Origin: Xanthomonas sontii
GTDB taxonomy: Bacteria > Pseudomonadota > Gammaproteobacteria > Xanthomonadales > Xanthomonadaceae
Length of the DNA stretch: 64,000 nucleotides
Direction of reading: 5' to 3'
Assembly: GCF_040529055.1 (NCBI RefSeq)
Contig: NZ_CP132342.1
Coordinates: forward strand, 886,001-950,000
In this document: positions 1-64,000 of the stretch, in pieces
How positions within the stretch are numbered: the stretch's first letter is position 1
How the letters are laid out: each line of letters opens with the position of its first letter
Program-made: the position numbers and the translations under genes
Notes under the pieces: model-generated
Databases searched by the model: none
Told to the model about the DNA's origin: nothing
The model's input: only the letters and a program-made list of their open reading frames with translations

Positions 1-513
1 CGCGCGCGCCTTGTCCAGGTTCGGCGGCTGCTGGTCGAGCCAGCGCTGGCAGGCGTTGCCGCTGGTGACGATGGCCGCCAGCGGCTGGTTGACCTCGTGC
101 GCGATCGACGCGGTCAGGCTGCCCAGGCTGCGCACCCGCGCCAGCCGCAGCAACTGCGCCTGCGCCGCGTGCGCGGCGGCCTTGGCGCGCTCCATGCGCA
201 CCGCGATGGAGGCGGTGACCGCCACCACCACGATGCTGATCGCCGAGTTGATCACGCCGACGTGGTAGGCGCCGGCGTGGGTGAGATGGAAGCTGAGCAC
301 GACCAGCACCACGCAGATGCCCGCCAGCACGCCCAGCCCGGCCGGCGCCAGCAAGCGCACCGCGCCGAGGATCGCCACGGTGTAGAACAGCGCCGCCGCC
401 ACCGCATAGTCGGTGACCGTGTCGGCGACGAAGATCGCACCCAGCGCCAGGCCCAGCGCGGCGAGGCCGAGCAGGCGGCGGTGCGGCGGCAGCGGCTTGA
501 ACCAAGCGATCAT
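1..513 (-). CDS. Sensor histidine kinase, N-terminal part (runs off left edge)
   Basis: The first 171 codons of a membrane sensor kinase are visible, read leftward from the ATG at 513. Residues about 14-110 form several hydrophobic segments, which look like a membrane-embedded sensing module without a large periplasmic loop. A short linker (about 105-125) leads into the phosphoacceptor region, where SIAHEVNQPLAAIVTSGNAC is the H-box with the phosphorylated His. The HEVNQPLAA form is typical of the FixL/DctB-like kinase group. The ATPase domain and any receiver partner lie outside the window. The kinase class is well supported. The signal is unknown. Confidence 0.85.
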   Translation of the reverse strand, partial: MIAWFKPLPPHRRLLGLAALGLALGAIFVADTVTDYAVAAALFYTVAILGAVRLLAPAGLGVLAGICVVLVVLSFHLTHAGAYHVGVINSAISIVVVAVTASIAVRMERAKAAAHAAQAQLLRLARVRSLGSLTASIAHEVNQPLAAIVTSGNACQRWLDQQPPNLDKARA

Positions 514-555
514 CGGCGGTGTGGCGTGGGGGTGACGGGGATGGGCATGGCTGGC

Positions 556-1284
556 TCAGGCTTCGGCGCCGGCGTTCCAGAACGCCTGTTGTACACCCGG
601 TTCGCCCTCCAGGCGCTGCACCACCGCATCCAGTTCCTCGGCACGCACCGCGGTGGCATACAGGGTGGCGGCGATCTCCACGTCCTTCTGCCCGAACGGA
701 TGCTGCTCGACCTCGCGCGCCGGGTAGTGCGCCTCCTCCAGCAGTTCGATCAGCCGCTCGCGCACCTCGCCGTGCACCTCGCGCGCGCAGATCGCATAGA
801 ACATGTAGGTGGCTTCCAGCGAGGACTCCTTCAGCGGATGCCGGTTGATCCGGTTCACCATCGGCCGCAGCAGGGTATTGCTGAGCAGCACGAACATGGC
901 CGCCAGCACCGCCTCGGCGACCAGCCCGGCACCGGCGCAGGCGCCGACCGCGCCCGACCCCCACAACGTCGCCGCGGTGTTGAGCCCGGTGACGTTGGCG
1001 CCTTCCTTCATGATCGCGCCGGCGCCGAGGAAGCCGATGCCCGAGACCACGTAGGCCACCACCTGCACCGCGCCCTGGGTGCCGCCGTGGATCTCGAACA
1101 GGCGGTCGCCGAGCGAGACGAAGATCGCCGCGCCGACCGCGACCAGGGTGTTGGTGCGCAGCCCGGCGGTGCGCTGGCGCACCTGGCGTTCGAAGCCGAT
1201 GATCGCGCCGAGCACGAAGGCGGCGGTGAGGCTCACCAGGGTGTCGAGCAGCGAGCCGAGATTGAACAGACGCAGTGCTTCCAT
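556..1284 (-). CDS. mgtC: MgtC/SapB family inner-membrane protein
   Basis: This 242-residue protein has the MgtC layout: four to five hydrophobic segments in residues 1-150 with the conserved stretches GAIIGFERQ and GIGFLGAGAIM, then a soluble C-terminal domain (about 155-242). Known MgtC proteins support growth in low Mg2+ and inside hosts, and in Salmonella inhibit the F1Fo ATPase. The gene is last in a leftward unit after a 108-residue protein, with a 126-bp gap. The 5' leader of that unit contains an attenuator-like arrangement (see 1742-1883), so Mg2+-responsive control is likely by inference. The start at 1284 begins MEALRLFNLG. Confidence 0.9.
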   Translation of the reverse strand: MEALRLFNLGSLLDTLVSLTAAFVLGAIIGFERQVRQRTAGLRTNTLVAVGAAIFVSLGDRLFEIHGGTQGAVQVVAYVVSGIGFLGAGAIMKEGANVTGLNTAATLWGSGAVGACAGAGLVAEAVLAAMFVLLSNTLLRPMVNRINRHPLKESSLEATYMFYAICAREVHGEVRERLIELLEEAHYPAREVEQHPFGQKDVEIAATLYATAVRAEELDAVVQRLEGEPGVQQAFWNAGAEA

Positions 1285-1410
1285 CAGGGCGCGTTCCGGT
1301 AGGTGAGGGGAGCGAGCATGGCGGCTCCGGGGAAGGTAGTGGGCGGGGACGGGGGCCGATGATGCCGCGGCGAGATGGCAGCGCGCATCGTGGCGACGGA
1401 CAGATGCGGC

Positions 1411-1737
1411 TCAGCGCACCCCGGGCCACCACGCCAGCGCGGCATGCAGCCAGTGCGCGGCCGGGGCGTTCGCCCCGGCGTCGTGCAGGCGCCGCTGCGC
1501 CGCATGCGGCAAGCGCGCGCGGACCCGGATGCGGTCGGCGACGGACAGCAGCGACAGCGCATCGGCCATCACCCGCGGCGACTGCGCGGACAGGGCCAGG
1601 GCGAAGGCGCGGGCGCCGTGGGCGGCGAGCAGATGGCGCAGCGCCTCGGTACGGCGCATGGCGACCGCGGCGCGCAGTGCGCGCTGCAGGCCGCGCTGCA
1701 GGCGGAACCGGCGGGAGAACAGCGAGAACAGGAACAT
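1411..1737 (-). CDS. Small unknown protein upstream of mgtC
   Basis: This 108-residue basic protein begins MFLFSLFSRRFRLQRG. I do not recognise a family. Residues 1-8 are hydrophobic, followed by an Arg-rich, helix-prone body and a C-terminus ending in AWWPGVR. The start is fixed by a near-perfect Shine-Dalgarno, AAGGAGGT, five to six bases before the ATG. This SD lies in a predicted hairpin that would hide it. The gene follows a leader peptide and precedes mgtC, so it is probably made with MgtC. A role as an accessory or regulator of Mg2+ stress is only a guess from position. A longer antisense reading frame of rmuC runs into this frame but is not the gene. Confidence 0.7.
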   Translation of the reverse strand: MFLFSLFSRRFRLQRGLQRALRAAVAMRRTEALRHLLAAHGARAFALALSAQSPRVMADALSLLSVADRIRVRARLPHAAQRRLHDAGANAPAAHWLHAALAWWPGVR

Positions 1738-1801
1738 GACGACCTCCTTGCGGCGCGTGGCCGGAGGACGTCGCAGCGTGTGCGCGGCGTGCGTCTTCCG
1801 G
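1735..1801 (-). promoter_or_regulatory. Mutually exclusive hairpins controlling the SD of the mgtC operon
   Basis: In the leftward transcript CCGGAAGACG (1801-1792) pairs with CGTCCTCCGG (1770-1761), 9 of 10 bases. The overlapping segment GACGTCCTCC can instead pair with GGAGGTCGTC, also 9 of 10, which contains the Shine-Dalgarno of the 108-residue gene. The two stems share CGTCCTCC, so only one can form. A ribosome sitting at the leader-peptide stop would cover the first arm and favour the SD-hiding stem. Early ribosome loss on the MDPDP codons would favour the SD-freeing stem. The pairings are seen in the sequence; the switching model is inference. Confidence 0.65.
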
Positions 1802-1802
1802 C

Positions 1803-1883
1803 TCAGCGCCGGGCAGCGACCAGGCGAGGGGAACGGCGGGGGAATGCGGCGCTGATGCCGCGTCGATGCGGATCGGGGTCCAT
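1803..1883 (-). CDS. Leader peptide of the mgtC operon (MDPDP...)
   Basis: This 26-codon ORF is preceded by GGAGGCGAGC, a good ribosome site seven bases from the ATG. The peptide begins MDPDPHRRG, has four prolines and is Arg-rich towards its end. Salmonella MgtL ([17 protein letters not shown], from memory) opens with the same acidic/proline pattern, which is known to destabilise translating ribosomes at low Mg2+. Here the stop codon is one base before the first arm of a hairpin, as expected for a translation-sensing leader. The ORF and its signals are seen directly. The regulatory role is inference. Confidence 0.7.
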   Translation of the reverse strand: MDPDPHRRGISAAFPRRSPRLVAARR

Positions 1884-2118
1884 GCTCGCCTCCGGTATCA
1901 GGGGAACGGATCGCGCGGAGCGCGATGGTCTGGCGCGGTCGGATGCCGCGGTACCGCCCACTGGCCGGGCCAGGAGCGGGTGGCGCAAAGCTTGGCATGC
2001 GGCCCAGGCGTGCACCAGCCTGCATGAGGCCATGACGGCGATACCAAGGTATATCCGGTCTGGTCCGCCTGCCGGCGCGTGGCGCAGCGATTGAGACGCG
2101 GCCGGCTACACTGGCCGC

Positions 2119-3708
2119 ATGCAGAACGATGCCCATTTCCTGATCCTCGCCGGCCTGTTGTGTGCCGTCATCGCCCTGTTGCTGGCCGTGTTGCTGCGGC
2201 GGGGCAACCACGCCGCGCTGGAGGCGGCCCTGCGCGAGGAGCAACGCAGCGGTCGCGGCGAACTGCGTGAGCAGCTCGACAGCCTGGCGCGGCAGCAGGA
2301 CGCACGCAGCGAAGGCTTCGCCCGCCACCTGGCGGATCTGTCCACCCGCACCGACCAGCGCCTGGACCTGCTGCGCGAGGCGCTGACCGAGGACGCGCGG
2401 CGCGGCAGGGCCGAGGCCGGCGCCGCGCAACAGCGCATGGCCGAGCTGCTGAGCCAGCGCCTGGTCGAAATCCGCGGCCAGCTCGACGCCTTCGGCCAGC
2501 AGCAGGACGCGCGCATGGCCCAGTTCGGCCAGCAGCAGGCCGAGCTGATCGCGCGCATCGACGCGCAGTTGGGCGCGTTGCGCGAGGCCTTGCTCGAGGA
2601 CGCGCGCAAGGGCCGCCAGGAAGGCGCGGACGCGCAGCAGCGCTTCGCCGACACGCTCGGCCAGCGCCTGGGCGATCTGGTCCAGCGCAACGAGCAGCGG
2701 ATGGGCGAGATGCGCGGCACCCTGGAGGAGCGGCTGAAGGAACTGCAGGCCGACAACGCGGCCAAGCTCGAGCAGATGCGCGGCACCGTCGACGAGAAGC
2801 TGCAGACCACCCTCAACACGCGCCTGGATGCCTCGTTCAAGCTGGTCTCCGAGCGGCTCGAGCAGGTCCAGCGCGGCCTGGGCGAGATGCAGCAGCTGGC
2901 CACCGGCGTCGGCGACCTCAAGCGCGTGCTGAGCAACGTCAAGAACCGCGGCGGCTGGGGCGAGGTGCAGCTGGAGAACATCCTCGAGCAGACCCTGACC
3001 CAAGAGCAGTACGCGCGCGGCGTGCGGGTGCGCCCGGAGCGCAACGAGATGGTCGATTTCGCGGTGCGCCTGCCCGGCCGCGGCCACGAGGACACGCCAG
3101 TGTGGCTGCCGATCGACGCCAAGTTCCCGCGCGAAGACTACGAGCGCCTGCTCGACGCGCAGGAGCAGGGCGATCCGGAGCTGGTGCAGGCGACCGGCGC
3201 GCAGCTGGAGCGCGCGATCCGGGTGCAAGCCAAGTCGATCGGCGACAAGTACATCGCCCCGCCGCACACCACCGACTTCGCGGTGATGTTCCTGCCCACC
3301 GAGGGCCTGTACGCCGAGACCCTGCGCCGCCCCGGCCTGGCCGACCTGCTGCAGCGCGAGCACCGCATCGTCGTCGCCGGGCCGACCACGATCACCGCCC
3401 TGCTCAACAGCCTGCAGATGGGCTTCCGTACCCTGGCCATCGAGAAACGCTCCAGCGAGGTGTGGGGTGTGCTGGCGGCGGTGAAGAGCGAGTTCGGCAA
3501 GTTCGCCGGCATCCTGGAAAAGGCCGAGAAGCAGATCAGCACCGTCGGCAAGAGCCTGGGCGAGGCCAGCCGCAAGACCCGCACCATCGAACGCCGCCTG
3601 CGCGGTGTCGAGACTCTGGCCGACGCGCAGGCCGCGCCGCTGCTGGAACTATCGCTGCCGCTGGAGGATGCCGAAGCGGACGAGGCGGCAGGCGACGACC
3701 GGGAGTGA
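2119..3708 (+). CDS. rmuC: DNA recombination protein RmuC
   Basis: This 529-residue protein has an N-terminal membrane anchor (about residues 5-28), a long Gln/Glu/Arg-rich coiled coil (about 30-260) with repeated 'QQDAR...AQFGQQQAEL' segments, then the conserved RmuC nuclease-like domain. Family landmarks include GGWGEVQLENILE, LPIDAKFP and a later FRTLAIEKRSSEVW stretch. RmuC limits inversions at short inverted repeats, presumably by acting on DNA secondary structures. The start MQNDAHFLILAG gives the usual N-terminal anchor. It is divergent from the mgtC leader. Confidence 0.93.
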   Translation: MQNDAHFLILAGLLCAVIALLLAVLLRRGNHAALEAALREEQRSGRGELREQLDSLARQQDARSEGFARHLADLSTRTDQRLDLLREALTEDARRGRAEAGAAQQRMAELLSQRLVEIRGQLDAFGQQQDARMAQFGQQQAELIARIDAQLGALREALLEDARKGRQEGADAQQRFADTLGQRLGDLVQRNEQRMGEMRGTLEERLKELQADNAAKLEQMRGTVDEKLQTTLNTRLDASFKLVSERLEQVQRGLGEMQQLATGVGDLKRVLSNVKNRGGWGEVQLENILEQTLTQEQYARGVRVRPERNEMVDFAVRLPGRGHEDTPVWLPIDAKFPREDYERLLDAQEQGDPELVQATGAQLERAIRVQAKSIGDKYIAPPHTTDFAVMFLPTEGLYAETLRRPGLADLLQREHRIVVAGPTTITALLNSLQMGFRTLAIEKRSSEVWGVLAAVKSEFGKFAGILEKAEKQISTVGKSLGEASRKTRTIERRLRGVETLADAQAAPLLELSLPLEDAEADEAAGDDRE

Positions 3709-4239
3709 GGGCTTGCGGTGCCCGCGGCGGCGGTGCGGCGAGTTGGGATGGCAGGGCGCTGTGGCGGTTACGTCGACGCGAGATGGCGTGCGACCAGCAC
3801 GCGCCATGTTGGATGCAGCGACGCGACCTGAACGGGCCAGCGCGGCCGCTTCGTACGCGTGCGCTGTACAGATGGCGCAGCATGCGGGTGTCCTGGTCTT
3901 GCCTGCAGTGTCGATGCGATTCGACATCGCGGATGCGCTGTCGTCTCCAGGCCGCTCGCCTGCTCGCCCGCTGGCCGATACGCGCGCTGCCGATCACGAC
4001 GAGAGGCACATGTGTAGCGGCGGCTCTTGTTCCTTCTGCGGCAGTCGCGAGCAGGTGTTGTGGACACGGCCGTCGCGGCTGAAGCCGCTCCTGTGGGATC
4101 ACATGATCCGCAGCAAAAGCGGGTGTTACGAGCCTGCACAGGCTAGCTGTCGGTGCGCTGAGTCACGCGGTCACGGCACTGCGCATGCTGCGCCGGCAGC
4201 GACTATGCTGGCGCTCCCTTTCGATCGAGGTAATGCCCC
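3709..4239. other. Non-coding stretch with a REP-like repeat
   Basis: No convincing gene is seen in these 531 bases between rmuC and the glutathione peroxidase gene. At about 4014-4098 there is a two-part element, 'gtagcggcggctcttgttcc' then 'cgtcgcggctgaagccgctc', a form that recurs elsewhere in the window (near 4886-4920, 23370-23412 and 41549-41575). The second half can form a short GCGGCT/AGCCGC hairpin. It looks like a dispersed chromosomal repeat. Confidence 0.5.
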
Positions 4240-4782
4240 ATGTCCGAGTCGCTGACCGCCATTCCGCTGACCCGCATCGATGGCCAGCCGGCCACCCTCG
4301 CCGCGTTCGAGGGCAAGGTGTTGCTGATCGTCAACGTCGCCTCCAAGTGCGGCCTCACCGCGCAGTACGCGGGCCTGGAAGCGCTGTACCGCGAGAAGCA
4401 GGCCGCCGGCCTGGAAGTGCTCGGTTTCCCGGCCAACGACTTCAAGGGCCAGGAGCCGGGCAGCGAGGCGGAGATCCAGCAGTTCTGCCAGCTCACCTAC
4501 GACGTGACCTTCCCGATGTTCGCCAAGATCGCGGTCACCGGCGAGGACACCCATCCGCTGTACCGCGCGCTGATCGCCGCGCAGCCGCAGACCGAGGGCG
4601 AGGGCCCGATGCGCGAGAAGCTTGCCGGCTACGGCATCGAGCCGAATCCGGCGCCGGGCGTGCTGTGGAATTTCGAGAAGTTCCTGGTCGGCCGGGACGG
4701 CCAGGTCCGCGCGCGCTTCGCTCCGGACGTTACCGCCGAGGATCCGCGCCTGCGCGCGGCGATCGACGCGGCGCTGGCGTAA
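4240..4782 (+). CDS. Glutathione peroxidase family thiol peroxidase
   Basis: This 180-residue thioredoxin-fold peroxidase reduces hydrogen and organic peroxides. The peroxidatic Cys is in NVASKCGLTAQY (about residue 37), followed by the family signature LGFPANDFKGQEPG, with FCQLTYDVTFPMF downstream. The catalytic WNFEKFLVGRDGQV stretch is near the C-terminus. It is a Cys enzyme with no Sec codon. As in most bacterial members, the true electron donor may be thioredoxin. GAGG before the ATG at 4240 supports the start. The BtuE/Gpx group is clear, but I do not assign a firm symbol. Confidence 0.92.
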   Translation: MSESLTAIPLTRIDGQPATLAAFEGKVLLIVNVASKCGLTAQYAGLEALYREKQAAGLEVLGFPANDFKGQEPGSEAEIQQFCQLTYDVTFPMFAKIAVTGEDTHPLYRALIAAQPQTEGEGPMREKLAGYGIEPNPAPGVLWNFEKFLVGRDGQVRARFAPDVTAEDPRLRAAIDAALA

Positions 4783-4935
4783 CGGCGCGCTGCGCCATCT
4801 GGCTGTGCTTGGACGAGCTGAAGGTGTGTTGCGGCGTCTAGGTAGTTGGTGAACGAGCCGGAGAGGTGATCGATGTCCTCGTTGTCCGGCGTCGCTTGTT
4901 GCGGCTGAACCGCTCCTACGCAAGGCGTGCAGCAT

Positions 4936-5752
<817 letters not shown>

Positions 5753-5856
5753 GCACGTCGACGTCCGCTGCGGATACGGCATCACCCGCTGCAACCCAAC
5801 AGCCATTCCACTCTGCGCTGCTACTACTGTGCGCGATGGCAAAAAAGTTCAGGCAC

Positions 5857-5884
5857 AAAAAACCCGGCCGAAGCCGGGGTTTTC
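5857..5884 (-). terminator. Rho-independent terminator of the mla operon
   Basis: On the minus strand, downstream of mlaA, CCCCGGC-TTCG-GCCGGG forms a stable stem with a UUCG tetraloop followed by TTTTTT. It begins about 25 bases after the mlaA stop. This is a canonical intrinsic terminator for the leftward operon. Confidence 0.9.
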
Positions 5885-5907
5885 TGTGCTGCCTAAGTGC
5901 AGGCGAC

Positions 5908-6996
5908 TCAGCGACCGCCGCGCCACTCCGGGACCGGCATCGCATCCACCGGCACCGTCGGATTGGTTTCTTCCTCGCGCAGATAGGCCGGCAGATCGTC
6001 GTCCTGACGCTTGTGCCCGCGCATGTCGCTCTCGATCTGATAGTTGCGGCGCTGCAGCCACGCATCGCGGGTCAGCTGGTACTCGTCCGGCGCCTGGTCG
6101 CGCAGACTGTCCAGCGACAGCAACTGCGCGCGCGTGTCGACCAACTGCAGGCCCTGCAGACCGATGCGCACCCGGTCTTCCTCGATCTGCTGCAGTGGCG
6201 ACAGCGGCGCGTCGCCGACCAGGCCGAACGCATCGCGCACCGTGCGCGGGCCGAACAACGGCAGTTCCAGGTAACGCGAGCGGCGCCAGCCCCACACACC
6301 CAGGGTCTGGCCGAAGTCCTCGCTGCGTCGCGGCAGGTTGGCGTCGGTGGCCGGGTCGAAGATGCCGCCGATGCCCAGCGTGCTGTTGATCAGGAACCGG
6401 CTCAGGGTCTGCCCCGCCTGCAGCGGACGGCCCTGCAGCAGCTGGTTGACCATGGTCAGCGGCGAACTGAGGTTGTCGAAGAAGTTGGTCACGCCCAACC
6501 GCACCGGCCGCGGCACCACGTTGACGTAGGCGCGTGCCAGCGGCCGCGCCACGCCGCGGTCGACCACGTTGTTGAAGGCATGCACCTTGCGGTTGAACTT
6601 CTCCCACGGATCGTAGCTCTGCGGTGCAGGCACGCCCTCCGGCAGGGTCGGATCGGCGACCGGGTTGTACGGGTCGCCACCGTACAGCGCGGCGTAGTCG
6701 TCCTCGGCCGAGGTCGGCGTGCCGTTGGCCGCCCCGGCGCTCGGGGCAGCACTCGCCGGCGGCATCGCCGCAGGCGCGCTTGCCGGTGCCGGCGCGGCGC
6801 CGGTGTCCATGCCGGTGGCGCTGTTCGCGGTCGCCAGCGCGGCGTGCGCATCGGGAGCCGCGGCGCTGTCGCCGGCGGCCGGCGCGGTCTGTGCCACCGG
6901 CGGCGGCGGCGGTGGCGGCGTGCGCTTGGGCGCGCCAGCGCAGGCGCCCAGGGCGGCGGCCAGGGTCAGGGAGGTAAGGATACGCAGCACGTTCAT
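5908..6996 (-). CDS. mlaA: MlaA (VacJ) outer-membrane lipoprotein
   Basis: This 362-residue lipoprotein has an N-terminal signal ending in a lipobox (LGAC, Cys about residue 19). A Pro/Ala-rich linker follows (about 25-120), then the VacJ domain starting at DPWEKFNRKVHAFNNVVDRG. Family marks include FFDNLSSPLTMVNQLLQG and STLGIGGIFDPA. MlaA removes mislocalised phospholipids from the outer leaflet and passes them to MlaC. The linker and the C-terminal tail ending in EWRGGR make it longer than the E. coli protein (about 250 residues). It is the last gene of mlaFEDCBA, three bases after mlaB, and is followed by a strong terminator. Confidence 0.95.
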   Translation of the reverse strand: MNVLRILTSLTLAAALGACAGAPKRTPPPPPPPVAQTAPAAGDSAAAPDAHAALATANSATGMDTGAAPAPASAPAAMPPASAAPSAGAANGTPTSAEDDYAALYGGDPYNPVADPTLPEGVPAPQSYDPWEKFNRKVHAFNNVVDRGVARPLARAYVNVVPRPVRLGVTNFFDNLSSPLTMVNQLLQGRPLQAGQTLSRFLINSTLGIGGIFDPATDANLPRRSEDFGQTLGVWGWRRSRYLELPLFGPRTVRDAFGLVGDAPLSPLQQIEEDRVRIGLQGLQLVDTRAQLLSLDSLRDQAPDEYQLTRDAWLQRRNYQIESDMRGHKRQDDDLPAYLREEETNPTVPVDAMPVPEWRGGR

Positions 6997-6999
6997 GTG

Positions 7000-7317
7000 T
7001 CAGCTCGCCGCAGGGGGAGAGTGGAAGTCCAGGGTCGAGGCCAGCCGGTAGGCGGCGCTCAGGTCGGTCAGGCCGGCCGGGGCGCCATGGATGGCGACCT
7101 CGGCCTGGCCCTGGGCACGCAGGCGCGCGGCAAGTTCGGCGAGCAGCGCCAGGCCGGCGCTGTCCACCCGCGAGACGGCCTGCAGGTCCAGCGCGCGTGC
7201 GCCCGGCAGCGCGCGCAGCGCTGCCGGCCACAGCGCGGTGGCCGCCGCACGGTCGAGCACGCCGCTCAGCGCGAGCGTGTCGCCGTCGCGGCGCAGCTGC
7301 GGCGCATCACTTGCCAC
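7000..7317 (-). CDS. mlaB: MlaB STAS-domain subunit of the Mla ABC transporter
   Basis: This small STAS protein of about 105 residues stabilises the MlaFE complex in the cytoplasm. The core runs from LRRDGDTLALSGVLDR to VDSAGLALLAELAARL, where DSAGL is the usual STAS loop. A GTG start at 7317 overlaps the mlaC end by 11 bases, which suits translational coupling. The longer open frame to 7368 overlaps mlaC coding sequence and has no supporting signal. The start is the least certain point. Confidence 0.85.
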   Translation of the reverse strand: MASDAPQLRRDGDTLALSGVLDRAAATALWPAALRALPGARALDLQAVSRVDSAGLALLAELAARLRAQGQAEVAIHGAPAGLTDLSAAYRLASTLDFHSPPAAS

Positions 7318-7975
7318 TGTTGCCCGCCGGTGCCGCCTGCAGCGTGCCGTTGCGCAGCTCGGCCGCAACCTCGGGGATCGACTTGTTGCGCAGCGGGGTG
7401 TCGAACTGGTTGCGGAAGGTCTGCACGTAGGACACGCCCTCGACCATCACGTCGAAGATCTTCCAGCCCGCGCCGGTGTTGCGCAGCAGGTAGTCCACCG
7501 GCACCGGGTCGCCGCCGCTGCGCAGCAGCTCGGTGGAGACCTTGACGCCGCGGCCGCCGGGCAGCGGGGTTTCCGACTTCACCCGCACCTGCGGCTTGCC
7601 TTCGAAGGTCAGCAGCGAGGTGCCGTAGCGCTGCATCAGGTTGTCGGCCATCGCGTCGCCGAACAGCTTGACGTCGGCGTCGGAGGCGCCGCGGCCGTGC
7701 ACGCCCAGCACCAGGCGGGCGGCGTAGTCGCGGTCGAAGGACTTGTTCATCTCGCTGTCGATGAACTGGCGCAGCGCGGTCGGGTTGCTCTTGAACTCGC
7801 TGCGGCGCTGTTCCAGCGTGGTCAGGATGCGCGTGCTGTTCTCCAGCACCACCTTGCTGGCCGAACCGGCCTGGGTGGCGGCGGCGGCCGGCGCGGCGGC
7901 CTGGGCCAGGGCGGCGGAAGGCGCGGCCACGGCCAGCGCGGCGGCGAGAGCGGCGGAAAGCAGTTTGATCGTCAT
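7307..7975 (-). CDS. mlaC: MlaC periplasmic phospholipid-binding protein
   Basis: This 222-residue protein has a clear signal peptide (MTIKLLSAALAAALAVAAPSAALA) followed by the MlaC (Ttg2D) fold. Family marks include FDRDYAARLVLG and the C-terminal GWKIFDVMVEGVSYVQTFRNQF. It shuttles phospholipids between MlaA at the outer membrane and MlaFEDB at the inner membrane. The ATG overlaps the mlaD stop (ATGA). A longer reading frame upstream is mlaD shadow sequence. Confidence 0.95.
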   Translation of the reverse strand: MTIKLLSAALAAALAVAAPSAALAQAAAPAAAATQAGSASKVVLENSTRILTTLEQRRSEFKSNPTALRQFIDSEMNKSFDRDYAARLVLGVHGRGASDADVKLFGDAMADNLMQRYGTSLLTFEGKPQVRVKSETPLPGGRGVKVSTELLRSGGDPVPVDYLLRNTGAGWKIFDVMVEGVSYVQTFRNQFDTPLRNKSIPEVAAELRNGTLQAAPAGNSGK

Positions 7976-8511
7976 GGCTTGGGTTCCGTTGCGGGCGTGG
8001 TGGGGTCGGCAGAGGGTGCGGCAGCGGGTGTTGCGTTCTTGTCGCCGCCGGCGCTGCCGCCGCCGAACATGTACTTGCCGACCAGCTGGATCAGGTCCAC
8101 CGCCGGCTGGGTGAAGGCGATTTCCTGGCCGGGCTTGAGCGTGTCGGGGTCGCCGCCGGGCTGCAGGCCGACATAGCTCTCGCCCAGCAGGCCACTGGTC
8201 AGGATCGCCGCCGAAGTGTCGGCCGGCAGGTCCTTGTACTTGTCGTCGATGGACAGGGTCACCACCGAGTCGAACTTGGTCGGGTCCAGGTCGATCTTGG
8301 CGACCTGGCCGATGATGACGCCGCCGATCTTCACCGGCGCCTGCGCACGCAGCTGGCCGATCTGCGAGAAGCGCGCGACCAGGTCGTAGCGGTGGCCGCC
8401 GAAGCCCCACTGGCGGTTGGTGGAAGCCAGCGCCAGCACCAGCAGCGAGGCCAGGCCCAGCAGCAGGAAGGCGCCGACGGCGAACTCGAGACGGGGACCA
8501 CGGAGAGCCAT
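7972..8511 (-). CDS. mlaD: MlaD, MCE-domain substrate-binding subunit
   Basis: This 179-residue protein has one N-terminal membrane helix (about 11-30) and an MCE domain (about 38-117; ...VKIGGVIIGQVAKIDLD..., GLLGESYVGLQPGG). Its C-terminal tail is Ala/Pro-rich. MlaD hexamers form the periplasmic channel of the inner-membrane Mla complex. The end overlaps mlaC by four bases and mlaE lies 103 bases upstream. Confidence 0.95.
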   Translation of the reverse strand: MALRGPRLEFAVGAFLLLGLASLLVLALASTNRQWGFGGHRYDLVARFSQIGQLRAQAPVKIGGVIIGQVAKIDLDPTKFDSVVTLSIDDKYKDLPADTSAAILTSGLLGESYVGLQPGGDPDTLKPGQEIAFTQPAVDLIQLVGKYMFGGGSAGGDKNATPAAAPSADPTTPATEPKP

Positions 8512-8614
8512 AACGTGTCTACCTTGTTGATTCAGCGTGGCCGCGGCGCCAGTGCCGCGACCGGGATGTTGCCGCGGAGCCTGCCGTCGCCGGCCGGCCC
8601 CGCGTTGGCGCCGC

Positions 8615-9364
8615 TCAGCGGAACAGCAGCGCCGACATGACGAAGTTGAACATCAGTACCAGCAGCGAGGCGTTGACCACGGCGCGGGTGGTGGCCACCG
8701 AAGTGCCCTCGATGGTCGGCTCGGCATGGAAGCCGACATAGGCCGCCACCAGCGCCGCCGTACCGCCGAACACCGCCGACTTCAGCATCGCCACGCCGAA
8801 GTCGTCCCAGAAATCCACGCTGCTCGACAGCGCCGACCAGAACGTGCCGCGGTCCAGGCCGAGCGCCGCCACCGCCTCGAAATAGCTCGCGCTGATCGCC
8901 AGCGAGCAGAAGATGCCGGTCAGCAGCGGCACGGTCAGCACCGCCGCCCAGAAGCGCGGCGCCACCGCCTTGGCCACCGGGTCGATCGCCATCAGCTCCA
9001 GCGCCTTGATCTGGTCGGTCGCACGCATCAGGCCGAGCTCGGCGGCGATGGAACTGCCGGCGCGGCCGATGAACAGCAGCGCGGTCAGCACCGGCGCCAG
9101 CTCGCGGTACAGCGACAGGCCGAGCAGCGTGGACAACGCATCGGAGGCCCCGTAGGTCTGCAGCGTGCGGTAGCCCTGCAGGGTCAGCACCAGGCCGACG
9201 AAGGCGCCGCCCACGGCGATGATCGGCAGCGAACGCGCGCCGACCTTGTAGATCTCGCGGATCAGCTCGGCCAGCAGGTCCCGAGTCGGCAGCGAGCCGC
9301 GCAGCACGGTCAGGAAGAACAGCCCGGCGCGGCCCAGGGAACGGATCGGGGCAACGATGGCCAT
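8615..9364 (-). CDS. mlaE: MlaE, permease of the phospholipid ABC transporter
   Basis: This 249-residue integral membrane protein matches the MlaE/YrbE family. It has an amphipathic start (SLGRAGLFFLTVL), the signature region RAGSSIAAELGLMRATDQIKAL and five hydrophobic segments. The ATG shares one base with the mlaF stop (TGATG), so the two are translationally coupled. It forms the inner-membrane core that receives lipids through MlaD. Confidence 0.95.
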   Translation of the reverse strand: MAIVAPIRSLGRAGLFFLTVLRGSLPTRDLLAELIREIYKVGARSLPIIAVGGAFVGLVLTLQGYRTLQTYGASDALSTLLGLSLYRELAPVLTALLFIGRAGSSIAAELGLMRATDQIKALELMAIDPVAKAVAPRFWAAVLTVPLLTGIFCSLAISASYFEAVAALGLDRGTFWSALSSSVDFWDDFGVAMLKSAVFGGTAALVAAYVGFHAEPTIEGTSVATTRAVVNASLLVLMFNFVMSALLFR

Positions 9365-10155
9365 CAGGCGGCGCTCCGCGCGCGCTGCGGCGCATCGAAT
9401 GGGATCGGGCCGTCGGGACGGCCGTGCAGGAACTGCTGCAGCAGCGGATCGGTGCTGGCCTGCAAGGCCTGCGGGGTGCCGGCGAAGACCACGCCGCCGT
9501 TGGCGATGGCCACGGCCTGGTCGCAGATCGGCAGGGTCTCGTGGACGTGGTGGCTGACGATGATGCTGGTCAGGCCCAGGGTGTGGTTGAGGCGCTGGAT
9601 CAGGCTCATGATCACGCCGGAGGCGATCGGGTCCAGGCCGGTCAGGGGTTCGTCGTAGATCATCAGCGGCGGGTCCAGGGCCAGTGCCCGCGCCAGCGCC
9701 ACGCGCCGCGCCATGCCGCCGGACAGCTCGCGCGGCCAGGCGTCGGCAGCGGCCAGCAGGCCCACCGCGTGCAGCTTCAATGCGACCAGCCGCTGCAGCA
9801 CCGGCTCGGGCAGGCGGGTATGGGCGCGCAATGGCAGCGCCACGTTCTCGGCCACGCTCAGGTCGGTCAGCAGGCCGTTGCCCTGCAGCAGCACGCCGAT
9901 GCTCTTGCGGGTCTCGCGCAGCGCGCGGCTGCCGCGCGGCAATGGCTTGCCGAACACCTGCAGCGTCCCCGCGGCCGGCTCCAGTTCGCCGGTCAGCGCC
10001 GCCAGCAGCGTGGACTTGCCGCTGCCGGAGGGGCCGAGCACCGCGGTGATGCTGCCGCGCGGCACGCTCAGCGAGACGTCGCGCAGGATCGCCCGGCCGC
10101 CGCGGTCGATGCGCACGCCCGACAACTGCACCAGATTGGATTCGGAAGACGCCAT
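9364..10155 (-). CDS. mlaF: MlaF, ATPase of the phospholipid ABC transporter
   Basis: This 263-residue ABC ATPase has Walker A GPSGSGKST (about residue 41), signature LSGGMARR, Walker B LMIYDEPLTGLD and switch His in IIVSHHVHE. It powers lipid movement by MlaE/D. It is first in the operon. Upstream, TATGTT and TTCAGC could be -10/-35 elements, and a GTTCGG/CCGAAC inverted repeat lies at 10193-10214. Confidence 0.95.
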   Translation of the reverse strand: MASSESNLVQLSGVRIDRGGRAILRDVSLSVPRGSITAVLGPSGSGKSTLLAALTGELEPAAGTLQVFGKPLPRGSRALRETRKSIGVLLQGNGLLTDLSVAENVALPLRAHTRLPEPVLQRLVALKLHAVGLLAAADAWPRELSGGMARRVALARALALDPPLMIYDEPLTGLDPIASGVIMSLIQRLNHTLGLTSIIVSHHVHETLPICDQAVAIANGGVVFAGTPQALQASTDPLLQQFLHGRPDGPIPFDAPQRARSAA

Positions 10156-10484
10156 CGCGACCTTTAACGAAAATACAACATAGGATCGATCCGTTCGGCT
10201 GAACTTAACCGAACTGGCCCGTGCAGTATTGTGGCACCGCGCGGGCCGGTGTGCGCGCCCGCTTCGCCCCGTTCATGCAACAGCGTGTCATACGGCCGCG
10301 CATTGGTCGCCGGCGACGCCGCATCGGCTCGGGATGGCCGCCACCGCGCCAGCGCCTCGCAGCTGCACTTGAGGGGTGGACAAAAGGCGGTGTGGACAAA
10401 TGCCCGCACAGCGCTTGTGCGCGTCGCGACGGCACGCGACGATGCCGGCAGGGCGCCCGTGCCGAACCACACCTGGAGTCAAGG
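10156..10484. promoter_or_regulatory. Divergent promoter region mlaF / DUF6916 gene
   Basis: These 329 bases separate two divergent genes. Near mlaF the DNA is locally AT-richer (10161-10215) and contains the inverted repeat GTTCGG-N10-CCGAAC (10193-10214), which overlaps a plausible leftward promoter. The right half is GC-rich. The repeated phrase 'gtggacaaa' occurs twice at about 10376-10410. No gene is seen. Confidence 0.45.
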
Positions 10485-10772
10485 ATGGAGCTGTTGAGCT
10501 TGGAACACTTCGCTGGAAGCGTGAACGAGACGTTCTCGGCGCAGTTGAACGAAGGCGAGGTCGCATTCGTGCTGGTCGAAGCGCGGCCGCTGCCGACGCC
10601 GCCCGCGGCGCGGCGCGCCCCGTTCTCGCTGCTGTTCCGCAACGGCTCGGCGTTTCTGTTTCCGCAGCAGACCTACCAGATGCGCCATCCGCGCCTGGGC
10701 GAGATCGGCATCTTCCTGGTGCCGGTGGCGCGCGAACGCGACGGCTTCCTGTATCAGGCGGTGTTCAACTGA
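10485..10772 (+). CDS. DUF6916 family small protein
   Basis: This 95-residue protein begins MELLSLEHFAGSVNETFSAQ and resembles the small DUF6916 proteins. These are often next to microcystin-dependent/tail-collar genes, as here. It contains no transmembrane segment. The body is beta-strand-like (FSLLFRNGSAFLFPQQTYQM... IGIFLVPVARERDGFLYQAVFN). Function is unknown. AAGG precedes the ATG. The last bases overlap the end of the convergent GNAT gene by eight bases. Family placement is from memory of the pattern and moderately sure. Confidence 0.75.
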   Translation: MELLSLEHFAGSVNETFSAQLNEGEVAFVLVEARPLPTPPAARRAPFSLLFRNGSAFLFPQQTYQMRHPRLGEIGIFLVPVARERDGFLYQAVFN

Positions 10773-11337
10773 CGCGCGCGTCCGGCTTCGTGCCAGCGCC
10801 ATCCCAGCGCATGGCCAGATGGGTCTGGCCGGCCTCGCCGGCAACGAAGCCCAGCCGCGCGTAGAGCCGCTGCGCTGCGGGATTGGCATGCAGCACGTGC
10901 AGCGTCAGTGCGCGCCCATCCGCATGCGCGAGCGCCTGTGCCTGCGCGATCAGCGCGCCGCCGATGCCGTGGCTGCGGCAGTCCGGCAGCAGGCTGATAT
11001 CGACCAGGACGTGCGGATCCGTGCTGCGGTCCAGATACAGCCTGCCCAGCCGCGCGTGCGCGTCTTCCACGATCAGGAAGTCCGCGCCGGGAAAGTGCTG
11101 CAGATAGTGCGCATGCTGCAAGGCGAACTGCTGGTCGAGAAAGGCGCGCTTGGTTTGTTCCGGCCACGGCACCGTGGCCAGTTCGTCGCGGCGCGTACTG
11201 GCGTATAGGTCGCGCAGCCAGTCCAGGTCTGCCGAACGCGCCGGCCGCACGCCGATGCCGCGTGCCTGCAGCGCAGCGGGCGCAGCCCACCCGGCGTCCC
11301 GTTGCGGAAAGCCGGGCGAGGCGGCGATCGACATCAC
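10765..11337 (-). CDS. GNAT-family N-acetyltransferase
   Basis: This 190-residue protein has the GNAT acetyl-CoA loop CRSHGIGGALIAQAQALA, then LTLHVLHANPAAQRLYARLGF. It is the upstream neighbour of the collar genes on the same strand, starting seven bases before the first collar stop. In similar loci a GNAT gene sits with tail-collar and DUF6916 genes, so it may acetylate a locus product. That is inference, and the substrate is unknown. Confidence 0.85.
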   Translation of the reverse strand: MMSIAASPGFPQRDAGWAAPAALQARGIGVRPARSADLDWLRDLYASTRRDELATVPWPEQTKRAFLDQQFALQHAHYLQHFPGADFLIVEDAHARLGRLYLDRSTDPHVLVDISLLPDCRSHGIGGALIAQAQALAHADGRALTLHVLHANPAAQRLYARLGFVAGEAGQTHLAMRWDGAGTKPDARVS

Positions 11338-11344
11338 GCCTGCC

Positions 11345-11881
11345 TCAGTTGAAGACCGGATAGTTGCCCTGCAAGGCGATGCAGAAGTTCACCGCCAGAT
11401 ACGGCTGCCGGTTCTCGTGCGCCTGGCCGATGCCGGTGGGCATCAACATGGTCGGGGAGAACTGCGTGTTCGGCGCGACCGCGTTGTATGGACGCGCGTT
11501 GCTGCTACCGGGGGAAGACAGCGCGGCGCCACTGACGGGCGTGCCACTCTTCTTTGTTTGGTCCGACAACGAAAATGAGTTGACGCCATGCTGGTGCATG
11601 GGAATCTGCGTGCTCTGCAGGCTGACCGATGCCGAGCCGAAGTTGCTGCCCAGCGTGTGCGGCGTCAGGCCCGGCCCCGCGCCCTGCTGGCAACCGGCGC
11701 GCGTGACGAAATTCGGCAGTTGGAACGTGGTGGTGCCATTGCCGCCGTAGGCCACGCCGAGCAGGGAATACAGTACGGTGTTCTGCGTGATCGGCAGGGT
11801 GGCGCCGTTGCACAACGCCCAGCCGTACGGGTTGTAGTCGAAGCCGAACAGCTGGATTTCGCCGATATAGGGTTCGGTCAT
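11345..11881 (-). CDS. Phage tail-collar domain protein 1 (MdpB-like)
   Basis: This 178-residue protein begins MTEPYIGEIQLFGFDYNPYG and has WALCNG-type and YGGNGTTTFQLPN motifs, diagnostic of the phage tail-collar/microcystin-dependent protein family. It has no signal peptide. GGAGGAATCC precedes the ATG. It is the third of three paralogues in a row on the minus strand. Such bacterial proteins are structurally related to short tail fibres, but their cellular role is not established. Confidence 0.88.
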   Translation of the reverse strand: MTEPYIGEIQLFGFDYNPYGWALCNGATLPITQNTVLYSLLGVAYGGNGTTTFQLPNFVTRAGCQQGAGPGLTPHTLGSNFGSASVSLQSTQIPMHQHGVNSFSLSDQTKKSGTPVSGAALSSPGSSNARPYNAVAPNTQFSPTMLMPTGIGQAHENRQPYLAVNFCIALQGNYPVFN

Positions 11882-11939
11882 GAGCGGATTCCTCCGATGA
11901 GCGGATGCGTGCCGCAGCCTTGTCGGCGCGGCGCAGAGG

Positions 11940-12467
11940 TCAGGCCTGTTGCGGGAAGATGCCGGTGGTGGCGATGCAGTACTGCACCGTCAGCGTCGGC
12001 ATGGTGTTGTCATGCGGTTGGTTGCCGCCGGCGAACGAAGTGCTTTGCCCGGACATCGCTTGCGCAGTTGCGCCAGTGGTGCTTGTGAGATAGAAAACGT
12101 CGCCGGTCACCGCGCCTGGCAACAGGCCTGAGGGCGCCGTCGCTGTCGCCGCTGCGGTGGTGGCCTGGGCGACGTGCGTATGTGCAGGCATTTGCAGGTC
12201 TGTCAACGTCACCGTCTCGGTGCCGGCCTGCTGAGCGAGCACGTAGTTGCTCAGGCCCGGCCCCTGGCCCTGGTGGATCGGCAGCCGACCGCGCAGATCC
12301 GGCACCGCGAAGGTGCTGGTGCCGTTGCCACCGTAGGCAGTGCCGAGCAGGACGTACAACGGTTCGTATTCGGAGATCTGCAGCAGCGAGCCGTCGCACG
12401 CCTGCCAGCCCTGGGGCGTACGGCCGAAGCCGAACATGCGGATTTCGCCGATGAAGGGAGTACCCAT
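11940..12467 (-). CDS. Phage tail-collar domain protein 2
   Basis: This 175-residue paralogue begins MGTPFIGEIRMFGFGRTPQGWQ, with YGGNGTSTFAVPDLRGRLPIH and QMPAHTH, the latter a conserved part of the collar fold. The middle of the protein (about 115-145) is Ala/Thr-rich and differs from its neighbours. AGGAAG precedes the ATG at 12467. A longer upstream reading frame continues from the next paralogue in another frame and is not used. Confidence 0.87.
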   Translation of the reverse strand: MGTPFIGEIRMFGFGRTPQGWQACDGSLLQISEYEPLYVLLGTAYGGNGTSTFAVPDLRGRLPIHQGQGPGLSNYVLAQQAGTETVTLTDLQMPAHTHVAQATTAAATATAPSGLLPGAVTGDVFYLTSTTGATAQAMSGQSTSFAGGNQPHDNTMPTLTVQYCIATTGIFPQQA

Positions 12468-12535
12468 GAGATGCTTCCTGGTCGATGAGGCGCCACGCGC
12501 ACGACTGTGCGCGGCGTGCCCGGATGCGGATGCGC

Positions 12536-13081
12536 CTAGCTGCGCGAAGGGAAGATGCCGGACAGCGCGACGCAGAAATTGAGCGTGGTGTACGGCTGCA
12601 CGTTCGGATGCGCCTGGCCGCCACCCTGTGTGCTTACCGTGGCTTGCGATAGCGGAACCATGCTTCCAGGCGCAGCGTACAGCGATGTCGCCGCTCCAAT
12701 AGTTGCGCCATTGTTCGCGAATAGGCGTCCGGTCGGGTTGCGGCTGTTGCCTGCGGCGCTGGCGCATTCCATCAAGTGGAGATGGGCCGGCAATTGGTCG
12801 GTCACCAGCGTCACTGTCTCCCCACCCGCCGCCTGGCCCATCGGCAACGCAGGCGGCTGCCACGCCGGGTCGGCCGATGGCCCATAGCCTACCGGCGTGC
12901 GCCCGCGCATGTCCGGCAAGCCGAACGTGGTCTTGCCGTCGCCGCCGAAGCGGGTGCTGAGCAGACTGAACAGGGCCTGGTTCTGATTGATCGGCAGCAA
13001 TTGCCCGTTGCACTGCGCAAAATATTTTGGCGCAAACGCGAAACCGGTCAGCATGATCTGACCGATGAAGAACTCGCTCAT
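12536..13081 (-). CDS. Phage tail-collar domain protein 3
   Basis: This 181-residue paralogue begins MSEFFIGQIMLTGFAFAPKY, with FAQCNGQLLPINQNQALFSLLST, FGGDGKTTFGLPDMRGRTP and QLPAHLHLM. It is first of the three leftward collar genes and has a strong GGGGGAG ribosome site. Its ending, LNFCVALSGIFP, is shared with the other two (NFCIALQGNYPVFN; QYCIATTGIFPQQA). The promoter must lie in the 264-bp region shared with the divergent autotransporter gene. Confidence 0.88.
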   Translation of the reverse strand: MSEFFIGQIMLTGFAFAPKYFAQCNGQLLPINQNQALFSLLSTRFGGDGKTTFGLPDMRGRTPVGYGPSADPAWQPPALPMGQAAGGETVTLVTDQLPAHLHLMECASAAGNSRNPTGRLFANNGATIGAATSLYAAPGSMVPLSQATVSTQGGGQAHPNVQPYTTLNFCVALSGIFPSRS

Positions 13082-13106
13082 GCGGATCTCCCCCCGGAGT
13101 GGATGA

Positions 13107-13132
13107 CGCCAGACCTCGTGTCTGGCGCCAGA
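13107..13132. promoter_or_regulatory. Inverted repeats between collar genes and autotransporter
   Basis: CGCCAGAC-CTCGT-GTCTGGCG is a perfect 8-bp inverted repeat. It overlaps a 12-bp perfect palindrome, TCTGGCGCCAGA. It lies about 26 bases upstream of collar gene 3, within the divergent control region. It could be an operator or an RNA hairpin. Function is inferred only from place and symmetry. Confidence 0.45.
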
Positions 13133-13345
13133 CTACTTAATCACGACTTCGGCGACTTGCAAGCGACGATTTTGCTGAACCAGACAGACGTGACGCATTT
13201 GTTGCTTTACGCGGCGTTGGATTTGTTGTTCCAATGGCCGCGCGACGCGCATGCCCGATGCTTGCTGGGCCAATGTTACGCGAAGTCCGAGGCACCAGGA
13301 TGGCTGCCAGCGCCCATGGGGTGGCGCGTTTTGGGGAATCGAAAT

Positions 13346-16300
13346 ATGTCTACGAATTGCACCGGTTTGCGCCGTGGCGCGCGCATCGCATTGCGCTGTT
13401 TGATGTTGCTGGTCGTGTTGTTGATGACGACGTTGCACTCCGGGTTGGCCGCGGCAGCGTCTTCCCAGTATTGTCCGACGTTGAACGCCACCGTCGCCCA
13501 GGGTGGCTCGGTGCAGATCGACGTCACCACCTGCGACGGCACCGGTGTTGACGACATCGGCGTCGGCTGGAACGGGGTGCAGCCTCCCCACGGCACGTTG
13601 GTCGTTCCCAGTCCGAGCGGGGCGCAGGGAACGCAGATCATCACCTACACGCACAATGGCGACAGTGCCACGAGCGACACATTTCCGCTAGAAGACGGCG
13701 CTGGCGACACCATTACCGTCAATATCACCATCACGCCCTCGCGCAGCGCCAGCATCACGGTTTCCCCGTCCAGCGCCAACGAGGACAGCGGCACGCCCTT
13801 CGTCTACACGGTGACGTTGAGCTCGACCAACAGTTCGGCGACCACGGTGAACCTGACCCGCAGCGGCACGGCGACCAGCGGGACCGACTACACCGGCGCG
13901 GTCACCAGCGTCGTGGTGCCGGCCAACGCGACGTCCGCCAGTTTCAGCGTCACCCCAGTCGCCGACACCACGGTGGAGCCGGACGAGACGGTGATCTTCC
14001 AGGTGGCCAACGGTACCGGTTACTCGATCGGCAACCCCTCCAGCGCCACCGCCACCATCGTCAACGACGACTATCCCTCGGCAAGCATCGCGGTGTCGCC
14101 GGCCAGCGTCGCCGAAGATGGCAGCGCCAACCTCGTCTACACCGTCACCCTGAGCCAGGCGTCGCCGTCGGCGCTCTCGATCGGCTTCAGCGTGGGCGGC
14201 ACCGCGACGTCCGGTACCGACTACGCAGCGGTCAACTCGCCGCTGGTGATTGCGGCCGGGCAGACCAGCGGCACCATCACCGTCGATCCCACCCCCGACA
14301 CCACGGTGGAACCGGACGAGACCGTGGTGATCAGCCTCAATGCGGGCAGCGGTTACACCGTCGGCTCGCCGTCCAGCGCCACCGGCACCATCCTCAACGA
14401 CGATCTGCCGACCCTGTCGATCAATAACGTGTCGCAAAACGAAGGCAATTCCGGCACCACCGCGTTCACCTTCACCGTCTCGCTCAGCCAGCCGGCCGGC
14501 AGCGGCGGGGTCAGCTTCGACATCGCCACCGCCAACGGCACCGCGACCGCGGGCACCGACTACATCTCCTCCAGCGTGAACGGGCTGACCATTCCGGCCG
14601 GCAGCAGCAGCGCCACCTTCACCGTGCAGGTAATCGGCGATACGCTCAACGAACCCAACGAAACCTTCTACGTCAACGTCACCAATCCAAATGGCGCCAC
14701 GATCACCGGTGGGCAGGGAGTGGGCACGATCAACAACGACGACGCGCAGCCGTCACTCTCGATCGGCGATGTCAGCGTCACTGAAGGCAACAGCGGCACC
14801 ACCACGGCCACATTCCCCGTCACCCTCAGCGCCGCCAGCGGCCAGACCGTCACGGTCAACTACGCGACCACCGACGGCAGCGCCAATGCCGGCAGCGACT
14901 ATGTCGCCCACTCCGGCACCCTGACCTTCTTGCCCGGCATCACCACGCAGAACGTGGCGGTGACCATCAACGGCGATACCACCGTCGAGCCGGACGAAAC
15001 CTTCACCGTGAATCTCTCCGGCGCCAGCAACGCCACCATCGCGCGTGCCACCGCCACCGGCACGATCCTCAATGACGATGCGGTGGTGACGATCTCGCCG
15101 ACGTCGCTGCCGGCGGCCACCGCCGGCACCAGCTACAGCCAGACCCTGAGCGCCAGTGGCGGGACCGCGCCGTATGGCTTCGCGATCACCACCGGCACGT
15201 TGCCGGTGGGGATGCTGCTGAGTTCCGCCGGCGTGCTGTCCGGCACGCCCAGCGGCACCGGCAGCTTCAATTTCACCGTGTCCGCGACCGACAGCGGCGC
15301 GTCGCCCATCAGCGGTAGCCGTGCCTATACGTTGACGGTGGCTGCGCCAACCGTGACGCTGCCGGCGACGACCCTGCCCAACGGCACCGCCGGCCAGGCC
15401 TACAGCGCGGCGATCACCCAGGCCAGCGGCGGCATCGCGCCGTACACCTATGCGGTCACGGCCGGCGCCTTGCCGGCAGGCGTGACCGTCAACAGTGCGA
15501 CCGGTGCGCTCAGCGGCACGCCCACCGTGACCGGCAATTTCAGCTTCACCCTGGTCGCGACCGACAGCACCTCCGGAACGCCGGGCCAGGCGTCGCGCAG
15601 CTATACGCTGGCGATCGTGGCGCCGACCTTGACCGTCGCCCCGTCCACCCTGCCGTCCGGGACCGCGGGCACGGCCTACAGCCAGACGTTGAGCACCAGC
15701 GGTGGGACGGCGCCCTACACCTACGCGCTCAGCTCCGGTGCCCTGCCTGCGGGCCTGAGCCTGAGCAGCGCCGGTGTCCTATCCGGCACCCCGACCGTGG
15801 CCGGCAGTTTCACCTTCGTCGTCGGCGTCACCGATGCCGGCAGTTTCGGTGGCTCGCACGCCTACACCCTGTCCATCGCCTCGCCGACCCTGGCCATCAC
15901 CCCGCCGACGTTGCCGGCGGCGGCGATCAACGCCAGCTACAGCCAGGCGCTGAGCACCAGCGGCGGCACCGCGCCGTACAGCTATGTGCTCAATGCCGGC
16001 ACCTTGCCGAGCGGGATGAGCCTGAGTGCGGGCGGCGTGCTGTCCGGTACGCCGACCACGGCCGGCAACTTCGCGTTCACCGTGGGCGTTACCGACGCCA
16101 ACGCCTTCACTGCGGCGCAGGCGTTCACCCTGACGGTGGCGTCGCCGACGCTGACGCTGTCGCCGCCGGCGCTGCCGGCCGGCACCGCGGGCAGCGCCTA
16201 CAGCCAGGCGCTCAGCGCCACCGGCGGGACCGCGCCCTACAGCTACAGCCTCGCCACCGGCGCGTTGCCGGCCGGGCTGAGCCTGAGCGCGGCCGGCGTG

Positions 16301-18412
16301 CTGTCCGGTACCCCGACCCAGGCGGGCAGTTTCGTCTTCACCGCCACCGTCACCGACAGCACCGCCGGTGTCCCCGGCCAGGCCAGCCGCAGCTACACGC
16401 TGAGCATCGCCGCGCCGACCCTGACCCCGGGGCAGCCGACCTTGCCTGCCGGCACCGCGGGCACGGCGTACAACCAGACCCTGAGCACCAGCGGCGGCAC
16501 CGCACCGTACAGCTACAGCGTGGTCAGCGGCGCGCTGCCGACCGGGCTGAGCCTGACCACGGCGGGCGTGCTGTCCGGCACGCCGAGCGCGGCCGGCAGC
16601 TTCGCCTTCAGCATCAAGGTGAGCGACGCCAACGGCTTCTCGGCCACGCAGGCCTACACCCTGACCATCGCCTCGGCGGTGCCGGCACCGGTGGCGGCGA
16701 ACGACACCGGCGCCACCCTCGTGGATACCGCGCTGACCCTGGCGGTCACCGGCAACGACACCGGCAGCATCGACAGCATCGCCATCGCCACCGCGCCCAG
16801 CCACGGCACTGCGACCGTCGATGGCGTGCGCCTGGTGTACACGCCGGCGCCGGGCTACGTGGGCGTGGACAGCGTGCACTACACCGCCATCGGCGCCGGC
16901 GGCAGTTCGGCCCCGGCCGTGGTCACCATCACCGTCAACGCCCGCCCCATCGCGGTGTCGGTGACGGTGCCGGCGGTGACCGGGCAGGCGCAGACCCTGG
17001 ACGTCACCCGCGACGCCACCGGTGGCCCGTTCGTGGCGGCCGCCGTGGTCGCGGTGCTGCCGGCCAACGCCGGTACCGCGACGATCACCCGCGCGGCCGC
17101 CAAGGCCGCCGGGGTGCCGACCGCGGCCGCGGACGACGGCCCGGGCTTCATGCTGACCTTCGTGCCGAATCCGGCCTTCTCCGGCAACGCCACGGTGCGC
17201 TTCACCCTGTCCAATGCGTATGCGACCTCGGCCGAGGCGGATATCGTGTTCATGATCGCGCCGCGCCCGGATCCGACCCAGGATGCGCAGGTGCGCGGCC
17301 TGATCGACGCGCAGGCCGAGTCGACCCGGCGCTTCGCCAAGGCGCAGATCGACAACTTCCAGCGCCGCCTGGAGGCGACCCACCGGGGTGCGCGCGGCTT
17401 CGACAACGGCGTGAGCTTCCAGGCCAGCTCGCAGTGCCGCCAGCGCGACCGCACGCTGCAGAGCGATCGCAACCTGGACGCGCAAGCGTGCGACCCGGCC
17501 AACCGCGACCTGCGCGACGGCGCCATGGACGGCGGCGCCGACAACGCGTCGGCGGCACCACGCGATGCCACTGCGGCAGGCGATCTGGGCCTGTGGGTGG
17601 GTGGTGCGATCCGCTCCGGCAGCCTGGACAGGCAGTCGCAGCGTGCCGGCGTGGATTTCCAGACCGATGGCCTGAGCCTGGGCGCCGATTACCGCGTCTC
17701 CTCGTCCTTCGCATTGGGTGTGGGCGTGGGCTTCGGCCGCGACGACAGCGATGTCGGCCGCGACGGCAGCCGCAGCAAGTCGACCGCGTACACGCTGGCG
17801 CTGTATGCCAGCTATCACCCGGGCCAGACGCTGTTCTTCGACACCCTGGTCGGCTACCAACTGCTGTCCTACGACCTGCGCCGCTACGTCACCGACAACG
17901 GCGCCCTGGCCGAAGGCGACCGCAGCGGCCACCAGTGGATCGCGTCGCTGTCGGCCGGTGCCGACCTGCAGCGCGGCGATTGGCAGATCACCCCGTATGC
18001 GCGGGTGGATGCCGCGCGCGCCACGCTGGACGCCTACAGCGAAGCGGCGATGGCGCCGTATGCGCTGCGCTACGAGGACATGGACGTGGCCACCACCACC
18101 GGCAACCTCGGCCTGCGCCTGGAATGGCGCCGGCAGATGACCTGGGGACGGCTGACGCCGCAGTTCCGGCTCGAGTACCAGCACGACTTCCAGGGCCGCG
18201 GCGACGCCACGCTGGGCTATGCCGACATCGTCGGCGGCACCCTGTACCGCACCGGGCAGAGCGTGTACGACCGCAACCGGCTGATGCTGGGCGTGGGCGT
18301 GGTGTTCAGCACCGACCAGGGCCTGTCCACGCGCGTGGAGTACCGCGGCGTGACCGACGGCGACAGCGGCAGCGACCAGACCTGGATGTTCAACGTCGAG
18401 AAGAAGTACTGA
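13346..18412 (+). CDS. Giant autotransporter adhesin with Calx-beta and Ig-like repeats
   Basis: This protein of 1688 residues is secreted across both membranes. A signal peptide with a long n-region (hydrophobic core about 16-33, LMLLVVLLMTTL) is followed by four Calx-beta repeats (about 136-578, each ending in the NDD motif), then six putative-Ig (He_PIG) repeats with the phrase 'SGGTAPYTY...LPAGLSLSSAGVLSGTP' (about 579-1108). A cadherin/Big_9-like module follows, then a helical linker (about 1310-1400) and a C-terminal autotransporter barrel ending ...TWMFNVEKKY, with an aromatic last residue. GGGGAA precedes the ATG at 13346. The upstream part of the open frame overlaps collar gene 3 on the other strand and is not used. 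A role in adhesion or biofilm is inferred from the architecture. Confidence 0.88.
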   Translation: MSTNCTGLRRGARIALRCLMLLVVLLMTTLHSGLAAAASSQYCPTLNATVAQGGSVQIDVTTCDGTGVDDIGVGWNGVQPPHGTLVVPSPSGAQGTQIITYTHNGDSATSDTFPLEDGAGDTITVNITITPSRSASITVSPSSANEDSGTPFVYTVTLSSTNSSATTVNLTRSGTATSGTDYTGAVTSVVVPANATSASFSVTPVADTTVEPDETVIFQVANGTGYSIGNPSSATATIVNDDYPSASIAVSPASVAEDGSANLVYTVTLSQASPSALSIGFSVGGTATSGTDYAAVNSPLVIAAGQTSGTITVDPTPDTTVEPDETVVISLNAGSGYTVGSPSSATGTILNDDLPTLSINNVSQNEGNSGTTAFTFTVSLSQPAGSGGVSFDIATANGTATAGTDYISSSVNGLTIPAGSSSATFTVQVIGDTLNEPNETFYVNVTNPNGATITGGQGVGTINNDDAQPSLSIGDVSVTEGNSGTTTATFPVTLSAASGQTVTVNYATTDGSANAGSDYVAHSGTLTFLPGITTQNVAVTINGDTTVEPDETFTVNLSGASNATIARATATGTILNDDAVVTISPTSLPAATAGTSYSQTLSASGGTAPYGFAITTGTLPVGMLLSSAGVLSGTPSGTGSFNFTVSATDSGASPISGSRAYTLTVAAPTVTLPATTLPNGTAGQAYSAAITQASGGIAPYTYAVTAGALPAGVTVNSATGALSGTPTVTGNFSFTLVATDSTSGTPGQASRSYTLAIVAPTLTVAPSTLPSGTAGTAYSQTLSTSGGTAPYTYALSSGALPAGLSLSSAGVLSGTPTVAGSFTFVVGVTDAGSFGGSHAYTLSIASPTLAITPPTLPAAAINASYSQALSTSGGTAPYSYVLNAGTLPSGMSLSAGGVLSGTPTTAGNFAFTVGVTDANAFTAAQAFTLTVASPTLTLSPPALPAGTAGSAYSQALSATGGTAPYSYSLATGALPAGLSLSAAGVLSGTPTQAGSFVFTATVTDSTAGVPGQASRSYTLSIAAPTLTPGQPTLPAGTAGTAYNQTLSTSGGTAPYSYSVVSGALPTGLSLTTAGVLSGTPSAAGSFAFSIKVSDANGFSATQAYTLTIASAVPAPVAANDTGATLVDTALTLAVTGNDTGSIDSIAIATAPSHGTATVDGVRLVYTPAPGYVGVDSVHYTAIGAGGSSAPAVVTITVNARPIAVSVTVPAVTGQAQTLDVTRDATGGPFVAAAVVAVLPANAGTATITRAAAKAAGVPTAAADDGPGFMLTFVPNPAFSGNATVRFTLSNAYATSAEADIVFMIAPRPDPTQDAQVRGLIDAQAESTRRFAKAQIDNFQRRLEATHRGARGFDNGVSFQASSQCRQRDRTLQSDRNLDAQACDPANRDLRDGAMDGGADNASAAPRDATAAGDLGLWVGGAIRSGSLDRQSQRAGVDFQTDGLSLGADYRVSSSFALGVGVGFGRDDSDVGRDGSRSKSTAYTLALYASYHPGQTLFFDTLVGYQLLSYDLRRYVTDNGALAEGDRSGHQWIASLSAGADLQRGDWQITPYARVDAARATLDAYSEAAMAPYALRYEDMDVATTTGNLGLRLEWRRQMTWGRLTPQFRLEYQHDFQGRGDATLGYADIVGGTLYRTGQSVYDRNRLMLGVGVVFSTDQGLSTRVEYRGVTDGDSGSDQTWMFNVEKKY

Positions 18413-18423
18413 CACTTTGAGCC

Positions 18424-18549
18424 CCTCTCCCCCCGGAGAGGGGGTGGGGTGAGGGTCCGACGCGCAGCGACTCGCGATGTGTGGGTGCACGAGGCTGCGC
18501 CCGTACCCTCATCCGGCCCTTCGGGCCGCCTTCTCCCGGCGGGAGAAGG
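18424..18549. repeat. Two ctctccc/gggagagg-type dispersed repeats
   Basis: Just after the autotransporter gene, 'cctctccccccggagagggg' with 'gtggggtgagggtcc' is followed by 'accctcatccggcccttcgg' and a 'ccttctcccggcgggagaagg' hairpin. The same family recurs at 19589-19622, 26887-26924, 27006-27042, 27128-27164, 27648-27693 and 58160-58200. The IS481 element is inserted directly after this pair. Confidence 0.75.
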
Positions 18550-18554
18550 GAGCG

Positions 18555-19588
18555 GCTAGCTGTGATCTCTCAGTAGGTTGTTCATCCGGGGCATCTCTGG
18601 AAGATGGGGGTTACCAAGCCAACCCAGCCCCAGGAGCCCCGGATGAACCTGCATAAACATGCCCGTTTGAGCCCTCGCGGTCGAGCCCTGCTGGTGGATC
18701 GCATCCTTGTTCATGGGCTGCGCGTGGAAGAAGCGGCGCATGCGGCCGGTGTGAGCGTCCGAACGGCCTACAAATGGCTCAAGCGCTTCAAGGAAGAGGG
18801 GGCGCAAGGGCTGAGCGACCGCACCTCCCGGCCTCACGACTGCCCCCATGCCACGCCTCGGGGCGTGGTGGATCAGGTCATCGCGCTGCGCCGTTCACGC
18901 CACACGTATCGGCAGATCGCCGAGCAGCTGCCTGTGGCGCCGAGCACCATCGCCCGGTTGCTGCGCCGCGCCGGCCTGCACCGGCTGGCCGAGCTGGAAC
19001 CGGCGCTGCCGGACAATCGCTATGAATACGCCCAACCCGGCCAACTGCTGCATCTGGACATCAAGAAGCTGGCCCGTTTCCGCCAGCCCGGCCACCGCGT
19101 GACCGATGATCGGACGGTCACCTCCCGTGGCATTGGCTGGGAGTACGTCCACCTAGCCATCGACGATCACTCGCGCGTGGCCTTCGGCACCATCGAGCCC
19201 GATGAGCGCGGTTTCAGTGCCTGCAGGGCCCTGATGCAGGCGGTTCGCTACTACCGCAGCCTGGGCGTGCGCTTGGAGCGCGTGTTGACCGACAACGGCG
19301 CCTGCTACAAATCACGCCGCTTTCGACGCCTTGTCCGACGGCTCGGCCTGCGCCATCTGCGAACCCGACCCTACACGCCACGCACCAATGGCAAGGCCGA
19401 GCGGCTGGTGCAGACCAGCCTGCGAGAATGGGCTTATGCGCGCTCCTATATCGACTCCACGCAACGCGCCAACGCCTTCTCGGGCTGGCTGCATCATTAC
19501 AACTGGCATCGACCACACGCCAGCCTCGGCTACAAACCGCCCATCTCCCGAATTCCACTGAACAACGTGGTGGGTTTACACAGCTAGC
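18555..19588 (+). mobile_element. IS481-family insertion sequence with 6-bp target duplication
   Basis: The element proper is 18561-19582 (1022 bp). The left end TGTGATCTCTCAGTAGGTTG and right end (reverse complement) TGTGTAAACCCACCACGTTG are imperfect inverted repeats, both continuing TTCA (16 of 24 alike). It is flanked by GCTAGC on both sides (18555-18560 and 19583-19588), matching the known NCTAGN target preference of IS481. One intact transposase gene is present. The perfect duplication suggests a recent insertion. Confidence 0.92.
18643..19587 (+). CDS. IS481-family transposase
   Basis: This 314-residue DDE transposase has an N-terminal helix-turn-helix (HGLRVEEAAHAAGVSVRTAY), a second HTH-like segment and the rve core. 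Catalytic residues are in LLHLDIKKL (D), VLTDNGACYKS (D) and TNGKAERLVQTSLREW (E). The start MNLHKHARLSPRG is the usual one. The stop codon TAG (19585-19587) lies inside the duplicated target CTAG, so the host DNA supplies the stop. The gene appears intact and active. Confidence 0.93.
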   Translation: MNLHKHARLSPRGRALLVDRILVHGLRVEEAAHAAGVSVRTAYKWLKRFKEEGAQGLSDRTSRPHDCPHATPRGVVDQVIALRRSRHTYRQIAEQLPVAPSTIARLLRRAGLHRLAELEPALPDNRYEYAQPGQLLHLDIKKLARFRQPGHRVTDDRTVTSRGIGWEYVHLAIDDHSRVAFGTIEPDERGFSACRALMQAVRYYRSLGVRLERVLTDNGACYKSRRFRRLVRRLGLRHLRTRPYTPRTNGKAERLVQTSLREWAYARSYIDSTQRANAFSGWLHHYNWHRPHASLGYKPPISRIPLNNVVGLHS

Positions 19589-19709
19589 CCCTCTCCCATC
19601 GGGAGAGGGGTTGGGGTGAGGGTCCGGCGCGAAGCGACCCGCGATGTTTGGGTGCACATGGCTGTGCCCAAAAGCGCCGCCTGCCCGCATCCGGCACAAT
19701 GCCCGGCAC

Positions 19710-22700
19710 ATGCCTGCCCCGTCCGCGCCCGATTTCCGGCTGTATCCGTCCAACGCGCTGGATACCCTGGCCGCCCTGCTCGCCGAAGAACTGCGCCGGC
19801 CGCCGCCGGGGCAGCCTTTGCTGGCGCCGGAGGTGGTGCTGATCCCGCAGGTGGCGATGCGGCGCTGGCTGCAGTCGACCCTGGCCGCGGTGCACGGAGT
19901 GGCGGCGAACCTGGAATTCCTCACCCCCGGCGAGTTCGTCGCGCGCGCGCTGGAGCGCAATCTCGGCGCGGCGGCCGACGACCTGGACATGGCGACCATG
20001 CATTGGCGCCTGTACGCGGCGCTGCAGGGCGACCTGGGCAGCGATGCGGCGCTGGCGCCGCTGGCCGGCTATCTGGCCGACGGCGATGCGCTCAAGCCGT
20101 GGAGCCTGGCCGGCGAGCTGAGCAACGTGTTCGAGAAGTACCAGGCCTGGCGCCGCGACTGGCTGCTGCGCTGGGAAGGCGGCGCCGACCCGGACGATCC
20201 GCAGGCGCGGCTGTGGCGGCGTATCGCCACGGGCCGCGCCTACCGCGCACGCCGCATCGGCCAATACCTGGACCGCTACGCGCGCCCCGACGGGCCGCTG
20301 CCGCAGGGCCTGCCGCGGCGCCTGTTCGCCTTCGCCGTGCTCAACATCTCCCCCGACGTGCTGCGCGTGCTGGCCACGCAGGCGCGCGCCGGCACGCTGC
20401 ACTTCTACCTGCCGACCCCCGCGCAGGGCTACTGGGGCGATCTGCAGACGCTGTGGCAGCGCCGCCGCGAGGGTGGGGCGGTGGACCTGTTCGCCGACCA
20501 CGTGCAGGAGAACCCGCTGCTGCAGGCCTGGGGCGCGGCCGGGCGCGACTTCATGGCGCTGATCGGCGACTACGAGGTGGTGCATCCGCTGGCCGAGATC
20601 GCGGTCTACGCCGATCCGCTGGAGTCGGGCCGGCGCGCGCTGGCCGAGGGCGGCCTCGGCGACAGTCTGTTGCGGCGCATGCAGAGCGATCTGTTCCATC
20701 GCCGCGCGCCGGCGCGGCCGGCGCCGCTGGCCGCGGTGGATCCGCACGATCCCAGCCTGCAGGTGCACGCCTGCCACACCCGCCTGCGCGAATTGCAGGT
20801 GCTGCACGATCAGTTGCGCGCGCTGCTGGACGACCCGCGTTTCGAGCCGCCGCTGCAGCCGCGCGAGATCGCGGTGCTGTCGCCGGACATCGACCCCTAC
20901 GTGCCGTACCTGGATGCGGTATTCGGCGGCCACGCCGGCGACGACGCCTTGCCCTATGCGCTGGCCGACGCCAGCCCGTTGGCCAGCGAGCCATTGGCCG
21001 AGGTGTTCCTGGCGCTGCTCGGGCTGCCGATCGCGCGCTTCGGCCTGCACGAGATCCTGGACCTGATCGCCAGCGCGCCGATCGCCGAGGCCGCCGGCCT
21101 GGACGAGGCCGGACTGGAGCGTCTGCGTAGTTGGCTGCACGCTGCCGGCGCGCGCTGGGGCCTGGACGCGGCGCACCGGCAGCGTCACCAGGCGCCGGCC
21201 GACGACGCCTACACCTGGCGCTTCGCCCTGGACCGGCTGCTGCTCGGCCACGCCAGCGGCGCCGAGGACGACATCGACGGCGTGGCGCCGTGGCCGCAGC
21301 TGGAAGGCAGCGCCCTGGCCGCGCTGGACACGCTGCTGCGCCTGCTGCGCGTGCTCGACCGCCACCAGGCCGCGCTGGCCGAGCCGATGCCGCCTGGGCA
21401 GTGGCGCGAAGTGCTGCTGGGCCTGCTCGAGGCGCTGCTGCCGCAGAGCCCGTCGGCGCCGCGCCAGCAGCGCGCGCTGGAGCGGCTGCGCGCGCTGATC
21501 GACCAGTTCGCGCGCGACGCCGCCCGCGCCGACTACACCGACGCGGTGCCGGCCGAGGTGGTCCGCGCGCACTTCGCCGCGGTGCTGGGCGAATCGGACA
21601 CGCGCGCGCCGCTGCTCACCGGCGGCATCAGCTTCGGCCGCATGGTGCCGATGCGACTGCTGCCGTTCCGGGTCATCTGCCTGCTGGGCATGAACGACGG
21701 CGATTTCCCGCGCCGCGATCCGGCCGCCGGGCTCAACCGCCTCACCGCCGAACTGGGCACCACGCGCCGCCGCCACGGCGACCGTTCGACGCGCGAGGAC
21801 GACCGCTTCCTGTTCCTGCAGCTGTTTGCCTCGGCGCAGGAGGTGTTCTACCTGAGCTACCTGGGCGCCGATGCACGCGACGGCAGCGTGCGCGAACCCT
21901 CGCCGCTGGTCGGCGAACTGCTGGCCTGTGCCGCCCAGTACCACGCCGATCCGGCCGCGGCCGCGGCGCTGGTGGTGCGGCATCCGCTGCAGCCGTTCGC
22001 CGCTGCCGCGTTCGGCGCCACCGGTGCCGAGGATGCCGACCCGCGCCGTTTCAGCTACCGCCGGCAATGGCGGCCGGCGGTGGACAGCCTGGTCGGCCAG
22101 CGCCAGCCGCTGGCGCCGTGGATCGACGATCTGCCGGCCGCGACCGACGACGCGCTGCCTTCGCAGCTGTCCATCGACGACCTGCGCCGGCTGCTGGTCG
22201 ATCCGGCCGGGCAGTTCCTGCGTCAGCGCCTGGGCCTGCGCCTGCCCGATCCGGCGCAGGCCGACAGCGACCTGGAACCGCTGCTGGCACCCAGTCGCGG
22301 GCTCGATCAGTACGGCCTGCAGCAGCAGGTGTTCGAGGCGGTGCTGCGCGAGGACACCGACGCCCTGTACGAACGCCTGCGCGCCCGCGCGCTGCTGCCG
22401 TCGGGGCCGCTGGGCCGGCGCCAGCTCGACGAGCGCGTGCGCCAGTTGCGCCCGTATGCCGAGGCGTTCCGGCAGTGGCGCGGTGGTGACGCCGCGCCGC
22501 TGGCGCCGCGGCTGCAGGTGGACCTCGACGGCACCGCGCTGCATGGCCGCCTGCCGGGTTGGTACGCGCCCGGTGTGGCACGCGTGCAGGTGGGCGCCTT
22601 GAGCGGGCGCAGCGCGATCCGCCACGGGCTGGAATGGCTGCTGCTGCGCGCCGCCGGCGAACGCGCGCCCTACGTGCGTTTCTTCGACCACGACGACAGC

Positions 22701-23117
22701 CTCGGTCCGCATCCGATGGACCGCGAGCCGCTGCCCGCCGCGCAGGCGCAGCAGGCGCTGGCCGAGCTGCTGCAGCTGTATCGCCACGGCCGCCAGGCGC
22801 CGCTGGCGTTCGCGCCGTACAGCAGCTGGAAGTACTACCAGGCCGCGCGCACCGGCGATCTCGACAAGGCGATCAAGGACGCCGCCGCGCAATGGCAGGC
22901 CAGCTTCGGCTGGAGCGAGGCGGACAGCCCGGAACTGCGCCTGGTCGGCCGCGGCCGCGACCCGTTCGCCGATGCGCAGCGTTTCGCCGACTTCGCCGCC
23001 ACCAGCCAACGCGTGTTCGGCCTACTCGAACAGGGCGACGCCGGCCCTGCGCTCGATCCCGAACGGCTGAGCGAAAGCTGGCAGCGCTGGCGCGGCACGC
23101 AGGAGGACGCCGAATGA
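19710..23117 (+). CDS. recC: Exodeoxyribonuclease V gamma subunit RecC
   Basis: This protein of 1135 residues starts MPAPSAPDFRLYPSNALDTL. The N-terminal region is an inactivated helicase-like fold with QVAMRRWLQSTLAAVHGVAANLEFLTP, typical of RecC. Later marks are FGRMVPMRLLPFRVICLLGMNDGDFPR and the C-terminal nuclease-like domain. RecC holds the RecBCD complex, splits the strands and recognises Chi. The ATG is chosen to match the family; earlier codons overlap the repeat after the IS. The stop overlaps the recB ATG (ATGA). Confidence 0.95.
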   Translation: MPAPSAPDFRLYPSNALDTLAALLAEELRRPPPGQPLLAPEVVLIPQVAMRRWLQSTLAAVHGVAANLEFLTPGEFVARALERNLGAAADDLDMATMHWRLYAALQGDLGSDAALAPLAGYLADGDALKPWSLAGELSNVFEKYQAWRRDWLLRWEGGADPDDPQARLWRRIATGRAYRARRIGQYLDRYARPDGPLPQGLPRRLFAFAVLNISPDVLRVLATQARAGTLHFYLPTPAQGYWGDLQTLWQRRREGGAVDLFADHVQENPLLQAWGAAGRDFMALIGDYEVVHPLAEIAVYADPLESGRRALAEGGLGDSLLRRMQSDLFHRRAPARPAPLAAVDPHDPSLQVHACHTRLRELQVLHDQLRALLDDPRFEPPLQPREIAVLSPDIDPYVPYLDAVFGGHAGDDALPYALADASPLASEPLAEVFLALLGLPIARFGLHEILDLIASAPIAEAAGLDEAGLERLRSWLHAAGARWGLDAAHRQRHQAPADDAYTWRFALDRLLLGHASGAEDDIDGVAPWPQLEGSALAALDTLLRLLRVLDRHQAALAEPMPPGQWREVLLGLLEALLPQSPSAPRQQRALERLRALIDQFARDAARADYTDAVPAEVVRAHFAAVLGESDTRAPLLTGGISFGRMVPMRLLPFRVICLLGMNDGDFPRRDPAAGLNRLTAELGTTRRRHGDRSTREDDRFLFLQLFASAQEVFYLSYLGADARDGSVREPSPLVGELLACAAQYHADPAAAAALVVRHPLQPFAAAAFGATGAEDADPRRFSYRRQWRPAVDSLVGQRQPLAPWIDDLPAATDDALPSQLSIDDLRRLLVDPAGQFLRQRLGLRLPDPAQADSDLEPLLAPSRGLDQYGLQQQVFEAVLREDTDALYERLRARALLPSGPLGRRQLDERVRQLRPYAEAFRQWRGGDAAPLAPRLQVDLDGTALHGRLPGWYAPGVARVQVGALSGRSAIRHGLEWLLLRAAGERAPYVRFFDHDDSLGPHPMDREPLPAAQAQQALAELLQLYRHGRQAPLAFAPYSSWKYYQAARTGDLDKAIKDAAAQWQASFGWSEADSPELRLVGRGRDPFADAQRFADFAATSQRVFGLLEQGDAGPALDPERLSESWQRWRGTQEDAE

Positions 23118-26100
23118 GCGCCGCACCCGACCGCGACCCCTACCTGCAACTGCCGCTGCACGGCGTGCGCCTGATCGAGGCCAGCGCCGGCACCGGCAAG
23201 ACCTTCACCCTGGCCACCTTATTCACCCGCCTGGTGGTCGAACGCGGCCTGCGTCTGGGCCAACTCCTCGCCGTCACCTTCACCGAGGCCGCCACCCAGG
23301 AACTGCGCCGGCGCATCCGCGAGCGCCTGGCGCTGGCGGCCAGTCTGGTACCGGACTCCGCCCCGGACCTCGTAGGAGCGGCTCTTGTCCCCTTTTCGGG
23401 ATTAGCCGCGAACGACCCATCGCGCCCAACCCCGCAACAAGACCCGCCCGACGTCGCCCTCACCCGCGCAATCCTCACCGCGCACCTGGCCGCCAGCACC
23501 GAAACCCCAGCGGCCCTGCGCCGCCGCCTGCAGCAGGCGGCCGAGGACATCGACCTCGCCGCCATCTTCACCATCCACGGCTTCTGCGCGCGCGTGCTGC
23601 GCGAGCACGCGCTGGAAAGCGGCCAGGCCTTCGCCGCGCCGCAACTGCTCACCGACGACCGCGAACTGCTGCGCGACGTCGCCGCCGACCTGTGGCGGCA
23701 ACGCGCCGCCAATCCGGCGATGGCCGAGGACCTGGTGGCGCTGTGGCCGGGCGGGCCGGACGGCATGGCCATCGATCTGCGCGAACTGGTGCGGCATCCG
23801 ACGCTGTTGCCGGCCGCGCCGGTCTTTTCCGCCGAGGACGGCGCTGTGTTGCAGCAGGCCGCGCAGCGCGCCGGCGTGGCGCTGGCCGAGGCGTTCCGCA
23901 CGCACGGCACCGCCTGTTTCGAGGCGATCGCCGCGGCGATGGATGCCGGCGTGCTGAGCAAGGTCAGCTACAAGCCCGACTGGCTGACCGCGCTGTGGCA
24001 CTGGCTGGACGCCTTCGCCGCGGCACCGACCGCGGACGCGCCGCCGCATCCGAAGCTGGTCAAGCTCACCGCCGCCGAACTGGCTGCCGGCACCAACAAG
24101 AAGCACGCCGAACGCACCCCGGCCTCGCCGCTGGGCCACGCCATCGACGGTTACCTGGCCGCATTGGCGCAGCTGGCGCAGTGGCGAACGCAACGCCGCA
24201 TCTGCCTGCTGCACGCGTTGCGCGCCGACGCGGCGGAGCGCCTGGCCTATCTCAAGCGGCAGCGCCGCGTGCAGACCTACGACGACCTGGTCGAGGGCGT
24301 GGCGCGCGCGCTGGAAGGCCCGCACGGCGCCGCCTTGGCGCAGCGGCTGCGCGCGCAGTACGCGGTCGCCCTGGTCGACGAATTCCAGGACACCGACGAC
24401 CGCCAGTGGACGATCTTCCGCAAGGTGTTCGCCCCGGCGACGGCCGATCCCTCTGCGGCGCAAGACGATGGGACGATCGCATCGCTGCCCACGCAGGACG
24501 ACACGCCGCCGCTGCTCGCCCTGATCGGTGACCCGAAGCAGGCCATCTACGGCTTCCGCGGCGGCGACGTGCGCACCTACCTGGCCGCCGCCGCGGATGC
24601 CGAACGCGCGCCGCCGCTGGCGCACAACTTCCGCTCGCGCCCGGCGCTGCTGGCGGCGATCGACGCGCTGTACGCGCAGGCCGGCTATGCCGAGGCCTTC
24701 CTCACCGACGGCATCGCCTTCCACCCGGTGCAGCCGGGCAGCAAGCGCGTCGATGCCGACCTGCAACGCGGCGGCGTGCCGGCCCCGGCGCTGACCGTGT
24801 GGCGCGCACCGGAACCGCCGCCGCCACCGGCCACCGCCAAGGCGCCGGGCAAGCCCAAGCCGTGGAGCGCCGGTCGCGCCCGCGAGTTGTGCACCGCCGC
24901 CTGCGTCGCGGCGATCCGCGGCTGGCTGGCCGATGCGCGCGACGGCCGCGCGAGCTTGCTCGGCCGCCCCGTGCAGGCCGGCGACATCGCCGTGCTGGTG
25001 CGCAGCCACGGCGAGGCCACGCGCATCCAGCAGGCGCTTGCCGCCGCCGGCATTCCCGCGGTCGCCGCCGGTCGCCGCAGCCTGTTCGCCACCGACGAAG
25101 CGCTGGAGCTGTTGGCCCTGCTGCAGGCGCTGCTCGATCCCGGCGACGACGGTCGTTTGCGCGCGGCACTGGCCACCGTGCTGATCGGCGAGGACGCCGC
25201 AGCGATTGCCGCGCTCGACCACGACGGCGAGCGCCAACGCCGCTGGCAGCAACAGGCGCTGGACTGGCGCGAGCGCTGGCAGCGCGGCGGACCGCTGGCC
25301 CTGATCGGCGACCTCGGCGCCGCACACGGGCAGCGCCTGCTGGCATTGGTCGACGGCGAACGCCGCCTCACCAACTATCTGCAGCTCGCCGAACTGTTGC
25401 AGGAAGCCGACACCCGCGCACTCGGTCCACATGGCCTGGTCGACTGGCTGGCGCGGCGCATCGCCAATGCCGACGACAGCGACGAGGCGCAGCAACTGCG
25501 GCTGGAATCGGATGCGCGCCGCGTGCAGATCGTGACCCTGCACAAGAGCAAGGGCCTGGAGTATCCGCTGGTGTTCCTGCCGTACGCCGGCATCGGCCGC
25601 AGCGAGCGCAGCCCCGGGCGCCACTGCGTGGTGCCGGCGCCGCAGGGTGGGCGGCAGTTGCAGTGGAACACCGGCCGCAGCGGCGGCGAATCCGACCCGG
25701 CCTGGGACACCGCCGAAGCCGCGTGGAAACAGGAACAGCGCGCCGAGGACGCGCGCCTGCTCTACGTCGGCCTGACCCGCGCCGAACACGCACTGTGGAT
25801 CGCCACCGGCGCCTTTCCGCAGCACGAGCGCACCGCGTTGGCACCGATGCTGCGCGATCTCGATGCCTTGCAGGCCGCCGCTGCTCCCGGCGCCATCGCC
25901 ATCGACAGCACCCCGCCGCCGCCGCAGTTGCCGCGCCTGCCGCCCGAGCCGGCGCCGCCGGTGCCGCCGGCGCGCGTGCCGCAGCGGCGCGTGCTGCCGG
26001 AGTGGTGGGTGTACAGCTTCACCCAGCTCGCCAATGCCGATGCCGGCAGCGACCCGATGGCCAGCGGCACCGTGCCCAGCAGCGGCGGCAGCGACGAACC

Positions 26101-26950
26101 CGCCGCCAGCGAGCCGGTCAGCGCCGCGGTGGAGGTGGACATGGTCGACCGCCGCTTCGTCGGCAACCGCTTCGGCGTGGCCATGCACGACGTGTTCGAG
26201 CGCTGCGACTTCGCCGCCTGGCGCGACTGGCACCCGGGCCAGCCGGCGCCAGCGGGGCAGGCCACCGCCATCGTCGAAGCGCTGCAACGCGGCGGCTATG
26301 CCGAGGACGAACTGGAAGACGGCACCGCCATGCTCACCGCCCTCGTCGGCAACACCCTCACCGTGGCGTTACCCGAAGATACCTGCCTGGCTGCGGTGCC
26401 GGAGGAGCAGCGGCGCAACGAAATGGAATTCCACTTCGCCATGCGCCCGACGCGCGTTGACGCATTGCTGGCGCTGCTGCACCGCTACGGCGTGGCCGGC
26501 GAGCGCCAGGCGTTCGGCGCGCGGCAGCGCCTGGAGGGGCTGATGACCGGCCTGATCGACCTCACCTACCAGCACGACGGCCGCTGGTACGTGCTCGACT
26601 ACAAGTCCAACCGCCTGCCGGCCTACGACCCCGACGCCCTGGCGCGGGCGATGGCGCACAGCGAATACACCTTGCAGGCGCTGATCTACACCGTGGCGCT
26701 GCACCGCTGGCTGCGCTTCCGCCTGGGCGGTGCCTACGACTACGCCCGCGACTTCGGCGGCGTGCGCTACCTGTTCTGCCGCGGCCTGGACGCCGCCCGC
26801 GACCCGTCGCCAGGCGTGCACGCCTGGCGCTTCGACCCAGACCTGATCGATGGCGTCGACACCCTCTTCGCCGGCGCCCCGCTTGAGCCCCTCTCCCCTC
26901 GGGAGAGGGGTTGGGGTGAGGGTACGTCCGCCCACGGAGCCACCCCGTGA
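23114..26950 (+). CDS. recB: Exodeoxyribonuclease V beta subunit RecB
   Basis: This protein of 1278 residues has a UvrD-type helicase with Walker A ASAGTGKTFTL (about residue 24), LVDEFQDTDDRQW (Walker B, about 420), IGDPKQAIYGFRGGD and ...TLHKSKGLEYPLVFLPY. The C-terminal nuclease domain carries DLTYQHDGRWYVLDYKSN (about 1147-1165) with the D...DYK metal site. RecB is the 3'-5' motor and nuclease of RecBCD. Two dispersed repeats are read in frame: one near residues 86-105 (from 23370) and one forming the last 20 or so residues (PLSPRERGWGEGT...). The stop overlaps a recD-like GTG (GTGA). Confidence 0.94.
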   Translation: MSAAPDRDPYLQLPLHGVRLIEASAGTGKTFTLATLFTRLVVERGLRLGQLLAVTFTEAATQELRRRIRERLALAASLVPDSAPDLVGAALVPFSGLAANDPSRPTPQQDPPDVALTRAILTAHLAASTETPAALRRRLQQAAEDIDLAAIFTIHGFCARVLREHALESGQAFAAPQLLTDDRELLRDVAADLWRQRAANPAMAEDLVALWPGGPDGMAIDLRELVRHPTLLPAAPVFSAEDGAVLQQAAQRAGVALAEAFRTHGTACFEAIAAAMDAGVLSKVSYKPDWLTALWHWLDAFAAAPTADAPPHPKLVKLTAAELAAGTNKKHAERTPASPLGHAIDGYLAALAQLAQWRTQRRICLLHALRADAAERLAYLKRQRRVQTYDDLVEGVARALEGPHGAALAQRLRAQYAVALVDEFQDTDDRQWTIFRKVFAPATADPSAAQDDGTIASLPTQDDTPPLLALIGDPKQAIYGFRGGDVRTYLAAAADAERAPPLAHNFRSRPALLAAIDALYAQAGYAEAFLTDGIAFHPVQPGSKRVDADLQRGGVPAPALTVWRAPEPPPPPATAKAPGKPKPWSAGRARELCTAACVAAIRGWLADARDGRASLLGRPVQAGDIAVLVRSHGEATRIQQALAAAGIPAVAAGRRSLFATDEALELLALLQALLDPGDDGRLRAALATVLIGEDAAAIAALDHDGERQRRWQQQALDWRERWQRGGPLALIGDLGAAHGQRLLALVDGERRLTNYLQLAELLQEADTRALGPHGLVDWLARRIANADDSDEAQQLRLESDARRVQIVTLHKSKGLEYPLVFLPYAGIGRSERSPGRHCVVPAPQGGRQLQWNTGRSGGESDPAWDTAEAAWKQEQRAEDARLLYVGLTRAEHALWIATGAFPQHERTALAPMLRDLDALQAAAAPGAIAIDSTPPPPQLPRLPPEPAPPVPPARVPQRRVLPEWWVYSFTQLANADAGSDPMASGTVPSSGGSDEPAASEPVSAAVEVDMVDRRFVGNRFGVAMHDVFERCDFAAWRDWHPGQPAPAGQATAIVEALQRGGYAEDELEDGTAMLTALVGNTLTVALPEDTCLAAVPEEQRRNEMEFHFAMRPTRVDALLALLHRYGVAGERQAFGARQRLEGLMTGLIDLTYQHDGRWYVLDYKSNRLPAYDPDALARAMAHSEYTLQALIYTVALHRWLRFRLGGAYDYARDFGGVRYLFCRGLDAARDPSPGVHAWRFDPDLIDGVDTLFAGAPLEPLSPRERGWGEGTSAHGATP
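23370..23412 (+). repeat. REP-like element inside recB, in frame
   Basis: 'gtaggagcggctcttgtccc' followed by 'cttttcgggattagccgcg' matches the intergenic REP-like element seen at about 4014-4098. It is translated as LVGAALVPFSGLAANDPS between helicase motifs of RecB. Its length keeps the frame, adding a loop that the family does not normally have. Confidence 0.65.
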
Positions 26951-27072
26951 GCCAATCCAACCTCCTCGCCACCCTCCGCCGCACCGGCACCCTGCGCACG
27001 CTCAAGCCCCTCTCCCCCCGGGAGAGGGGTTGGGGTGAGGGTACGTCCACTCACGGAGGCCCCACCCCGTGA
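26947..27072 (+). pseudogene. Duplicated recD 5' end, copy 1 (41-residue mini-ORF)
   Basis: It begins GTG with SQSNLLATLRRTGTLRTLK, the RecD N-terminus, then runs into the repeat (PLSPRERGWGEGT) and stops at TGA overlapping the next copy's GTG. It cannot make RecD. It may be translated by coupling from recB and act as a relay to recD. Confidence 0.7.
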
Positions 27073-27194
27073 GCCAACCCAACCTCCTCGCCACCCTCTA
27101 CCGCAGCGGCACCCTGCGCACGCTCAAGCCCCTCTCCCCCCGGGAGAGGGGTTGGGGTGAGGGTACGTCCACTCACGGAGCCCCCACCCCGTGA
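27069..27194 (+). pseudogene. Duplicated recD 5' end, copy 2 (41-residue mini-ORF)
   Basis: It is the same arrangement as copy 1, beginning GTG with SQPNLLATLYRSGTLRTLK and ending in a TGA that overlaps the genuine recD GTG at 27191. It is closer to real recD than copy 1 (SQPNLLATLYR is identical), suggesting it is the more recent duplicate. Confidence 0.7.
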
Positions 27195-29173
27195 GCCAAC
27201 CCAACCTCCTCGCCACCCTCTACCGCACCGGCACCCTGCGCACGCTGGACCACGCCTTCGCGCACAGCCTGTCCCGCCTCGACCCGAACACCCCCGACCT
27301 GGTCCTGGCCGGCGCCGCCCTGGCCTCGCTGGCAGTGGCCAGCGGCCACGCCGGCCTCGACCCGGCACGCGCCAGCCTCCTGCTCGACAGCCGCGACGGC
27401 GCCGCTCCCACGCTGCCCACCGCAGACGACTGGACCCGAGCCCTGGCCGCCTCACGCTGGGTCGCACAGCCCGCTGCCGAAGACCCGGCCAGCCCCGACT
27501 GCCCACTCGTACTCGAACACGGCCTGCTCTACCTGCGCCGCTACCGCGAATACGAACGACGCCTGGCCCTGGGCCTGCGCCGCCTCGCCGCACAGCCGCT
27601 GCCGCACAACGACCTCGCCGCGCTCGCACCCTTGTTCGCCCAGCTCTTCCCTCTCCCCCCGGGAGAGGGTGCCCGCAGGGCGGGTGAGGGTACGGCCGCC
27701 GCCTACCCATCCGACCGCCAAGCCCAAGCCGCCGCCCTCGCCCTGCGCCGCGCCCTGCTGCTGGTCACCGGCGGCCCCGGCACCGGCAAGACCACCACCA
27801 TCGCCCGCCTGTTGCTGCTGCGCATCGCCCAGGCCCGCGCCGCCGGCCTGCCGCCGCCGCGCATCGCCCTGGCCGCGCCCACCGGCCGCGCCGCCGAACG
27901 CATGGCCGAAAGCCTGCGCGCCGCGGTGGCGCGCGCCCTCGCCGACGGCGTCGACCCGGCCCTGGCCGAAGCGCTGCCGGCCGGCGCCAGCACCCTGCAT
28001 CGCCTGCTCGGCGTCATCCCCGACCTGCCGCGCTTCCGCCACGACGCCGACAACCCGCTGCCGTTCGACCTGATCGTGATCGACGAAGCCTCCATGGTCG
28101 ACCTGCCGCTGATGTGCAAGCTGGTCGATGCCGTGGCCGACGGCGCGCAACTGATCCTGCTCGGCGACGCCGACCAATTGCCCTCGGTCGAGGCCGGCGA
28201 TGTACTCGCCGCGATCCTGCAGGCCGCCGGCCCCGGCGACGCGCTGCAGCCCGACGATGCGCAGGCGCTGCAGCCACTGCTCGGCCACAGCGCGGTCGCG
28301 CACGACCAGGGCGGCCTGGCCGGGCACCGCGTGCACCTGCTGCGCGGCTACCGCCAGGCCCAGGACTTCGCCCTAGTGCCGCTGGCCGACGCGGTGCGTA
28401 GCGGCGACGCCGACGGCGCCCTGCGCCTGCTGCGCGACGGCCAACTCGCCGGCGTGCGCTTCCACGATGGCGTCGACGACCCGCTCGCCGCCGGCGGCGA
28501 CGCCCTGCTCGCGCACTGGCGTGCCCTCGGCGACACCGACGATCCGGCGCAAGCCCTGCGCGCCGCCGCGCGCCTGCGCCTGCTCACCGCCGTGCGCGCC
28601 GGCCCGCAGGGCGCGCGCGGACTCAACGCGCGCATCGAACAACTGCTTGCCGAGACCGCCAGCGGCGCACGCCGCCTCGGCGCCGCCGCGCCCTGGTTCC
28701 ACGGGCGCCTGCTGCTGATCACCGAGAACAGCTACCGCCACGGCCTGTTCAACGGCGACGTCGGCATCTGCCTGAAGGATGCCCAGGGCACCCTGGTCGC
28801 CTGGTTCGACGGCGCCGGCGACGGCCAAGTCCGCGGCTTCCACCCGGCCGCACTGCCCGCGCACGAAAGCGCCTTCGCCATGACCGTGCACAAGGCCCAG
28901 GGCAGCGAATTCGAGGAAGTCTGGCTGCAGTTGCCGGCCCGCGACGCCCGCGTGCTCAGCCGCGAACTGGTCTACACCGGTATCACCCGCGCCCGCCGCG
29001 CGCTGCATATCGCCGCCAGCGAACCGGTGCTGCGCGCCGCCCTGGCCCGGCACGCGGCGCGGATCTCGGGGTTGGCGTGGCGGTTGGGTGGGGCGGAGCG
29101 GCAGCCACCACCGCCTGCAGCCGATATCCTTCCCGAACTACCCAGCACGCCGATCCAGGGCGCGCTGTTTTGA
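27191..29173 (+). CDS. recD: Exodeoxyribonuclease V alpha subunit RecD
   Basis: This protein of 660 residues is an SF1B helicase with Walker A VTGGPGTGKTTTIARLL (about residue 192), Walker B LIVIDEASMVDL, GDADQLPSVEAGDVL and C-terminal FAMTVHKAQGSEFEEVW and LVYTGITRARRAL. It is the 5'-3' motor of RecBCD. A ctctccc-type repeat (27648-27693) is read in frame as FPLPPGEGARRAGEG before the helicase core (about residues 153-168). Start is GTG with the 4-nt overlap. It is the last gene of recCBD; a RhuM gene starts 21 bases later. Confidence 0.94.
   Translation: MSQPNLLATLYRTGTLRTLDHAFAHSLSRLDPNTPDLVLAGAALASLAVASGHAGLDPARASLLLDSRDGAAPTLPTADDWTRALAASRWVAQPAAEDPASPDCPLVLEHGLLYLRRYREYERRLALGLRRLAAQPLPHNDLAALAPLFAQLFPLPPGEGARRAGEGTAAAYPSDRQAQAAALALRRALLLVTGGPGTGKTTTIARLLLLRIAQARAAGLPPPRIALAAPTGRAAERMAESLRAAVARALADGVDPALAEALPAGASTLHRLLGVIPDLPRFRHDADNPLPFDLIVIDEASMVDLPLMCKLVDAVADGAQLILLGDADQLPSVEAGDVLAAILQAAGPGDALQPDDAQALQPLLGHSAVAHDQGGLAGHRVHLLRGYRQAQDFALVPLADAVRSGDADGALRLLRDGQLAGVRFHDGVDDPLAAGGDALLAHWRALGDTDDPAQALRAAARLRLLTAVRAGPQGARGLNARIEQLLAETASGARRLGAAAPWFHGRLLLITENSYRHGLFNGDVGICLKDAQGTLVAWFDGAGDGQVRGFHPAALPAHESAFAMTVHKAQGSEFEEVWLQLPARDARVLSRELVYTGITRARRALHIAASEPVLRAALARHAARISGLAWRLGGAERQPPPPAADILPELPSTPIQGALF
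27648..27693 (+). repeat. ctctccc/gggagagg repeat inside recD, in frame
   Basis: 'ccctctccccccgggagagg' followed by 'gtgcccgcagggcgggtgag' is the same repeat family as at 18424 and 27006. It is translated as PLPPGEGARRAGEGT with no frameshift, just before the first helicase motif. It probably encodes a surface loop. Confidence 0.75.
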
Positions 29174-29194
29174 CGAGCCGCGTCAGGAGCTGGC

Positions 29195-30253
29195 ATGCGT
29201 AACGACGACAAGGACGCCCCCACCTCGGAATTGATCCTGTATCGCAGCGAGGATGCGCAGACGCGCATCCAGGTGCGGCTGGAAGGCGAGTCGGTGTGGT
29301 TGACGCAGCGGCAGATCGCAGAACTGTTTCAAGTCTCTGTCCCAACGATCAATGAACATCTCGGCAGCATTTTTTCCGAGGGTGAACTTGAACATGAACG
29401 AACTATTCGGAGATTCCGAATAGTTCAAGCCGAAGGCGAGCGCCAGGTGCGCCGCAACATCGATCACTACAACCTCGACGCCATCCTCGCCGTCGGCTAC
29501 CGGGTCCGCTCCGCGCGCGGCACCCAGTTCCGCCAGTGGGCGACGGCGCGGCTGTCCGAGTACCTGGTCAAGGGCTTTGCGCTGGACGACGAACGGCTCA
29601 AGCGCGGGCCGGACGATGGCTATTTCGAAGAACTGCTGGGCCGCATCCGCGACATCCGCTCGTCGGAGAAGCTGTTCTGGCGCAAGGTGCTGGACATCTA
29701 CGCCACCAGCGTGGATTACGACCCGTCGGCCGAGGCCAGCCAGCGTTTCTTCGCCACCGTGCAGAACAAGATGCACTGGGCGGCCCATGGCCACACCGCC
29801 GCCGAACTGCTCATGGAGCGCGCCGACGCCAGCAAGCCGCACAGCGGCATGACCAACTGGGTGGGCGCCGCGCCGCGCGCGTCCGATGCGGTCGTCGCCA
29901 AGAGCTACTTGAACGCGGAGGAGCTGGAGGCGCTGAACCGCATCGTCACCGCCTATCTGGAGTTCGCCGAGTTGCAGGCCATGAACCGCAGGCCGATGAC
30001 CATGGCCGCATGGATCGCCAAGCTGGACGACTTCCTGCGCCTGAGCGACCGCGACCTACTGACCCATGCCGGCCGCATCGGCCGCGAACAGGCATTGGAA
30101 TTTTCCAAGGCCGAGTTCGCTCGTTACAAGCAGCGGTCACTGGCTGAGCCATCGCCCGCCGAGCGCGATTTCGAAGAAGCCGCACGCAAGCTCAAGGCGC
30201 TGGAAGGCGAACGGCGCAAGCCGGTGCGGCCCAAACGACCCCGTGGCGAATAG
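29195..30253 (+). CDS. RhuM family protein
   Basis: This 352-residue protein matches the RhuM (virulence protein/DNA-binding) family: WLTQRQIAELFQVSVPTINEHL is an HTH, then GELEHERTIRRFRIVQAEGERQV and YNLDAILAVGYRVRSARGTQFRQWAT, the hallmark of the family. The C-terminal half (about 170-352) contains a helical domain with HWAAHGHTAAEL. Genes of this type are common in pathogenicity and defence islands; the biochemical role is unknown. AGGAGC precedes the ATG. It begins the variable region after recD. Coding includes a perfect 12-bp inverted repeat (29400-29426). Confidence 0.85.
   Translation: MRNDDKDAPTSELILYRSEDAQTRIQVRLEGESVWLTQRQIAELFQVSVPTINEHLGSIFSEGELEHERTIRRFRIVQAEGERQVRRNIDHYNLDAILAVGYRVRSARGTQFRQWATARLSEYLVKGFALDDERLKRGPDDGYFEELLGRIRDIRSSEKLFWRKVLDIYATSVDYDPSAEASQRFFATVQNKMHWAAHGHTAAELLMERADASKPHSGMTNWVGAAPRASDAVVAKSYLNAEELEALNRIVTAYLEFAELQAMNRRPMTMAAWIAKLDDFLRLSDRDLLTHAGRIGREQALEFSKAEFARYKQRSLAEPSPAERDFEEAARKLKALEGERRKPVRPKRPRGE
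29400..29426. repeat. Perfect 12-bp inverted repeat inside the RhuM gene
   Basis: GAACTATTCGGA-gat-TCCGAATAGTTC, a 27-base perfect hairpin, codes for part of the conserved segment after the HTH. It is AT-richer than the surrounding codons. It could be a binding site, a mobile-element scar or chance. Confidence 0.6.
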
Positions 30254-30303
30254 TCTGCCGGCGAACTCCTACCGAGGTTGAGTACAACTGCTTGCGTGGC
30301 ATC

Positions 30304-31587
30304 TCACCGCTCCGGGTCGATGAAGGCGCCCATCGCGGCGATTTCGGCATGGCGCGCGCCGCAGCGCCGGGCTTCCGACGGCCAGCCGCGCACGGCGGTT
30401 CGCACCTGTTCGATGATCTCGCCGGCCTGCACTTTGCTCAGGCGGTAGTACGCGCACGTATCGAGCAGCAGCCGCGTATCCGGCGTGGGATCGTCCAGGC
30501 CGACGCCCAGCACGTGCGCGTCCTTGTCCGGGTTGGGGTTCACGTCGAAGGCGGGGGACAGCCGCCAACCGTCGGCGGTGCGCAGGAACCCGTGATTGCG
30601 CAGATGGTCGTCGCGATTGCCGATCAGCACGTTGAACACGACCCGGCGGAACAACTGGCGCAGATCGTCGGCGATCGCCGCCACCGCCCCGTGGTTCTCG
30701 ATGGCGTGCGCGATCTCGGCATAACTGCTGTGCTCGCTGTCGTCCACGTCGAGCAGCGTGAAGGCCGAGGCGTAGGCGCGGCGGTGCGCGCCGTTCCTGT
30801 CGAAACGTTGCACCGCAAAGGTGGTACCCAGATCCGACAGCGGCAGCGCGCGCGCCGCGGGCATGGCGATGCCCGCCGTCAGCGATAGCCGATAGGTCAC
30901 GTATTCCCACAGGCCCACGTCGTGGCGATCGTCGCTGGAGGGGAACTTGGCCAGCCACAGCGTCCCGTCGGTGTCGCGCACGCTGGCCTTGGGCCTGGCG
31001 CCACCCAGCGACGCACCTGGCGCGACCAGTTGCCTGATCCAGGTGACGTCATGGCCGCTGTCGTCGGTGTCGCCGCGCTCCACGCGCACCGCGATGGCTT
31101 CCAGTGTCCGCAATTCGGTCATGGGCGGCGCAGTCAGGACATGGTCGTCCAGATAGCGGCCCCTGGAAGTGCGCAGACGCAATGCGCCCATGCGGGACGC
31201 GTCGTTGACCCCAAGCAGGTAATCCCAGGGACGCAGGGCACGTACCCTGCGATGCTGTTCGCGGGCGTCGATGACCTCACGCCGATCCATCAGACGCTTG
31301 CCCCAGCGGTCAGGCGAGCAATCGAGGAAGGCGCCCGTCAGCGCGCTGGCACCGACGCGCGCGATCAGTGCGCCGCGATGCAACGGTAATTGCGGGTCAA
31401 GTGCAAAGGCGTGGTTTGGCGCGGCGTGGTTCAACCAGCTGTCCGCGTACTGAAAATGCAGGGTATCGCCGGTCCGGCTGGGCCGGCGGATGAGGTGCCC
31501 GACCAGCGCGGGATCGCCAAGGTCGGCGTCGTCCAGCCAGACCTCGGCCTGGGCGAGGTCCTGCACCGCGTCGTCGGCTCCGTTCAT
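30304..31587 (-). CDS. hipA: HipA family kinase toxin
   Basis: This 427-residue protein has the HipA kinase fold: SPDRWGKRLMDRRE in the N-terminal domain, PGASLGGARPKASVRD (the ATP/phosphate loop), LWLAKFPS (catalytic Lys), VVFNVLIGNRDDHLRNHGF (catalytic loop) and SPAFDVNPN (metal loop). E. coli HipA phosphorylates Glu-tRNA synthetase; the target here is unknown. It overlaps its antitoxin by four bases (ATGA). All catalytic motifs are present, so it looks active. Confidence 0.9.
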   Translation of the reverse strand: MNGADDAVQDLAQAEVWLDDADLGDPALVGHLIRRPSRTGDTLHFQYADSWLNHAAPNHAFALDPQLPLHRGALIARVGASALTGAFLDCSPDRWGKRLMDRREVIDAREQHRRVRALRPWDYLLGVNDASRMGALRLRTSRGRYLDDHVLTAPPMTELRTLEAIAVRVERGDTDDSGHDVTWIRQLVAPGASLGGARPKASVRDTDGTLWLAKFPSSDDRHDVGLWEYVTYRLSLTAGIAMPAARALPLSDLGTTFAVQRFDRNGAHRRAYASAFTLLDVDDSEHSSYAEIAHAIENHGAVAAIADDLRQLFRRVVFNVLIGNRDDHLRNHGFLRTADGWRLSPAFDVNPNPDKDAHVLGVGLDDPTPDTRLLLDTCAYYRLSKVQAGEIIEQVRTAVRGWPSEARRCGARHAEIAAMGAFIDPER

Positions 31588-31901
31588 GGCGCACTCCCGC
31601 GTCGGGCGCCCGGACGGCGCAACTGGCTGTCCTGCAGCTGACGACCCACGTCGTCGTCGCGGGCCAGCAACTCGATGTCCTTGTCCAGGCCCAACGCGGT
31701 CAGCACCCGCAGCACGGTCGCAAGACTGGTCGCTGGATCGCCGCGCTCCAGCTTGCCCACGGTCGGCACGCTGACGCCGACCCGCTCCGCCAACTCGGCC
31801 TGGGTCATCTGCCGACGCATGCGCGCCGCACGCAGGCGCTCGCCCAGGCCCCGGATCTGGCGCTGGGCTCGCGGCATCGTCGGAGGAGTTCGCTTGGCCA
31901 T
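31584..31901 (-). CDS. hipB: HipB-like antitoxin (XRE helix-turn-helix)
   Basis: This 105-residue protein has an XRE HTH (MRRQMTQAELAERVGVSVPT VGKLERGDPATSL) and a C-terminal part with the type of tail seen in HipB. It is the antitoxin and autorepressor of the downstream hipA. An inverted repeat just upstream (31910-31940) is the likely operator. Confidence 0.88.
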   Translation of the reverse strand: MAKRTPPTMPRAQRQIRGLGERLRAARMRRQMTQAELAERVGVSVPTVGKLERGDPATSLATVLRVLTALGLDKDIELLARDDDVGRQLQDSQLRRPGARRGSAP

Positions 31902-31909
31902 GGAAAATT

Positions 31910-31940
31910 AAATTACATTTCGCTTCCTGAAATGCAAATT
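31910..31940 (-). promoter_or_regulatory. Probable HipB operator
   Basis: AAATTACATTTC-N7-GAAATGCAAATT is an AT-rich inverted repeat (10 of 12 positions) centred about 24 bases upstream of the hipB ATG. It is the sort of site autoregulating HipB repressors bind. Binding itself is inferred. Confidence 0.65.
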
Positions 31941-32060
31941 AATTTCTATCCGAGGAGCTTGTTCAGGCGCTGACGGGCTCTTGAGGCCGCAATGTCGCCG
32001 CACCATCCTGAGCGGGAGGCGGCGCATGCACTCAGGTCAGAGCGCACACGCCCAGCATCG

Positions 32061-32393
32061 TCACTTGGCCGGAACCCGCTGGTACTCGTCGCTGCCGGTG
32101 TTGAGGTGCCCATCGGCCTCGTCGATGGCGAAGTTCACCGTCTCGCCATCGTTGGTCACCTGCAGCACGCCGTCCTTGTAGATGGCCGGGTAGCTCTCGG
32201 TCTTGGGCTTGCGGGTGAAGAAGCGCGGGGTGGTGTTGCGCACCATGAACGACTCCCCGTTGCGCTCGATGTCGATCGTGTCGTCCTTCGACTCCACGTT
32301 GACCCAGTGGCCGACGAACTTCTCGCCCTCCACCCGTGCGCAGCCGGTCACCAGCATCGCCGCGGCCAGCGCCGCTCCCATCCACTTCGTCAT
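32061..32393 (-). CDS. Small unknown lipoprotein
   Basis: This 110-residue protein begins MTKWMGAALAAAMLVTGCARVEG, a lipobox signal peptide with Cys at about 18. The rest (KFVGHWVNVESKDDTIDIERNG..., ...VLQVTNDGETVNFAIDEADGHL) looks like a small beta-rich lipocalin-type domain that measures or stores something. I recognise no family. It stands alone between hipBA and the fusion antitoxin. A longer upstream reading frame is not supported. Confidence 0.75.
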   Translation of the reverse strand: MTKWMGAALAAAMLVTGCARVEGEKFVGHWVNVESKDDTIDIERNGESFMVRNTTPRFFTRKPKTESYPAIYKDGVLQVTNDGETVNFAIDEADGHLNTGSDEYQRVPAK

Positions 32394-32647
32394 GTCCCCG
32401 CCTCCGGTGTTGGAATCGGGGCGAGGATGCGATGGGTTGGATGTATGGGAGGTCAAGAATGGGGAGGAGTTCCCCATCGTGCGCAGGCTCGCCCCAATCC
32501 GCCGCCGCGTCGCGTTATTGGCGTGCTTCCAACACTTGAGCAGAGGGGCCTTGCGCAGCGCCGTAACGGATTGCGTCGTATGACGGGTGCCGTTATGGTC
32601 GCTGGATGAGGTCGCCATCGCCGACCCACCAATTCATGCATCCCGTC

Positions 32648-33277
32648 ATGGCCTCCTTGCCCAACATCCATCCGGGCGACGTGCTGCGCGACGAGTTCCT
32701 CGTCCCGCTGGGCATCAGTCAGAACGCACTTGCCCGCGTCACCGGCGTGCCGCCGCGCCGGATCAACGAAATCGTGCTGGGCAAGCGAGGCATCACCGCC
32801 GACACCGCCGTGCGCCTGGCTGCGGCGTTGGGCACGACCGAACGCTATTGGCTGAGTCTGCAGGCGGACTACGAACTGGAAGAGGTGCGTCGCTTGCTTG
32901 GTGACTTTCCGGAGCGGATCAGGCGGCTGGTACCAACGGGTCTTTCCGTCACCAACGTGGAGTCTGTCACCCTGGCGCGCGCCAATCTCTCCGAGCTGGC
33001 CGACCAGGCGAAGGCCGGCGCCGAGAAGATCATCACCAAGAACGGCGAGAGCTACGTCGCGCTGATCGACGCCGACCGGCTGGACTACTACCACCGGCTC
33101 GAGCGCGAGCGCATCCACCTGGTGCTCGACGATGCGAAGCGCGGCTTGGCCGACATCGCCGCCGGCCGTACGGTCGATGCCGATGCCGCCATCGGCCAAC
33201 TGCAGCAGCGGCGCGCGGCGATCAAGACACCTGACGGGGTGAGCCCAGGCAAGCGCGCGGTCAAGAAGCGGGGTTGA
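32648..33277 (+). CDS. HigA-Phd fusion antitoxin
   Basis: About 209 residues from ATG 32648 (alternatives 32606 and 32636). The first 95 residues are a HigA-type XRE antitoxin: NIHPGDVLRDEFLVPLGISQNALA, PPRRINEIVLGKRGITADTAV, ERYWLSLQADYELE. From about residue 100 a complete Phd/YefM-type antitoxin is fused: NVESVTLARANLSELADQAK, IITKNGESYVALIDADRL. The two are normally separate genes of different toxin-antitoxin systems. A ParE-like toxin gene follows three bases later but is broken. No HigB toxin was found upstream. Joint function is unknown. Confidence 0.8.
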   Translation: MASLPNIHPGDVLRDEFLVPLGISQNALARVTGVPPRRINEIVLGKRGITADTAVRLAAALGTTERYWLSLQADYELEEVRRLLGDFPERIRRLVPTGLSVTNVESVTLARANLSELADQAKAGAEKIITKNGESYVALIDADRLDYYHRLERERIHLVLDDAKRGLADIAAGRTVDADAAIGQLQQRRAAIKTPDGVSPGKRAVKKRG

Positions 33278-33280
33278 CCA

Positions 33281-33535
33281 TTGCATCGCGTCGAACTGAC
33301 GGCGAGCTTCCTCGCGAGCCTCGACGCGATATAAGCGCTCCTGCTGGACGCCGATGCCGCTGCGGCCTTCGGTGACCTGCTCGCCGAATTGCGTGCGGCC
33401 GTGATCCCGGCCCTGCAGCACTTCTCGCGCATCGTCAATGACAACCGGAGAGAAGCGTGCTCTGACCCTCGGTTTTGGAAAGTAACGGGACGTCTGTGCA
33501 TGTGCATTCTGAACCGCTTCCTGCATAGCTACTAA
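33281..33535 (+). pseudogene. Broken ParE/RelE-family toxin
   Basis: Starting at TTG 33281, three bases after the antitoxin stop, the frame reads HRVELTASFLASLDAI, then an in-frame TAA (33332), then ALLLDADAAAAFGDLLAEL RAAVIPALQHFSRI, as in RelE/ParE toxins. The final third is replaced by unrelated sequence from about 33450, where the AT-rich island begins. The stop and truncation should make it inactive. Confidence 0.75.
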
Positions 33536-35292
33536 GGTTGGCAGTAGATTCTTGGTGTAACACCAGCTTCTTTGCAGGCATGAGCGAAGGAAGAGACTAT
33601 CCAGAAGAACTGCGTGATGTTTCCTGCCACGGCTTGATTACTCTTTATTTTTTTGAATTCCTTGCTCATTTGCGACTTGGATACAAAAGAGCATGCCAAA
33701 ACGCATACCCTTTCATATTTATAATTTCCTACTAACTTTCTGAGAAATGAGGGAAACTGACCATTTCTCTTCCGCACTCTATCGATATTTGAGCCAGTCA
33801 TCTTTTTGCCACGGATGGATTTTTCGTATTTGGCTACTATTTGATCGATGGAAAAATACATATTGCCAAGATTCTTCATTGCCTGGCCTACAACTACCTG
33901 TAAAGAACTCGCTGAAGAGCTTGGCTCGCCATGCTTCGAGTGTACAAAAAAAACGCAGTTTTCCTTGCTGCTAAAAGAAATATGATCGGCCCATTCATCG
34001 CCAAGGTCATCACAAAATAGAAAGTCATCATTGCAGTGAATCTGCTCCACGACAGAAAATACGGTGTCTATGTCAAAGTCGACCTGTGTGGGCAGAAATT
34101 TGCCCTTTTCTGATGTTGCAGACTTAAGGGCTGGAACAGCCAAGAAAAGCGCTAGCAACGCATCGATTTCAGACGATCCAGAAACATCTATAAAACATCT
34201 CTTGGCGAAGTACATATATCTCGTATCGTCAAAACATATGGAATACGCGCCGTTCTTATGTATGAATTTAAGGAGCGTCATCGTCTCTACACCTTCAATA
34301 GAAACTTTTATCCGCTGTAAAACCTTTGAATGAAAAGTTAGGCTTTTCCTGCCAGGTTTCCCCTTAAGCCAAGCGCTATCTTCGTGGCCTATTACAGCGC
34401 CGTTGTCATCGAATTCGTAAACTTTCCCGATCACATCTAGCAAGGACACCCTGGCTTTGCCTCTGATTTCAAAAGCCGTTCCTGCCCTTGTTTCAAAGAA
34501 AATTTTAATACTGCCAGATTCGATCTTCTCAGTTAGAATGGATGTTTCAATGAGAAGTGATCTTGGAATTACCGGATTGGGGTTTGTTTCTAGCTCGGCC
34601 AGATCCACCGATCGAGCAAAGTTCTTTAGGAAGCCATCATTTTTATGTGTACTAGTCATTCGCTTAAGTTCTGATCGAGCCCAAGCTGCGACGGCCTCAA
34701 TGCTCTGTCGATCTGATATTTCCACCAGTCTGCCAGCAGTCAGGGTAACCGATTTGGTGCTGGAACCGTCTTGAACGCGCAAGTAAGATGGAATTGATCG
34801 GCCTGCAGCGTGCAGTGACATGACACCATTTAGATTCATTGCTTCGTATGATTTGTTACGGACCGCTCGCTCGGATACTGTCATGTTCCGAGCATTTATT
34901 TTTCTAAATTCCGCAGTATCCGTGTCCACTGCTGCTGCTAAGGCTTCGTAACTGATTTTCTCAAATTTATCATCTAACTGATCGTTAAGATCTGAGCAAT
35001 TCTTCTTCGTTATAACGAGGTGGTTGTCGATTTCGATGATGACTATATATCCATAAACTCTGTCTTTGAGCAACGGGTCTGAATGAAAATGCAAGTCTCG
35101 CTCCACCAAGAAAAGCGCTGTCGAATAGCGAAAATTTAAAGCGGCCACTTCTTGCCGGAAAACACTGTGCTGGTCAAGAACCTCTACGGCATTCTTGGTC
35201 GCCGCCTCAATTATTTCGGCTATATCCTGCTCAGAAACTTGGTCGGCTGTATAGAATCGAGCATTCCTTGAAAGGATAAATTCATTGGGCAT
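33532..35292 (-). CDS. Unrecognised protein of an AT-rich island, possible nuclease
   Basis: This 586-residue protein is downstream of the HEPN-like gene on the minus strand. I do not recognise it. It starts MPNEFILSRNARFYTADQ, with a good ribosome site, GAGAGGT. The N-terminal half is mixed alpha/beta. Near residues 440-485 it reads CDDLGDEWADHISFSS...VFFVHSKHG, then QVVVGQAMKNLG. This order of D/E, then H-x-K, resembles a PD-(D/E)XK-type nuclease core, but that is inference. Base composition and codon use (many AT-ending codons) differ sharply from neighbours, indicating transfer. A role in defence is suggested by its partner and position. Confidence 0.7.
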   Translation of the reverse strand: MPNEFILSRNARFYTADQVSEQDIAEIIEAATKNAVEVLDQHSVFRQEVAALNFRYSTALFLVERDLHFHSDPLLKDRVYGYIVIIEIDNHLVITKKNCSDLNDQLDDKFEKISYEALAAAVDTDTAEFRKINARNMTVSERAVRNKSYEAMNLNGVMSLHAAGRSIPSYLRVQDGSSTKSVTLTAGRLVEISDRQSIEAVAAWARSELKRMTSTHKNDGFLKNFARSVDLAELETNPNPVIPRSLLIETSILTEKIESGSIKIFFETRAGTAFEIRGKARVSLLDVIGKVYEFDDNGAVIGHEDSAWLKGKPGRKSLTFHSKVLQRIKVSIEGVETMTLLKFIHKNGAYSICFDDTRYMYFAKRCFIDVSGSSEIDALLALFLAVPALKSATSEKGKFLPTQVDFDIDTVFSVVEQIHCNDDFLFCDDLGDEWADHISFSSKENCVFFVHSKHGEPSSSASSLQVVVGQAMKNLGNMYFSIDQIVAKYEKSIRGKKMTGSNIDRVRKRNGQFPSFLRKLVGNYKYERVCVLACSFVSKSQMSKEFKKIKSNQAVAGNITQFFWIVSSFAHACKEAGVTPRIYCQP

Positions 35293-35455
35293 AACTTACC
35301 TCTCGCTAGTACCTAAGTTTGTGAGAAGATCTAATGATCCAACCGGTTTATGGAAGTAAATTCACTCTGGCCCCGTACATCTACCCAAGTTCAACGGAGC
35401 GACCCAAGAGTGAAGATTTTGGCAACCCAATCCTTGAAAGGATTAGGTTGCGATT
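35293..35455 (-). other. Gap between the two island genes with a stem-loop
   Basis: The 150-base gap contains the ribosome site of the downstream gene. At the end of the upstream gene, CAACCTAATCC-TTTCAA-GGATTGGGTTG (one mismatch, about 35423-35451) forms a stem overlapping the stop codon. No T-tract follows, so it is not a clear terminator; it may tune expression between the genes. Confidence 0.4.
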
Positions 35456-36699
35456 TCAAGGCGTCGAGACGATGCGATGAGTACGTGGTGGGCAATGAAT
35501 CGCGCAAGATCGATTTCGAAGTGCATGCGGTCAGCCTCGGGCGAATAAGGAAGAAGTAACTCGATATCGCCGTCATCCGAATCGCCTTTCGTATGTACAA
35601 TTTTGCAGCGTATGTCGTATATTCGTTCAGCTACTTGGTAAGCCAGATCGTTTTGTCGATTGTCTGGGTTGATTAGGCAGCCCGTGACGCCCTTGGACTT
35701 AGTCAGGAAGTGTGCTGCTCGTTCCTTGTCATCACCCAAGAAGGCTTTGATATCCTCACGCGACAGGCATTCCTTTAAAGTCGCGCGGAGCTGATCACGC
35801 TCCGAGGCGGGGCCTTGCCGTGATCCACGGAATGCCGCGATTACTCTTGATAGATCCACATCACGGTCTACCCGAAACGAGGGGTGCTTGAGGATCGATC
35901 GAATTCTGCGGCTCATATCCGCGTTGTAGTAAACCGGGTAGTAGTATTCAATGACTTGATAGTAGGCAAGGAACTGAAGCAGCGGCATGCCCTCTGCAGA
36001 GCGAGCGTACCAATACAGTGCCATTGGCGCTTTGTCGTATTCGTGTTTTGGATACTCGATTGGGGCATCTTGTTGATTGGTGCGGGATCGCCTGCGCGAA
36101 GGTGCATGACGAAGAAGCGCGAAGTGCGCCCCGGTTCCCACATCAATCCCAAAAAACACGGAGTTTGATAGTCGTTCAAGTAAATCCAACGCTGAATCGT
36201 GAGTGATCTGTCCTGGTGTTTTTATAAAAAGGCTAGCACCAAGGTTGTCGGTCGACTGCGATAGTAGTTTTGCAGTTTTTGTTGTTGGACCAAAAGAAAC
36301 TGAGGGCAATTCAAGTTCATCACCAATGAGAATACGCGAACTTAGCTTTCCATTTGATTCCGACAAGCCAAGTGCTTTCAATAGCGCGCCCTTTCTAAAT
36401 ACCGGCTTTGACTGCCCTGGCGCCGTCAGGATTGCTTCAATTTGACCAGATTTCCGATCGGCTATTGCTGCGAACGATCCAAGTAAAGTGAAGCTCTCGA
36501 ACTTAAGTTTATCAAAATCCTCAAGGTCATCTTCGTCCCAGATAAATATGTTCCGTGTAGCGCGGCCACAGGGAAACTGCACGGTTAGGTCTACAGATAG
36601 CATGTCGTCAAAGTCGCAAGAGTCAATATACTTAATATTGGCTGCATCGAGGCGATCGACGACTTTTTCGTGTAGCTGTTGAATTTCGTCTTTACTCAT
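35443..36699 (-). CDS. HEPN-motif protein of the AT-rich island
   Basis: This 418-residue protein has no family I can name. The C-terminal half contains a helical region, ALYWYARSAEGMPLLQFLAYYQ then ...LAYQVAERIYDIRCKIVHTKGD. RCKIVH fits the HEPN RNase motif R-X4-6-H, like that of ApeA-type abortive-infection proteins. The N-terminal half (about 1-190) may sense or bind a partner. It is the promoter-proximal gene of the pair. Composition is AT-rich, as in its partner. The HEPN call is by motif only. Confidence 0.7.
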   Translation of the reverse strand: MSKDEIQQLHEKVVDRLDAANIKYIDSCDFDDMLSVDLTVQFPCGRATRNIFIWDEDDLEDFDKLKFESFTLLGSFAAIADRKSGQIEAILTAPGQSKPVFRKGALLKALGLSESNGKLSSRILIGDELELPSVSFGPTTKTAKLLSQSTDNLGASLFIKTPGQITHDSALDLLERLSNSVFFGIDVGTGAHFALLRHAPSRRRSRTNQQDAPIEYPKHEYDKAPMALYWYARSAEGMPLLQFLAYYQVIEYYYPVYYNADMSRRIRSILKHPSFRVDRDVDLSRVIAAFRGSRQGPASERDQLRATLKECLSREDIKAFLGDDKERAAHFLTKSKGVTGCLINPDNRQNDLAYQVAERIYDIRCKIVHTKGDSDDGDIELLLPYSPEADRMHFEIDLARFIAHHVLIASSRRLEIAT

Positions 36700-36817
36700 G
36701 GCGTGTAGCTTTTCGATATAGATCTTTGCCTAAGGAAGTATTGCGCTGCGTTTATCAGGCCTATCGCTTGCAGGACGCTGGCGCCGACCTGCCACTGACG
36801 AGTATCGGAAAAAACGC

Positions 36818-37636
36818 TTATGAAGTTCCTCGGCACCGTGGGAACTGACTACAGCCAAGGAGGGATTCGCCCGTGCGCCTGTTGGTCCGCTGCACCAGCA
36901 TGCTTCCACAATGCCGGCATGCATTTGCGTTTGCGTCGATCACCAGGACAAGCGCCGGTTCGATGGGCGGCTTGGAAAAGGATTCGGTCGCGCCGCCGCG
37001 TCGCGCCGACTGGATCATCGCTAGCAATAACTGGCCACTGATTAGCTCGATCGGCTTGCCCCGCGCAAACCGTTCCGCATCGTCCGTATAGCTGCCAACA
37101 CAAACGATCTTCACCGCATCGGCCTGGTGATGCGCCAGCAACCCATACATCTCGCGCACGACGCTGACGCCGACCTGCTGCCGCTTCCGTTGCTTGCATT
37201 GCGCCAGCGTGCGGCGGCCATCCTTGCGCAGGACCGGGTCGATGCCGCCGTCTGCGCCGCCGAGGCCGGTTTCTTCTACCGCGTAGCCCTGGCGGCGGAA
37301 GGCTTCGCCGACCAGGAGTTCGAACTGGCGCCAGCCGCCGGCGGCCAGGCTTTCAAGGGTGGTGCGGGTGTCCAGCAGGCGGCGGCGATGCCGCGCTTTG
37401 AGGAACGAGGCGAGCGCCGCCAGCCAGCAGAGCAGCAGCAGGATCCACGCCATCGGAGCGAATGCGCCTTGCGCTTGCTGGGCGATGGCCTGCGACAGCG
37501 CGCCGTCGTGGCGGGAGAACCACCAGGGGATGCCGTCGCGCACGGCGAGGAAGCCGGCGATGCCGGCCATGATTCCCACTGGCCACGGCAACGCCGCCAG
37601 CGCGTCGAATCCGGTTTTCCCCTGTCTGCGGCCCAT
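36818..37636 (-). CDS. Membrane-anchored Mrr-like restriction endonuclease with zinc ribbon
   Basis: About 272 residues from the ATG at 37636. Two hydrophobic segments (about 14-35 and 52-75) anchor it. Next is an Mrr_cat-type nuclease: FELLVGEAFRRQGYAVE, then GADGGIDPVLRKDG and TLAQCKQRKRQQVG, the D...QxK site. A C-terminal topoisomerase-type zinc ribbon has Cys pairs CRHCGS and LLGCSQFPRC. Members of this family are common in Xanthomonas. The target is unknown; cutting modified DNA is possible. Upstream codons to 37729 are open but have no support. Confidence 0.85.
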   Translation of the reverse strand: MGRRQGKTGFDALAALPWPVGIMAGIAGFLAVRDGIPWWFSRHDGALSQAIAQQAQGAFAPMAWILLLLCWLAALASFLKARHRRRLLDTRTTLESLAAGGWRQFELLVGEAFRRQGYAVEETGLGGADGGIDPVLRKDGRRTLAQCKQRKRQQVGVSVVREMYGLLAHHQADAVKIVCVGSYTDDAERFARGKPIELISGQLLLAMIQSARRGGATESFSKPPIEPALVLVIDANANACRHCGSMLVQRTNRRTGESLLGCSQFPRCRGTS

Positions 37637-37908
37637 GCGACCCCCGTCCCCGGATCGACCATAGACCTGTGTGCGGCAGATGTCTGTACTGTTAACTGTG
37701 TCGTCTACAAAGCGAGACACGCGTAGCATTAAAGGCTCGGTGGTGGCGTCGCGATCGGTAGCCGGATCGCCTGTGCCGATCGGCGAAGCGACGTGTGCGG
37801 CAGCGTTCTCGGACGCGCCTGTCCGCCGCCCGTCGCCGCCTTCCGTGGCGCCGAGACGTCCATGCTAGCGTCGCGCTGCCGACGGTCCGGCGCACTGTGG
37901 GGCAGGAA

Positions 37909-38610
37909 ATGAGCAGCGAGTCGACGCGCCGCCAACTGGCGCCACCACGCACCACGCCAATCGTACGCATGGCCTGGTGGCTGCTCTGGCTCGCCCTGGC
38001 CCTGCTCGCCGTGGAGTTCGTCCATTCGGTCTATCTGAAGTACGCGTCGCTGCAATCGCCGGCCTATGCGATGTTCCTGGCCCGCCGCGGCTGGTTGTGG
38101 TGCCATCTCGGTGGCGGGGCGGTTGGCCTGTTGCTGGGGGCGCTGCAGTTCGCGACGCAGCGGTGGCGGCGTTGGCCGCGGCTGCATCGTTGGGTGGGGC
38201 GGGTGTATTTCGCCGGGATGGTGGTGGCGATGGTCGGGGCAGTCGGGCTGATCGCGACCTCGCCGGCGCCGCCGTCGATCCGGGTGGCGTTCGCGGCCAC
38301 GGCGTTGGCGTGGTTGGTGACCGGGTCGGTCGGACTGGTGGCGATCCGGCGCGGGCAGGTGCTGCGGCACCAGCGCTGGATGGTGCGGGCCTATCTGGCG
38401 ACGCTGGCACCGGTGGTGTTCCGGGTGGCGTTGCCGTCGGCGATCGGCCTTGGCCTGACGCCGTCGCCGGGCTTGATCGCGCTGCTGCTGTGGGCGAGTT
38501 GGGTGGTGCCGTTGTCGGTGTATGGCGTCGGGCGCGTGATCGCCGATGCGCGGGGCCGGCGCAAGCAATCGGCGATGCTGCTGTGCGGTGCCGGCCTCGG
38601 CGCGGGGTGA
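37909..38610 (+). CDS. DUF2306 family membrane protein
   Basis: About 233 residues with six to seven hydrophobic segments. GAGAGLV-like features are absent, but HRWVGRVYFAGM and LRHQRWMVRAYLATLAPVVFR match the DUF2306 family of predicted membrane proteins. ATG 37909 has GGCAGGAA ahead of it. It is divergent from the Mrr-like gene. Function is unknown. Confidence 0.8.
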   Translation: MSSESTRRQLAPPRTTPIVRMAWWLLWLALALLAVEFVHSVYLKYASLQSPAYAMFLARRGWLWCHLGGGAVGLLLGALQFATQRWRRWPRLHRWVGRVYFAGMVVAMVGAVGLIATSPAPPSIRVAFAATALAWLVTGSVGLVAIRRGQVLRHQRWMVRAYLATLAPVVFRVALPSAIGLGLTPSPGLIALLLWASWVVPLSVYGVGRVIADARGRRKQSAMLLCGAGLGAG

Positions 38611-38795
38611 TGGCCGGGCGTATTGGGATCGTATGCCAGCCGGTGATTGCCACTGCCGGTATCGCCACGCCGATCTGCCGTCATTCCAGTCCTGAGTCAG
38701 ATTTGCCAACGCTCGCGCTGTCGCGCAGCTGCGCACAATGCGCGGTCATCGTCGGCCCAGCATCGGCGCCCGTATCACGCACCACTCTCATCGCA

Positions 38796-38832
38796 CAGAA
38801 AACACTGCCACGCCTGCGCCCAGGCGTGGCAG
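38796..38832 (-). terminator. Intrinsic terminator of the secreted lipase gene
   Basis: On the minus strand CTGCCACGCCTG-GGCG-CAGGCGTGGCAG is a perfect 12-bp stem, followed by TGTTTTCTG. It lies about 65 bases after the lipase stop and is a good rho-independent terminator. Confidence 0.8.
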
Positions 38833-38897
38833 CCAGCGGGACGGACGATCGCAGGCGCCGGGGGAGGAGTGCGCCTGCGTTGTCGCCCGCCGCGACC

Positions 38898-40160
38898 TCA
38901 GCGGAGCGTGTCGAACAGTTGCTGGCGTACGGCGATGGTGCAGGCGTCTTCGGTGAACAGGTGTTCCAGCGCGCTGTTGTCGCTGGGCTTGCCGGTGCCC
39001 AGGTCGAGCACGGTCGCCTGCTTGCTGCCGCGTGCCTTGAACGCGGCGATGGCGGTGGTGGCGTTCTTCAGCGGCACGGTGGCGTCGTTGTCCGAGCCGC
39101 ACAGCAGGGTCGGGGTGCGCGGCGCCCAGTCGAGCAGGTCGTTGCGCTCCAGGTCGCGCAGGAACGGGTCGTTGGCGTTGCTGGCGAAGTCCTTGTAGAA
39201 GCCGGGCTGGAAGTACTGGCGGATCTTGTCCACGCCCGGCAGGGTGTCGCCGAGCACTAGGTCGGTCAGGCTCTGGTTGCCGGGGAACAGCTTCTCCACT
39301 TTCTTCGCCCACGGATCCTGGAACACCTGCGACGGGTCGAGATAGAGGTTCTTGTAGGTGTGCTGCATGCCGACGATGGCGTAGCTGGCCAGGACGATGC
39401 CGAAGGTGTTCTCGCCCACGGCGTTGCGGCCGCTCCAGCTGTCGCGGAAGGTCTGGCTGAGTGCGTACGGGCCGGAGATCGGCGCGCTGGCGACCAGGTT
39501 GAACTCGTTGGACAGGTGCGCTTCGATCTCGCGCTGGGTGGCCATGGCGGCATGCCCGCCCTGCGAGAACCCGGTCAGCATGACCTTGCCCGACAGCGGG
39601 GTGTTGAGCCGTTGCAGCACCTGGCGCGCGGCGCGCATCGCATCGATGGTGGAACTGGCCTCGGACGCGGCGTGCAGGTAGGGGTGGAACGCGTAGGTGG
39701 ACTGGCCGATGCCGAGGTAGTCGCTGCTCACCACCACATAGCCCTGGGTGGCGAGGTGGGTGACCATGGTGTCGTCGCCCTTGGCGTCGCGGATCTCCTT
39801 GGCCTGCTCGGCGCGGCGTTGCGACTCGGTGCCCTGGCTGTAGCTCACCAGGGGGAACGGACCGGGGCACTGGCTGCCGCCCGGCACCAGCAGCGCGGCC
39901 GACGCCGTGGTGGGTTCGCCATCGACGCCGATGGTGGCGTAGGTGAACTCGGCCACGCGTACGTCGCACTTGGCCTGGTCGGGGGATTGGTCGTTGGCCA
40001 GCAGCGTGGCGATCGCCTGACGGGTGTAGCTGGTCAGGACATTGCTCTTGAGCACGGTGCCGCGCGCCGGTGCCGCCGTGGCGGCGATGGGCAACAACGC
40101 GCCCGCGATGCCGATGAGGGAAAGTGCGCGCAGCGCCAGCCGATTCCGCTGTGTGGCCAT
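38898..40160 (-). CDS. Secreted lipase/esterase (alpha/beta hydrolase)
   Basis: This protein of 420 residues has a signal peptide (MATQRNRLALRALSLIGIAG...). It resembles the fungal-type secretory lipase group: nucleophile GFSQGGHAAM (Ser), oxyanion region SSDYLGIGQS and a C-terminal LLCGSDNDATVP aspartate stretch. The ATG at 40160 follows GAGGATG. It probably acts on esters in the periplasm or outside. Substrate is unknown. A longer upstream frame lacks a signal. Confidence 0.85.
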   Translation of the reverse strand: MATQRNRLALRALSLIGIAGALLPIAATAAPARGTVLKSNVLTSYTRQAIATLLANDQSPDQAKCDVRVAEFTYATIGVDGEPTTASAALLVPGGSQCPGPFPLVSYSQGTESQRRAEQAKEIRDAKGDDTMVTHLATQGYVVVSSDYLGIGQSTYAFHPYLHAASEASSTIDAMRAARQVLQRLNTPLSGKVMLTGFSQGGHAAMATQREIEAHLSNEFNLVASAPISGPYALSQTFRDSWSGRNAVGENTFGIVLASYAIVGMQHTYKNLYLDPSQVFQDPWAKKVEKLFPGNQSLTDLVLGDTLPGVDKIRQYFQPGFYKDFASNANDPFLRDLERNDLLDWAPRTPTLLCGSDNDATVPLKNATTAIAAFKARGSKQATVLDLGTGKPSDNSALEHLFTEDACTIAVRQQLFDTLR

Positions 40161-40758
40161 GGAAACATCCTCGTGTCGAATCCCGGTCGCCCGGGGGGTG
40201 GGGGAGGGCGCAAACGCTACTATGTCGTCCGCATTATTTTTGCGACACGACGAGATAATATTTAGCTGCGGTATTGATTCGCATCGCACCTGACGGAATT
40301 TCACGACACATCGCGTTGGAAAATGCCGAGATCCATCGATGCTGCGGCGTGCGCTGCGCCACAGTGGCGACGAGGAAAGGATGAAAGATCCGCATGGTTT
40401 CGCGCGAATCCAGCCGAATTCCGCTGTTTCGGCTGGCTGCGTGCACGTCATGGGAATTTGTCTACGTTTCTGAAGCGGACTTTTCAGAAGTCAATAATCT
40501 TGATTTCAAGATAATCGGAGGTTGGCGATAGATAATCGCGCCAGATGATCCGGATATTGTCCGCCGCCACGAAACGCGTGGGCGGCGCAAGGACAGAAGC
40601 AGGACATCATCGACGTCGTGCGCGTCACGGCGTGTCTTGTCTATCGCCGTGCGCCGTCGGGATGGAACTCGCACCGCGGCATAAAAAAGCCGGCGGACCT
40701 TGCGGGCCGCCGGCTGCGATCGACGTTGCTGGCCCGCGCGCGGGCCAGCGGAACGGGG
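40161..40758. other. 598-bp gap with locally AT-rich sequence and palindrome
   Basis: No gene is seen. The left 250 bases are AT-rich for this genome, suiting the lipase promoter. A perfect ATCTTGA-TT-TCAAGAT palindrome lies at 40497-40512. At 40683-40714 is the terminator of the neighbouring small periplasmic protein. Nothing else is recognised. Confidence 0.5.
40683..40714 (-). terminator. Intrinsic terminator of the small periplasmic protein gene
   Basis: On the minus strand GCCGGCGG...CCGCCGGC forms a strong GC stem around a GCAA loop, followed by TTTTTT. It lies about 45 bases after the stop at 40759. Confidence 0.88.
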
Positions 40759-41214
40759 TCAGCGCACCTGGTACAGCACGGTGGCGCCGGGCTTGGGTTC
40801 GAACGCGGGGACGGTCTGCTGTTTCAGCGGCGTGCCCTTGGCGTCCCACACCAGGGTGTCGGACGGGTATTCGTCCTTGCGGGTCATCGCATCGATCTGC
40901 TTGACGATCACGCTCGCGCCGGCGGGAACCTCGGGGTTCCAGGCGAACACGCCGAGCCTGCCGTAGAACACGGCCGGGGCGGTGGCGTCCAGGCGCCGAT
41001 CGGGGCACATCACCAGGCCGCGGTCGAGCATCACCCGCAGCGCGCCCACCGGCACGGCCTTCACCGCCGGCGAGGTGCGGTCGGTGCTATGGCCCGGGCA
41101 GACGTTGGCCGAGCGGGTCAGCATGTCCTCGACCACCTGCCGGTCGGACTGGGCCAGCGCGGGCAGGGCGACGGCGGCGAGGGCGAGTGTTGCGAGGGGG
41201 AATTTCCAGGGCAT
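40759..41214 (-). CDS. Unknown small periplasmic protein
   Basis: This 151-residue protein has a signal peptide (MPWKFPLATLALAAVALPALAQ). The mature part has two Cys (NVCPG, VMCPD), which could form a disulfide, and conserved-looking VFYGRLGVFAWNPEVPAGASV and DEYPSDTLVWDAKGTP. No family is recognised. It is monocistronic, with a strong terminator. Confidence 0.8.
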   Translation of the reverse strand: MPWKFPLATLALAAVALPALAQSDRQVVEDMLTRSANVCPGHSTDRTSPAVKAVPVGALRVMLDRGLVMCPDRRLDATAPAVFYGRLGVFAWNPEVPAGASVIVKQIDAMTRKDEYPSDTLVWDAKGTPLKQQTVPAFEPKPGATVLYQVR

Positions 41215-41693
41215 GTCGAGACTCCTTCAATGGAGGAAAGACGCCGGGTTTTGCGGGACCTGCAAAGTGGGGGACAGGCGGCCGCGGCGGCGCGGGCCGA
41301 CTCTAGCAACGGTGCCGGCGGCGAATGCAAAGCGGGCGTGAGGGCGCTGGCTGGGCAACCGCTTCGGGCGTCGGGCGCTGCGCCGCGTGCGCTCCGCGTC
41401 GCCGCAGGGTCGCGGATGGAACCGCTCCGACCGTAGCGGCGCCGCTCGCTGTGTTGTCCAGCGTGCCGCCAGCGCGGAAAGCGTGCAATCGCGTGGCAAG
41501 GGATTCAGTCCGATCGCAATGGAACCCCGCATGTGCCGATGGCTTCACTCGTCGCGGCTGAAGCCGCTCCGCAGGGATGAAGCCTGCGTCTCCAACGAAT
41601 GCTGACCACCGCAAGGCCGGCCGCTCCCTGTGGGAGGGACTTCAGTCCCGACCGCAGCGAGGGTGGACGCACCGATCGCCCGCTCACAGCAAC
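41215..41693. other. Non-coding gap with REP-like elements
   Basis: These 479 bases hold no supported gene. At 41549-41575 is 'gtcgcggctgaagccgctcc', and at 41629-41665 'tgtgggagggacttcagtcc', both recurrent in the window (compare 58254-58605). They look like dispersed repeats. Confidence 0.5.
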
Positions 41694-42599
41694 TCAGCGA
41701 TACGGCCCCGGCCCGCGCCAGACCAGTTCGCCCTGGTGGTAGACCTGCAGCATGGTGATGACCTGGCGGGCGTCGCCGATGCTCTTCAGTTCCGGCGAGT
41801 CCGGCGGCAACGCGCGGCACTTGCCGGAGCCGCGGGTCAGGGCGATTTCCAGCGGGCAGACCATGCGGTACTCGGTGCCGGGCAGCAGGATGAACATCTC
41901 TTTCATGCCCTGCTGCTGCCAGGTGCGCAGCTGGCTCTCGCTGCCCAGGTCGTAATAGACCAGGTAGCCGCCGACCTCCAGGCTGGGCTGGGCCGCGTCC
42001 ATGTCGTGGCGGTTGCCACGGCTGCCGGGGCCGGCGGCCAGGCCGCTGTTGTCCGGGGCGGTGTCGGTATCGAGCGCGCCGGGCGGGCGCCCGGTCCAGG
42101 TCTGCGGACGGCGCTCGGTCGGCGGCGGCGGATTGCTGTCGGCGGTCTGCGCCGGGCTCGGCGCCGGGGCGTCCGCGGGCGGGGTGGGCGCCGGCGGTGC
42201 CGGACGCGGCTGCGGCGCCGGGGCGGGCGCGGGCGTGTCCGCCGCTTTCGGCGTATCGGTGCGATCGGGCGGCGGCACCGGGTCGTCGGACTGGGCGACC
42301 AGGGTGGATTGCACGGTGGTGGTGGCACGCGTGCGCTTGGGCGCGGCGGACGCCGGCGGCGGGCTGGGCTTGGGCGGCAGCGGCTTCACCGGCTTGTCGC
42401 TGTCGCCGAGGAAGTCCACGCGGATCCGGCTGCCGCCGGCCGCGCCCTGCGGCGTGGACATGGTGGGCTTGGCCGCATACAGCAGGGCGAGCGCCATCAG
42501 CACGTGCAGCAGCGCGCTGAGCAGCCAGGCGATCCAGCGCTGCCAGCGTTCGCTGCGGGTCTCGGCGGCGACGGGCGCGCGGTGCGACACGCGGCTCAT
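41694..42599 (-). CDS. TonB-like Pro-rich membrane-anchored protein
   Basis: This protein of 301 residues has a single N-terminal membrane helix (WIAWLLSALLHVLMALALLY, about 21-40). A Pro/Ala/Lys-rich periplasmic spacer follows (about 75-190). The C-terminal 100 residues are a compact domain (SLEVGGYLVYYDLGSESQLR...LLPGTEYRMVCPLEIALTRG). The layout is that of TonB-type energy couplers, but the C-terminal domain is not a typical TonB_C. The ATG at 42599 is chosen from the helix location. I am sure of the layout, not the function. Confidence 0.75.
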   Translation of the reverse strand: MSRVSHRAPVAAETRSERWQRWIAWLLSALLHVLMALALLYAAKPTMSTPQGAAGGSRIRVDFLGDSDKPVKPLPPKPSPPPASAAPKRTRATTTVQSTLVAQSDDPVPPPDRTDTPKAADTPAPAPAPQPRPAPPAPTPPADAPAPSPAQTADSNPPPPTERRPQTWTGRPPGALDTDTAPDNSGLAAGPGSRGNRHDMDAAQPSLEVGGYLVYYDLGSESQLRTWQQQGMKEMFILLPGTEYRMVCPLEIALTRGSGKCRALPPDSPELKSIGDARQVITMLQVYHQGELVWRGPGPYR

Positions 42600-42822
42600 G
42601 CCGTCGCGGCGGCGTCGGGGAGGCCAGCCTTCATGCGGTTCCGGGGAGGGGGCGAACGTGGGAGGCCGCCATCGTACCGCTTGCGCCGGCAACGGCCATG
42701 GCAGCCGATGCGATGGCCGGCACCGGCCGACACCTGGCGTTCACGCGCTGGGCTGCCGGCCGACCACCGCCGCCGGCCGGCGGGACGAACCGAAGCGGCA
42801 CGGCCGCCGCCGTGCCCGTGGA

Positions 42823-44931
42823 TCAGACGTGGGCGCCGACCTTGAACACTTCCACCGCCTGGGTGAGCTGCGCCGACTGCTCCTCCAGCGAGCGCGCGGC
42901 GGTGCTGGCTTCTTCCACCAGCGCCACGTTCTGCTGGGTGGTTTCGTCCATGCGCGCGATGGTCTGGTTGACCTGGGCGATGCCGTTGGCCTGCTCGTGC
43001 GAGGCGGCGGAGATCTGGCCCATCAGGTCGGTGACGTGCTGCACGCTGGCCACCACCTGGTCCATGGTGGCGCCGGCCTGGTGCACCAGCGTGGCGCCGT
43101 GGGCGACGCGCTGCACCGAGTCGTCGATCAGGGTCTTGATCTCCTTGGCCGCGCCGGCCGAGCGGTGCGCGAGCGTGCCGACCTCCGCGGCCACCACCGC
43201 GAAACCCTTGCCCTGTTCGCCGGCGCGTGCGGCTTCCACCGCGGCGTTGAGGGCGAGGATGTTGGTCTGGAAGGCGATGCCGTCGATCACCGCGATGATG
43301 TCGGCGATGCGCTTGGAGGCGGCCTGGATGCCGTCCATGGTCGCCACCACCTGGCCGACCACGTCGCGCCCTTCGCTGGCCACGCCGGCCGCGCCCAGCG
43401 CCAGCTGGTTGGCGCGCTGGGCGTGCTCGGCGTTCTGCTTCACCGTGGAGGTCAGTTCCTCCATCGAAGCGGCGGTCTCTTCGAGGCTGGCCGCCTGCTG
43501 CTCGCTGCGCTTGGCCAGTTCCTGGTTGCCGCTGGCGATGTCCTCGGCGGCGAAGCCGATGCTGTTGGTGGTGCGCTGGATGTGCGCGACGATATCGGTG
43601 AGGCGGTGCACGGTGCTGTTGGCATCGTCGCGCATGGCGGCGAACACGCCATGGAAGTTGCCGCGCATGCGCACGGTGAGGTCGCCGTCGGCGATGCAGC
43701 GCAGCAGATCGGAGAACTTGGCCAGGTTGGCGTCGGCGGTGGCCATCATGGTGTCGAGGTTCTCGACCATGGTGCGGAAGGCGTGCTCGAACTGCTCCGG
43801 CTGACCGCGGTGGGCGAAGTTGCCGGCGCAGGCGGCTTCGGCCAGGGTGTGGATCTGCAGGTTGATCGCGTGCAGGTTCTGCTTGACCTGCTGCATCGCA
43901 GCGGTGATCGCGGCCTTCTCGCCGGGGTACTGGGCGATGTCCTGGCTGAGGTCGCCGATGGCGTAGCGGCCCATCACCTCGGTCATGCGCAACTGGGTCT
44001 GCACGTGCGCATCCACCAGGGCATTGGTGTCGGCGACCATGCGCCCGTACTCGCCGGGGAAGCGCTGCGCATCCATGCGGTAGCTGATGGCGCCGGCATC
44101 GTGGCGCGCAGCCATCTCGCGCTGTGCGGAAATCACCTCGTGCAGGCGCCGCTGCATCTGCTGCATGGCGCGCAGCAACTGCCCGGCCTCGTCGTGGGTG
44201 GTGACGGTGTCCGGGCTGCTCAGGTCGCCGGCGCCGATGCGCTCGGCCAGGCCCAGCGCCTGCCGCAGCGGCCGCACCACGCGGCGGGTGAGCAACAGCG
44301 CGATCAGCGTGCCCAGCAGCAGCGCCAGCACGGTGCAGCCGACCATCAGCAGGGCGAAGCCGCGCGCAGTGGCCATCGCTTCCTTGGCGGCCTGGCGGTT
44401 CTTGGCTTCCTGCAGGTCGATGAAGGCGTTGATGCTGGCCAGCCAGTCGACGAAGGCCGGGCGCGCTTGCTGCAGCAGCAGCGCCTGCGCCTGCACGGTG
44501 TCGCCGGCATCGCGCAGCTGCCGCACCTGCGCGATCAGCGGCATGGTGCGCGCTTCGATGCCCTGGATGCGCTGCAGGATGGTTTTCTCCTGGGCGTCGC
44601 TGGAGACGGCGAGCAGGGCATCGAGCGGCTGTGCGGCGCGCGCGTAGTCGCCGGCCAGCTTGTCGATGGTCTGCTCGGTCGCCTGCCGGCCGGCCGGATC
44701 GTCCAGCAGCACCACGTCGCGCAGGGCGATGGCGCGGTCGTGCACGCTGCCGCGGAAGTTGATCGCGTAGCGCTGCTTGACGCTGTTGACTTCGTTGATC
44801 GCGGTGAGTCGCTGGTCGATGCTGTGCACGCGCTGGATGCCGACCACGGTGAGCAGGACCATCAGCACGATGATCGTGAGGAAGCCGAGCGCGAGGCGCT
44901 GGCCGATGCGCAGATTGGAAAGGGCGTGCAT
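42823..44931 (-). CDS. Methyl-accepting chemotaxis protein
   Basis: This protein of 702 residues has TM1 (about 12-33), a four-helix-type ligand domain (about 34-190), TM2 (about 191-213), HAMP regions, and a signalling domain with the highly conserved [20 protein letters not shown] and [19 protein letters not shown] second HAMP-like stretch occurs mid-protein ([10 protein letters not shown]). It ends ...VFKVGAHV, without the NWETF-type CheR tether. The signal is unknown. Confidence 0.92.
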
Positions 44932-45268
44932 GGGATCGGGGGAATGGGGGGAAGGAAGAGGGATCGACGGTGGGTGACGGCGGACGGGCAGGCAGGTTGC
45001 CTGCGCCCGCGTGACGCGCGCATGGCGCGGGTCCCCCGGGCCGGCGCATGGATAGCGGCGATGGCCTGTCGAACTGAAGGGAAGGGGCGAGGGCGTCCCC
45101 TGTGCCGTATCGGGAACGTGACGTTGTGCCGGTCTGCCGCGGCGGTGGCCGCCGGGTAGGTCAGGCAGGGCGCAGTGCCTGGCGAGCGACAAGACCAGGA
45201 GCGCGTCGCGCCGCCGCCGCGCGCAGGTGCAGCATGGCACCGCGCGCGGCCGGTGCTAAGGTCCGGGC
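44932..45268. other. Divergent gap between chemoreceptor and DUF1905 genes
   Basis: This GC-rich 337-bp stretch must contain the promoters of both genes. I found no convincing sigma-28, sigma-54 or housekeeping boxes by eye and no gene. Confidence 0.4.
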
Positions 45269-45814
45269 ATGACCGGCGCCGCCGACCCGATCCGCTTCCA
45301 GGCGACACTGCTGCGTCCAGCCACGCCGCCGGACGCGTCCTGGTGTTTCCTGCTGCTGCCTGCGGCGGCCAGCGCCGCGCTGCCCACGCGTGGCCTGGCC
45401 AGCGTGGAGGGCCGGTTCGCCGGGCATCCGTTTCAGGCCACGCTGCAACCCGATGGGCAAGGCGGCCACTGGCTGCAGGTCGAGGAGGCGATGCTGGCGG
45501 CCGCGGCGGTCGAGGTCGGCACCACGATGACCCTGGAGATCGCGCCGGCGGCGGTGGAACCGGAACCCGTGCTGCCCGACGACCTGGCGCGCGCGCTGGT
45601 CGCGCATCCGCCTGCGCGTGCGGCCTGGGACACGCTGACCACGGTGGCGCGGCGCGACTGGATCTTCTGGATCGGCGCGGGCAAGCAGGCGCAGACGCGG
45701 GTCAAGCGCATCGCCAGCACTTGCGACATGCTCGCCGCGGGCAAGCGCCGGGTCTGCTGCTTCGATCGCTCGGGCATGTACAGCAAGGCCTTCGCCGCGC
45801 CGCAGGCGCAATGA
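45269..45814 (+). CDS. DUF1905/YdeI family protein
   Basis: This 181-residue protein fits the DUF1905 plus YdeI/OmpD-associated arrangement: an N-terminal beta-barrel part (IRFQATLLRP...WCFLLLPAAAS, VEGRFAGHPFQATLQPD) and a C-terminal helical part with PPARAAWDTLT and GKQAQTRVKRIAST. It is cytoplasmic. The role is unknown. Confidence 0.8.
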   Translation: MTGAADPIRFQATLLRPATPPDASWCFLLLPAAASAALPTRGLASVEGRFAGHPFQATLQPDGQGGHWLQVEEAMLAAAAVEVGTTMTLEIAPAAVEPEPVLPDDLARALVAHPPARAAWDTLTTVARRDWIFWIGAGKQAQTRVKRIASTCDMLAAGKRRVCCFDRSGMYSKAFAAPQAQ

Positions 45815-45910
45815 GGTCATGGCGCGCACGCCTGGCGTGGCCGCCGTCGCGACAGGATCCTCGCAAGCGCCTGCCTATACTCCGTGACGTCCATCCATGA
45901 GGCCCACCGC

Positions 45911-47260
45911 ATGAGTGCATCCACCTCTTCGTCCGCCGCCGCCGCACCGGGCAGCCTGCGCCGCTCGGTGTCCAACACGCTCAAGGGCTCGGCCGGCAAC
46001 CTGGTGGAGTGGTACGACGTCTACGTCTACTCGGTGTTCGCCACCTACTTCGAATCGCAGTTCTTCTCCAAGGAGGACAAGAACGCCACCCTGTATGTGT
46101 GGGCGATCTTCGCGGTGACCTTCCTGATGCGTCCGATCGGCGCCTGGTACTTCGGCCGTTTCGCCGACCGCTACGGCCGCCGCCTGGCGTTGACGGTGTC
46201 GGTGTCGGTGATGGCGGCCTGTTCGTTCCTGATCGCGGTGACGCCCACCGTGGCCAGCATCGGCGGCGCTGCGGCGGTGGTGCTGCTGCTGGCGCGCCTG
46301 CTGCAGGGTTTCGCCACCGGCGGCGAGTACGGCACCAGCGCCACTTACATGTCGGAGGCGGCGATCCCGGGGCGGCGCGGCTTCCTGTCCTCCTTCCACT
46401 ACGTCACCCTGGTCGGCGGCCACGTGCTGGCGCAGGCGGTGCTGTTCGGGATGCTGCACTTCTTCGACAAGGGCCAGATTTCCGAATGGGGCTGGCGCGT
46501 GGCCTTCGGCCTGGGCGGCATCGGCGCGCTGGTGGTGTTCTGGCTGCGGCGCACGATGGACGAGTCGCTGACCTCCGAGTCCATCGCCGCGGCCAAGCAG
46601 GGCAAGGACAGGTCCTCCGGCTCGCTGCGCGAGCTGTTCGTGCACCAATGGCGCCCGCTGCTGCTGTGCTTCCTGATCACCGCCGGCGGCACCGTGGCGT
46701 TCTACACCTACTCGGTGACCGGGCCGAAGATGATCCAGACCGCCTTCGCCGGCGACGACGTCATGGCCGGCACCATCATCAACCTGGCCGCGCTGATCGT
46801 GCTGATGCTGATGCAGCCGGCGGGCGGCTGGCTGTCGGACATCATCGGGCGCAAGACCCTGCTGGTGTTCTTCGGCATCGGCGGCGTGCTCTACACCTGG
46901 TTCCTGGTGCTGGAGCTGCCCAGGCAGAGCGACTGGCTGAGCGCGTTCGCGATCCTCACCGCGGGCTTCGTCATCCTCACCGGCTACACCTCGATCAACG
47001 CGGTGGTGAAGGCCGAGCTGTTCCCCACCCACATCCGCGCGCTGGGCGTGGGCCTGGGCTATGCGCTGGCCAATTCGGCCTTCGGCGGCACCGCGCCGTT
47101 GCTGTACCAGGCCTCGCTGAAGACCGGCCACGTCACCACCTTCGTCTGGTACGCCACGGCGGTGATCGCGGTGTCGCTGGTGGTGTACATGTTCTTCCTG
47201 ACCAACAAGGGGTCCAACTGGCTCGACCACGAGGGCGAGATGCACGCGCGCCGGCGCTGA
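45911..47260 (+). CDS. MFS transporter, MHS family (KgtP-like)
   Basis: This protein of 449 residues has twelve hydrophobic segments and the MHS signature [18 protein letters not shown], then [13 protein letters not shown] and [20 protein letters not shown]. The pattern is that of the alpha-ketoglutarate/dicarboxylate proton symporters. It probably imports a carboxylate at the inner membrane. Start [10 protein letters not shown] is the usual form; an earlier in-frame ATG at 45884 is possible. Confidence 0.88.
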
Positions 47261-47429
47261 CCGGCGCGGCGCTGGCCCGGGCGATGTGCGTGCCGCCCGG
47301 GCGCGGAGCAGATGGACGCTGAACGGCGCACCCGGTATCGGCCGGGTCGCCCCGCCGCGCGGAGGCCGCGCATGCGGCGGCTGCCAGGCGACTCGGGTAC
47401 CATGCAGCCCCCTTACGGGCGTTCCCCCC

Positions 47430-48029
47430 ATGGCCGATTCCGACAACAGCTCCACTCCCCCGGTGACCCAGGCGCAGGCCGAAGACGCAGTGCGCACCCT
47501 GCTGCGCTGGGCCGGCGAAGACCCGACCCGCGAGGGCCTGCTGGACACCCCGCGGCGCGTGGCCGAGGCCTATGGCGACTGGTTCAGCGGCTACCGCGCC
47601 GACCCGCGCGAATACCTGCTGCGCACCTTCGAGGAAGTGGCCGGCTACGACGAGCTGATCGTGCTGCGCGACATCGAGTACGAAAGCCACTGCGAACACC
47701 ACATGGCGCCGATCATCGGCAAGGTCCACGTCGGCTACCTGCCGCGCGGCAAGGTGGTGGGCATCAGCAAGCTGGCGCGCGTGGTCGAGGCCTATGCGCG
47801 GCGCTTCCAGGTGCAGGAAAAGATGACCGCGCAGATCGCCCAGTGCATCCAGGACGTGCTGCAGCCGCTGGGCGTGGGCGTGGTGGTGGAAGGCGCGCAC
47901 GAGTGCATGACCACCCGCGGCATCCACAAGCGCGGCGTCAGCATGGTCACCTCGAAGATGCTCGGCACCTTCCGCGAGGACGCGCGCACCCGCGCCGAGT
48001 TCCTGCGCTTCATCGAGCGCGTGCGCTGA
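47430..48029 (+). CDS. folE: GTP cyclohydrolase I
   Basis: This enzyme of 199 residues makes 7,8-dihydroneopterin triphosphate from GTP, the first step to folate. Zinc ligands lie in [21 protein letters not shown] and [14 protein letters not shown]; the [20 protein letters not shown] block is also intact. The ATG at 47430 is chosen by family length. It is 31 bases upstream of the JetA gene on the same strand. Confidence 0.95.
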
Positions 48030-48060
48030 GTCTGCGGATGCGGTGGCGGTCGGTTCCTGC

Positions 48061-49530
48061 ATGAAGCCGCATGTCCGGATCGCCGGCTATCGCCAGTTGC
48101 GCGAACAGCCGTTGTGGAAACTGCTTGCCGCCGACCATGCCCCCGAGCTGATCGGCCTGCTGCAGACCCTGCTTGGCGACGCCCAGCGGCGGTTGCCGGC
48201 CGATGTGCTGCACGAGCGCCTGCAGCGCCAGCTCGATGCGCTGAAGGACGACGAGCTGTCGCGCGAACTGCCGCGCACCGCGCAGGCCTACGTGGCGCAC
48301 TGGCTGGCGCAGGGCTGGCTGGAGCGGCGCCTGCCCGAAGGCGACGCGCAGGAAGAATACGAACTGTCGCGGCAGGCGGCGCAGGCCATCCGCTTCATCG
48401 CCGGCGTGCGCGACAGCACCAGCGTGGCCACCGAGAGCCGGCTGTCGCTGGTGATCCAGCAGCTGGTGCAACTGGCCGGGCAGACCGAGACCGATCCGGA
48501 CGCGCGCCTGGCCGCGCTGCGCGCCGAGCGCGAGCGCCTGGACGCGGAGATCGAGCGCGTGGCCGCCGGCAAGCTGGCCGCGCTGGACGGCAAGCGCGCG
48601 CTCGAACGTACCCGCGACATCATCCGCCTGTCCGACGACCTGACCGAGGATTTCCGCCGGGTCCGCGACGATTTCGAGCGGCTCAACCGCGAGTTCCGCG
48701 AGCGCATCATCGACGACGAGGGCGCGCGCGGCGACGTGCTGGAGAAGCTGTTCGCCGGCATCGACGTGATCGGCGAGAGCGAGGCCGGGCGCAGTTTCCA
48801 GGCGTTCTGGAGCCTGCTCAACGACGCCGAGCAGAGCGTGCAGCTGGACGCGGCGCTGGAGGCGCTGCTGGCGCGCGGCTTCGCCCGCCGTCTGGACCGC
48901 CACGAACGCGCCTTCCTGCGCGGGCTCACCGGCACCCTGCTCGAACGCGGCGGTCAGGTGCACGAGGTGATGCAGCATTTCGCGCGCAGCCTGCGTGGCT
49001 TCGTGCAGAGCCGCGGCTACCTGGAACAGCGCCGGCTCAACCAGTTGCTGAAGCAGGCGCAGGGCGAGGCGCTGCAGTTGCGCGACCAGCTGCATGCCAC
49101 CGCGGCCACCGGCTACGTGCTGCCGCTGAGCAGCGCGCGGCTGCGCTCGCCGTCGCAGTGGCGCCTGCACGACCCGCGCAGCCAGCTGGTGGACGGGCGG
49201 GTGCAGGTGGCCGAGGCGGCGACGATCTCGCTGGACAGCGTCGGCGACCTGGTGGCGCAGTCGGAGATCGACCTGCGCGGCCTGCGCAACGACCTGCACG
49301 ACCTGCTCGGCCGGCAGCCGCAACTGAGCATCGGCGAGGCGCTGCGGCAGCGCCCGGCGGCGCAGGGCCTGGGCAGCGTGATCGGCTACCTGGCGCTGGG
49401 CACCCGCCATGGCGTGGTGGTCGACGGCGAATGGGAAGCGGTGCAATGGGAAGGCGGCGACGGCCAGGTCCGGCGCGCGCGCATCCCGCTGGTGTGGTTC
49501 ACCAAGGAAAAACGCAATGAACTGGTCTGA
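48061..49530 (+). CDS. jetA: JetA-like (DUF3375; MksF/kleisin) subunit
   Basis: This protein of 489 residues matches DUF3375: early [21 protein letters not shown], then the conserved [13 protein letters not shown], ...[23 protein letters not shown] and [11 protein letters not shown]. In Wadjet/Mks condensin-like complexes this is the kleisin-type subunit. The ATG at 48061 begins MKPHVRIAG; a GTG at 48043 is also in frame. The end overlaps jetB by 14 bases. Confidence 0.92.
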
Positions 49531-50206
49531 CGAATTCCATGGCCACGACGCCGATGCCGGCGATATCGCCGCGGCCGCCGCCACGTCCGCGGCGGCCGAT
49601 GGCGGCACCGCGCTGTTCGCCGGCGACAGCGGCAGCCTGCCGCTGGAGGCGCGGCGCGCGCTGTGCCAGTTGCTGTCCGGCCCCAGCGTCGATGCCTACC
49701 GGCACGGCCCGCTGTGGCAGGCATTGCTGCGCCACGAGGCCGCGGTCCGCCGCGTGCTGAGCGAGCTGTTCCTGGAACTGGTGCTGGACCGCGATGGCGG
49801 TGTGGCGTTCGCGCGCCAGGCCGATACCGGCGAGCTGGAGACCCCGGCGTTGCTGCGCACCGCGCCGCTGACCTTCATCGAGTCGGTGCTGCTGCTGTTC
49901 CTGCGCCAGCAACTGGCCGAGGCCGACACCCGTGGCGAGCGCGCGGTGGTCGATGAGGCGCAGCTGCTGGAAGTGCTGTCGGTGTACGAGAAGAACGTGT
50001 CCACCGACCGCGCCGGCTTCGCCCGGCGCGTGCTGGCGGCGATCGCCAAGATGCGCGACAACCACCTGCTGTCCAAGCTGCGCGGCAGCGAGGATCGCTA
50101 CGAAGTCTCGCCCGCGCTGAAGCTGCTGTTCTCGGCCGAGGACGTGCAGGCGCTGTCGGCGGCCTATCGCGGCCTGCGCGACGGCGTGGCCGAGGCGGCG
50201 CCGTGA
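49517..50206 (+). CDS. jetB: JetB-like (DUF4194; MksE) subunit
   Basis: This protein of 229 residues matches DUF4194: [20 protein letters not shown], ...[23 protein letters not shown] and ...[15 protein letters not shown]-like wording (here [15 protein letters not shown]). It is the KITE-type partner of the kleisin. Start MNWSDEFHG overlaps the jetA end. The N-terminal 40 residues are Ala/Asp-rich and probably flexible. JetC follows 95 bases later. Confidence 0.9.
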
Positions 50207-50301
50207 CCGGCCTGCGCCCGTACGTCGCGCACGCCTAGCGCCGGTCTTGCCCCGAGCGCCGGCCGCCGTGGCGGCCGTCCCCGTTTTCCGATGAGTTCCC
50301 G

Positions 50302-53300
50302 ATGACGTCCCTGTCCGAATCGTCCACCGTCCCCGTCGCCCCGTCCCTGTTCGCCGAGACCCTGGCCGAGCAGCGCGCGCAGCAGTACCGCATGCGCCGC
50401 CTGCAGGTGCACAACTGGGGCACCTTCAACGGCCTGACCGACGTGCCGATCGCCGAGAAGGGCTTCCTGTTCGTCGGTCGCTCCGGTTCGGGCAAGTCGA
50501 CCCTGCTCGATGCGATGTCGGCGCTGCTGACCCCGCCGAGCATCGTCGATTTCAACGCCGCCGCGCGCGAGGCCGAGCGCAGCGGTCGCGACCGCAGCCT
50601 GGTGTCCTACGTGCGCGGCGCCTGGGCCGACCAGCAGGACAGCGCCTCCGGCGAGATCGCCACCCAGTACCTGCGCAAGGGCGCGACCTGGTCTGCGCTG
50701 GCGCTGGAGTACCGCAACGCGCAGGGTCAGGCGGTGAGCCTGGTGCGGCTGTTCTGGATCGCCGGCAGCGGCACCGCCGCGGCCGACGTGCGCAAGCACT
50801 ACATGGTGGTGCCGCGCGGCTTCGACGTGGCCGCCGAGCTGGACGGCTTCGACCTGGACCTGCGCCGGCTCAAGCTGCGCCTGGGCGAGGACGTGCACCA
50901 CTTCGACAGCTTCGCCGGCTACGCCGAGCGCTTCCGCCACCTGCTCGGCATCGGCAACGAGATGGCGCTGCGGCTGCTGCACAAGACCCAGTCGGCGAAG
51001 AACCTGGGCGACCTCAACGCCTTCCTGCGCAGCTTCATGCTCGACGAGCCGCGCACCTTCGAGGCCGCCGACCGTCTGGTCGAGGACTTCGCCGAACTCG
51101 ACGGCGCGCACCACGCGGTGGTGACCGCGCGGCGCCAGGTGGAAACCCTGACCCCGGCGCGCGACTACCACGCCGAACTGCTGGCGTTGCGCCACAGCGT
51201 CGGCGAGCTGCGCGAACTGCAACTGGGCATCGACGGCTACCGCGAGCAGCGCCGCCTGGCCCTGCTGGACGCGCGCCTGCAGGAACTGGACACGCAGGAC
51301 CGCGGCCTGGCCGGCGAGGAAGGGCAGCGCCGCGAAGCGCTGGACAACCACGAACAGACCCTGGCCGAGCTGGAGACGCAGCAGCGCGCGCAGGGCGGCG
51401 AGCAGGTCGAGGCGCTGGAGCGCGAACGCGGCCGCGTCGAACGCGAGCGCGACGAGCGCATGCGCCGCCGCAGCCAGGTCGAACAGGCCTGCCGCCAGCT
51501 CGGCATGGGCCTGGCCAGCAGCGCCAGCGGTTTCGCCGAGCAGGTGGCGCAGGCGCGCGCGTTGCGCGACGGCGTCGCCGGCGAGGCCAGCAGCCTGGAC
51601 GAGGCGATCGCCGAGCGCATGGCCGAGCGCCGCGAGGACGAACGCCGTTTCGCGGTCATCCGCACCGAGATCGAGGCGCTGCTGAAGGCGCCTTCCAGCA
51701 TTCCCGCGCCGATGCAGGCGCTGCGTGCGCGGCTGTGCGCCGAGACCGGCCTGTCCGAAGCCGCCCTGCCGTTCGTCGGCGAGCTGGTGCAGGTGGAGGC
51801 CGACCAGGCTGCCTGGCGCGGCGCGATCGAGCGCGTGCTGCACGGCTTCGCGCAGTCGCTGCTGGTCGACGAACGCCACTACGCCAGCGTCGCCGACTGG
51901 GTCAACAAGACCCAGCTCGGCACCCGCCTGGTGTACTTCCGCGTGCGCCACAACGCGCCGCTGCAGCAGCGCGAGCCCGATGCGAAGTCGCTGCTGCGCA
52001 AGCTGGAACTGCGCGACCATGCCTATGCGCCGTGGCTGCGCCAGGAACTGGCGCGGCGTTTCGACTACACCTGCGTCGATACCGTGGCGCAATTGCGCGA
52101 TGCAGAGCGCGCGATCACCCGCGAGGGCCAGGTCAAGCATCCGGGCGATCGCTACGAGAAGGACGACCGCCACGCGGTCGGCGACCGCAAGCGCTGGCTG
52201 CTCGGCTACGACAACCGCGACAAGCTCAAGGTCTTCGAGCGCGAGGGGCAGACCCTGGCGCAGCGCATCGCCGCCTGCGACGCCGACGTCGCCGCCCTGC
52301 GCAAGCAGCGCGAACAGGACCAGGGCCGGCAACTGGCCGCGCACACCCTGGCCGAGCGCGAGTGGGACGAGATCGACGTGGCGCCCAAGCTGCAGCGCCT
52401 GAGCGACATCGCCGAGCAACTGCTGCAACTGCGCGAGGGCGACACCGCGCTGCGCGCGCTGGGCGAGCAGATCGCCACCGTCCGCGCGCGCCGCGACCAA
52501 GCGCGTCGTACCTACGAGGACGTGCGCCTGGAGCGCGCGCAGGTGAGCCGCGAGCGCGCGCGCCTGGAAGCGCAGCGCGAGACCTGCGCCGCGCGCGTGG
52601 CCACCGCGGTGATCGGCCCGGCGCAGGTCGCAGGGCTGGACGCGCGCCTGGCCGCGCTGCCGCCGCTGAGCCTGGACAACCTGGAAGCGCATCTGCGCAG
52701 CGTCGAGCGCGGGCTCGGCGAACAGCTGGCGCAGAGCCAGGCGCAGGACGCGCGGCTGAGCCAGCAGGTGCTGGACTGCTTCCGCCGCTACTGCCAGCAG
52801 TGGCCGGAGGACAGCGGCGACTTCACCGTCAGCCTGGCCAGCGCCGACGATTTCCTGGCGCGCCTGCAGCGCCTGGAGAGCGACGGCCTGCCGCGCCACG
52901 AAGGGCGCTTCTTCGACTTGCTGCAGACCCAGAGCAAGAACAACCTGCTGGCCCTGCAGCGCTACACCGCCGAAGCGCACAAGGCGATCAAGCAGCGCAT
53001 GGACGAGGTCAACGCCAGCCTGGAGCAGGTGCCGTTCAACCGCGGCACCCTGCTGACCATCGAAGTCAGTGACCGGCGCCTGCTCGAGGTGCAGGAGTTC
53101 CAGCAGCAGTTGCGCGCCGTGCTCGGCCATCAGCAGACCGAGGATCGTGCCCTGGCCGAGGCGCAATTCGCCATGCTGCGCGGGCTGGTGCAGCGGCTCG
53201 GTGCGCAGGAGCCGGAGCTGCGGCGCTGGCGCGAGCAGGTGCTGGACGTGCGCCAGCATGTGGAGTTCGTCGGCGTGGAACTGGATGCGGACAGCCGTGC

Positions 53301-54126
53301 GCAGGTGGAGATCTACCGCAGCGGCGCCGGCAAGTCCGGCGGCCAGCGGCAGAAGCTGGCCACCACCTGCCTGGCCGCGGCGCTGCGCTACCAGCTCGGC
53401 GGCGAGGACGGCGAACTGCCGCGCTACGCCGCGGTGGTGCTGGACGAGGCCTTCGACAAGGCCGACAACGAGTTCACCGCGCTGGCGATGAACATCTTCG
53501 AGAACTTCGGTTTCCAGATGGTGGTGGCCACGCCGCTGAAGTCGGTGATGACGCTGGAGCCGTTCATCGGCGGCGCCTGCTTCGTCGAGATCAGCGGCCG
53601 CCACAACTCCGGCGTGCTGCTGATCGAATACGACGAGCAGGCGCACCGGTTGAAGCTGCCCGAGCGCAGCCGCAACGAGGCGACGACGCCTGCGGTGGAA
53701 TCCCGCGCGGCGATGGATCAGGCTGGCGCCGATCTGCCGCCGCCGGCCGCGGACGCAGCGGCCACCATCGCCGAGCCCGGCGCAGCGACTGTGGCAGACA
53801 CCGTTGCCATGCCGGCGCGTGCCTCCGCCAAGGCGCACGATGGCCGCGGCAATGGCGCCAAGTCGACCCCGCGCAAGGCGTCGCCAGCGGCGCCGGGCAA
53901 ACGCGCCGGCACGCGTGCCGCGCCGTCCTCGGCCAAGGCCACCTCGGCGAAGGCGCCACGCACGTCCACCGCGGCTGCGGCAGCTGCGTCCGCGGCAACG
54001 CGGCCAGCCGCGCGGTCGGCGTCGGCGAAGCCGGTGAAAGCAGGCACAGGCAGCAAACCTGCGAAGCCGGCCAAGGCGGCAGCAGTCAAGACGCCGCCTG
54101 CGAGCGGCAAGCGCCGCGGCCACTGA
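50302..54126 (+). CDS. jetC: JetC-like (MksB) SMC ATPase with H1-like tail
   Basis: This protein of 1274 residues is an SMC-like ATPase. Walker A is GRSGSGKSTLLDAM (about residue 58). Long coiled coils rich in Glu/Arg/Gln follow (about 270-950), with a hinge-like middle (about 470-620). The C-terminal head has signature SGGQRQKLATTCL and Walker B AAVVLDEAFDKADN. From about residue 1125 a disordered tail of some 150 residues, rich in Ala, Lys, Pro and Ser (e.g. AKATSAKAPRTS, KPAKPAKAAAVK), resembles histone H1-like proteins. Typical JetC ends near the head. No JetD gene follows. Confidence 0.92.
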   Translation: MTSLSESSTVPVAPSLFAETLAEQRAQQYRMRRLQVHNWGTFNGLTDVPIAEKGFLFVGRSGSGKSTLLDAMSALLTPPSIVDFNAAAREAERSGRDRSLVSYVRGAWADQQDSASGEIATQYLRKGATWSALALEYRNAQGQAVSLVRLFWIAGSGTAAADVRKHYMVVPRGFDVAAELDGFDLDLRRLKLRLGEDVHHFDSFAGYAERFRHLLGIGNEMALRLLHKTQSAKNLGDLNAFLRSFMLDEPRTFEAADRLVEDFAELDGAHHAVVTARRQVETLTPARDYHAELLALRHSVGELRELQLGIDGYREQRRLALLDARLQELDTQDRGLAGEEGQRREALDNHEQTLAELETQQRAQGGEQVEALERERGRVERERDERMRRRSQVEQACRQLGMGLASSASGFAEQVAQARALRDGVAGEASSLDEAIAERMAERREDERRFAVIRTEIEALLKAPSSIPAPMQALRARLCAETGLSEAALPFVGELVQVEADQAAWRGAIERVLHGFAQSLLVDERHYASVADWVNKTQLGTRLVYFRVRHNAPLQQREPDAKSLLRKLELRDHAYAPWLRQELARRFDYTCVDTVAQLRDAERAITREGQVKHPGDRYEKDDRHAVGDRKRWLLGYDNRDKLKVFEREGQTLAQRIAACDADVAALRKQREQDQGRQLAAHTLAEREWDEIDVAPKLQRLSDIAEQLLQLREGDTALRALGEQIATVRARRDQARRTYEDVRLERAQVSRERARLEAQRETCAARVATAVIGPAQVAGLDARLAALPPLSLDNLEAHLRSVERGLGEQLAQSQAQDARLSQQVLDCFRRYCQQWPEDSGDFTVSLASADDFLARLQRLESDGLPRHEGRFFDLLQTQSKNNLLALQRYTAEAHKAIKQRMDEVNASLEQVPFNRGTLLTIEVSDRRLLEVQEFQQQLRAVLGHQQTEDRALAEAQFAMLRGLVQRLGAQEPELRRWREQVLDVRQHVEFVGVELDADSRAQVEIYRSGAGKSGGQRQKLATTCLAAALRYQLGGEDGELPRYAAVVLDEAFDKADNEFTALAMNIFENFGFQMVVATPLKSVMTLEPFIGGACFVEISGRHNSGVLLIEYDEQAHRLKLPERSRNEATTPAVESRAAMDQAGADLPPPAADAAATIAEPGAATVADTVAMPARASAKAHDGRGNGAKSTPRKASPAAPGKRAGTRAAPSSAKATSAKAPRTSTAAAAAASAATRPAARSASAKPVKAGTGSKPAKPAKAAAVKTPPASGKRRGH

Positions 54127-54220
54127 GCGGCACTTGCGGTCGCGCGTGCCGATCGGCCGCGCGCTGCACCATCGTTGGGAGGGATGGCACGCGGCAACCA
54201 CACGGTGCCGCGCACTACGC

Positions 54221-54994
54221 TCAGTGCAGCAGATCCCAGCCCATCTTGCCGATCAGCACCACCACCAGCACCAGGAACAACTGCCGGATCAACGGCGTGC
54301 CGCCGCGCAGCGCCAGCCGCGTGCCGGTCACCGCGCCGGCCACGTTGGCCACGGCCATCGGCACCGCCGCGGCCAGCAGGATCTTGCCGCTGGGCACGAA
54401 GAAGCACAGCGCGGCCAGGTTGGTGGCCAGGTTCACAACCTTCGACGCGGCCGAGGCGCGCAGGAAATCCAGACCGAAGAAGCGGATGAACAGGAAGATC
54501 AGGAAGCTGCCGGTGCCCGGCCCGAAGAAGCCGTCGTAGAACCCGATCGCCGCGCCGATCGCCAGCGCGATCGCCAATTCGCGGCGGCCGATGTGGCGCG
54601 GGCGGTGCAACGCGCCGAAGTCCTTCTTGATCAGCGTATAGCCCAGCATCGCGATCAGCAGCACCAGGATCAGCGGGCGCACCGCCTGTTTCGGCAGCAG
54701 GCTCACCGCCGTGGCGCCGAGGAAGGCGAACACGAACGCGGCGGCGGTCGCATAGAGCACCGGCCGCCACGGCAGGCGCACGTGGCGCGCATAGCGCCAG
54801 GCGGCGGTGCCGGTGCCGGCCATGGAACTGAACTTGTTGGTGCCCAGGATCACGGCGGGCGCCTGTTGCGGCAAGGTCGCGAACAGTCCGGGCAACTGGA
54901 TCAGGCCGCCGCCGCCCACCGCCGCGTCCACCAGCCCGGCGACGAAGGCGATGCACAGCAGCCAGGGCAGTTCGGTGGGGATCGACTCGAGCAC
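54221..54994 (-). CDS. TauE/SafE family permease
   Basis: About 257 residues from a GTG at 54994 (VLESIPTELPWLLCIAFVAG). It has seven to eight hydrophobic segments and the family marks GLVDAAVGGGGLIQLPGL and IGFYDGFFGPGTGSFL. Members export or import small sulfur-containing anions. GGAG precedes the GTG. It is convergent with the jetABC unit and divergent from ychJ. Confidence 0.88.
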   Translation of the reverse strand: MLESIPTELPWLLCIAFVAGLVDAAVGGGGLIQLPGLFATLPQQAPAVILGTNKFSSMAGTGTAAWRYARHVRLPWRPVLYATAAAFVFAFLGATAVSLLPKQAVRPLILVLLIAMLGYTLIKKDFGALHRPRHIGRRELAIALAIGAAIGFYDGFFGPGTGSFLIFLFIRFFGLDFLRASAASKVVNLATNLAALCFFVPSGKILLAAAVPMAVANVAGAVTGTRLALRGGTPLIRQLFLVLVVVLIGKMGWDLLH

Positions 54995-55090
54995 GCCGGC
55001 GCTCCGCGCAAGGGGCCGCAAGCATAGCCGCCACCGGCCGCGACGCGTGCGCGGCGTGCGCCGTGTCGCCGCAGCCGGCACAATCGGCAC

Positions 55091-55483
55091 ATGTCTCCGT
55101 CCGCCCCGCGCCTTGCCGATCCCTGCCCCTGCGGCCGTCCGCGCGACTACGCGCAGTGCTGCGGGCCGTACCACGCCGGCACCCCTGCGCCGGATGCCGA
55201 ATCCTTGATGCGCTCGCGCTACAGCGCCTACGTGCGCCAGGACGCCGATTACCTGCGCGCGAGCTGGCATCCGTCGACCTGTCCGCCGCAGGTGGAGATC
55301 GATCCACGCACGGCGTGGCTCGGCCTCACCGTGCAGCGGGTGCTGCAGACCGGCGCCGACAGCGCCGAGGTCGCCTTCCTGGCGCGCTATCGCATCGGCG
55401 GCGGCAGCGCCGTGCGCATGACCGAGCACAGCCGCTTCGTGCGCGAGGACGGGCGCTGGTACTACCTCGACGCGCTGGACTGA
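55091..55483 (+). CDS. YchJ family protein with SEC-C motif
   Basis: This 130-residue protein starts with a SEC-C zinc motif, [19 protein letters not shown], then an NTF2-like domain with [22 protein letters not shown] and ...[12 protein letters not shown]. This layout is that of the YchJ family, whose function is not established. Confidence 0.88.
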
Positions 55484-55751
55484 GCGTCGCGCGTCGCGCC
55501 GGCGGGGCGCACGCCCGCACACCGCCGTTCGTTGGCGGGGCAAGCGTTGGCCCTCTGGCGCTCCGACGGAATGCCGCAGCGGCCGGAACGCCATGCGTGT
55601 CGCGGCCGCGACATCGTGCCGCGCGATCCGCCAACCAGGCCACGCTCGGAACGCGCTGCCGGTCGCGTGCCTGCCGCCCGCGTCGCGTGAGCGGAGCGCA
55701 CACGCGGCGGTTGTTTATGATGTCGGCCCTGCCGTCGGCGAGGATGTTGCG

Positions 55752-58025
55752 ATGATGCGTTTGGCCTGGATCCTGCTGCTGGCGGCCCCGTGCGCGCTCG
55801 CGCAGACCCCACCCGCGGCGGCGCCGTCCACGCCCGATCCGGCCTTCGCCAGCTGCGTGGCCGGCCTGCGCACGGCTGCGGCGAAGGCGGGCGTCGCCGA
55901 GGCGTCCTTCGACCGCTTCACCGCCGGTCTGCAGCCGGACCCGAGCGTGCTGCCGCTGCTCGACGCCCAGCCCGAGTTCACCACGCCGATCTGGGACTAC
56001 CTGGCCGGCCTGGTCGACAGCCAGCGCATCGACGATGGTCGCGCCATGCTCGCCGCGCATCGCGACCTGCTCGCGCAGGTGGCGCAGCAGTACGGTGTCG
56101 ACCCGGAGACGGTGGTCGCGGTGTGGGGCGTGGAGAGCGACTACGGCCGCATCTCCGGCAAGCGCCCGCTGCTGGTGTCGCTGCTGACCCTGTCCTGCGA
56201 AGGCCGCCGCCAGCCGTTCTTCCGCAGCGAGCTGTTCGCGCTGCTGAAGCTGCTGCAGGCCGGCGACCTGCGCCCCGAGGGCCTGACCGGGTCCTGGGCC
56301 GGCGCCTTCGGCCATACCCAGTTCATGCCCAGCACCTACGCCCGCGTCGCCGTGGACGGTGATGGCGACGGCCGCCGCGACCTGGTCGCCAGCATTCCCG
56401 ATGCGCTGGCCTCCACCGCCAACTATCTCAAGCTCGCCGGCTGGCAGAGCGGCCAGCCGTGGGGGCTGGAGGTGAAGCTGCCGGCGGGCTTCGACCCGGC
56501 GCTGGCCGGGCGCACCCAGCGCCGGCCGCTGTCGGACTGGCGCGCGCGTGGCCTCACCGCCGCCGACGGCGGCGCGCTGCCGGCGTTGGCCGCGCAGACG
56601 CCGGCAGCGGTGCTGATCCCGGCCGGCGTGCATGGCCCGGCGTTCCTGGTGTTCCGCAACTACGACGCGATCTACGCCTACAACGCCGCCGAAAGCTATG
56701 CGCTGGCGATCGCGCTGCTGTCCGACCGGCTGCGCGGCAAGCCCGGGCTGGTCGCGGCCTGGCCGACCGACGATCCGGGCCTGGGCCGCCCCGAACGGCG
56801 CGAACTGCAGACCCTGCTGCTGGCGCGCGGCCACGCCATCGGCCAGGCCGACGGCGCCATCGGCACCGCCACCCGCCGCGCGATCCAGGCCGAGCAGCAA
56901 CGCCTGGGCCTGCAGCCGGCGGACGGTCGCGCCGGGCAACGCATCCTCGATGCGCTGCGCCGCGAGGCCGGCGGCGCGCCTGCGGCACCCGCGCCGACAC
57001 CGGCCACGCCGCCGCAATCGCCTGCACCGGCATCGTCGCCAGCACCTACACCTACACCTACAAAGACGCAGTTCGGCGGCACCCCGCCCACCGCATTCCG
57101 GCTGCCGGCCGCTTACCCAGCCTTCGCCCACTCCCCCGCGCCACGGAGCATCCACCCCATGTCCGACGTCCCCGGCCTGAGCACAGGCGATTTCCACGGC
57201 TATCCCTCGCTGCTGGTGGAGACCCCGCAGTCCACCGCCGCGATCAGCCTGTTCGGCGGCCAGGTGCTGTCGTTCGTGCCCAAGGGCGGCACCGACGCGC
57301 TGTGGCTGTCGCCGAGCGCGCAGCCCACGCCGACCCCGATCCGCGGCGGCACCCCGGTGTGCTGGCCGTACTTCGGCCGCCAGGGCCAGAGCGACGCCGT
57401 GCCCGCGCACGGCTTCGTGCGCACCGTACCCTGGCAACTGAAGGACGCGCGGCGCGAGGCCGACGGCACGCTGGTGCTGACCCTGGCGCCGCCCGACTTC
57501 GACGACCTGCCGCTGCGCCTGCGCATGCAGTTGCGCATTGGCGCCACCCTGGAGCAGCGCCTGGTCACCGACAACGTCGGCACCGCGCCCGCCCGCTTCA
57601 CCCAGGCCCTGCACAACTACTTCCGTGTCGCCGACGCCACCCAGGTGCGGGTGCAGGGCCTGGACGGCCTGGACTACCTGGACAAGTTCGAGAACTACGC
57701 CACACCGCATCGCCAGCACGGCGACTGGAGCCTGCAGGATCCGCGCGACCCCGGCCGCAGCGACCGCATCTACACCGGCGCCGGCGGCCGCTACACCCTG
57801 CTGGACCCGGGCCTGCAGCGCCGCATCGAGATCGTCACCACCGGCAGCCGCACGCTGGTGGCCTGGAACCCGGGCGAGGCCGGCGCACAGAAGATGGCCG
57901 ACGTCGGACCGCACTGGCGCCAGTTCGTGTGCCTGGAAGCGGCCAACGCCGGACCCGAGGTGATCGAACTGGCCCCGGGCGCCCAGCACGTGCTGCAGCA
58001 GACGATCTCTGTCGCGGCGTTGTGA
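55752..58025 (+). CDS. In-frame fusion: MltB-like lytic transglycosylase + hexose-6-phosphate mutarotase
   Basis: One open frame of 757 residues covers two functions. Residues 1-18 are a signal peptide. About 28-335 is an MltB-type lytic transglycosylase (catalytic Glu in VVAVWGVESDYG; AGAFGHTQFMPSTY), then a PG_binding_1 domain (about 345-400). A Pro/Ala/Thr linker follows (about 405-465). From about 470, MSDVPGLSTGDFHGYPSLLV starts a complete YeaD-type mutarotase: HGFVRTVPWQL (catalytic His) and VCLEAANAGPEV (Glu). The second part would normally be cytoplasmic. The ATG at 57160 with GGAG eight bases or so ahead could start it separately. Either a fused exported protein or two overlapping products is possible. 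Confidence 0.85.
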   Translation: MMRLAWILLLAAPCALAQTPPAAAPSTPDPAFASCVAGLRTAAAKAGVAEASFDRFTAGLQPDPSVLPLLDAQPEFTTPIWDYLAGLVDSQRIDDGRAMLAAHRDLLAQVAQQYGVDPETVVAVWGVESDYGRISGKRPLLVSLLTLSCEGRRQPFFRSELFALLKLLQAGDLRPEGLTGSWAGAFGHTQFMPSTYARVAVDGDGDGRRDLVASIPDALASTANYLKLAGWQSGQPWGLEVKLPAGFDPALAGRTQRRPLSDWRARGLTAADGGALPALAAQTPAAVLIPAGVHGPAFLVFRNYDAIYAYNAAESYALAIALLSDRLRGKPGLVAAWPTDDPGLGRPERRELQTLLLARGHAIGQADGAIGTATRRAIQAEQQRLGLQPADGRAGQRILDALRREAGGAPAAPAPTPATPPQSPAPASSPAPTPTPTKTQFGGTPPTAFRLPAAYPAFAHSPAPRSIHPMSDVPGLSTGDFHGYPSLLVETPQSTAAISLFGGQVLSFVPKGGTDALWLSPSAQPTPTPIRGGTPVCWPYFGRQGQSDAVPAHGFVRTVPWQLKDARREADGTLVLTLAPPDFDDLPLRLRMQLRIGATLEQRLVTDNVGTAPARFTQALHNYFRVADATQVRVQGLDGLDYLDKFENYATPHRQHGDWSLQDPRDPGRSDRIYTGAGGRYTLLDPGLQRRIEIVTTGSRTLVAWNPGEAGAQKMADVGPHWRQFVCLEAANAGPEVIELAPGAQHVLQQTISVAAL

Positions 58026-58673
58026 CCCCGGCCGAGTGACCGCGGCCGGACGGCGGCACCACCTGCTGCGGCCCGCCAGTCGGCATTGGTGACGGTCCGG
58101 CGTTAACTGCTGCGCCGCCGCGCCTTGGTGGCATGAGTGGCGCCGCTGCCTCCGCCGGACCCTCACCCCCGACCCCTCTCCCGACGGGAGAGGGGAGTCG
58201 CTCGGTGTAGAGGACGTCGGTTCCGGCACAATCCGCCAAGCCTCGACCCTGTTGTGGGAGGGACTTCAGTCCCGACGCCTCGGTCCTTCAGGTCGCGGTT
58301 GAGACCGCTCCTGCGACAAGCAGCCTGGCTGCGCCGCTGGTGCAGGAAGGGGGCTTGGGCTTCGAGTCGCAATCAGCCAGCCCGGAAACTTCTGTGGGAG
58401 GGACTTCAGTCCCGACGCCTCGGTCCCTCAGGTCGCGGTTGAAACCGCCCCTACGACAAGCGGCCTGGCTGCGCCGCTGGTGCAGGAAGGGGGCTTGGGC
58501 TTCGAGTCGCAATCAGCCAGCCTGGAAACTGCTGCGGGAGGGACTTCAGTTCCGACGCCATGACCCCACCGGTCGCGGTGCAAGCGCTCCCGCGACGGCC
58601 AGCCGAGCCACCACGGTGTCGCAGGCACGCCGCTCGTTCCAATCGGCCACCTCCCACACCCACGGGTGCGCCG
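58026..58673. repeat. Gap with ctctccc repeat and 140-bp tandem repeat
   Basis: No gene is seen. At 58160-58200 the ctctccc/gggagagg repeat occurs in inverse orientation. From 58254 a 140-bp unit (gtgggagggacttcagtccc...gcaggaagggggcttgggct...aatcagccagcc) repeats: copies begin at 58254, 58394 and 58534, the last partial. The unit carries the 'ggtcgcggttga.accgctcctacg' REP-like motif. Confidence 0.75.
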
Positions 58674-59972
58674 ATGGCCAGGTACGCCGATTACACTGCC
58701 GCGTCCGCCAGGAGGCCTGCCGTGCACGCTCCGACTCCCGCTGTCCGCTCACGCCGCGCCGCGGTCGCCTTCATCTTCGTCACCCTGCTGATCGACGTGC
58801 TGTCCTTCGGCGTCATCATTCCGGTGCTGCCCACGCTGGTGCGCGGCTTCACCGGCGGGGACTTCGCTGCCGCGGCCCGCTGGGTCGGCTGGTTCGGCTT
58901 CCTGTTCGCCGCCCTGCAATTCGTCAGCTCGCCGCTGCAGGGCGCATTGTCCGACCGCTACGGCCGGCGCCCGGTGATCCTGGCCTCGTGCCTGGGGCTG
59001 GGCGTGGACTTCATGGTGATGGCGCTGGCGCAGAGCCTGCCGGTGCTGCTGCTGGCACGCATGGTCTCCGGCGTGTTCTCGGCCAGCTTCACCTCGGCCA
59101 ACGCCTACATCGCCGACATCACCCCGGCCGACAAGCGCGCCCAGGCCTACGGCATCATCGGCGCCGCGTTCGGCGTCGGTTTCGTGGTCGGTCCGCTGCT
59201 GGGCGGCTGGCTCGGCAGCCTGCACCTGCGCGCGCCGTTCTGGTTCGCCGCCGGGCTGGCTCTGCTCAACTTCCTCTACGGCCTGTGGGTGCTGCCCGAA
59301 TCGCTGGCGCCGGAACGGCGCACCGCGCGCGTGGACTGGGCGCATGCCAATCCGTTCGGCGCGCTGCGCCTGCTGCAGCGCTATCCGCAGGTGTTCGCGC
59401 TGGCCGCGGTGATCTTCCTGGCCAACCTGGCGCACTACGTCTACCCGAGCATCTTCGTCCTGTTCGCCGACTACCGTTTCGGTTGGGGACCGAAACAGGT
59501 CAGCTGGGTGCTGGCCCTGGTCGGCGTGTGCAGCATCGTGGTCAACGCCGTGCTGGTGGCGCGGGTGGTGCGCCGCTTCGGCGAGCGCGGCGCGCTGTTG
59601 TTCGGCCTGGGCTGCGGCGTGATCGGCTTCGCCATCTACAGCGTGGCCGGCAGCGGCGCGCTGTTCCTGCTCGGTGTGCCGATCAGCGCGCTATGGGCGG
59701 TGGCCGGGCCGGCGGCGCAGGCGATCGTCACCCGCCACGTCGGCGCCGACGCGCAGGGCCGCATCCAGGGCGCACTGATGAGCCTGGTCAGCCTGGCCGG
59801 GGTGATCGGGCCGCTCTTGTACGCATGGGTGTTCGCCGCCTTCATCGGCCCGCATGCCTTGCTGCACTTCCCCGGCGTGCCGTGGCTGCTGGCGGCGCTG
59901 TTGCTGGGCGGCGGCTGGATCGTGGCTTGGCGCCGCGCGCGGGTGCCGGAGGCCGCGGCGGCCGGCGGCTGA
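58674..59972 (+). CDS. MFS efflux pump, TetA-like
   Basis: This protein of 432 residues has twelve membrane segments and the TetA-type motifs LSDRYGRRPVILASCLGLGVDFMVM and ARMVSGVFSASFTSANAYIADITP. The usual substrate class is tetracyclines or other drugs, but chromosomal relatives often have unknown substrates. The ATG at 58674 is chosen after the repeat block. The N-terminal 28 residues are polar. Confidence 0.87.
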   Translation: MARYADYTAASARRPAVHAPTPAVRSRRAAVAFIFVTLLIDVLSFGVIIPVLPTLVRGFTGGDFAAAARWVGWFGFLFAALQFVSSPLQGALSDRYGRRPVILASCLGLGVDFMVMALAQSLPVLLLARMVSGVFSASFTSANAYIADITPADKRAQAYGIIGAAFGVGFVVGPLLGGWLGSLHLRAPFWFAAGLALLNFLYGLWVLPESLAPERRTARVDWAHANPFGALRLLQRYPQVFALAAVIFLANLAHYVYPSIFVLFADYRFGWGPKQVSWVLALVGVCSIVVNAVLVARVVRRFGERGALLFGLGCGVIGFAIYSVAGSGALFLLGVPISALWAVAGPAAQAIVTRHVGADAQGRIQGALMSLVSLAGVIGPLLYAWVFAAFIGPHALLHFPGVPWLLAALLLGGGWIVAWRRARVPEAAAAGG

Positions 59973-60129
59973 GGCGCAGGTCCGGCGGCGCGTCCGGCAT
60001 GAACGGCTCAGTTTGCGGGATGGACGCCGTCGCCTCCCGCACGGCCTCGCCTGGCACCGCGCGGTCGCGATTGTTACGCTGTGTCCTCTCTTTCGTCGCG
60101 GCCGGCCGGCTGCTGTACCAGTCGCCTGC

Positions 60130-60725
60130 ATGATGTCTCCTCCCGACGGAACCGCCCTGCCGCTGACCGCTGCGCGCTTGCTGCGCGAGGCCACTGCGCA
60201 GCAGCACCAGGCGGTGGAAGACCTGCCGGCGATGCGCGCGCTGATGGACCCGGCGCTGTCGCTGGCCGACTACGTGCAGGTGCTGCGTCGCCATCACGCG
60301 GTGCTGGCCGGCTGGGAACAGCGCGAAGCGGCCTGGCTGCGCGACTGCGGCGACGCGCACTGGCGGTACCAGCCGCGCACCCCGCTGCTGGCGCAGGATC
60401 TGCACGCGCTGCGGGCAGCGCCGCCAGCGCCGCAACCGCTGCCGCCGGCCGCCGAGGCCGGGACCCGTTGGGGCATGCTCTACGTGGTCGAGGGCTCGCG
60501 CCTGGGCGGGCGGGTGATCGCCCGGCACCTGCGCCAGACCCTGGCCGGCGCCGCGCCGGCGTTGTCCTATTTCGAACTCGGCCATGCCGACCCGGCCGCC
60601 TGGCGACACTTCCAGCAGCGCCTGGAGCGGGCCTTGCCGACCGCGCCGCTGCAGCAGGCCGCGGTCGACGGCGCCCGCGCCATGTTCGCGCACTTCCACA
60701 CCCACTTCGCCCTGGAGATCGCCGC

Positions 60726-60729
<4 letters not shown>
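60130..60729 (+). CDS. bphO: Biliverdin-producing heme oxygenase
   Basis: This protein of 199 residues begins MMSPPDGTALPLTAARLLREATAQQHQAVED. The proximal His is in the QQHQAVED segment (about 26-33), as in bacterial heme oxygenases. RWGMLYVVEGSRLGGRVIARHL is the distal helix. It makes biliverdin for the downstream phytochrome. Its stop overlaps the phytochrome ATG (ATGA), so the two are coupled. The first Met could also be the second ATG at 60133. Confidence 0.92.
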
Positions 60730-62630
<1,901 letters not shown>

Positions 62631-62651
62631 GTCCGGTGCGGCGGCGCGGCC

Positions 62652-63830
62652 TCAGCGGCTGCGCCGCCACAGCGCCAGCGTCGCCGCACCGGCCAGCAGG
62701 CCCCACAGCGCCGCGCCGATACCGAACAGCGACAGTCCCGACGCGGTGACCAGGAACGCGATCAGCGCCGGCTCGCGCTCGCGTTCCTCGCGCAGCGCCG
62801 AGGCCAGGCTGTTGCCGATGGTGCCGAACAGCGCGATGCCGGCGATCGCCATCACCAATTCCCTGGGAAAGGCCGCGAACAGCGCGGCCACCGTGGCGCC
62901 GAACACGCCGATCAGCAGATAGAAGACCCCGGCGAACACCGCGGCCATGTAGCGCCGCTGCGGATCCTCCTGCGCCTCGCGGCCCATGCAGATCGCCGCG
63001 GTGATCGCCGCCAGGTTCAGTCCGTAGGCGCCGAACGGCGCCAGCAGCGTATTGACCACGCCGATCCAGCCGATGGTCGGCGAGATCGGCACCGCATAGC
63101 CGGACGCGCGGATCGCTGCCACTCCGGGCAGGTTCTGCGAGGTCATCGTCACCACGAACAGCGGCAGCGCGATCCCGAACAGCGCCTGCCACGACAGCGT
63201 CGGCCACACCAGCACCGGCTGCGCCAGGCGCAACCGCGCCGCCTCCAGGTGCAGCGTGCCGCTGCCCGCGGCCACGGCGATGCCGACCAGCAGGGTGGCG
63301 ATCACCGCATAGCGCGGGAAGGTGCGGCGCCCGAGCAGATAGGTGGCGAACATCGCCAGCGCCATGGCCAGCTGGTGCTGCATCGCCACGAACACGTCCA
63401 GGCCGAAGCGCAGCAACACGCCGGCCAGCATCGCCGAGGCCAGCGACAGCGGAATGCGCCGCAGCAGGCGTTCGAACAGGCCGGAGAAGCCGGCCAGCGT
63501 GGACAACACCGCCACCACCACGAAGGCGCCGATGGCATCGGACAGCGGCAGTCCGCCACCGCTGCCGATCAGCAAGGCTGCACCGGGCGTGGACCAGGCG
63601 GTGACCACCGGCATCCGGTAGCGCAGCGACAGCCCGATGCAGGTCAGGCCCATGCCCAGCCCCAGCGCCCACATCCAGGACGCGATCTGTGCCTGCGAGG
63701 CGCCGACGCTGCGCGCGGCCTCGAACACGATCGCCGCCGAACTGGTGAAGCCGACCAGCACGGTGACGAAGCCGGCGATCAGCGCGGGCAGCGAAGCGTC
63801 GCGCCAGAGCGCGCGGGCAGCAGCGGTCAT
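62652..63830 (-). CDS. benE: BenE family benzoate/proton symporter
   Basis: About 392 residues with eleven to twelve hydrophobic segments. The BenE signature GFVTVLVGFTSSAAIVFEAA, TAWSTPGAALLIG and ATMTSQNLPGVA-like VTMTSQNLPGVAAIRASGY are present. It probably imports benzoate-like acids. Start ATG 63830 (MTAAARALWRDASLP) with GGA upstream is preferred; ATG 63842 and 63854 are in frame. It is convergent with bphP, 21 bases apart. Confidence 0.9.
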   Translation of the reverse strand: MTAAARALWRDASLPALIAGFVTVLVGFTSSAAIVFEAARSVGASQAQIASWMWALGLGMGLTCIGLSLRYRMPVVTAWSTPGAALLIGSGGGLPLSDAIGAFVVVAVLSTLAGFSGLFERLLRRIPLSLASAMLAGVLLRFGLDVFVAMQHQLAMALAMFATYLLGRRTFPRYAVIATLLVGIAVAAGSGTLHLEAARLRLAQPVLVWPTLSWQALFGIALPLFVVTMTSQNLPGVAAIRASGYAVPISPTIGWIGVVNTLLAPFGAYGLNLAAITAAICMGREAQEDPQRRYMAAVFAGVFYLLIGVFGATVAALFAAFPRELVMAIAGIALFGTIGNSLASALREEREREPALIAFLVTASGLSLFGIGAALWGLLAGAATLALWRRSR

Positions 63831-63958
63831 GCGGAGTTCCATGGTGGAGCGCAACCTGCATTCTCGGGCAAACGCCGGCGATCAGCTGTGCCGCGCCCTT
63901 ACCAATAGAGAGGAGAGCGCGGCAGCACGCAGCGCTGCAAGGGCGCGCAAAAAAACGG

Positions 63959-63986
63959 TTGACCTTTTTTTCGGGGCCATTAAACT
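63959..63986 (+). promoter_or_regulatory. Strong rightward promoter near the window edge
   Basis: TTGACC (63959-63964), a 16-bp spacer with an upstream A-tract (63947-63955), then TAAACT (63981-63986) match a sigma-70 promoter. The bases after the -10 box are GC-rich (gcgcggcccg), which is typical of stringently controlled rRNA/tRNA promoters. Its gene lies outside the window. Confidence 0.7.
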
Positions 63987-64000
63987 GCGCGGCCCGCTAC

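Follow-up and report, generated by a model that had tools for sequence, protein, structure and literature searches.

A candidate Mg2+-responsive leader peptide with two exclusive RNA helices ahead of an MgtE-N-like gene and mgtC in Xanthomonas and relatives

The leader and its operon

The window (the whole stretch of 64,000 nucleotides of the Xanthomonas sontii genome that was analysed) carries, on its minus strand, a 26-codon ORF that begins with MDPDP and is preceded by a GGAGG ending 5 nt ahead of the ATG. All the elements listed in the initial annotation of this locus are present on that strand, including the leader ORF with its ribosome site and the first arm of a hairpin, CCGGAAGACG, one base past the leader stop (Table 1). 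The order of the genes that follow, however, differs from the one assumed: the gene next to the leader, taken in the initial annotation for mgtC and for the gene under direct control, is an ORF for a 108-amino acid protein, weakly similar to the N domain of MgtE, whereas mgtC comes second; the directly controlled gene would be the MgtE-N-like ORF. The strand past the stop, which we call the mimic (1801-1792), can pair with CGTCCTCCGG (1770-1761) at 9 of 10 positions, with one A/C mismatch, and GACGTCCTCC (1772-1763) can pair with GGAGGTCGTC (1747-1738), also at 9 of 10 positions, with one T/T mismatch.

Table 1. Features of the leader region and the adjacent genes in the window.
Feature	Coordinates	Strand	Remarks
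Leader ORF, 26 codons, MDPDPHRRGISAAFPRRSPRLVAARR	1803..1883	-	ATG 1883-1881; TGA 1805-1803
Stem 1, GCGGC-ATCAGC-GCCGC	1846..1861	-	Within the leader, directly past the MDPDP codons
Mimic (anti-sequestor strand), CCGGAAGACG	1792..1801	-	1 nt past the leader stop
Arm, GACGTCCTCCGG	1761..1772	-	Common to both exclusive helices; homologous arm in relatives
SD strand of the next gene, AAGGAGGTCGTC	1738..1749	-	Hidden once paired to the arm; SD AAGGAGG, ATG at 1737
First structural gene, 108-amino acid protein	1411..1737	-	Family weakly MgtE-N-like
mgtC (MgtC/SapB family), second structural gene	556..1284	-	PF02308 3.6e-34, PF21770 8.4e-13
Sensor histidine kinase gene, 5' part	1..513	-	After mgtC; runs past the window; FixJ-like response regulator next
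Palindrome, ATACCWWGGTAT	2041..2052	.	Within 2037-2056; ATACN4GTAT form

The window's own 108-amino acid protein has no match in Pfam or NCBIfam. Its relatives, which have an RVxADALSLL stretch in common, are about 84-142 amino acids long; when 26 of them were scanned singly, 7 matched PF03448 (MgtE_N) at E<=0.1, the best at 4.3e-4, and 4 also matched FliG_M. Comparison with the MgtE N domain yielded an hhalign probability of 34.5, and the N domain of MgtE in the PDB was matched with a weak E-value of 0.24. The protein is best described, by a weak assignment, as a putative stand-alone MgtE-N-like protein. Besides the N domain, MgtE itself contains CBS and membrane domains, which the members of this family lack. 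A plasmid collection searched with one query contained no relative of the protein.

The best NCBIfam matches of the two genes that follow mgtC are FixL for the kinase (4.8e-51) and FixJ for the regulator (1.6e-57), both under the curated cut-offs. A histidine kinase and a FixJ-like response regulator follow mgtC in the window (1-513) and in L196 (1830-3514), and of the 31 loci that match mgtC in the named-genome scan described below, 30 also have a kinase homologue. The palindrome occurs once in the 5.02-Mb genome, and an ATACN4GTAT motif is found no more than 300 nt upstream of 62 of the 67 unique leaders, at positions -105 to -299. The palindrome may serve as operator for the promoter of the operon and could, as a guess, be bound by the FixJ-like regulator encoded after mgtC. 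The start of the leader is the sole occurrence of ATGGAYCCNGAYCC in the genome; the same pattern written backwards, used as a control, is likewise found once. There are no Rfam matches above the gathering score in the 64-kb window and 11 relative loci. Elsewhere in the window, a low-complexity stretch (4900-5850) contains, on either strand, ORFs that encode long runs of Leu, Arg or Asn/Gly-Ser.

Distribution of the leader and gene content of the module

The gene for the 108-amino acid protein is found in 14 of 20 genomes of the genus, and the leader precedes it in all 14 (with an MNPDP start in one). Among 395 genomes of the window's family, 53 have a match at E<=0.01, 37 of them strong (E<=6.9e-7) and 16 weak (E>=9.5e-4, including L108 and L109); the leader count covers the strong matches, and an M[DEN]P leader lies upstream at 37 of 37. 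A further scan produced 13 matches, 3 of them strong, with the other 10 left out. The scan of named genomes resulted in 43 loci from Xanthomonas, Stenotrophomonas, Pseudoxanthomonas, Variovorax, Acidovorax, Comamonas, Ramlibacter and Herminiimonas records, among others, each with a leader that starts with MDPDP, MNPDP, MDPDS, MDPAP, MDPGP or MEPGP. The family set and the named-genome set overlap and, together with the leader of genome G640, make up 80 leaders, 67 of them unique, which are not independent of one another. The set was gathered by a motif pattern, which matched at every one of the 80 loci to which it was applied.

The MDPDP start, which had been predicted to be conserved in relatives, indeed is: it is found in 60 of the 67 unique leaders, next to MNPDP and MDPDS (two each) and MDPAP, MDPGP and MEPGP (one each). 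The leaders are 26-50 codons long, and an SD-like string stands ahead of 64 of them, with three lacking one. Variation in codons 2-5 falls mostly on third positions, and the C-terminal part of the peptide changes more freely, by eye even by frameshift (L134, L145). In many Stenotrophomonas leaders, an in-frame ATG four codons upstream (METQMDPDP) makes the start uncertain.

In a second family, that of G640, the gene was detected in 25 of 399 genomes. A leader was found at 19 of the 25 loci examined (12 by the pattern and 7 by eye with the ORF listing; L222 was left out), and the remaining 6 loci have no recognisable leader. The starts in this family include MDSDP, MDLEPDP, MDPYP, MDPVP and MDPAP (the latter three found twice each), MDPEP and a GTG-started MDPDP. 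The variants MDPAP, MDPGP, MEPGP, MDPYP and MDPVP show that Asp4 is not universal, which counts against the reading preferred below.

Among 369 genomes of the class, a pattern combining GGAG with an MDPDP start, which misses leaders with other SDs such as that of G640, has five matches, two of them at this module; the remaining three are ORFs of 7, 224 and 37 codons (the last one, L161, viewed up to 80 nt downstream, may be a further leader of this kind). No MDPDP leader was found within about 600 nt upstream of 10 MgtA genes above the cut-off in 166 class genomes without the MgtE-N-like gene, a sample that has E. coli and Salmonella outside it.

Each of the 43 named loci contains an mgtA, mgtC or CzcB/CzcA homologue detected by tblastn, with mgtC further off in L126 and L127; mgtA is the second gene in the Stenotrophomonas and Pseudoxanthomonas relatives. 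In the family of G640, one of these neighbours lies within 1.5 kb on either side at 19 of the 25 loci, and there is none in that span at the other 6. Two regularities in this family were noticed after the fact: the five leaderless loci with a recognised neighbour are all mgtC loci, and the seven mgtA loci all have MDPDP or MDLEPDP leaders.

Several features of individual loci deserve mention in their own right. At L117, L118, L121-L123, L125, L129, L130, L132, L149 and L157, the leader and the MgtE-N-like gene stand directly ahead of a CzcB-CzcA RND operon, followed in L117 by mgtC; the presence of an Mg2+-type leader on an exporter of a heavy-metal family is unexplained. The two Pseudoxanthomonas loci have an extra 100-amino acid ORF between the MgtE-N-like gene and mgtA (L124, 6279-6578), with no match elsewhere among the 43 named loci. 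Records titled as a Rickettsia endosymbiont and Bacillus subtilis (L135, L156) contain a Stenotrophomonas-like operon, probably through contamination or mislabelling. Two genomes of the genus (L032, L033) encode, elsewhere, a second MgtC that is 55% identical to the window's.

Two helices with one arm in common

The region between the leader end and the next gene can form two mutually exclusive helices with one arm in common, leader end:arm (mimic:arm) and arm:SD strand. The SD-hiding hairpin past the leader stop is more stable than dinucleotide shuffles, with a mean z of -2.55, below -2 in 47 of the 67 leaders and below -1 in 63. Both helices were traced in an alignment of 24 Stenotrophomonas-type and 2 Pseudoxanthomonas leaders (A4) and in one of 10 leaders from other groups, including two from Stenotrophomonas (A5). 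In A4, 90.7% of the cells of the SD helix are paired, compared with 43-52% for slid versions; 15 cells are changed on both sides, a count reached by 0 of 500 shuffles, and these involve 5 pairs, a count reached by 137 of 500, which counts against the switch. The mimic:arm helix of A4 is paired in 94.6% of the cells (slid, 39-52%); double-sided changes affect 6 of its pairs, a number attained by 9 of 500 shuffles, and 12 cells, a number attained by none. The corresponding values in A5 are 79.7% of cells paired and 6 changed on both sides for the SD helix, the covariation score of which (0.200) is similar to that of one slid version (0.209), and 91.8% paired and 3 changed on both sides for mimic:arm, the two such pairs of which are reached by 65 of 500 shuffles. 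Double-sided substitutions are thus more numerous, for both helices, in the Stenotrophomonas-type leaders than in the mixed set. Because related sequences may beat such shuffles without any structure, these counts are support rather than proof.

When no structure is given, RNAalifold chooses mimic:arm, along with stem 1, in both A4 and A5; over all 15 Xanthomonas leaders, it chooses the SD helix, which counts against the switch. In the ten clade-A Xanthomonas leaders, the window's own clade, the SD helix is paired in 100% and mimic:arm in 98.2% of the cells, and neither helix shows covariation, these sequences being too uniform. The expectation of compensatory changes in both stems was thus borne out outside the window's clade but not inside it. 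The spacing between stop and stem had likewise been expected to be kept: the single base between the stop and the mimic is a property of the window's Xanthomonas clade only, and elsewhere the mimic lies mostly inside the 3' end of the leader. Among 28 representatives (such lists were hand-picked for diversity and differ slightly between analyses), the mimic is in position in 22, compared with 9.0 expected. In only 10 of the 67 leaders is the energy of the mimic:arm duplex better than that of shuffles at p<=0.05 (mean z -0.68), which counts against the switch.

Stem 1 is weak by energy (mean z of -1.2 relative to permuted codons over the 67 leaders, p<=0.05 in 13) but is chosen by RNAalifold at the same place in A4, A5 (inner pairs) and A6, and in A5 it is paired in 88.0% of the cells, with 2 pairs changed on both sides. 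It starts about 19-23 nt into the leader, close to the point at which the mRNA enters a ribosome whose P site is occupied by Pro3, so that stem 1 may hold the ribosome at the sensitive Asp/Pro codons.

The folding energetics of the window can be compared between states in which a ribosome has left the leader and states in which it covers the mimic. When the RNA is free from codon 6, the mimic:arm stem forms with P=0.99. The arm:SD stem has, in the exact register first proposed, a probability of 0.00 in the free RNA and 0.09 when the mimic is masked, and is a minor register; a mask on the mimic that imitates a ribosome at the leader stop instead lets the arm form a hairpin with the SD strand in a neighbouring register. 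The earlier claim of two exclusive folds, one of them hiding the SD, accordingly stands as far as the two conserved helices are concerned and fails for the exact form of the second stem. Opening the SD and start codon costs 6.9 kcal/mol in the free state and 14.6 kcal/mol with the mimic covered. With shuffled leaders, the cost is 12.4+-1.6, and 0 of 40 shuffles are as low as the real leader.

The unpaired fraction of the SD hardly differs between the two states in the window (0.33 versus 0.30), which counts against the switch, and shows no difference between states over the 67 leaders (0.25/0.24/0.26); this measure being flat, the opening energy was used instead, controlled with shuffles. The mean cost over the 67 leaders is 9.1 kcal/mol free and 14.7 masked, and masking makes opening at least 1 kcal more costly in 61 of the 67. 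The opposite, opening at least 1 kcal cheaper when masked, holds for 4 of the 67, including three listed Xanthomonas clade-B leaders, and counts against the switch. Masking favours any local hairpin, and the shuffle control therefore matters: for 25 of 28 representatives, the cost with the real leader lies below the mean of the shuffles, and for 14 it falls within their lowest tenth (mean z -1.41). Real leaders cut the opening cost of the downstream SD compared with shuffled ones. The probability of the SD hairpin rises from 0.59 in the free RNA to 0.88 with the leader masked, by at least 0.2 in 31 of the 67 leaders, and goes down in none. For 19 of 28 representatives, this probability is lower with the real leader than with shuffled ones, and for 9 it falls within the lowest tenth, a weaker result that counts against the switch.

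A candidate Mg2+ switch, its alternatives and known counterparts

The leader, the stems and the gene order are conserved, the two helices exclude each other, and the SD opens more readily with the real leader than with shuffled ones. These features are reminiscent of two enteric systems. In E. coli, ribosomes translating MgtL are reported to drop off at EPDP when Mg2+ is low, with a toeprint that places Pro3 in the P site when EttA is present (PMC11282234), and in Salmonella mgtQ, Asp2 and Glu5 are described as destabilising ribosomes, after which an alternative stem frees the ribosome-binding site (RBS) of mgtB (PMC8092293); for both peptides, ribosome destabilisation is reported to raise the expression of an Mg2+ transporter (PMC11282234, PMC8092293). 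By analogy, the switch in the window would combine an RNA logic like that of mgtQ with a start like that of MgtL. In high Mg2+, ribosomes would reach the end of the leader and keep the mimic covered, be it the 3' end of the leader or, in the window's clade, the bases just past the stop; the arm would then pair with the SD strand and close the next gene. In low Mg2+, ribosomes would lose stability at the Asp/Pro codons near the start and drop off, and the uncovered mimic would capture the arm and release the SD, allowing translation of the MgtE-N-like gene, with mgtC (elsewhere mgtA or the RND exporter) following on the same mRNA. We consider such a nascent-peptide translational switch, with drop-off at MDPDP in low Mg2+, to be the probable explanation, if by no means a secure one.

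The same two folds could answer to another signal, namely slow or aborted decoding of Pro and Asp codons caused by the supply of charged tRNA-Pro, EF-P or ABC-F proteins or by general translation stress. This would fit the retention of Pro3 where Asp4 is lost (MDPAP, MDPGP, MDPYP, MDPVP) as well as the reported response of Salmonella mgtP to charged tRNA-Pro (PMC8092293). However, Herminiimonas lacks Pro5 (MDPDS), Pro3 is absent from MDSDP and MDLEPDP, the operons code for the Mg2+ transporter MgtA, for MgtC or for an MgtE-like protein, and MgtL, with a nearly identical start, is reported to respond to Mg2+ (PMC11282234); a signal other than Mg2+ is rather unlikely. The sign of the control could also be reversed, with a ribosome at the leader stop melting the arm and opening the SD, so that the next gene is on in high Mg2+ and the MgtE-N-like protein acts as a high-Mg2+ brake. 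In most of a set of 28 leaders, the SD hairpin starts a few nucleotides past the stop, and extending the mask to +10, as for a ribosome at the stop, brings the mean opening cost down to 10.1, compared with 14.7 before, with a saving of at least 1 kcal in 53 of the 67; the three clade-B leaders are most open in this state. As such a ribosome would open the arm in many relatives, this possibility is kept, and is judged improbable: the free leader is more open still on average (9.1), the mimic has both the position and the covariation of an anti-sequestor, and the at-stop state of the window itself is closed (14.3).

Regulation might instead occur at the level of transcription, by Rho-dependent attenuation like that of MgtL, with the SD hairpin being secondary. 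The leader has, by eye, a C-rich, G-poor stretch, and Salmonella MgtL is reported to act through Rho (PMC11552253), but in two alignments it is the SD strand itself that covaries, and for E. coli mgtA, according to the same source, Rho-dependent termination was not detected (PMC11552253); this is a very unlikely explanation. A chance ORF with chance stems is strongly disfavoured, to the point of being barely credible. GC-rich sequence folds readily, and many of the single-sequence shuffle tests are weak; yet leader and exclusive stems are conserved across genera and two families and, as judged by sequence comparison, exceed chance, with the leader preceding every strong relative of the next gene in the 395 genomes.

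The preferred reading, a switch driven by drop-off at MDPDP, leads to a broader proposal, in which these leaders would form a widespread, separately evolved class of translational nascent-peptide Mg2+ sensors. The class would occur beyond the enterics, in no fewer than two families of proteobacteria, head a module of a stand-alone MgtE-N-like protein with mgtA, mgtC or a CzcA-type RND exporter, and have a stem that meets the ribosome at the Asp/Pro codons; we regard this proposal as evenly poised between right and wrong. Ribosome destabilisation as an intrinsic Mg2+ sensor has so far been described for a few enteric leaders. If the proposal is true, the principle is general, extending to Xanthomonas, Stenotrophomonas, Pseudoxanthomonas and Comamonas/Variovorax-type bacteria; dozens of natural variants (MDPDP, MNPDP, MDPGP, MDPYP and others) become available for testing the importance of individual residues; and the unnamed MgtE-N-like protein and RND exporters are implicated in Mg2+ control. 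An acidic, translation-aborting leader that frees an RBS is already known from mgtQ. In the open-access literature searched, no such leader is described outside the enterics, and, as far as that search extends, the position of the leader, its architecture, breadth and gene content are new.

Among the known systems, the mgtM and mgtP leaders of Salmonella are also short ORFs ahead of the mgtC operon and are described as responding to ATP and charged tRNA-Pro, respectively, by control of transcription (PMC8092293). MgtL, the mgtA leader of Salmonella and E. coli, has EPDP at the start of the peptide, and drop-off at this motif in low Mg2+ is reported to switch the RNA fold (PMC11282234, PMC11552253); both MgtL and the new leader stand ahead of Mg2+ transport genes. 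The likeness to MgtL that had been pointed out for the window's leader consists of the first five residues, M-acid-P-D-P, and does not extend to the target, since MgtL is reported to control mgtA, not mgtC (PMC11282234): mgtL lies directly before mgtA, whereas the window's leader precedes the MgtE-N-like gene and then mgtC. MgtL is, moreover, described as acting via Rho-dependent termination (PMC11282234, PMC11552253), whereas the conserved element here hides the SD. The closest counterpart in RNA logic is mgtQ of the Salmonella mgtCBRU operon, likewise a short ORF whose acidic residues near the start abort translation, and in which the RBS of the next gene is likewise held in one stem (3:4) and freed by an alternative one (2:3), resulting in translational control of an Mg2+ transporter (PMC8092293); features of this type, namely an RBS sequestered upstream, an alternative stem that captures the arm and early acidic residues, were found here by computation. 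The differences are that mgtQ encodes 8 amino acids and lies between mgtC and mgtB (PMC8092293), whereas the new leader has 26-50 codons and stands at the head of its operon, and that the new leader, unlike mgtQ, mostly starts with MDPDP, has a stem past the motif and precedes an MgtE-N-like gene.
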